A DNA stretch of 17,961 nucleotides from a bacterium. GTDB taxonomy: Bacteria > Armatimonadota > Zipacnadia > Zipacnadales > Zipacnadaceae. A model generated the notes under the pieces. That model did no database searches. It saw nothing but the letters and a program-made list of their open reading frames with translations, and was not told the origin of the DNA. Positions within the stretch are counted from its first letter, which is position 1; every line of letters starts with the position of its first letter. Made by a program: the position numbers and the translations under genes. The DNA lies in NCBI GenBank assembly GCA_030603495.1, contig JAUVXR010000041.1, positions 1-17,961 of the forward strand. The letters are read 5' to 3'. Shown in pieces: positions 1 to 17,961 of this stretch.

Positions 1-2
1 TT

Positions 3-107
3 GACAGAGCTCATGCCCTTATGGAAGAGATACGTCGCAAGACGGCCCAGAAAAGAGACCCCTCGTCCGCAGGCACCGAAGACGACACTAGGAGTTTAGA
101 ACGTTGA
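3..107 (+). CDS. C-terminal tail of an unidentified protein (5' end outside window)
   Basis: An open frame runs from the window edge to a TGA at 105-107. The 34 visible residues are charged and hydrophilic, containing [16 protein letters not shown] and an acidic/Ser-rich end, and look like the tail of a soluble protein. The stop overlaps the TTG start of the next gene (TTGA), and the ribosome-binding site of that gene lies inside this frame. This is the usual arrangement for translational coupling in an operon. If the operon is an arsenic one, this could be the end of a regulator or arsenate reductase, but the sequence does not show it. Too short to assign. Confidence 0.35.
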
Positions 108-673
108 CACGTTCAGTGGCAAGAAGACTGTCTTTTCTGGATCGCTATCTGACGGGCTGGATTTTTCTGGCAATGCTTGTTGGTGTAGCGCTGGGTTATC
201 TGCTCCCCGACCTGATTACCAGGCTCAACGAACTGTCGCAAATTGGCACGACCTCGGTGCCGTTGGCCATCGGCCTGATCCTGATGATGTACCCCCCACT
301 GGCGAAGGTACGGTACGAAGAGATGGGGGACGTTTTCCGCAACGGCAAGGTCTTGACCCTCTCGCTGGTGCAGAACTGGATCATCGGTCCGATCCTGATG
401 TTTGTGCTGGCGGTCGTTTTCCTGCACGACTATCCCGCATACATGTACGGACTGATTATGATCGGGCTGGCCCGCTGCATTGCCATGGTCATCGTATGGA
501 ACGAGCTGGCCATCGCCGTGGCGATCGCGGTCTTTGGTATCCAGTCAGGCGAAGCCTTCGCCGCCGTCATCGGCCCGCTGGTGGAAGTGCCGGTGCTCAT
601 CAGTTTGGTGGGCGTGGCTCTTTGGCTGCGCAGCCGCCTGTTCGCTCAGGTCGCTGCCTCGCCGGCGGAATAG
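104..673 (+). CDS. acr3: Acr3-family arsenite efflux permease, internally deleted
   Basis: Acr3 proteins are about 350-residue, ten-helix permeases that export arsenite across the inner membrane. This 189-residue protein matches the family at both ends. The N-terminal part (about 1-134) has helices 1-4, including [24 protein letters not shown] and [13 protein letters not shown] with the family's conserved cysteine. The C-terminal part (about 132-180) has [13 protein letters not shown] and [11 protein letters not shown], which belong to helices 9-10. Helices 5-8, about 160 residues, are missing and the frame is kept. The join falls at NELA, where the first copy (WNELA) and the distant second copy (NFELAIAVA in intact homologues) look alike. 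The start is TTG, supported by GGAG 9 nt upstream and by overlap with the preceding stop. Without helices 5-8 it is probably not a working exporter; it may be a pseudogene or a chimera artefact. Confidence 0.8.
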
Positions 674-834
674 TTCGGTGTCCGACTAGTTGACACTCAT
701 GACATCGGGCAGGGAATGTCCCCCCGCGAGGAACCAAGCAGTAGTAACAATATCCGATGCAACAGCCCCCGACCGGGGATGTGGTAACGATTCGGTACGC
801 GCCCACGAGAACGTAACCGCCGGAGCTAGCCATA

Positions 835-2136
835 ATGAATCGGCTGCCCAACATACTCTGGATAGTCCTGGATGCTCTCAGATGGGATCATTTGAGCTGC
901 TACGGCTACAGCCGCCAGACCTCCCCGAATATTGACCACCTGGCTGCGCAAGGGGCATTGTACAAACAAGCCTTCGCCCAGGCCCACTACAGCCTACCCT
1001 CCTATGCGACGATGTTCACCGGGCTGTACCCCCACGAACATGGAGTCGAAAGGTCGCACCGTAGGATTGATGAGAGCACGACCACGCTTGCCGAACAACT
1101 GGCCGCCATCGGGTACGAGACGGCCTGCATCAGCTCGAACCCGTACGTGAGTCCGGATTACGGCTTGAGCCGGGGTTTTGACCACTATCACTTTTCTAAT
1201 TCACTCAGAGGGGGTGGCAAACGCGCCGACCGCGTACTCAAGTCCCTGGGTATGGCTGACCAGGGAGCTGCGCGCGGCGTCCGCTTTGCCCAGGACCTGA
1301 TCCCAAGCTGTACTCAGCCCTGGTTTCTGTTCATCCTGTTCAGTGAAACCCACGAACCGCACGCCCCTCCCCTCGGCTACATCACCAAATACGGCACCGG
1401 CATACGCCATTGGCTGACTCATCCGCTGTTTGTCCTGCGGACCCCGAGACTCAGGCGGGTGGCCTGGTATGCTGATGAAGACGAATGGCGGCGAGTTACC
1501 GCGCTACTCGACGCGGAAATTGCTTATGTAGACCACCGCATCGGGCAGTTGGTGGACTCACTGGCGGACCAAGGAGCTCTGGACGAGACAATCATCATTG
1601 TGGCAGCTGATCATGGTGACTTCCTCGGCGAGCATGGGCTGGGTGGGCATACCTTCGGAATGAGCGAATTCCTAATGCATGTGCCCCTGGTGATCAGATA
1701 TCCTCCTTCGGTGGCCCCCGGCACCGGGGTGGACCGCATTGTGGAACTGCGTGACATATCTTACACGCTTATGCAGATGATTGGTGCCACCTTTGAGACT
1801 GCCAGTGCGTACTCAGCGCGTAACCTGCTAGCGGCGTCGCCTGCAGATCGCCACTTCGCCTACGCGCGACGCCGGCAGGCCGACAGCGGGGGGAAGCGGG
1901 CCATGGCAGGTGAGAAGTGGGCGCAGCGCTTCATGAAGTACGACGACGACGTCGAGGTCCTGAGAACCAGCAAGTGGCAATTCCGCCAATATGGGACCGG
2001 CCGCTGCGCTCTGTATGACATGGCGCTGGATCCTGCTGAGACGAACGAGATTTCCGCGGCTCGACCGGAAATCGTCGAGGAACTCCAGGCAACTCTTGAC
2101 CAGTTTCTGGCCCAGGCAGACCACAGCAGGCGGTAG
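835..2136 (+). CDS. Sulfatase-family hydrolase (alkaline phosphatase superfamily) with atypical active site
   Basis: This is a complete 433-residue PF00884-type protein with no signal peptide, so it is probably cytoplasmic. The metal-site start is at 10-20 (IVLDALRWDHL), followed by the YGY and TSPNIDHLA segments. The nucleophile region is at 52-71 (YSLPSYATMFTGLYPHEHGV). The second metal motif is ADHGDFLGEHG (D259, H260). The C-terminal subdomain ends in an LYDMALDPAETNEI-type motif typical of sulfatases. The classical C/S-x-P-S-R maturation signature reads S53-L-P-S-Y57: a serine occupies the nucleophile position but the arginine is absent. Formylglycine conversion is therefore doubtful, and a phosphoester or phosphonoester substrate is possible. 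Start ATG is preceded by GGAG with 9 nt spacing. The gene stands alone, 161 nt after acr3, and converges on the next operon. Confidence 0.85.
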   Translation: MNRLPNILWIVLDALRWDHLSCYGYSRQTSPNIDHLAAQGALYKQAFAQAHYSLPSYATMFTGLYPHEHGVERSHRRIDESTTTLAEQLAAIGYETACISSNPYVSPDYGLSRGFDHYHFSNSLRGGGKRADRVLKSLGMADQGAARGVRFAQDLIPSCTQPWFLFILFSETHEPHAPPLGYITKYGTGIRHWLTHPLFVLRTPRLRRVAWYADEDEWRRVTALLDAEIAYVDHRIGQLVDSLADQGALDETIIIVAADHGDFLGEHGLGGHTFGMSEFLMHVPLVIRYPPSVAPGTGVDRIVELRDISYTLMQMIGATFETASAYSARNLLAASPADRHFAYARRRQADSGGKRAMAGEKWAQRFMKYDDDVEVLRTSKWQFRQYGTGRCALYDMALDPAETNEISAARPEIVEELQATLDQFLAQADHSRR

Positions 2137-2149
2137 TCGCGACACCAGT

Positions 2150-2189
2150 GCACGACAGGTATTGCCCGGGTGGTACTGCTCCTGCGTGC
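2150..2189. terminator. Possible hairpin between converging genes
   Basis: GCACG(A)CAGG at 2150-2159 can pair with CCTGCGTGC at 2181-2189. This gives nine base pairs with one bulged A around a 21-nt loop. It lies between the sulfatase stop (2136) and the converging stop at 2222, where a bidirectional terminator would be useful. There is no T-tract on either side, so it may be only a chance inverted repeat. Confidence 0.22.
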
Positions 2190-2221
2190 AGTGCAAACTC
2201 CCCAGAGCGACTGAAGTGCAC

Positions 2222-3016
2222 TCACCTGCTCATGCGCACGTAGAGGTAAGCACAAAAGGAGGTAATAGCGACAAGCAGCATAAAGGGCACAAAGATCTGC
2301 GCGAGCAGGGAGGCGAACCGCTCCGTCAGGATCTGGAGCAGAGCAATTCCCAATCCCAATGCCATCGCGCCGGCAGCGATGCCCAACAGAACTGACATAC
2401 CCCTGCCCGCGCGAAACGGTTCGAGGAACTCCCCCAGTCCGGGCAGGACCTCGCCACATTCGATACAGTGAGAGACGCTCTTGGGATTCGAGCCAGTGCA
2501 ACGGGGGCAAACCCGCGTCTCCTGTGGCAACTGGAGAAGAAACTCGCGGGCACGTTTGATCCGCCGTGCTACCTGGCCATCCTTCACGTGCTCCAGGTAC
2601 TGCTCGTAGTACTTGATGGCCAGTTCGTAATCTTGGCTGGCAAAGAACAGCTCGCCCAGTCTTCTCAGCGGGTAGGGATTCTTTGGGTTTTCTTCGTAGG
2701 CTCGCGAGTAGGCAGCGATATCCATGGTCCGCATCTGCCGCCGTCCGTGTATCTCCACCAGGTAAATGCCCACCGGGTAGGCGACCGCCAGGAACAGACA
2801 GAGCAGTATGACCAGACCAAACATCGGGGAACCCCAGGAGGCGAAGGCCAAGGCAAACGCCGCCATATAGACGAACAGCCAGATCAGCAGCTCCATGCCG
2901 CTTATCTCTCGCTCCAGCCACATCCCGAACATCCGCAGCATGGCGTAGCCCACGGCTAGGAAGATGACCCCGAGGGCCGATACCAGAAGAATTGCCTTGC
3001 CGGCAGCCAGAATCAT
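2222..3016 (-). CDS. Membrane protein with TPR-like segment and zinc ribbon
   Basis: I do not recognise a named family for this 264-residue protein. Three hydrophobic helices lie at about 6-26, 42-60 and 65-88. A soluble stretch at 100-165 has TPR character (NPYPLRRLGELFFASQDYEL, then AIKYYEQYLEH). A four-cysteine zinc ribbon follows (C170-P-R-C173 and C184-I-E-C187), then two more helices at about 208-230 and 239-261. The order is therefore three helices, TPR, zinc finger, two helices, with both soluble modules in one loop. It begins 19 nt after the flavoprotein stop, so it is the last gene of the gatB operon. The TPR and ribbon suggest a protein-binding or scaffolding role at the membrane, but that is inference only. 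A weak GAGAG lies 8 nt before the ATG. Confidence 0.7.
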   Translation of the reverse strand: MILAAGKAILLVSALGVIFLAVGYAMLRMFGMWLEREISGMELLIWLFVYMAAFALAFASWGSPMFGLVILLCLFLAVAYPVGIYLVEIHGRRQMRTMDIAAYSRAYEENPKNPYPLRRLGELFFASQDYELAIKYYEQYLEHVKDGQVARRIKRAREFLLQLPQETRVCPRCTGSNPKSVSHCIECGEVLPGLGEFLEPFRAGRGMSVLLGIAAGAMALGLGIALLQILTERFASLLAQIFVPFMLLVAITSFCAYLYVRMSR

Positions 3017-3035
3017 CGTTTGACTCTCTGAACGC

Positions 3036-4328
3036 TCATTCTGCGCTCAGGCTTGCTCCCCGTTCGACCAGCCTTTGGCGCAGAGCCGTGACGTCTACTC
3101 CGGTTACAGTCTGTCCCCGCTCGACGCACATCGCGGCCGCGACGCCGGCGGCCTCGCCCAGCGCCGCCGCGATCGGCATCACCCGCAAGGACGAATGCGC
3201 CTCGTGGGTTGCCGATATCGGTCGCCCAGCGACCAGGAGATTGTCAAAGCCGCGCGGGCACAAACACCGGTAGGGAATGTCATAGCTCTCGCCTTCGGGC
3301 AACTGCTTAATCACTGTACCCGTGCCGCCGGGATCGTGAATGTCAATATCGTAGCAGCCGCGCGCAATCGCATCGGGGAACTTACGCGCACCCAGCACAT
3401 CATCTTCGGTCATGACGTACTCGCCTATGATCCGTCGGCTCTCGCGCACGCCGATTTGCGTAGCTGTGGCCATTAGGTAGGCATTCTCGAAGCCCGGAAT
3501 CTTCTCGACGAGAAAGCGTACCATCTGCCCCACCTGCCGCCGCGCCTCCAATTCCGCCTCGGTCAGGTCGGCGGCGCTGGTGCCGTCACGCTTGACCACG
3601 CGCGTGGTGTTGAAATGGATCTCGCCCGGGCGGGTGGTGTAGAACCATAGCACGTTCTCGCGGAGGTTATTAATCTCACCAGCAGCCTTGGCCTCATCGT
3701 ACAGAGCGTTTATCTCCCCGCGCGCCGGTATTCGCTTCTCGTCCACCCCACCCATGCGGAACATAAGCGTCATCGGCTGGCTGAGGCCGTCTTCCGCGCG
3801 GCCCTGCTCGTACTGGGCACCGGCTCTGGCCGCCACGTCCCCATCCCCAGTAGCATCTACGAAGACTCTCCCCTCGACAGCTTCCCAACCGGATTTGCTA
3901 GCCAGCAGGACCTGCTCCATGTGGCCATCATTTGCCGCCACGTCTACCACCATCGTATGCAGGCGCAGCCGGACCCCGGCCTCCTCAGCCATTTCCTGGG
4001 CCACCAGCTTCATAATCTCCGGGTCAAAGGCATCGCGCGCCCACTCATCTTGCCGATGACTCCAGCCACCGGCGGCGTCGAGGCGGTCAATAATCTCCTG
4101 AAACAAGCCCCTTATGATCTGCTTGCCGCCGGTGTAGTAGGGCATAAAGGGATTGACCAGGCCGGCGGTGGCCATCCCGCCCAGAAAACCATAGCGCTCA
4201 ATGAGCAGCGTGTCGGCACCCTCCTGCGCCGCTGCAATCGCCGCGCATAAGCCCGCTGGCCCGCCGCCACATACGACCACTTCAGCGCCCAGCGAAACCG
4301 GCACCGTTCTCAAGCACTCGTCCGACAT
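3036..4328 (-). CDS. FAD-dependent oxidoreductase (FAD_oxidored family)
   Basis: A 430-residue flavoprotein of the PF12831 type. The N-terminal Rossmann dinucleotide motif is at 17-26 (VVVCGGGPAG), with the ribose-binding acid at E44. It is followed by the family's YGFLGGMATAGLVNPF block, DATGDGDVAARAG in the middle, and a C-terminal FAD-contacting segment NLLVAGRPISATHEAHSSLR and LGEAAGVAAA. Family members oxidise or reduce small molecules, but the substrate is unknown here. No signal peptide is seen, so it is likely cytoplasmic. The start ATG has TAGGAG six nt upstream. It lies 40 nt after gatB and 19 nt before the membrane protein gene, on the same strand, so the three are probably co-transcribed. 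Nothing in its neighbours identifies a substrate. Confidence 0.85.
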   Translation of the reverse strand: MSDECLRTVPVSLGAEVVVCGGGPAGLCAAIAAAQEGADTLLIERYGFLGGMATAGLVNPFMPYYTGGKQIIRGLFQEIIDRLDAAGGWSHRQDEWARDAFDPEIMKLVAQEMAEEAGVRLRLHTMVVDVAANDGHMEQVLLASKSGWEAVEGRVFVDATGDGDVAARAGAQYEQGRAEDGLSQPMTLMFRMGGVDEKRIPARGEINALYDEAKAAGEINNLRENVLWFYTTRPGEIHFNTTRVVKRDGTSAADLTEAELEARRQVGQMVRFLVEKIPGFENAYLMATATQIGVRESRRIIGEYVMTEDDVLGARKFPDAIARGCYDIDIHDPGGTGTVIKQLPEGESYDIPYRCLCPRGFDNLLVAGRPISATHEAHSSLRVMPIAAALGEAAGVAAAMCVERGQTVTGVDVTALRQRLVERGASLSAE

Positions 4329-4368
4329 GGCACGCTCCTACGAGAAGTACGGCCTACCGAAGAGAATG

Positions 4369-5799
4369 CTACATCTGGCCCAGCTTCTCACGCAGCATTT
4401 GGTTGACGAGCTGCGGGTTGGCCTGGCCCCTGGTCTGGCCCATGATGTAGCCGACCATCGCCCCCAGCGCCCTCTCCTTGCCGCTCTTGAAGTCCTCGAC
4501 TGCCTTAGGATTCTTAGCGATAGCTTCGTCCACAAGCCGGCCCAGCTCGCTCTCGTCACTGATCTGCTGGAGACCTTCAGCTTTCACGACTTCCTGCGCC
4601 GACTGGCCCGTCTCGGCCATCTTTACGAAGACATCCTTGGCGATCTTCCCGCTGATGGTGTTACTCTCGATGAGCGCCAGCAGTTCCGCAAGCTGCTCGG
4701 GAGCAACCTTCAAGTCAGCGATTTCGAGGCTCTGCTCGTTGAGATACCCCATCACGTCGCCCATCAGCCAGTTGCTGGCGGCCTTGGGGTCAGCGCCGGC
4801 CTCTACTATTTGCTCGTAGTAAACGGCGGTGTCACGGTCGGCAGTGATGACTTCCGCACCATACTCAGGCAATTCGTATCGCTCAACCAGCCGCTGGCGC
4901 AGCGCGCTGGGCAGCTCCGGCAGCGAAGCCCGGATTTCCTCAATCCATTCGTGCTCGGGGACCAGAGGCACTAGGTCCGGCTCGGGGAAGTACATATAAT
5001 CGTCGGCGCTCTCCTTGCGCCGCATCGTCGCAGTCAGGGAGTTCTGCTCATCCCACAAGCGCGTCTCCTGGTACATCTCCTCCCCACTCTCCAGACACCG
5101 CCAATGTCGCTGGATCTCGTACTTGACTGCCTCGTAAACCGATTTGATCGAGTTCAAGTTCTTTATCTCCACCATGGGCGTAGCCTCGCCGGTGTCAGAG
5201 TCAATCAGGTTCACCGTCGGCTCGGCGCGCATCACGCCCTCTTCCATGTTCGCGGTAGAGACTTCAATATACCGGAGAATCGCGCGCAACTCGGTCAGGT
5301 ACACCCGGCACTCTTCTGGACTACTGAAGTCCGGCTCGGTGACAATCTCCATCAGGGGAATGCCGCAGCGGTTGTAGTCCACCAGGCTGCGCCCATCGGG
5401 CAGATGGATGTTCTTGCCGGTATCTTCCTCCAGGTGGGCACGCCGGATTCGAATGCGCTTCTGCTGGCCGTTGACTTGTAGATGAAAGTGGCCCCCATAG
5501 GTCAGCGGCTCATCGTATTGGCTAATCTGGAAGTTCTTGGGCAGATCAGGATAGAAGTAGTTCTTGCGGGCGAAGCGGCAGCGCTCGGCCACCTGACAGT
5601 CCAGCGCCAAGCCGGTGCGGATGACGTACTCGACTGCCTTGCGATTGGGCACCGGTAGCGAGCCGGGCAGTCCCAAACAGACGGGACAGCAGCGGCTGTT
5701 GGGCGCCGCGCCGAACTCGTTGCGGCACTGGCAGAACATCTTTGACTCGGTGTCCAACTCCACGTGTACTTCCAGACCGATACAGGGCGCAAACGCCAT
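4369..5799 (-). CDS. gatB: Aspartyl/glutamyl-tRNA amidotransferase subunit B
   Basis: GatB is the kinase/transamidase subunit of GatCAB. With GatA-derived ammonia it converts Glu-tRNA(Gln) and/or Asp-tRNA(Asn) to the amidated forms in the cytoplasm. The family hallmarks are clear: GLEVHVELDTESKMFC near the N-terminus, the Cys-rich zinc segment (CQCRNEF, CCPVCLGLPGSLPV), RKNYFYPDLPKNFQISQYD and LVDYNRCGIPLMEIVTEPD. The C-terminal tail domain from about residue 330 has IESNTISGKIAKDVF and GYIMGQTRGQANP. The length of 476 residues is normal. ATG at 5799 is chosen over the adjacent TTG at 5802 because AGGAG sits 9 nt before it. gatA and gatC are not in the window. It is the first gene of a three-gene operon behind a good promoter. 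Confidence 0.97.
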   Translation of the reverse strand: MAFAPCIGLEVHVELDTESKMFCQCRNEFGAAPNSRCCPVCLGLPGSLPVPNRKAVEYVIRTGLALDCQVAERCRFARKNYFYPDLPKNFQISQYDEPLTYGGHFHLQVNGQQKRIRIRRAHLEEDTGKNIHLPDGRSLVDYNRCGIPLMEIVTEPDFSSPEECRVYLTELRAILRYIEVSTANMEEGVMRAEPTVNLIDSDTGEATPMVEIKNLNSIKSVYEAVKYEIQRHWRCLESGEEMYQETRLWDEQNSLTATMRRKESADDYMYFPEPDLVPLVPEHEWIEEIRASLPELPSALRQRLVERYELPEYGAEVITADRDTAVYYEQIVEAGADPKAASNWLMGDVMGYLNEQSLEIADLKVAPEQLAELLALIESNTISGKIAKDVFVKMAETGQSAQEVVKAEGLQQISDESELGRLVDEAIAKNPKAVEDFKSGKERALGAMVGYIMGQTRGQANPQLVNQMLREKLGQM

Positions 5800-5871
5800 C
5801 AATATTCACTCCTGGCAACCGACACGACTTTTCTGAGTTACCAAATAATCAACGGACCCACTAATAGAGGA

Positions 5872-5900
5872 ATTGTAGCAAGAAGCAGGCTGGGGCGCAA
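5872..5900 (-). promoter_or_regulatory. Sigma70-type promoter for gatB operon
   Basis: Read on the minus strand there is a TTGCGC -35 (5895-5900), a 17-nt spacer and a TACAAT -10 (5872-5877). Transcription would start near 5865 and leave a leader of roughly 65 nt before the gatB ATG. It is back to back with the purA promoter, with less than 60 nt between the two -35 boxes. Confidence 0.6.
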
Positions 5901-5957
5901 GGTGAAGGGAGGGTCTCTGGGCTAAACAGCGAACATCTGTACACCGGGCTGGCAAAG

Positions 5958-5986
5958 TTGACACCCATAGGTACGTGTGCTACAGT
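5958..5986 (+). promoter_or_regulatory. Sigma70-type promoter for purA
   Basis: A perfect TTGACA -35 (5958-5963), a 17-nt spacer and a TACAGT -10 (5981-5986) predict a start of transcription near 5993, about 50 nt before the purA GTG. The purA frame is open upstream to a TTG at 5958, which is the first three bases of this -35 box, so that longer frame cannot be the translated form. Confidence 0.7.
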
Positions 5987-6044
5987 GAGGCAAGGGCCCA
6001 GGGGCAACTCCCCGGGCCATTCTTGTGAGAAGGGAGCGGTAAGC

Positions 6045-7325
6045 GTGACCTGCACCGTTGTTGTCGGCGGCCAGTGGGGTGACGAAGGCAAAGGCAAAAT
6101 CACCGACATCCTCGCCGAAGGGGCCGACCTGGTGGTCCGCTACCAGGGCGGTAGCAACGCCGGACATACTGTGGTCGTCGGAGACGAGGAGTTCAAGCTG
6201 CATCTGATTCCCTCCGGCATCCTGCACCACGACTGTACCTGTCTGATGGGCGGCGGCACCGTCGTTGACCCGCTGGTGCTGCGCGATGAGATAACAGGCC
6301 TGCAGGCCCGCGGCGTTTCCTGCGACAATCTGCGCGTGAGCTATACTGCGCACGTGGTTATGCCGTACCACAAGCGCATCGAGGAGCAAGCCGAGCAAGC
6401 GCGGGGCCGGGCCGGAATTGGCACGACTCTGCGCGGCATTGGGCCGGCCTACACCGATAAAGCCCAGCGCATGCCCCGCCCAGTGCGCTTCCGCGACCTT
6501 ACTGATCCTGACCGTCTCCGCGAGCTGATTGCGGGGCAACTCGAGCACAAGAACGTCATCATCGAGCACCAGTACGGGCAGCCGCCGCTAAGCAGTGACG
6601 AGGTCTTCGCGCAGGTCTGGCCGGCGGCGCAGGAGGTCGGCAACTACGCCACTGATGGCTACCGCCTCGTCCAGGACAGCCTGCGGGCGGGGAAGCGAAT
6701 TGTCTTTGAAGGCGCCCAGGGTACCTTCCTGGACCTGGACTGCGGCACCTACCCGTTCGTGACCTCCTCGCACCCGGTCGCTGGGGGCGCGTGTTTGGGC
6801 ACCGGCATCGGCCCGACAGCTATTAACGAGGTTATTATGATCTGCAAGGCCTACACCACGCGCGTGGGCGCAGGTGTGCTGCCGACCGAGGATGAAGGCG
6901 ATGCCGGCCAACTGCTGCGCGACTGCGGGAACGAGTACGGCACTACCACCGGCCGCCCCCGCCGCTGCGGCTGGTTGGACGGCGTGGTGGTGCGGACCGC
7001 CGCAATGCTCAACGGCGCGACCTCTATCGCGGTTACCAAGCTCGATGTGCTTGATGCCCTGGCAACGATCCCCGTCTGTGTCGGCTACGAGATTGACGGC
7101 GTGATGCTTGATACCATGCCCTCCTGGCCGGAGGAGCTCGAGAAGGTCAAGCCAATCTACGAGGAGATACCCGGCTGGCAGCAGCCGCTGGGGGACATGC
7201 GCGAGTGGGAGCAGTTGCCCCCGCAGGCGCAGGCCTATGTGGAGAAGATCGCCGAATTGGCTGGCGTGCCGGTCAAGATCGTTTCACTCGGCCAGAGCCG
7301 CGAGCAGACTGTGTTTATAGGGTGA
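6045..7325 (+). CDS. purA: Adenylosuccinate synthetase
   Basis: PurA joins IMP and aspartate using GTP, the first committed step from IMP to AMP. Visible motifs are GGQWGDEGKGK at 8-18 with catalytic D13, GGSNAGHT with H41, GIGPAYTDKAQRMPRPVRF, EGAQGTFLDLDCGTYPFVTS, the TTGRPRRCGWLDG loop and TKLDVLDAL. The chosen GTG start puts the two catalytic residues at 13 and 41, exactly the Escherichia coli PurA numbering, and gives 426 residues, the usual length. AGGGAG lies 8 nt upstream. A longer open frame reaching back to 5958 would run through the promoter and is rejected. The gene is monocistronic here: it diverges from gatB and converges on the beta-helix gene 41 nt downstream. Confidence 0.97.
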   Translation: MTCTVVVGGQWGDEGKGKITDILAEGADLVVRYQGGSNAGHTVVVGDEEFKLHLIPSGILHHDCTCLMGGGTVVDPLVLRDEITGLQARGVSCDNLRVSYTAHVVMPYHKRIEEQAEQARGRAGIGTTLRGIGPAYTDKAQRMPRPVRFRDLTDPDRLRELIAGQLEHKNVIIEHQYGQPPLSSDEVFAQVWPAAQEVGNYATDGYRLVQDSLRAGKRIVFEGAQGTFLDLDCGTYPFVTSSHPVAGGACLGTGIGPTAINEVIMICKAYTTRVGAGVLPTEDEGDAGQLLRDCGNEYGTTTGRPRRCGWLDGVVVRTAAMLNGATSIAVTKLDVLDALATIPVCVGYEIDGVMLDTMPSWPEELEKVKPIYEEIPGWQQPLGDMREWEQLPPQAQAYVEKIAELAGVPVKIVSLGQSREQTVFIG

Positions 7326-7366
7326 AATACTGCCGGGCAAGGCGTAGAGTTGTTGCTACCAGATGG

Positions 7367-10012
7367 TCACCTGTGCAAAATCAGCGGGGCAATCATCTGC
7401 TGGCAAGTACCACTGTTGCTGTGGGCTGAGATTCTGATCAGGTAGCGTCCGGCGGGCACCTTCGTGCCACTATCTCCCCGAGTATTCCACAGTAGGACGT
7501 TCTCACCGCTGTCTAGTTCTCGCCCGGTGGCAATTCGGGCCACCGCCCGCCCGGCGATGTTGAGGACTTCGACGTCCACGTAGCCGGCTGCGAGCATACG
7601 GCAGCGAATCTCCACGTTCCCGGCTGGTGCCTGCAGCGCCGTCACGCTGCTGATGAGTACACCAGCACCGCCGGTGCCCACAGTCGGCCCGGAATGCTCA
7701 GTGTTCGGTTCGCCGCTCGCCTCCTGAAAGCCGTCGCTGGCTGCGAAATAGTAGCTGTAGTCGCTGCCCGCCGGCAGGCGCAGGCCTAGGTGGTAGATCA
7801 CTCCTATGGTGTAGTCGACCGGCCGACCCGCCAGCAGCTCCATATCGTACGGACTGCCCTGGAATTCGCTGCCACCCTTCAGCAAGTGCAGCCGCATATA
7901 CGCCGGGGCGTCACCGTCGGCGTCAATGTACTTCACCCGGCAGCTAACATACTCGTAGGGGTCAACTGCATCAGGACTGATCCCGTCATCGTGGCTGCCG
8001 GCCAGCCCGCTCCACTCCAGGGCCGGTGCACTATTGGACTGGACGGGTATGGGTGGCCGGTAGAAAACCAGACCTGGTCCGGAACTGTCCGCTCCGTCTA
8101 TGATGCGGGTGGCAATGGCGTCCAGGTCGCCGGTGCCCCACCAATTGTTCTGGGCGCGGATGTTATGGGACGACTCGTTGCGAATATCACAGACGGCATT
8201 GTCGGTGAAGTTGTTGTAGCCGTCGTCATCGGTGCCGGTAGTATAGAGGTTGCCAAAGTTGGGTCGGGCCTGTCCGGTGATGCGTACGCCGTCGCCGTCA
8301 TTGCCGGTGATCTGGGAATGGTATATGGTCGGCTGCCCAGTGCCGGAAACAAGCAGGCCGTGAGCCGAGCAGTCTGTGATGATGCAGTTGTCGAGACGCG
8401 GCGAGGCGCTCTGGATTAGCACCCCGGTAGCGGCGTACTTGATCAGGCAGTGCTGGAGTGTGCCCTGTGAGGCCGGATAGAAGTATATCCCGTCCCACGA
8501 ACCGTTAGTGGCCGGCTGCGCGGCAGTCGTGAAGACCACCGGCTTGAGCGCCGTCCCCTGAGCTTGGAGCGTCCCTTCGATGTCCACGCTTCCTCCTGCG
8601 ATCACCACGCCCGGTTGGAGCGTCCACGTCGCCCCCCAGGCTACCCGCAGCAGCGCCCCGCCCGCGTCCGCGGTCAGATCATAAGGCACGCCTTGACTGT
8701 GCCAGGTTTGCGAGGAAGGTAGGTCGGGATCGCGGTTGCAGGCCACAGCCACTGCTTGCCGCATGTTGGTGGTGTAGTGATTGCCGGTGCCCAGCATGAA
8801 GCAGTTGCGCGCGACTGCAAAGACAGGGTAGTCGCCGCTGGTCGTGAACGTGCAATCGGAGATGTCCCCGCTCAGGAGCAGCCCGCTGAGCCGCAGATGG
8901 TTGCGCCCGTTGCTGTGAAAGGTGCTGTTGGAGACATTGATGCGGCTGTCACCGTACGCCAGCACCCCGTCGTACTGGCAATCGCGGATGAGGCCGTCCT
9001 CGAAGACTAGCAGTGCATCATCCACCGTCAGCGCATTCTCGGCCAGGCGAATGGTGGTATTGGTGAACTGCCCCACACTATCGGGATGTAGGAAGAGGCC
9101 ATCCCAGCAGCCTGGTGTCTCATTCACCCCCCGGATGACCACCGCCGGCTGTCCAGCGGCTCCAGAGACAAGCGTGCCGTAGACCTCGATGCGGTCGGCG
9201 ATCAGCTTGCAGCCGGGCGCAAGGGTCAGGCGAATCCCTTGCGGGATCTCGAGCACATCTGACGAGCCAACCAGCAGGTCAAAGCTCAGTGGCTGGGCCG
9301 GCCAGGTCTGCGCGCGCCGGATATCGTTGGCGGCGCTACAACTCACCCCAATGAGGTCCTGGCCGTTGCCGTGAAAGCGCAGGTTGTCATCGAGCATTCC
9401 CACGCAGTTGGCCTTCACGTGGATCGGGTACTCGCCGTTGTTCATGAAGACGCAATCAGATATCGAGCCGACTGCATCCGGGGTGAGGATGTATAGGCCC
9501 CGGCGCTGGTTGTGGGCGAAAGTGGCAGTCTCGACGAGGAGAGTGGCCTCATTGAGCACATACAGGCCATCCTGGCCGGCGTAGAGGAACCAACAGGTGT
9601 CGAACTTGGCCCAGCCGCCGTCCACAGTTACGCAGTTGGTCCCGGCCCAGAAGGAGGTTCCCGCAAACCAGCCTACCCCGCCCGAGGGGATGTACAGGCC
9701 ACCCCAGCTCCCTCGCGTCGTTGGCGTAGTGGTCTTGAAGACTACCGGCTTGTAGCGCAGCCCGAAGCAGCGCAGCTTGCCCTGGACAGTGAGCTGATAG
9801 TTGTCCTGGGCGATGACCTCCACGCCGGGCCGCACAGTCACTGTCACGCCGGAGGCAATAGTGGCATTCCCGACGAGGCGATAAGGCGCGCCCGCCAGCG
9901 TCCACTCGGCATCACTGCTGATTGTGCCGGAGATGTCGGTGGCAGCGGAAGCGGAAAGGGCAAGCGCTAGCGTTGCCGCTACCACAAGGAGTTGTCGGCT
10001 ACCCCGCACCAT
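7367..10012 (-). CDS. Secreted right-handed parallel beta-helix protein with FlgD-like Ig C-terminus
   Basis: An 881-residue exported protein. Residues 1-23 form a signal peptide: an RGSR start, a hydrophobic core VVAATLALAL and a likely ASA cleavage site. Residues 30-640 are beta-helix, rich in short turns such as SNSTFHSNGRNHL and DNCIITDCSAHGL. They fall into three modules with landmark tryptophans at W37, W237 and W437, and G-x-W-x-G-L/I-Y/F blocks near 103, 303 and 506. A linker (660-780) carries an acidic DADGDAP motif that may bind calcium. The last 80 residues (VDVEVLNIAGRAVARI, then VPAGRYLIRISA) resemble FlgD-type Ig domains that end many secreted proteins. Such helices often bind or cut polysaccharide, but no catalytic site is recognisable. 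GAGGGT precedes the ATG by 7 nt. Confidence 0.85.
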   Translation of the reverse strand: MVRGSRQLLVVAATLALALSASAATDISGTISSDAEWTLAGAPYRLVGNATIASGVTVTVRPGVEVIAQDNYQLTVQGKLRCFGLRYKPVVFKTTTPTTRGSWGGLYIPSGGVGWFAGTSFWAGTNCVTVDGGWAKFDTCWFLYAGQDGLYVLNEATLLVETATFAHNQRRGLYILTPDAVGSISDCVFMNNGEYPIHVKANCVGMLDDNLRFHGNGQDLIGVSCSAANDIRRAQTWPAQPLSFDLLVGSSDVLEIPQGIRLTLAPGCKLIADRIEVYGTLVSGAAGQPAVVIRGVNETPGCWDGLFLHPDSVGQFTNTTIRLAENALTVDDALLVFEDGLIRDCQYDGVLAYGDSRINVSNSTFHSNGRNHLRLSGLLLSGDISDCTFTTSGDYPVFAVARNCFMLGTGNHYTTNMRQAVAVACNRDPDLPSSQTWHSQGVPYDLTADAGGALLRVAWGATWTLQPGVVIAGGSVDIEGTLQAQGTALKPVVFTTAAQPATNGSWDGIYFYPASQGTLQHCLIKYAATGVLIQSASPRLDNCIITDCSAHGLLVSGTGQPTIYHSQITGNDGDGVRITGQARPNFGNLYTTGTDDDGYNNFTDNAVCDIRNESSHNIRAQNNWWGTGDLDAIATRIIDGADSSGPGLVFYRPPIPVQSNSAPALEWSGLAGSHDDGISPDAVDPYEYVSCRVKYIDADGDAPAYMRLHLLKGGSEFQGSPYDMELLAGRPVDYTIGVIYHLGLRLPAGSDYSYYFAASDGFQEASGEPNTEHSGPTVGTGGAGVLISSVTALQAPAGNVEIRCRMLAAGYVDVEVLNIAGRAVARIATGRELDSGENVLLWNTRGDSGTKVPAGRYLIRISAHSNSGTCQQMIAPLILHR

Positions 10013-10193
10013 AGGCCACCCTCAGTAATAAATCCCGATTGCGCGAACAGCGGGTAGTGGGCTTGTCACCATTGCGATACGCCGGACTGCCTTTGTTCCT
10101 CCGCCTCACCACTAGCTGGCGCACGGCAAGCAAGAACCACACGGCTGTGCGGTTCAGGGTCTACTCATTATGTCTGAGGCAACTGCGGTATTG
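10013..10193. other. Spacer between murB and the beta-helix gene; no feature recognised
   Basis: These 181 bases hold no plausible gene. On the minus strand a weak inverted repeat (CGCAC at 10121-10125, GTGCG at 10148-10152) could form a short stem after murB, but there is no T-tract. I see no -35/-10 pair good enough to call for the beta-helix gene. Confidence 0.4.
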
Positions 10194-11114
10194 TCAGGCA
10201 TCCTCTCCGCAAATGCAGATCTCGGTATCCAGCCTTACGCCAAACTTCTCTTCTACCTTCTCCTGGACGTGCCGGATAAGCTCCAGAACATCTGCGGCGG
10301 TCGCCTCACCAGTATTCACGATGAAGTTGGCATGCTTGGGCGAGATCATCGCGCCGCCCACACGCATACCTTTGGTCTCGGTCTCTTCCAACAGCCTTCC
10401 GGCGTAGTCGCCCGGTGGGTGCTTGAAGATACAGCCCGCGCTGCACTCCGAGACCGGCTGGCGTTGGCAGCGCTCCTCCACTGCTTCGTACATCCTGTAG
10501 CGCACCTGGTTGGGCGCCGCAGGACTAAGTGCGACAGCCACGCGTGTAACAACCCACCTGCCGCCCTGGAACTGACTGCGGCGGTAGTCGAAGTCCAGCT
10601 CGGCGCGCGGGTGATGCTCGACCTGGCCCGTTGGGTTGACCGCCTCGACCCAGTCAAGTACCTGAGCCATCTCGCCGCCGTTGGCGCCGGCGTTCATTAC
10701 TATCGCGCCGCCGACGGTGCCCGGAATGCCGGCGGCGAACTCCAGCCCAGAAAGCCCCCGCTGGGCGGCATAATGGCATATCGCGGCCAGGCTCTCGCCC
10801 GCCCCGCTGACCAGCCGGTGCTCGTCGGGCGTTATGCCCATCAGCGCACCGGCGATCTTGACCACAACGCCGCGAATCCCGCCGTCGCGCACGAGCAGAT
10901 TCGTGCCGTTGCCGATGTATAACGTTTCGACTTCAACATCGGCCAAGCGCCTGACCAGACGACTCAGCGCCGAAACATCCTCGGGGATGACGAGCATATC
11001 CGCCGGGCCGCCTAGGCCGAAGGAGGTATGCCTGGCCATCGGCTCGTCTCGCCCCACAGTCAGGCCAGGGATCTGCACAAGTTCTCGATATATGTCAACG
11101 GTTGCTATACTCAT
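10194..11114 (-). CDS. murB: UDP-N-acetylenolpyruvoylglucosamine reductase
   Basis: MurB reduces UDP-GlcNAc-enolpyruvate to UDP-MurNAc with NADPH and FAD, a cytoplasmic step of peptidoglycan synthesis. The 306-residue protein has the FAD-binding segments ARHTSFGLGGPADMLV (27-42), IGNGTNLLVRDGGIRGVVV (67-85) and GLEFAAGIPGTVGGAIVMNAGA (123-144). It also has DFDYRRSQF and the C-terminal MISPKHANFIVN. It lacks the extra type I insertion and so looks like a type II enzyme. At the proton-donor position, normally serine in SAGSxFKNP, it reads SAGC228-IFKHP. The equivalent of the C-terminal catalytic glutamate is probably E298. It starts 3 nt after the preceding nucleotidyltransferase stop, so the two genes are tightly coupled. 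No strong ribosome-binding site of its own is visible. Confidence 0.95.
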   Translation of the reverse strand: MSIATVDIYRELVQIPGLTVGRDEPMARHTSFGLGGPADMLVIPEDVSALSRLVRRLADVEVETLYIGNGTNLLVRDGGIRGVVVKIAGALMGITPDEHRLVSGAGESLAAICHYAAQRGLSGLEFAAGIPGTVGGAIVMNAGANGGEMAQVLDWVEAVNPTGQVEHHPRAELDFDYRRSQFQGGRWVVTRVAVALSPAAPNQVRYRMYEAVEERCQRQPVSECSAGCIFKHPPGDYAGRLLEETETKGMRVGGAMISPKHANFIVNTGEATAADVLELIRHVQEKVEEKFGVRLDTEICICGEDA

Positions 11115-11117
11115 CGG

Positions 11118-12083
11118 CTATTGCCTGGTCTGGGTCTTACCAATCTCCTGATTACTTTGCAGCCCAGCCGCCATTTGATCCGGATCAGGTCTGGAACTGT
11201 CGTCGAGGTGCGCCGCCAACCGCCGGAGGTACTCGCGGAACTCCGCCCCCAGTTGCGGATGAGCCACCATCGCACGAACGAAAGCTCGACTGTATGAGGC
11301 GAAGTTCCCCACGTCCAGGCGTAATTCCTCCGGGCCCAGCACGACTGCCTGCACAAGCTCACCCGCCTCAACCAGGCCCCCAATAGCATCGGTAACTTGG
11401 ATCTCCCCACCGTATCCCCCATCCAAGTCGTGCAGGTGGGCAAATATTGCGGGCGAGAGCACATAGCGCCCGCATATAGCCAGGCTACTGGGCGCCTGGT
11501 CGGGGTGGGGCTTCTCCACCACACCACTGACCTGAAGCACGTTGCCCTCGGTTCGTGCAACCGCAATGACTCCGTGTCGGCTGCTCTGCTCAGGCTGGAT
11601 GTGTTGCACGCCCAGCGTCGCCGCTGCCCTATTCGCTTCGTGCACCTGCAGCAGCCGTCCCATAAAATCCTCATCTCCCCCCATCATCACACTGTCGCCC
11701 AGAGCCACTGCGAAATCGTCCTCACCGACGAATTGCTCGGCGCAGGCCACTGCATCGCCCAAGCCCCGGGGCGGATCCTGCTGGGTGAAATGAATCCTCA
11801 CATCGGCATCAGCAAACTCCTGAGCCCACGGCTCACGCTCGGATTCCGAGAGCCGCCCGATATTGGGATCCAGGTGAGTCTCCAATACCGATTTGTCTGG
11901 TCCGACAATCACAAGAATATCGCCGATTCCGGCCGCCGCCAGTTCCTCGACAACCGCTTGAATCACCGGGCGATGTCCAACCGCCATCATCTCTTTAGGC
12001 TGGATCTTGGTCAAGGGGTAGAGCCGCGTCCCGCGTCCGGCGGCGGGCACCACAGCTTTTCGAATGCTGCTCGTGGATCTCAT
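11118..12083 (-). CDS. galU: UTP-glucose-1-phosphate uridylyltransferase family nucleotidyltransferase
   Basis: This 321-residue protein makes a nucleotide-sugar precursor, most likely UDP-glucose from UTP and glucose-1-phosphate, for envelope polysaccharides. The nucleotide-binding signature is at 9-32 (KAVVPAAGRGTRLYPLTKIQ, then PKEM). Other GalU landmarks are GIGDILVIVGPDKSVLETHL, FTQQDPPRGLGDAVACAE (ligand loop), ALGDSVMMGG (metal aspartate region), VSGVVEKP, ICGRYVLSP, GGEIQVTDAI and LRLDVGNFASY. The length fits GalU rather than the shorter RmlA, but specificity cannot be proved by eye. GGCAGG precedes the ATG. It lies 61 nt after the tRNA array on the same strand and directly before murB, forming an envelope-precursor pair that may be read from the tRNA promoter. 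Confidence 0.9.
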   Translation of the reverse strand: MRSTSSIRKAVVPAAGRGTRLYPLTKIQPKEMMAVGHRPVIQAVVEELAAAGIGDILVIVGPDKSVLETHLDPNIGRLSESEREPWAQEFADADVRIHFTQQDPPRGLGDAVACAEQFVGEDDFAVALGDSVMMGGDEDFMGRLLQVHEANRAAATLGVQHIQPEQSSRHGVIAVARTEGNVLQVSGVVEKPHPDQAPSSLAICGRYVLSPAIFAHLHDLDGGYGGEIQVTDAIGGLVEAGELVQAVVLGPEELRLDVGNFASYSRAFVRAMVAHPQLGAEFREYLRRLAAHLDDSSRPDPDQMAAGLQSNQEIGKTQTRQ

Positions 12084-12144
12084 CGTGCCTGCCGTTCGAC
12101 GGCCGCTGAGCCGCGTGAGCCGTCATGTGGTGGTATACACAGAA

Positions 12145-12221
12145 TGGAGCCGGCGATCAGGGTCGAACTGATAACCTGCGGATTACGATTCCGCTGCTCT
12201 GCCAGATTGAGCTACGCCGGC
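12145..12221 (-). tRNA. tRNA-Thr (CGT)
   Basis: On the minus strand the 7-bp acceptor stem GCCGGCG/CGCCGGC closes a full cloverleaf. The anticodon loop ATCGTAA gives anticodon CGT (12185-12187), and the T-arm has the TTCGA core. The discriminator is T, common for tRNA-Thr, and the CCA end is encoded. Last of five tRNAs. Confidence 0.93.
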
Positions 12222-12242
12222 TCCCTGCTCTGTAGTCAAAGG

Positions 12243-12318
<76 letters not shown>

Positions 12319-12374
12319 ACCTCGTTTGCCCTTGCACTACTGCCGTTGTACCTGTCGTTAGACCTGTAGTTACC

Positions 12375-12451
12375 TGGTGGGCGGAGCAGGACTCGAACCT
12401 GCGACTTCCTGCGTGTAAAGCAGGCGCTCTAGCCAACTGAGCTATCCGCCC
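12375..12451 (-). tRNA. tRNA-Val (TAC)
   Basis: Acceptor stem GGGCGGA/TCCGCCC, anticodon stem CCTGC/GCAGG around loop TTTACAC giving TAC (12415-12417), T-loop TTCGAGT and encoded CCA. It is 77 nt long. Confidence 0.95.
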
Positions 12452-12501
12452 GGCAACCCGACACATCTCACTCACGGCGTAACGCTTGCATTGTTAAGAT
12501 G

Positions 12502-12577
12502 TGGTAGCCCCAACGGGATTCGAACCCGTGTTGCCGCCTTGAAAGAGCGGAGTCCTAGGCCTCTAGACTATGGGGCC
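12502..12577 (-). tRNA. tRNA-Glu (TTC)
   Basis: Acceptor stem GGCCCCA/TGGGGCT (first pair G-U), anticodon stem CCGCT/GGCGG with loop CTTTCAA giving TTC (12541-12543), T-loop TTCGAAT and encoded CCA. The GTCTAGAGGCCTAGGAC D-arm is typical of tRNA-Glu. Its product would be the donor for GatCAB if the cell makes Gln-tRNA indirectly. Confidence 0.95.
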
Positions 12578-12583
12578 AGTCAC

Positions 12584-12659
12584 TGGTGGGCCGTGCAGGG
12601 ATCGAACCTGCGACCCTCGGATTAAAAGTCCGATGCTCTACCGACTGAGCTAACGGCCC
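12584..12659 (-). tRNA. tRNA-Lys (TTT)
   Basis: First tRNA of the array. Acceptor stem GGGCCGT/ACGGCCC, D-arm TAGCTCAGTCGGTAGAGCA, anticodon loop CTTTTAA giving TTT (12624-12626), T-loop TTCGATC and encoded CCA. Its 5' end lies about 45 nt from the predicted transcription start. Confidence 0.95.
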
Positions 12660-12711
12660 AGCCTCTCGCCATACACCCACCGAAGGTAGCAGGTGCCACC
12701 GTCGTTCGTAT

Positions 12712-12740
12712 AATATAACCAATAAACGCTTGATTGTCAA
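12712..12740 (-). promoter_or_regulatory. Sigma70-type promoter of the tRNA array
   Basis: On the minus strand there is a perfect TTGACA -35 (12735-12740), a 17-nt spacer and a TATATT -10 (12712-12717). This is one of the strongest promoters in the window. It points into tRNA-Lys and could also drive the galU-murB pair beyond the array. Confidence 0.75.
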
Positions 12741-12824
12741 ACCTGGAGAGAGCGCTGGCAGGCAATAGGCAGGCCAACTGGCTGTAGCAGTACGACTTCG
12801 GCCGCAACGGGCCCATTTGCGGCA

Positions 12825-13847
12825 CTATCGCACCGGCACGCTTACTCGTGCGCATTCGTGGGTCGCACTGGCGTAGATCGCCTCGGTCAGCTCCAGGGAC
12901 TTGGCCCCGTCCCCCAGATCCGCGCCCTGCTCGGGCGGGCGACCTTCGCGCAGGCACTGCACGAAACAGGCTACTTCGCTGGCGTAGCCACACAGGTCAA
13001 CACCATTGACGGAAATCCAACTGGGCCGCGCGGCGTCCAGCCGATGGGCGAAGGGCTGGGGATTATCGACACGGTCGGGTGCGGAGGGCCGGTGGTGCGT
13101 GAGGTAGATCATCTCTTCCACCTGGACCGATTCGCCTACGCCGGTACAACGCAGCCCTTCGCCGATGTCTACCCACGGATTCTCCTCGGCGCCTTCGAGC
13201 GTGTTGAGGTTCATTACCCCGATTGCGCCACTGGCGAACTGGAGTGTCACCAGCAGGCCTACGCGGTCGGCGCTCAGATAGCGCTGGGTTGCCTGCACCC
13301 AGTTGACCTCACCACCCATGAAGCGGACCAGGTCAAAGATGTGGCAGAGCTGTCCGGTCAGGAATGCTATCAACCTATCTTCGATACCTGCCCACGGGGG
13401 AAACGGCCCCTGCGCAAACCTTACCTCCAGCATCTGGAGCCCGCCGAACTCCGCGCTTTCGATGATTCGGCGCGCCTCGACGTAACCCGGCGCAAAGCGC
13501 TTCATGAAGGCGACCATGCCCCATGCCCCATTGTCCTCGGCGACTTGGGCCAGCTTACGAGCCTCGGGCACGTCAATACCCGAGGGTTTCTCCACAAAGA
13601 TCGGCAGCCCAGCCATGAGCACTTGCTTGCCCACCTCGCACATCATCTGCGGAAGTCCACAGATGTACACTCCGTCGAGTTGCTCGCTGCTGAGCATCTC
13701 GGCTACGTCAGTGTAGACCTTGCCGCCACCAAACCAGCGGGCATTTCGCTCCGCTTTCTCTCGGTTGAGATCGCATACTGCGACCAGATCAAGGTCAGGG
13801 ATCTTGTGCAGGTGCGGATAGAGGGCACTCGTGGCGTGACCACCTGT
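12825..13847 (-). CDS. Gfo/Idh/MocA-family oxidoreductase, N-terminus lost at a join
   Basis: These enzymes are NAD(P)-dependent dehydrogenases of sugars, inositols and related compounds. The frame from 13847 downward encodes TGGHATSALYPHLHKIPDL, then DLVAVCDLNREKAERNA, the GVYICGLPQ strand, the catalytic VEKPSGIDVPEA motif and GQLCHIFDLVRFMGG. The frame extends the homology about 50 residues before the first ATG (13697), so that ATG is not the original start. Only the first dozen or so residues (the strand leading into the G-x-G motif) are missing. They are replaced, out of frame, by URO-D-fold gene sequence. As it stands the gene has no proper start or ribosome-binding site, and an internal start would lose the nucleotide-binding fold. 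It is the last gene of the cluster. Confidence 0.85.
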   Translation of the reverse strand, partial: TGGHATSALYPHLHKIPDLDLVAVCDLNREKAERNARWFGGGKVYTDVAEMLSSEQLDGVYICGLPQMMCEVGKQVLMAGLPIFVEKPSGIDVPEARKLAQVAEDNGAWGMVAFMKRFAPGYVEARRIIESAEFGGLQMLEVRFAQGPFPPWAGIEDRLIAFLTGQLCHIFDLVRFMGGEVNWVQATQRYLSADRVGLLVTLQFASGAIGVMNLNTLEGAEENPWVDIGEGLRCTGVGESVQVEEMIYLTHHRPSAPDRVDNPQPFAHRLDAARPSWISVNGVDLCGYASEVACFVQCLREGRPPEQGADLGDGAKSLELTEAIYASATHECARVSVPVR

Positions 13848-14559
13848 TGAAGAAGCCGGGCAGTTGTATATCGCTGGAGAAATTGTCGCCCATTACGACT
13901 ATCTCGGCTGGTGAACCAGCCAGCAGATTAATCAGCCGCAGGTTGTTCTCGTTTATTGTGTCCACCACTTCGCGCATAAGCTCCGGCCAGTCAGCGCAGG
14001 CATACACGGTGCTCTCCACTCCCATCCACAGACTGAGCAGGTAGCCCATAGCACTGTAGCCTGCTGAAATGTAGACAACGCCGCAATCACCTACTTCTTC
14101 GGCCCAGGCCTGGTACCGATCCCAGCGTGGAACGAAACGTCGGCTGCCTAAAGCATATGCGAGTACCTGGAGGTCCCGTTTACCAGAGACTCCCCAATCC
14201 CTTATCGCCCACGAATAAGAGCAGGGCTCCCACACACGTCTGCGCTGAATAGTCCCCAGAGGAGTGTTGATGCACCAGCTAATCTCCGGGTCGCCATTGC
14301 GTACCCGTTTAGTGGTTTCTAGGCGGACATCATTACCGTAGCGAGCCTGGTAGAAGCTAGCGTTGTTAGCAATGTAGAAGCCGGCCCCTACCTTCCTGTG
14401 GTAGCTAATCAGGTCATATTGAGGTTCGTCGCACGGCTGGGACAGGTCCCAGGGCAAATCGAACTTGTGCAAGAACCAATGGGAGATGTCCAACATGAAG
14501 GGAACAACGTCGGGTACCTCGCCCCGGTACACCGAGAGAATCCTCTCGCGTATGGTCAC
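13795..14559 (-). CDS. Uroporphyrinogen decarboxylase-fold protein, 3' end lost at a join
   Basis: The visible 254 residues look like a URO-D/MtaA-like family member: an N-terminal TIRERILSVYRGEVPDVVPF, a central GVVYISAGYSAMG region, the helix WPELMREVVDTINENNLRL and the strand VVMGDNFSSDIQ. After FFNRWSR (about residues 236-242) family likeness stops. The last dozen residues are the neighbouring Gfo/Idh/MocA gene read in the wrong frame, ending at a chance TGA. Family members run about 330-400 residues, so a C-terminal third or so is missing. GTG at 14559 is preferred over TTG at 14580 because family proteins begin near this point and GGAAGG lies upstream, though the spacing is long. Relatives decarboxylate or move methyl groups, often to corrinoid or thiol acceptors; the substrate is unknown. 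It follows the fusion gene by about 60 nt. Confidence 0.75.
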   Translation of the reverse strand: MTIRERILSVYRGEVPDVVPFMLDISHWFLHKFDLPWDLSQPCDEPQYDLISYHRKVGAGFYIANNASFYQARYGNDVRLETTKRVRNGDPEISWCINTPLGTIQRRRVWEPCSYSWAIRDWGVSGKRDLQVLAYALGSRRFVPRWDRYQAWAEEVGDCGVVYISAGYSAMGYLLSLWMGVESTVYACADWPELMREVVDTINENNLRLINLLAGSPAEIVVMGDNFSSDIQLPGFFNRWSRHECPLSAPAQDP

Positions 14560-14621
14560 TTGCTGTCTGTTCCTTCCCAATCGTTCTTTCGGAGCACTAC
14601 CTTGCTGCCTGGGGCAGGCTA

Positions 14622-16949
14622 TTAGTCTCCCATAAGCCTTTGGAACCCCGTCTCCGCTACCGGTCCATCCAAGCGCTCTTCCACGCTGCCTTTGTCAAGT
14701 GCGTCCGCGACTTGCTCAAAGGCCACCTCCGCCGCTTGTTCGTAGCGAGCCAGTATTGCGTCCGTGTGCGCCAGTGTTGGGTAGAATAGACAATGGTCGA
14801 GGAACCCCTGCCGCAGCATCAGTTGAGTGTACAGTGTGCGCAGCTCTTCGCGTAGTTCGTGGTCGAAATGGAAGTGGGCTAAGCAGGGATACCCCTCACC
14901 TACTATTGCCGGCACACCATACTTCCGGACTTTGCTTTGCCAGCAATCCTGGACGCGACGGCCAACCCTGGCCACATGAGCTGGAACGTCAATCTGCTGC
15001 ATTTTGCGCAGCGTTGCTAGGGCAGCCACCGGGCCAACCGACTCCGTCCAATATGTACTGCTGATAAAGGATTCATGAGCGCCGTCCATTGCCGCCTCTG
15101 TACCGATGATGGCCGCTATGGGGTGACCGTTGCCCAGAGCCTTCGCGAAAACCGCTATATCCGGCTGTACGCCCAATCTAAGGTGCGCCCCTCCGAAGTG
15201 GAGTCGCCAACCAATGGTAATCTCATCATAGACCAGAACTGCGCCACATTCGTGGGTTCGGTCTCTAACCATCGCCAAAAACCCCGGTTGCGGGTCGTGG
15301 TGGCGGCAAGGCTCCATGACCACCGCCGCCAGGCGATCTCCGGCCTTCTGCATGACCTGCTCGAATTCTTCGGTGTCTTCGTAGTGAAAGGCCAGTGTCG
15401 TTCCCTGCAACTCCCTCGGAACCCCTAGCGGGTCCAGGCCCGCCATCGGCATGAGGTGACCGCGCAAAGCGTCGGGCTCACCCAGATTCGCCGCCAGATA
15501 CCAGTCGTGCCAGCCGTGGTAACCGCAGATGGCTACCACCGATCTATCGGTGGTAGCTCGAGCGATCCGTACCGCCAGCGCCATAGCTTCCCCGCCGGTT
15601 CGGGCAAACCGCACCTGTTGCGCCCAGGGATGAATCTCGCATAACATGTCGGCCAATAGCACCTCTTCGGGCGGGTTCAGCGTAGACATGCTGCCGAGAT
15701 TGACGCGTCTTTTCACCGCCTGCGTCACGTCAGGATCGCGAAACCCTAACAAGCAGGAGCCGATGCCGTTGGTTGACATATCGTAGTAGTGCCGGCCGTC
15801 CAGGTCCCAGGTCTCACAACCGCGCGCCTCCCGGAAGTAGGCCGGCCATTGCCCGGGCGCCATTTTCTCGGGACGCTTGCTGAGAAGCTGAGTGCCTCCC
15901 GGAATGCGCCGGCGTGCCTCCTGGTAGACGCTTTGCGTCACATTGCCAGGTTTCTCGTCAAGGCCGAGAAGACTGACCGCGTTCCCGTAGAAGATACCCT
16001 CGAAATCCTCCTCGCTTAGCCCAAAGTAGTCCCCCGCATCCCGCAGAGCCCGTAGTGACTCCAGTCCTACCAGCGCTGGGCGACAAGAGGTCACGTAGTC
16101 CTGCCAGGAGATATTATCAGGCTGTAGCCAGGCAAAGCCGTCGCCGATGGTAACACATCGTCCCCGCAGCTCAGAGACGGGGAAGTCACTACCCCACATC
16201 AGCCGGTGGGGGCCGAACTGCTGGAGAATCGCAACCAACGCTCCCGGCTCGCAGATCCCGGAGGTGTCGAACCAGACATTTTCCAGACCCCGCAAGCTTC
16301 CGATACCCTCAACTGTATTATAGGCGTTGAACCCCCGCGCCGCGTGGCAGAGAATCAGGCGAGCTCCAGGATAGCTTTCACACATCTGGCGTATCTCAAC
16401 CTGGTTCTCCTCGTCGCGCAGGGCCCCCCACTTGACCAGATGCAAAAGAATCACTAGTTCCCTCTCGTCCGCTAACGACCACACCCATGGGGGGAGGAAG
16501 CTGCGAATGGAGGCGTTGAAGGTGGGCTCTTCACTGCTGAATACGTTGTAGCACTTGAAGCCTGCTACCTGGGGATTATCGGCCAATCGGGCCAGCTTTG
16601 CTTCGTCTGTCTCAGGGGAGAGCATCAGCAATCCCCGGCTTGATGCGCAATGCGCAGTCTGTTCCAGGATGAACTCGTTGGCTGCATCTATGTCGCCACC
16701 CGCACTCGGGAAAGGGATAAATAGCCCACCTTCAAGACGCGATGACCCGACCTGTTTTGAAAGATGCTGATGCCAGACTTCCCTCGTGACTTCTGGCGGC
16801 CCCTGAGTAATGAAGGGCGAGACAGAGTCACCCAGATCTTTGTGCCGATACAGATGGGCGTGAAAATCAAATAGCTTGGGGGGTAAGAAATCGCAAAGCT
16901 CCTCGAGCAGTTCCTCGTCTACCGAATTGAAAGTCCAACTCTCGGTCAC
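14622..16949 (-). CDS. Fused amidohydrolase (TIM barrel) and class-III PLP aminotransferase
   Basis: One uninterrupted 775-residue protein with two enzyme domains. Residues 1-330 form an amidohydrolase_2-type barrel: H30-A-H32 after FDF, K132 in GFKCYN, H170, H202 in LILCHAARGF and D255 in MWGSDFP, ending in the usual YGNAVSLLGL. After a linker of about 15 residues, 345-755 form a class-III aminotransferase of the glutamate-1-semialdehyde aminomutase type: RRRIPGGTQLLSKRPE, WDLDGRHYYDMS, GYHGWHDW, Y-D575-E and the PLP lysine K603 in FAKALGNGHP. Both active sites look intact. The frame is open to a GTG at 16967, but the GTG at 16949 is chosen because AGGAGG ends 9 nt before it. It leads a cluster with the URO-D-fold and Gfo/Idh/MocA genes. 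The substrate is unknown; a linked amine-forming and hydrolytic or decarboxylating step is inferred. Confidence 0.88.
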   Translation of the reverse strand: MTESWTFNSVDEELLEELCDFLPPKLFDFHAHLYRHKDLGDSVSPFITQGPPEVTREVWHQHLSKQVGSSRLEGGLFIPFPSAGGDIDAANEFILEQTAHCASSRGLLMLSPETDEAKLARLADNPQVAGFKCYNVFSSEEPTFNASIRSFLPPWVWSLADERELVILLHLVKWGALRDEENQVEIRQMCESYPGARLILCHAARGFNAYNTVEGIGSLRGLENVWFDTSGICEPGALVAILQQFGPHRLMWGSDFPVSELRGRCVTIGDGFAWLQPDNISWQDYVTSCRPALVGLESLRALRDAGDYFGLSEEDFEGIFYGNAVSLLGLDEKPGNVTQSVYQEARRRIPGGTQLLSKRPEKMAPGQWPAYFREARGCETWDLDGRHYYDMSTNGIGSCLLGFRDPDVTQAVKRRVNLGSMSTLNPPEEVLLADMLCEIHPWAQQVRFARTGGEAMALAVRIARATTDRSVVAICGYHGWHDWYLAANLGEPDALRGHLMPMAGLDPLGVPRELQGTTLAFHYEDTEEFEQVMQKAGDRLAAVVMEPCRHHDPQPGFLAMVRDRTHECGAVLVYDEITIGWRLHFGGAHLRLGVQPDIAVFAKALGNGHPIAAIIGTEAAMDGAHESFISSTYWTESVGPVAALATLRKMQQIDVPAHVARVGRRVQDCWQSKVRKYGVPAIVGEGYPCLAHFHFDHELREELRTLYTQLMLRQGFLDHCLFYPTLAHTDAILARYEQAAEVAFEQVADALDKGSVEERLDGPVAETGFQRLMGD

Positions 16950-16958
16950 AGTATAGTA

Positions 16959-16980
16959 CCTCCTCACTTCCCGAAGGAAG
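16959..16980 (-). promoter_or_regulatory. UUCG-capped hairpin next to a strong ribosome-binding site
   Basis: On the minus strand, CTTCC, loop TTCG, GGAAG (16967-16980 region) forms a perfect five-pair stem with a C(UUCG)G tetraloop. Two nt later comes AGGAGG (16959-16964), then a 9-nt spacer to the GTG at 16949. This fixes the start codon of the fusion gene. The stem could protect the leader or modulate ribosome access. Confidence 0.5.
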
Positions 16981-17031
16981 AGTCATATATTTAATCCGCG
17001 GTTTTACATTTGCCCGCAGTCGACTCATACA

Positions 17032-17301
17032 TTGTTCGCATCTCTGATCAATTCCTTCTTATGCTGGCGACATAAGCACAAAAAGCAGTGCCCGACCGAC
17101 TTGACCTGCTTTTTCATGCACGGCTGGGGCTGGTATTATATAGGTGGCATCCTGGATGATTACAGTCGCTACTTGCTCGCTTACCAGATAGTCGCGGACA
17201 TGACCGGACGCGTTGCGGCACGGTCGGTGAACATAGTCAGCAAAGGCCTCATAGCTGACTGTTCTAACCGTCTGGGATCGACATCCGTGGAAAACACATA
17301 G
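17032..17301 (+). pseudogene. Remnant of an rve-type (integrase core) transposase
   Basis: The fragment contains PTDLTCFF, then GWGWYYIGGILDDYSRYLLA and ADMTGR. These match the first part of the integrase catalytic core of rve-type transposases (first catalytic Asp in TDLT, then the DDYSR strand). The upstream DNA-binding region and the second Asp and Glu are absent. After about residue 80 the likeness ends and the frame stops at 17301. It is a dead fragment with no terminal repeats that I can pair. It lies in inverse orientation upstream of the fusion gene. Confidence 0.65.
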
Positions 17302-17641
17302 CGAAAGAGTACGTCACCGCACTGGGAGATGGCGAAGTTGCTGCCGAAATTGCTGGTGAAGAGATTGGAGTAGAACGCGCCTCCACCGAGATTATTAGCC
17401 AGGCCAATCCGGAAAGCCACCGCGAGCGGCCCAACATCGAACGCAAATTTGCTGGGCAGTCGCCGACGCGCCAAAGCCGCTATGGCGACGGCGCGAAAAA
17501 ATATCACAACCTGGGGAAGGTGCACTACTGAGGCCTAGCGAAAGTCAGCGGGCAAGTGGTGCTGACGTGTATCAAAGTATTGTATCCTCTCAAGACGAGG
17601 GGCGAGTTTTACAGTAATCTCCAGGAATTAGAGGTAACAAC
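17268..17641 (+). pseudogene. Remnant of a DDE transposase C-terminus, interrupted by a stop
   Basis: A second frame, +2 relative to the first fragment, reads from 17268 through RERPNIERKFAGQS and KYHNLGKVHY, a TGA at 17529-17531, then GLAKVSGQVVLTCIKVLYPLK. The pattern IERKFA, then RYxGLxKVxxQ, then a hydrophobic strand ending in N/LK is that of the C-terminal domain of IS1182/IS5-like DDE transposases. The TGA stands where arginine is usual. It differs in family from the rve fragment just before it, so the two are joined debris rather than one element. Confidence 0.5.
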
Positions 17642-17836
17642 ATGCATATTATCGGGTATCTCAGAACGAAGACCTCTTCTCAGATTGATCATTCACCTTG
17701 GGGTATGCAGTACCTTCTCGGGGAGTATCCGCATGATCTGATGCTGGAACGCATGGGCAATAGCGGGGTCAAGTGGGCGCGTCTTGTAGTATGTTTGACC
17801 TCAGCGCCTTTTGGACACGAATGGACAGTTAGCTAA
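17642..17836 (+). CDS. N-terminal stub of a probable glycosidase-like (TIM-barrel) protein
   Basis: ATG 17642 has GAGG seven nt upstream. The first ~50 residues (IDHSPWGMQYLLGEYPHDLM, then LERMGNSGVKWARLVV) look like the start of a barrel enzyme of the glycoside hydrolase clan, where a GVKW-x-R-like strand begins the barrel. From about residue 51 (CLTSAPFGHEWTVS) the likeness stops and the frame closes at 17836. The gene therefore appears broken near 17790, possibly by an inserted element whose DNA continues to the end of the window. The family is tentative: I recognise the pattern, not a specific enzyme. Confidence 0.4.
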   Translation: MHIIGYLRTKTSSQIDHSPWGMQYLLGEYPHDLMLERMGNSGVKWARLVVCLTSAPFGHEWTVS

Positions 17837-17961
17837 GGTGTAACCTGGGGGACAGTGGTGGAGCGGCCGGAGGCGGAGCAGGGCGTAGCCCTGCGCAGAC
17901 TACGGCCGGCGCTAAAGCTCCCTTCCTCGATCGGCTTGACTCACTCCTGAAGCAGATTATC
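17837..17961. other. Non-coding end region with a nested palindrome, possibly an insertion-sequence end
   Basis: No convincing gene is present. The palindrome CGGCCG (17864-17869 and 17903-17908) flanks a perfect seven-pair stem GCAGGGC-GTA-GCCCTGC (17878-17894), giving a nested fold of 45 nt. Just before it, TGGACAC/TGGACAG (about 17811-17828) form a near-tandem pair. Such ends are seen in insertion sequences, but I cannot pair it with a second terminus inside the window. Confidence 0.3.

Follow-up and report, generated by a model that had tools for sequence, protein, structure and literature searches.

A fused amidohydrolase and class-III aminotransferase found in many bacterial phyla, with a tentative role in sugar catabolism

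The fused gene and its surroundings

In the window (the whole stretch of 17,961 nucleotides that was analysed), a single minus-strand reading frame of 775 codons runs uninterrupted from a GTG at 16949-16947 to a stop at 14624-14622 and encodes an amidohydrolase followed by a class-III aminotransferase (Table 1). The preliminary description had given its coordinates correctly without naming the strand. An alternative in-frame GTG at 16967, which would yield a protein of 781 aa, starts just 5' of the Shine-Dalgarno sequence GAGGAGGT and overlaps that site; the GTG at 16949 is preferred because GAGGAGGT is spaced 8 nt before it. Pfam recognizes Amidohydro_2 (PF04909; E 1.6e-18, 68.0 bits against a gathering cutoff of 26.4) and then, with no overlap, Aminotran_3 (PF00202; E 8.9e-37, 127.2 bits against a gathering cutoff of 30.5).

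The residues that had been proposed as the two active sites (H30, H32, H202, D255, D575 and K603) are correct in the 775-aa numbering and invariant in all 36 aligned fused homologues; K132 and H170, absent from that earlier list, are invariant in the same 36, and with them every ligand position typical of the amidohydrolase superfamily (HxH, K, H, H, D) is accounted for. The arrangement is that of Amidohydro_2, with HxH on strand 1, histidines on strands 5 and 6, and the aspartate on strand 8 of the TIM barrel, while the C-terminal half has the class-III combination of a PLP lysine (K603) and a DE motif (D575, E576). The active-site residues are also kept in 8 standalone N-domains and in 53-54 of 54 standalone C-domains.

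Table 1. Features of the fused gene, its flank, and a related operon in the same genome
Feature	Position	Strand	Evidence or remark
Fused amidohydrolase / class-III aminotransferase gene (775 aa)	14622..16949	minus	ORF, Pfam, 39 non-redundant fused loci
Shine-Dalgarno GAGGAGGT	16965-16958	minus	read in sequence; 8 nt ahead of GTG 16949
N-terminal Amidohydro_2 TIM barrel, residues 1-330	15960..16949	minus	Pfam, invariant columns, model pLDDT 95.2
N-domain ligand-position residues H30, H32, K132, H170, H202, D255		minus	invariant columns
Inter-domain segment, residues 321-352	15894..15989	minus	31 residues separating invariant F320 and G352
C-terminal class-III aminotransferase, residues 336-775	14625..15944	minus	Pfam, NCBIfam, PDB relatives, invariant columns
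C-domain K603 (PLP lysine), D575, E576		minus	invariant columns
Residues 485-507, predicted disordered	15429..15497	minus	pLDDT <50; placed by GSAM alignment
URO-D-like gene, 3'-truncated	13795..14580	minus	41 bp downstream of fused gene
Gfo/Idh/MocA oxidoreductase gene, 5'-truncated	12825..13697	minus	Pfam; frame open upstream to ~13820
Gfo12-HpaI-SDR4-Gfo operon	L134 7249-10753 (G000 contig C26)		

The flank of the fused gene carries URO-D and Gfo/Idh genes, without BNR or HpaI. The URO-D-like gene, which is probably the operon partner of the fused gene, has no Pfam match by itself; its product is 37% identical to the URO-D protein of locus L042 (over residues 20-251 of 385), which does match Pfam URO-D, and 27% identical to that of L120. 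A three-frame translation of 13690-13830 on the minus strand places the meeting point of the URO-D and Gfo/Idh frames near 13820: the former gene is without its last third and the latter without its first residues, and the URO-D gene of L042 is full length. The junction is either a deletion or an assembly join.

Reality and spread of the fusion

The domain pairing lies far beyond chance, as 39 non-redundant loci recovered in the homologue search encode the two-domain protein. It is present in at least nine phyla; a wider scan with one genome per species found it in Bacteroidota, Lentisphaerota, Hydrogenedentota, Spirochaetota, Verrucomicrobiota, Planctomycetota, Bacillota and Acidobacteriota. 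Full-length homologues in the window's own class are 64% (G038), 62% (G018) and 61% (G017) identical, and four fused loci belong to named isolate assemblies: Membranihabitans marinus (two strains), Chitinophaga alhagiae and Paenibacillus contaminans. Among 36 aligned fused proteins the spacing between F320 and G352 is 31 residues in 16 and 31-36 in 33 (the rest having 40, 41 and 64). The judgement reached in the preliminary description, that the fusion is genuine, is upheld by its recurrence in independent genomes, isolates included, and by a linker of nearly fixed length. An assembly or join artefact might be suspected from the truncated URO-D / Gfo/Idh junction 0.8 kb away on the same contig, but dozens of independent assemblies, among them those of isolates, share this architecture, mostly with a linker of 31-36 residues; we give an artefact a negligible probability and reject it.

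Adjacent but separate versions, also envisaged earlier, do exist, in tandem at loci L054 and L057 and divergently oriented at L077. Genomes G020 and G023 encode the amidohydrolase half by itself, its active site unchanged, and a separate Amidohydro_2 gene, missed by the N-domain search, lies near a standalone aminotransferase at L118, L082 and L102. In a tree of the aminotransferase domain built by a quick method, the fused label changes six times (gains and losses pooled), at least four of the changes being forced by well-supported branches. The plasmid collection yielded no fused protein; matches there cover the aminotransferase half only. Comparison across genomes indicates that the protein is truly a bifunctional enzyme. 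Both domains are known and their pairing is undescribed in the searchable literature: the preliminary description knew of no characterised enzyme with it, and literature searches gave nothing relevant, as did those for legionaminic or pseudaminic acid catabolism.

Two close homologues of the fused gene, in G034:C199 (L010) and G015:C268 (L009), are frame-broken in these assemblies.

Relatives of the two halves

The best structural matches of the N-terminal domain are 4do7 and 4dlf (Z 23.1 and 22.8), COG3618 entries for a Burkholderia multivorans protein that we take to be the L-fuconolactonase BmulJ_04915, which fits the organism in the entry title. This L-fucono-1,5-lactonase and the N-terminal half are both Amidohydro_2 TIM barrels, with the top structural Z of 23.1, but the two are only 18-19% identical and BmulJ_04915 is not fused. 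It is cited as a bacterial L-fuconolactonase of COG3618 in PMC11293516. The next match is isoorotate decarboxylase (Z 21.6), followed by a mixture of lactonases and decarboxylases; many decarboxylases score Z 18.6-21.6 (VIA), 1.5-4 units under the best lactonases, and the top Foldseek rows list lactonases, decarboxylases, LigY and LigJ at near-equal scores. Three N-domains searched against NCBIfam at E 1e-4 matched no family, lactonase models such as that of L-fuconolactonase (NF052480) being among the unmatched. Since no NCBIfam model matches and the decarboxylase Z-scores follow closely, the case for lactonase chemistry is a slight one. Lactone hydrolysis nonetheless stands, if weakly, as the leading candidate assignment for this half, on account of a fold that leans towards COG3618, of neighbours resembling those of deoxyhexose pathways, and of the separate amidohydrolase of L102, for which fuconolactonase and sulfomuconolactone-hydrolase models give sub-cutoff matches (E 3e-26 and 6e-18).

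The C-terminal half most resembles the aminopentol aminotransferase FumI (Z 40.8), with GSAM structures at about 38 (VIA). FumI (6hbs/6hbv) is a catabolic aminotransferase, 24% identical to the C-terminal half, not fused, and with another substrate; in fumonisin catabolism it acts after a separate hydrolase. A sugar C-6' aminotransferase is also among the PDB sequence relatives (E 7e-36). The best NCBIfam model is the GSAM-like PRK06209 (E 2.9e-64; 217.2 against a cutoff of 486), and the HemL model TIGR00713 gives 172.4 against 527.3. With GSAM (HemL) and PRK06209 the C-terminal half shares the fold, the PLP lysine, the DE motif and a GSAM-like loop; it differs from GSAM in being only about 25% identical, in carrying an amidohydrolase, and in having sugar-catabolic neighbours. 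Because its scores with HemL models fall far under the cutoff, we do not file it as GSAM; that identity is rejected, all HemL/GSAM scores lying far below the curated cutoffs. Residues 485-507 presumably occupy the place of GSAM's mobile gating loop, and in the model this disordered segment is probably the counterpart of that loop in the aminomutase.

Closer relatives are uncharacterised aminotransferases encoded in SpsF/SpsG/NeuB clusters, which have the same conserved residues and are about 48-58% identical to the C-terminal half; they are standalone, with biosynthetic surroundings that none of the 42 fused or split loci share. Fused and standalone aminotransferases differ systematically at only two positions, R414 and R415, which suggests, as far as sequence can tell, that their substrates are similar.

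Gene neighbourhoods

Genes within five positions were compared between 42 fused or split loci and 40 loci of the best-matching standalone aminotransferases, one of the 40 (in L119) being a terminal fragment of a fused copy whose frame is disrupted. NeuB, SpsF or SpsG lies within this distance at 24 of the 40, and these 24 count as nonulosonic-acid biosynthesis clusters; neither these genes nor a DegT aminotransferase was found within five genes of any of the 42 fused or split loci. Conversely, sialidase-like BNR propellers accompany 17/42 fused or split loci and 0/24 of the biosynthetic ones (Fisher p 1e-4, an optimistic value, as are all such neighbourhood p-values, given simple ORF calling and partly related loci and genomes). 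The separation of the two aminotransferase settings is nearly complete. BNR_2 proteins are not all sialidases.

Recurrent neighbours of the fused genes are an HpcH/HpaI aldolase, Gfo12 (a short Gfo/Idh family), SDR4, an aldo/keto reductase, and SSF or MFS transporters; in Chitinophaga alhagiae they run MFS - fused - HpaI - AKR - Gfo12 - SDR4. DHDPS/NanA-like or MR/MLE enzymes are occasional: a NanA-like lyase is nearby in L079, and MR/MLE dehydratases, which likewise occur in the bacterial L-fucose pathway, are present at 4/42 loci. SDR4 and AKR are shared by the catabolic-type and the biosynthetic contexts, and the contexts of fused and split loci differ considerably from phylum to phylum. 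To our knowledge, the non-phosphorylative fucose pathway has no aminotransferase. In their dehydrogenases, lactonases, dehydratases and aldolases the neighbours resemble non-phosphorylative deoxyhexose pathways, and in particular the non-phosphorylative fucose pathway (PMC11293516).

Class-III aminotransferases lying between SpsF and SpsG/NeuB (L071, L076, L080, L084, L086, L133 and others) come from many phyla and a haloarchaeal plasmid; that of Halorussus aquaticus is an annotated case, with an N-acetylneuraminate synthase family protein, a DegT aminotransferase, SDRs and Gfo/Idh. The spsF and spsG genes of Bacillus subtilis are part of a legionaminic-acid pathway (PMC7439481).

A possible catabolic role and its alternatives

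From these neighbours we hypothesize, with less than even confidence, that the fused protein takes part in breaking down an amino sugar or sugar acid by a non-phosphorylative route, the substrate plausibly stemming from nonulosonic-acid-type glycans. The sugar would be released by sialidase-like BNR propellers, imported by SSF or MFS transporters, and oxidised to a lactone or keto form by Gfo/Idh, SDR or aldo/keto-reductase enzymes; the amidohydrolase half, with its putative metal site H30/H32/H170/H202/D255 and K132, would hydrolyse the lactone, the GSAM-like half would swap the amine for a carbonyl via K603-PLP, and the HpcH/HpaI aldolase, or a NanA-like lyase, would split off pyruvate. Fusion would couple two steps of a single pathway at a fixed ratio, perhaps with channelling of an unstable intermediate. 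That the two halves act on consecutive intermediates is plausible in light of their intact sites, the split forms, and the shared pathway neighbours. Several findings weigh against the catabolic role: a BNR neighbour is present at no more than 17 of the 42 loci, and such proteins need not be sialidases; contexts vary between phyla; the fused gene of the window is itself flanked by URO-D and Gfo/Idh in place of BNR or HpaI, and a BNR query of its genome gave no match; and the standalone aminotransferases of nonulosonic-acid biosynthesis are closely related to the C-terminal half.

The last of these belongs equally to the case for an anabolic enzyme, one whose product, a modified amino sugar or nonulosonic acid, is destined for the cell surface, as is probably true of the standalone aminotransferases; the kinship with aminotransferases encoded between SpsF and SpsG/NeuB, the mere two positions that separate fused from standalone forms, and the presence of SDR4 and AKR in both contexts would all agree with it. 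We nevertheless consider it unlikely, because NeuB, SpsF, SpsG and the DegT aminotransferase are absent from all 42 neighbourhoods, and the BNR propellers, symporters and HpaI aldolase indicate degradation. Nonulosonic acids bear acylated amines, and an N-deacylase that frees such an amine (of an N-acetylated amino sugar, for instance) for removal by the aminotransferase half would be the simplest chemical motive for joining the two activities, and would suit the NanA-like lyase of L079 and the BNR propellers as well; this has somewhat better prospects than the anabolic enzyme and is still improbable, given that the nearest folds are Amidohydro_2 lactonases, decarboxylases and hydratases, with no amino-sugar amide hydrolase among the top matches.

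Those same folds would allow the amidohydrolase half to be a decarboxylase or hydratase of the ACMSD, resorcylate-decarboxylase or LigJ type, its step either preceding or following the transamination of a keto acid; the near-equal Foldseek rows and the Z-scores of the many decarboxylases speak for this reading. It seems to us less probable than either a deacylase or an anabolic enzyme: the neighbours point to sugars rather than aromatics, the two top Z-scores are those of COG3618 entries, and a lactonase-family amidohydrolase fills the slot in L102. Finally, one half might be catalytic and the other a scaffold or regulator, for which there is precedent among fused proteins generally; since neither half varies in its metal or PLP residues, whatever the phylum and also where the two are split, we regard this as very improbable.

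If the catabolic role is correct, the fused protein could belong to an undescribed, widespread pathway for the catabolism of nonulosonic-acid-like amino sugars, with the lactonase-transaminase fusion as its signature enzyme and an aminotransferase family reused degradatively from the biosynthesis of such sugars; this broader proposal is more doubtful than the role itself, though not as improbable as the alternatives above. In little-studied environmental bacteria, including Zipacnadia, Planctomycetota, Verrucomicrobiota, Lentisphaerota and Spirochaetota, the fusion is the marker of a gene set that recurs, bears a sugar-degradation signature and has no assigned pathway. It also places in a catabolic context an uncharacterised family of aminotransferases that is common in operons for nonulosonic-acid biosynthesis. 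As that family bridges both settings, an assay of the fused or the standalone form could reveal the step that each performs. As one reagent, the fused protein offers two active sites to test, with point mutants predicted for each.

Related genes in the window's genome and elsewhere

The recurrent neighbour families are absent from the flank of the window's fused gene, but contig C26 of its genome holds Gfo12 (68%), HpaI (62%) and an SDR4 relative in one operon (Table 1). The query genes came from other genomes, so this result tests the association of the gene set independently. A single BNR query, run with no positive control, found no match in this genome. Next to the C26 operon are a CHB_HEX_C/beta-helix protein and a sulfatase gene that falls into two frames. 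Elsewhere in the genome (L135 8873-11506, G000 contig C1), a NeuB-like gene of 631 aa follows a nucleotidyltransferase-like gene, with no class-III aminotransferase beside it.

A DUF6785/DUF6784 family adjoins a fused gene, a standalone N-terminal half and standalone C-terminal halves (L040 4856-7717, L120 5497-7392, L123, L128). In Paenibacillus contaminans (L065 3193-10256), a fused copy and a standalone aminotransferase lie about 3 kb apart; the latter is 65% identical to the window's and adjoins a DAO-type FAD oxidoreductase.
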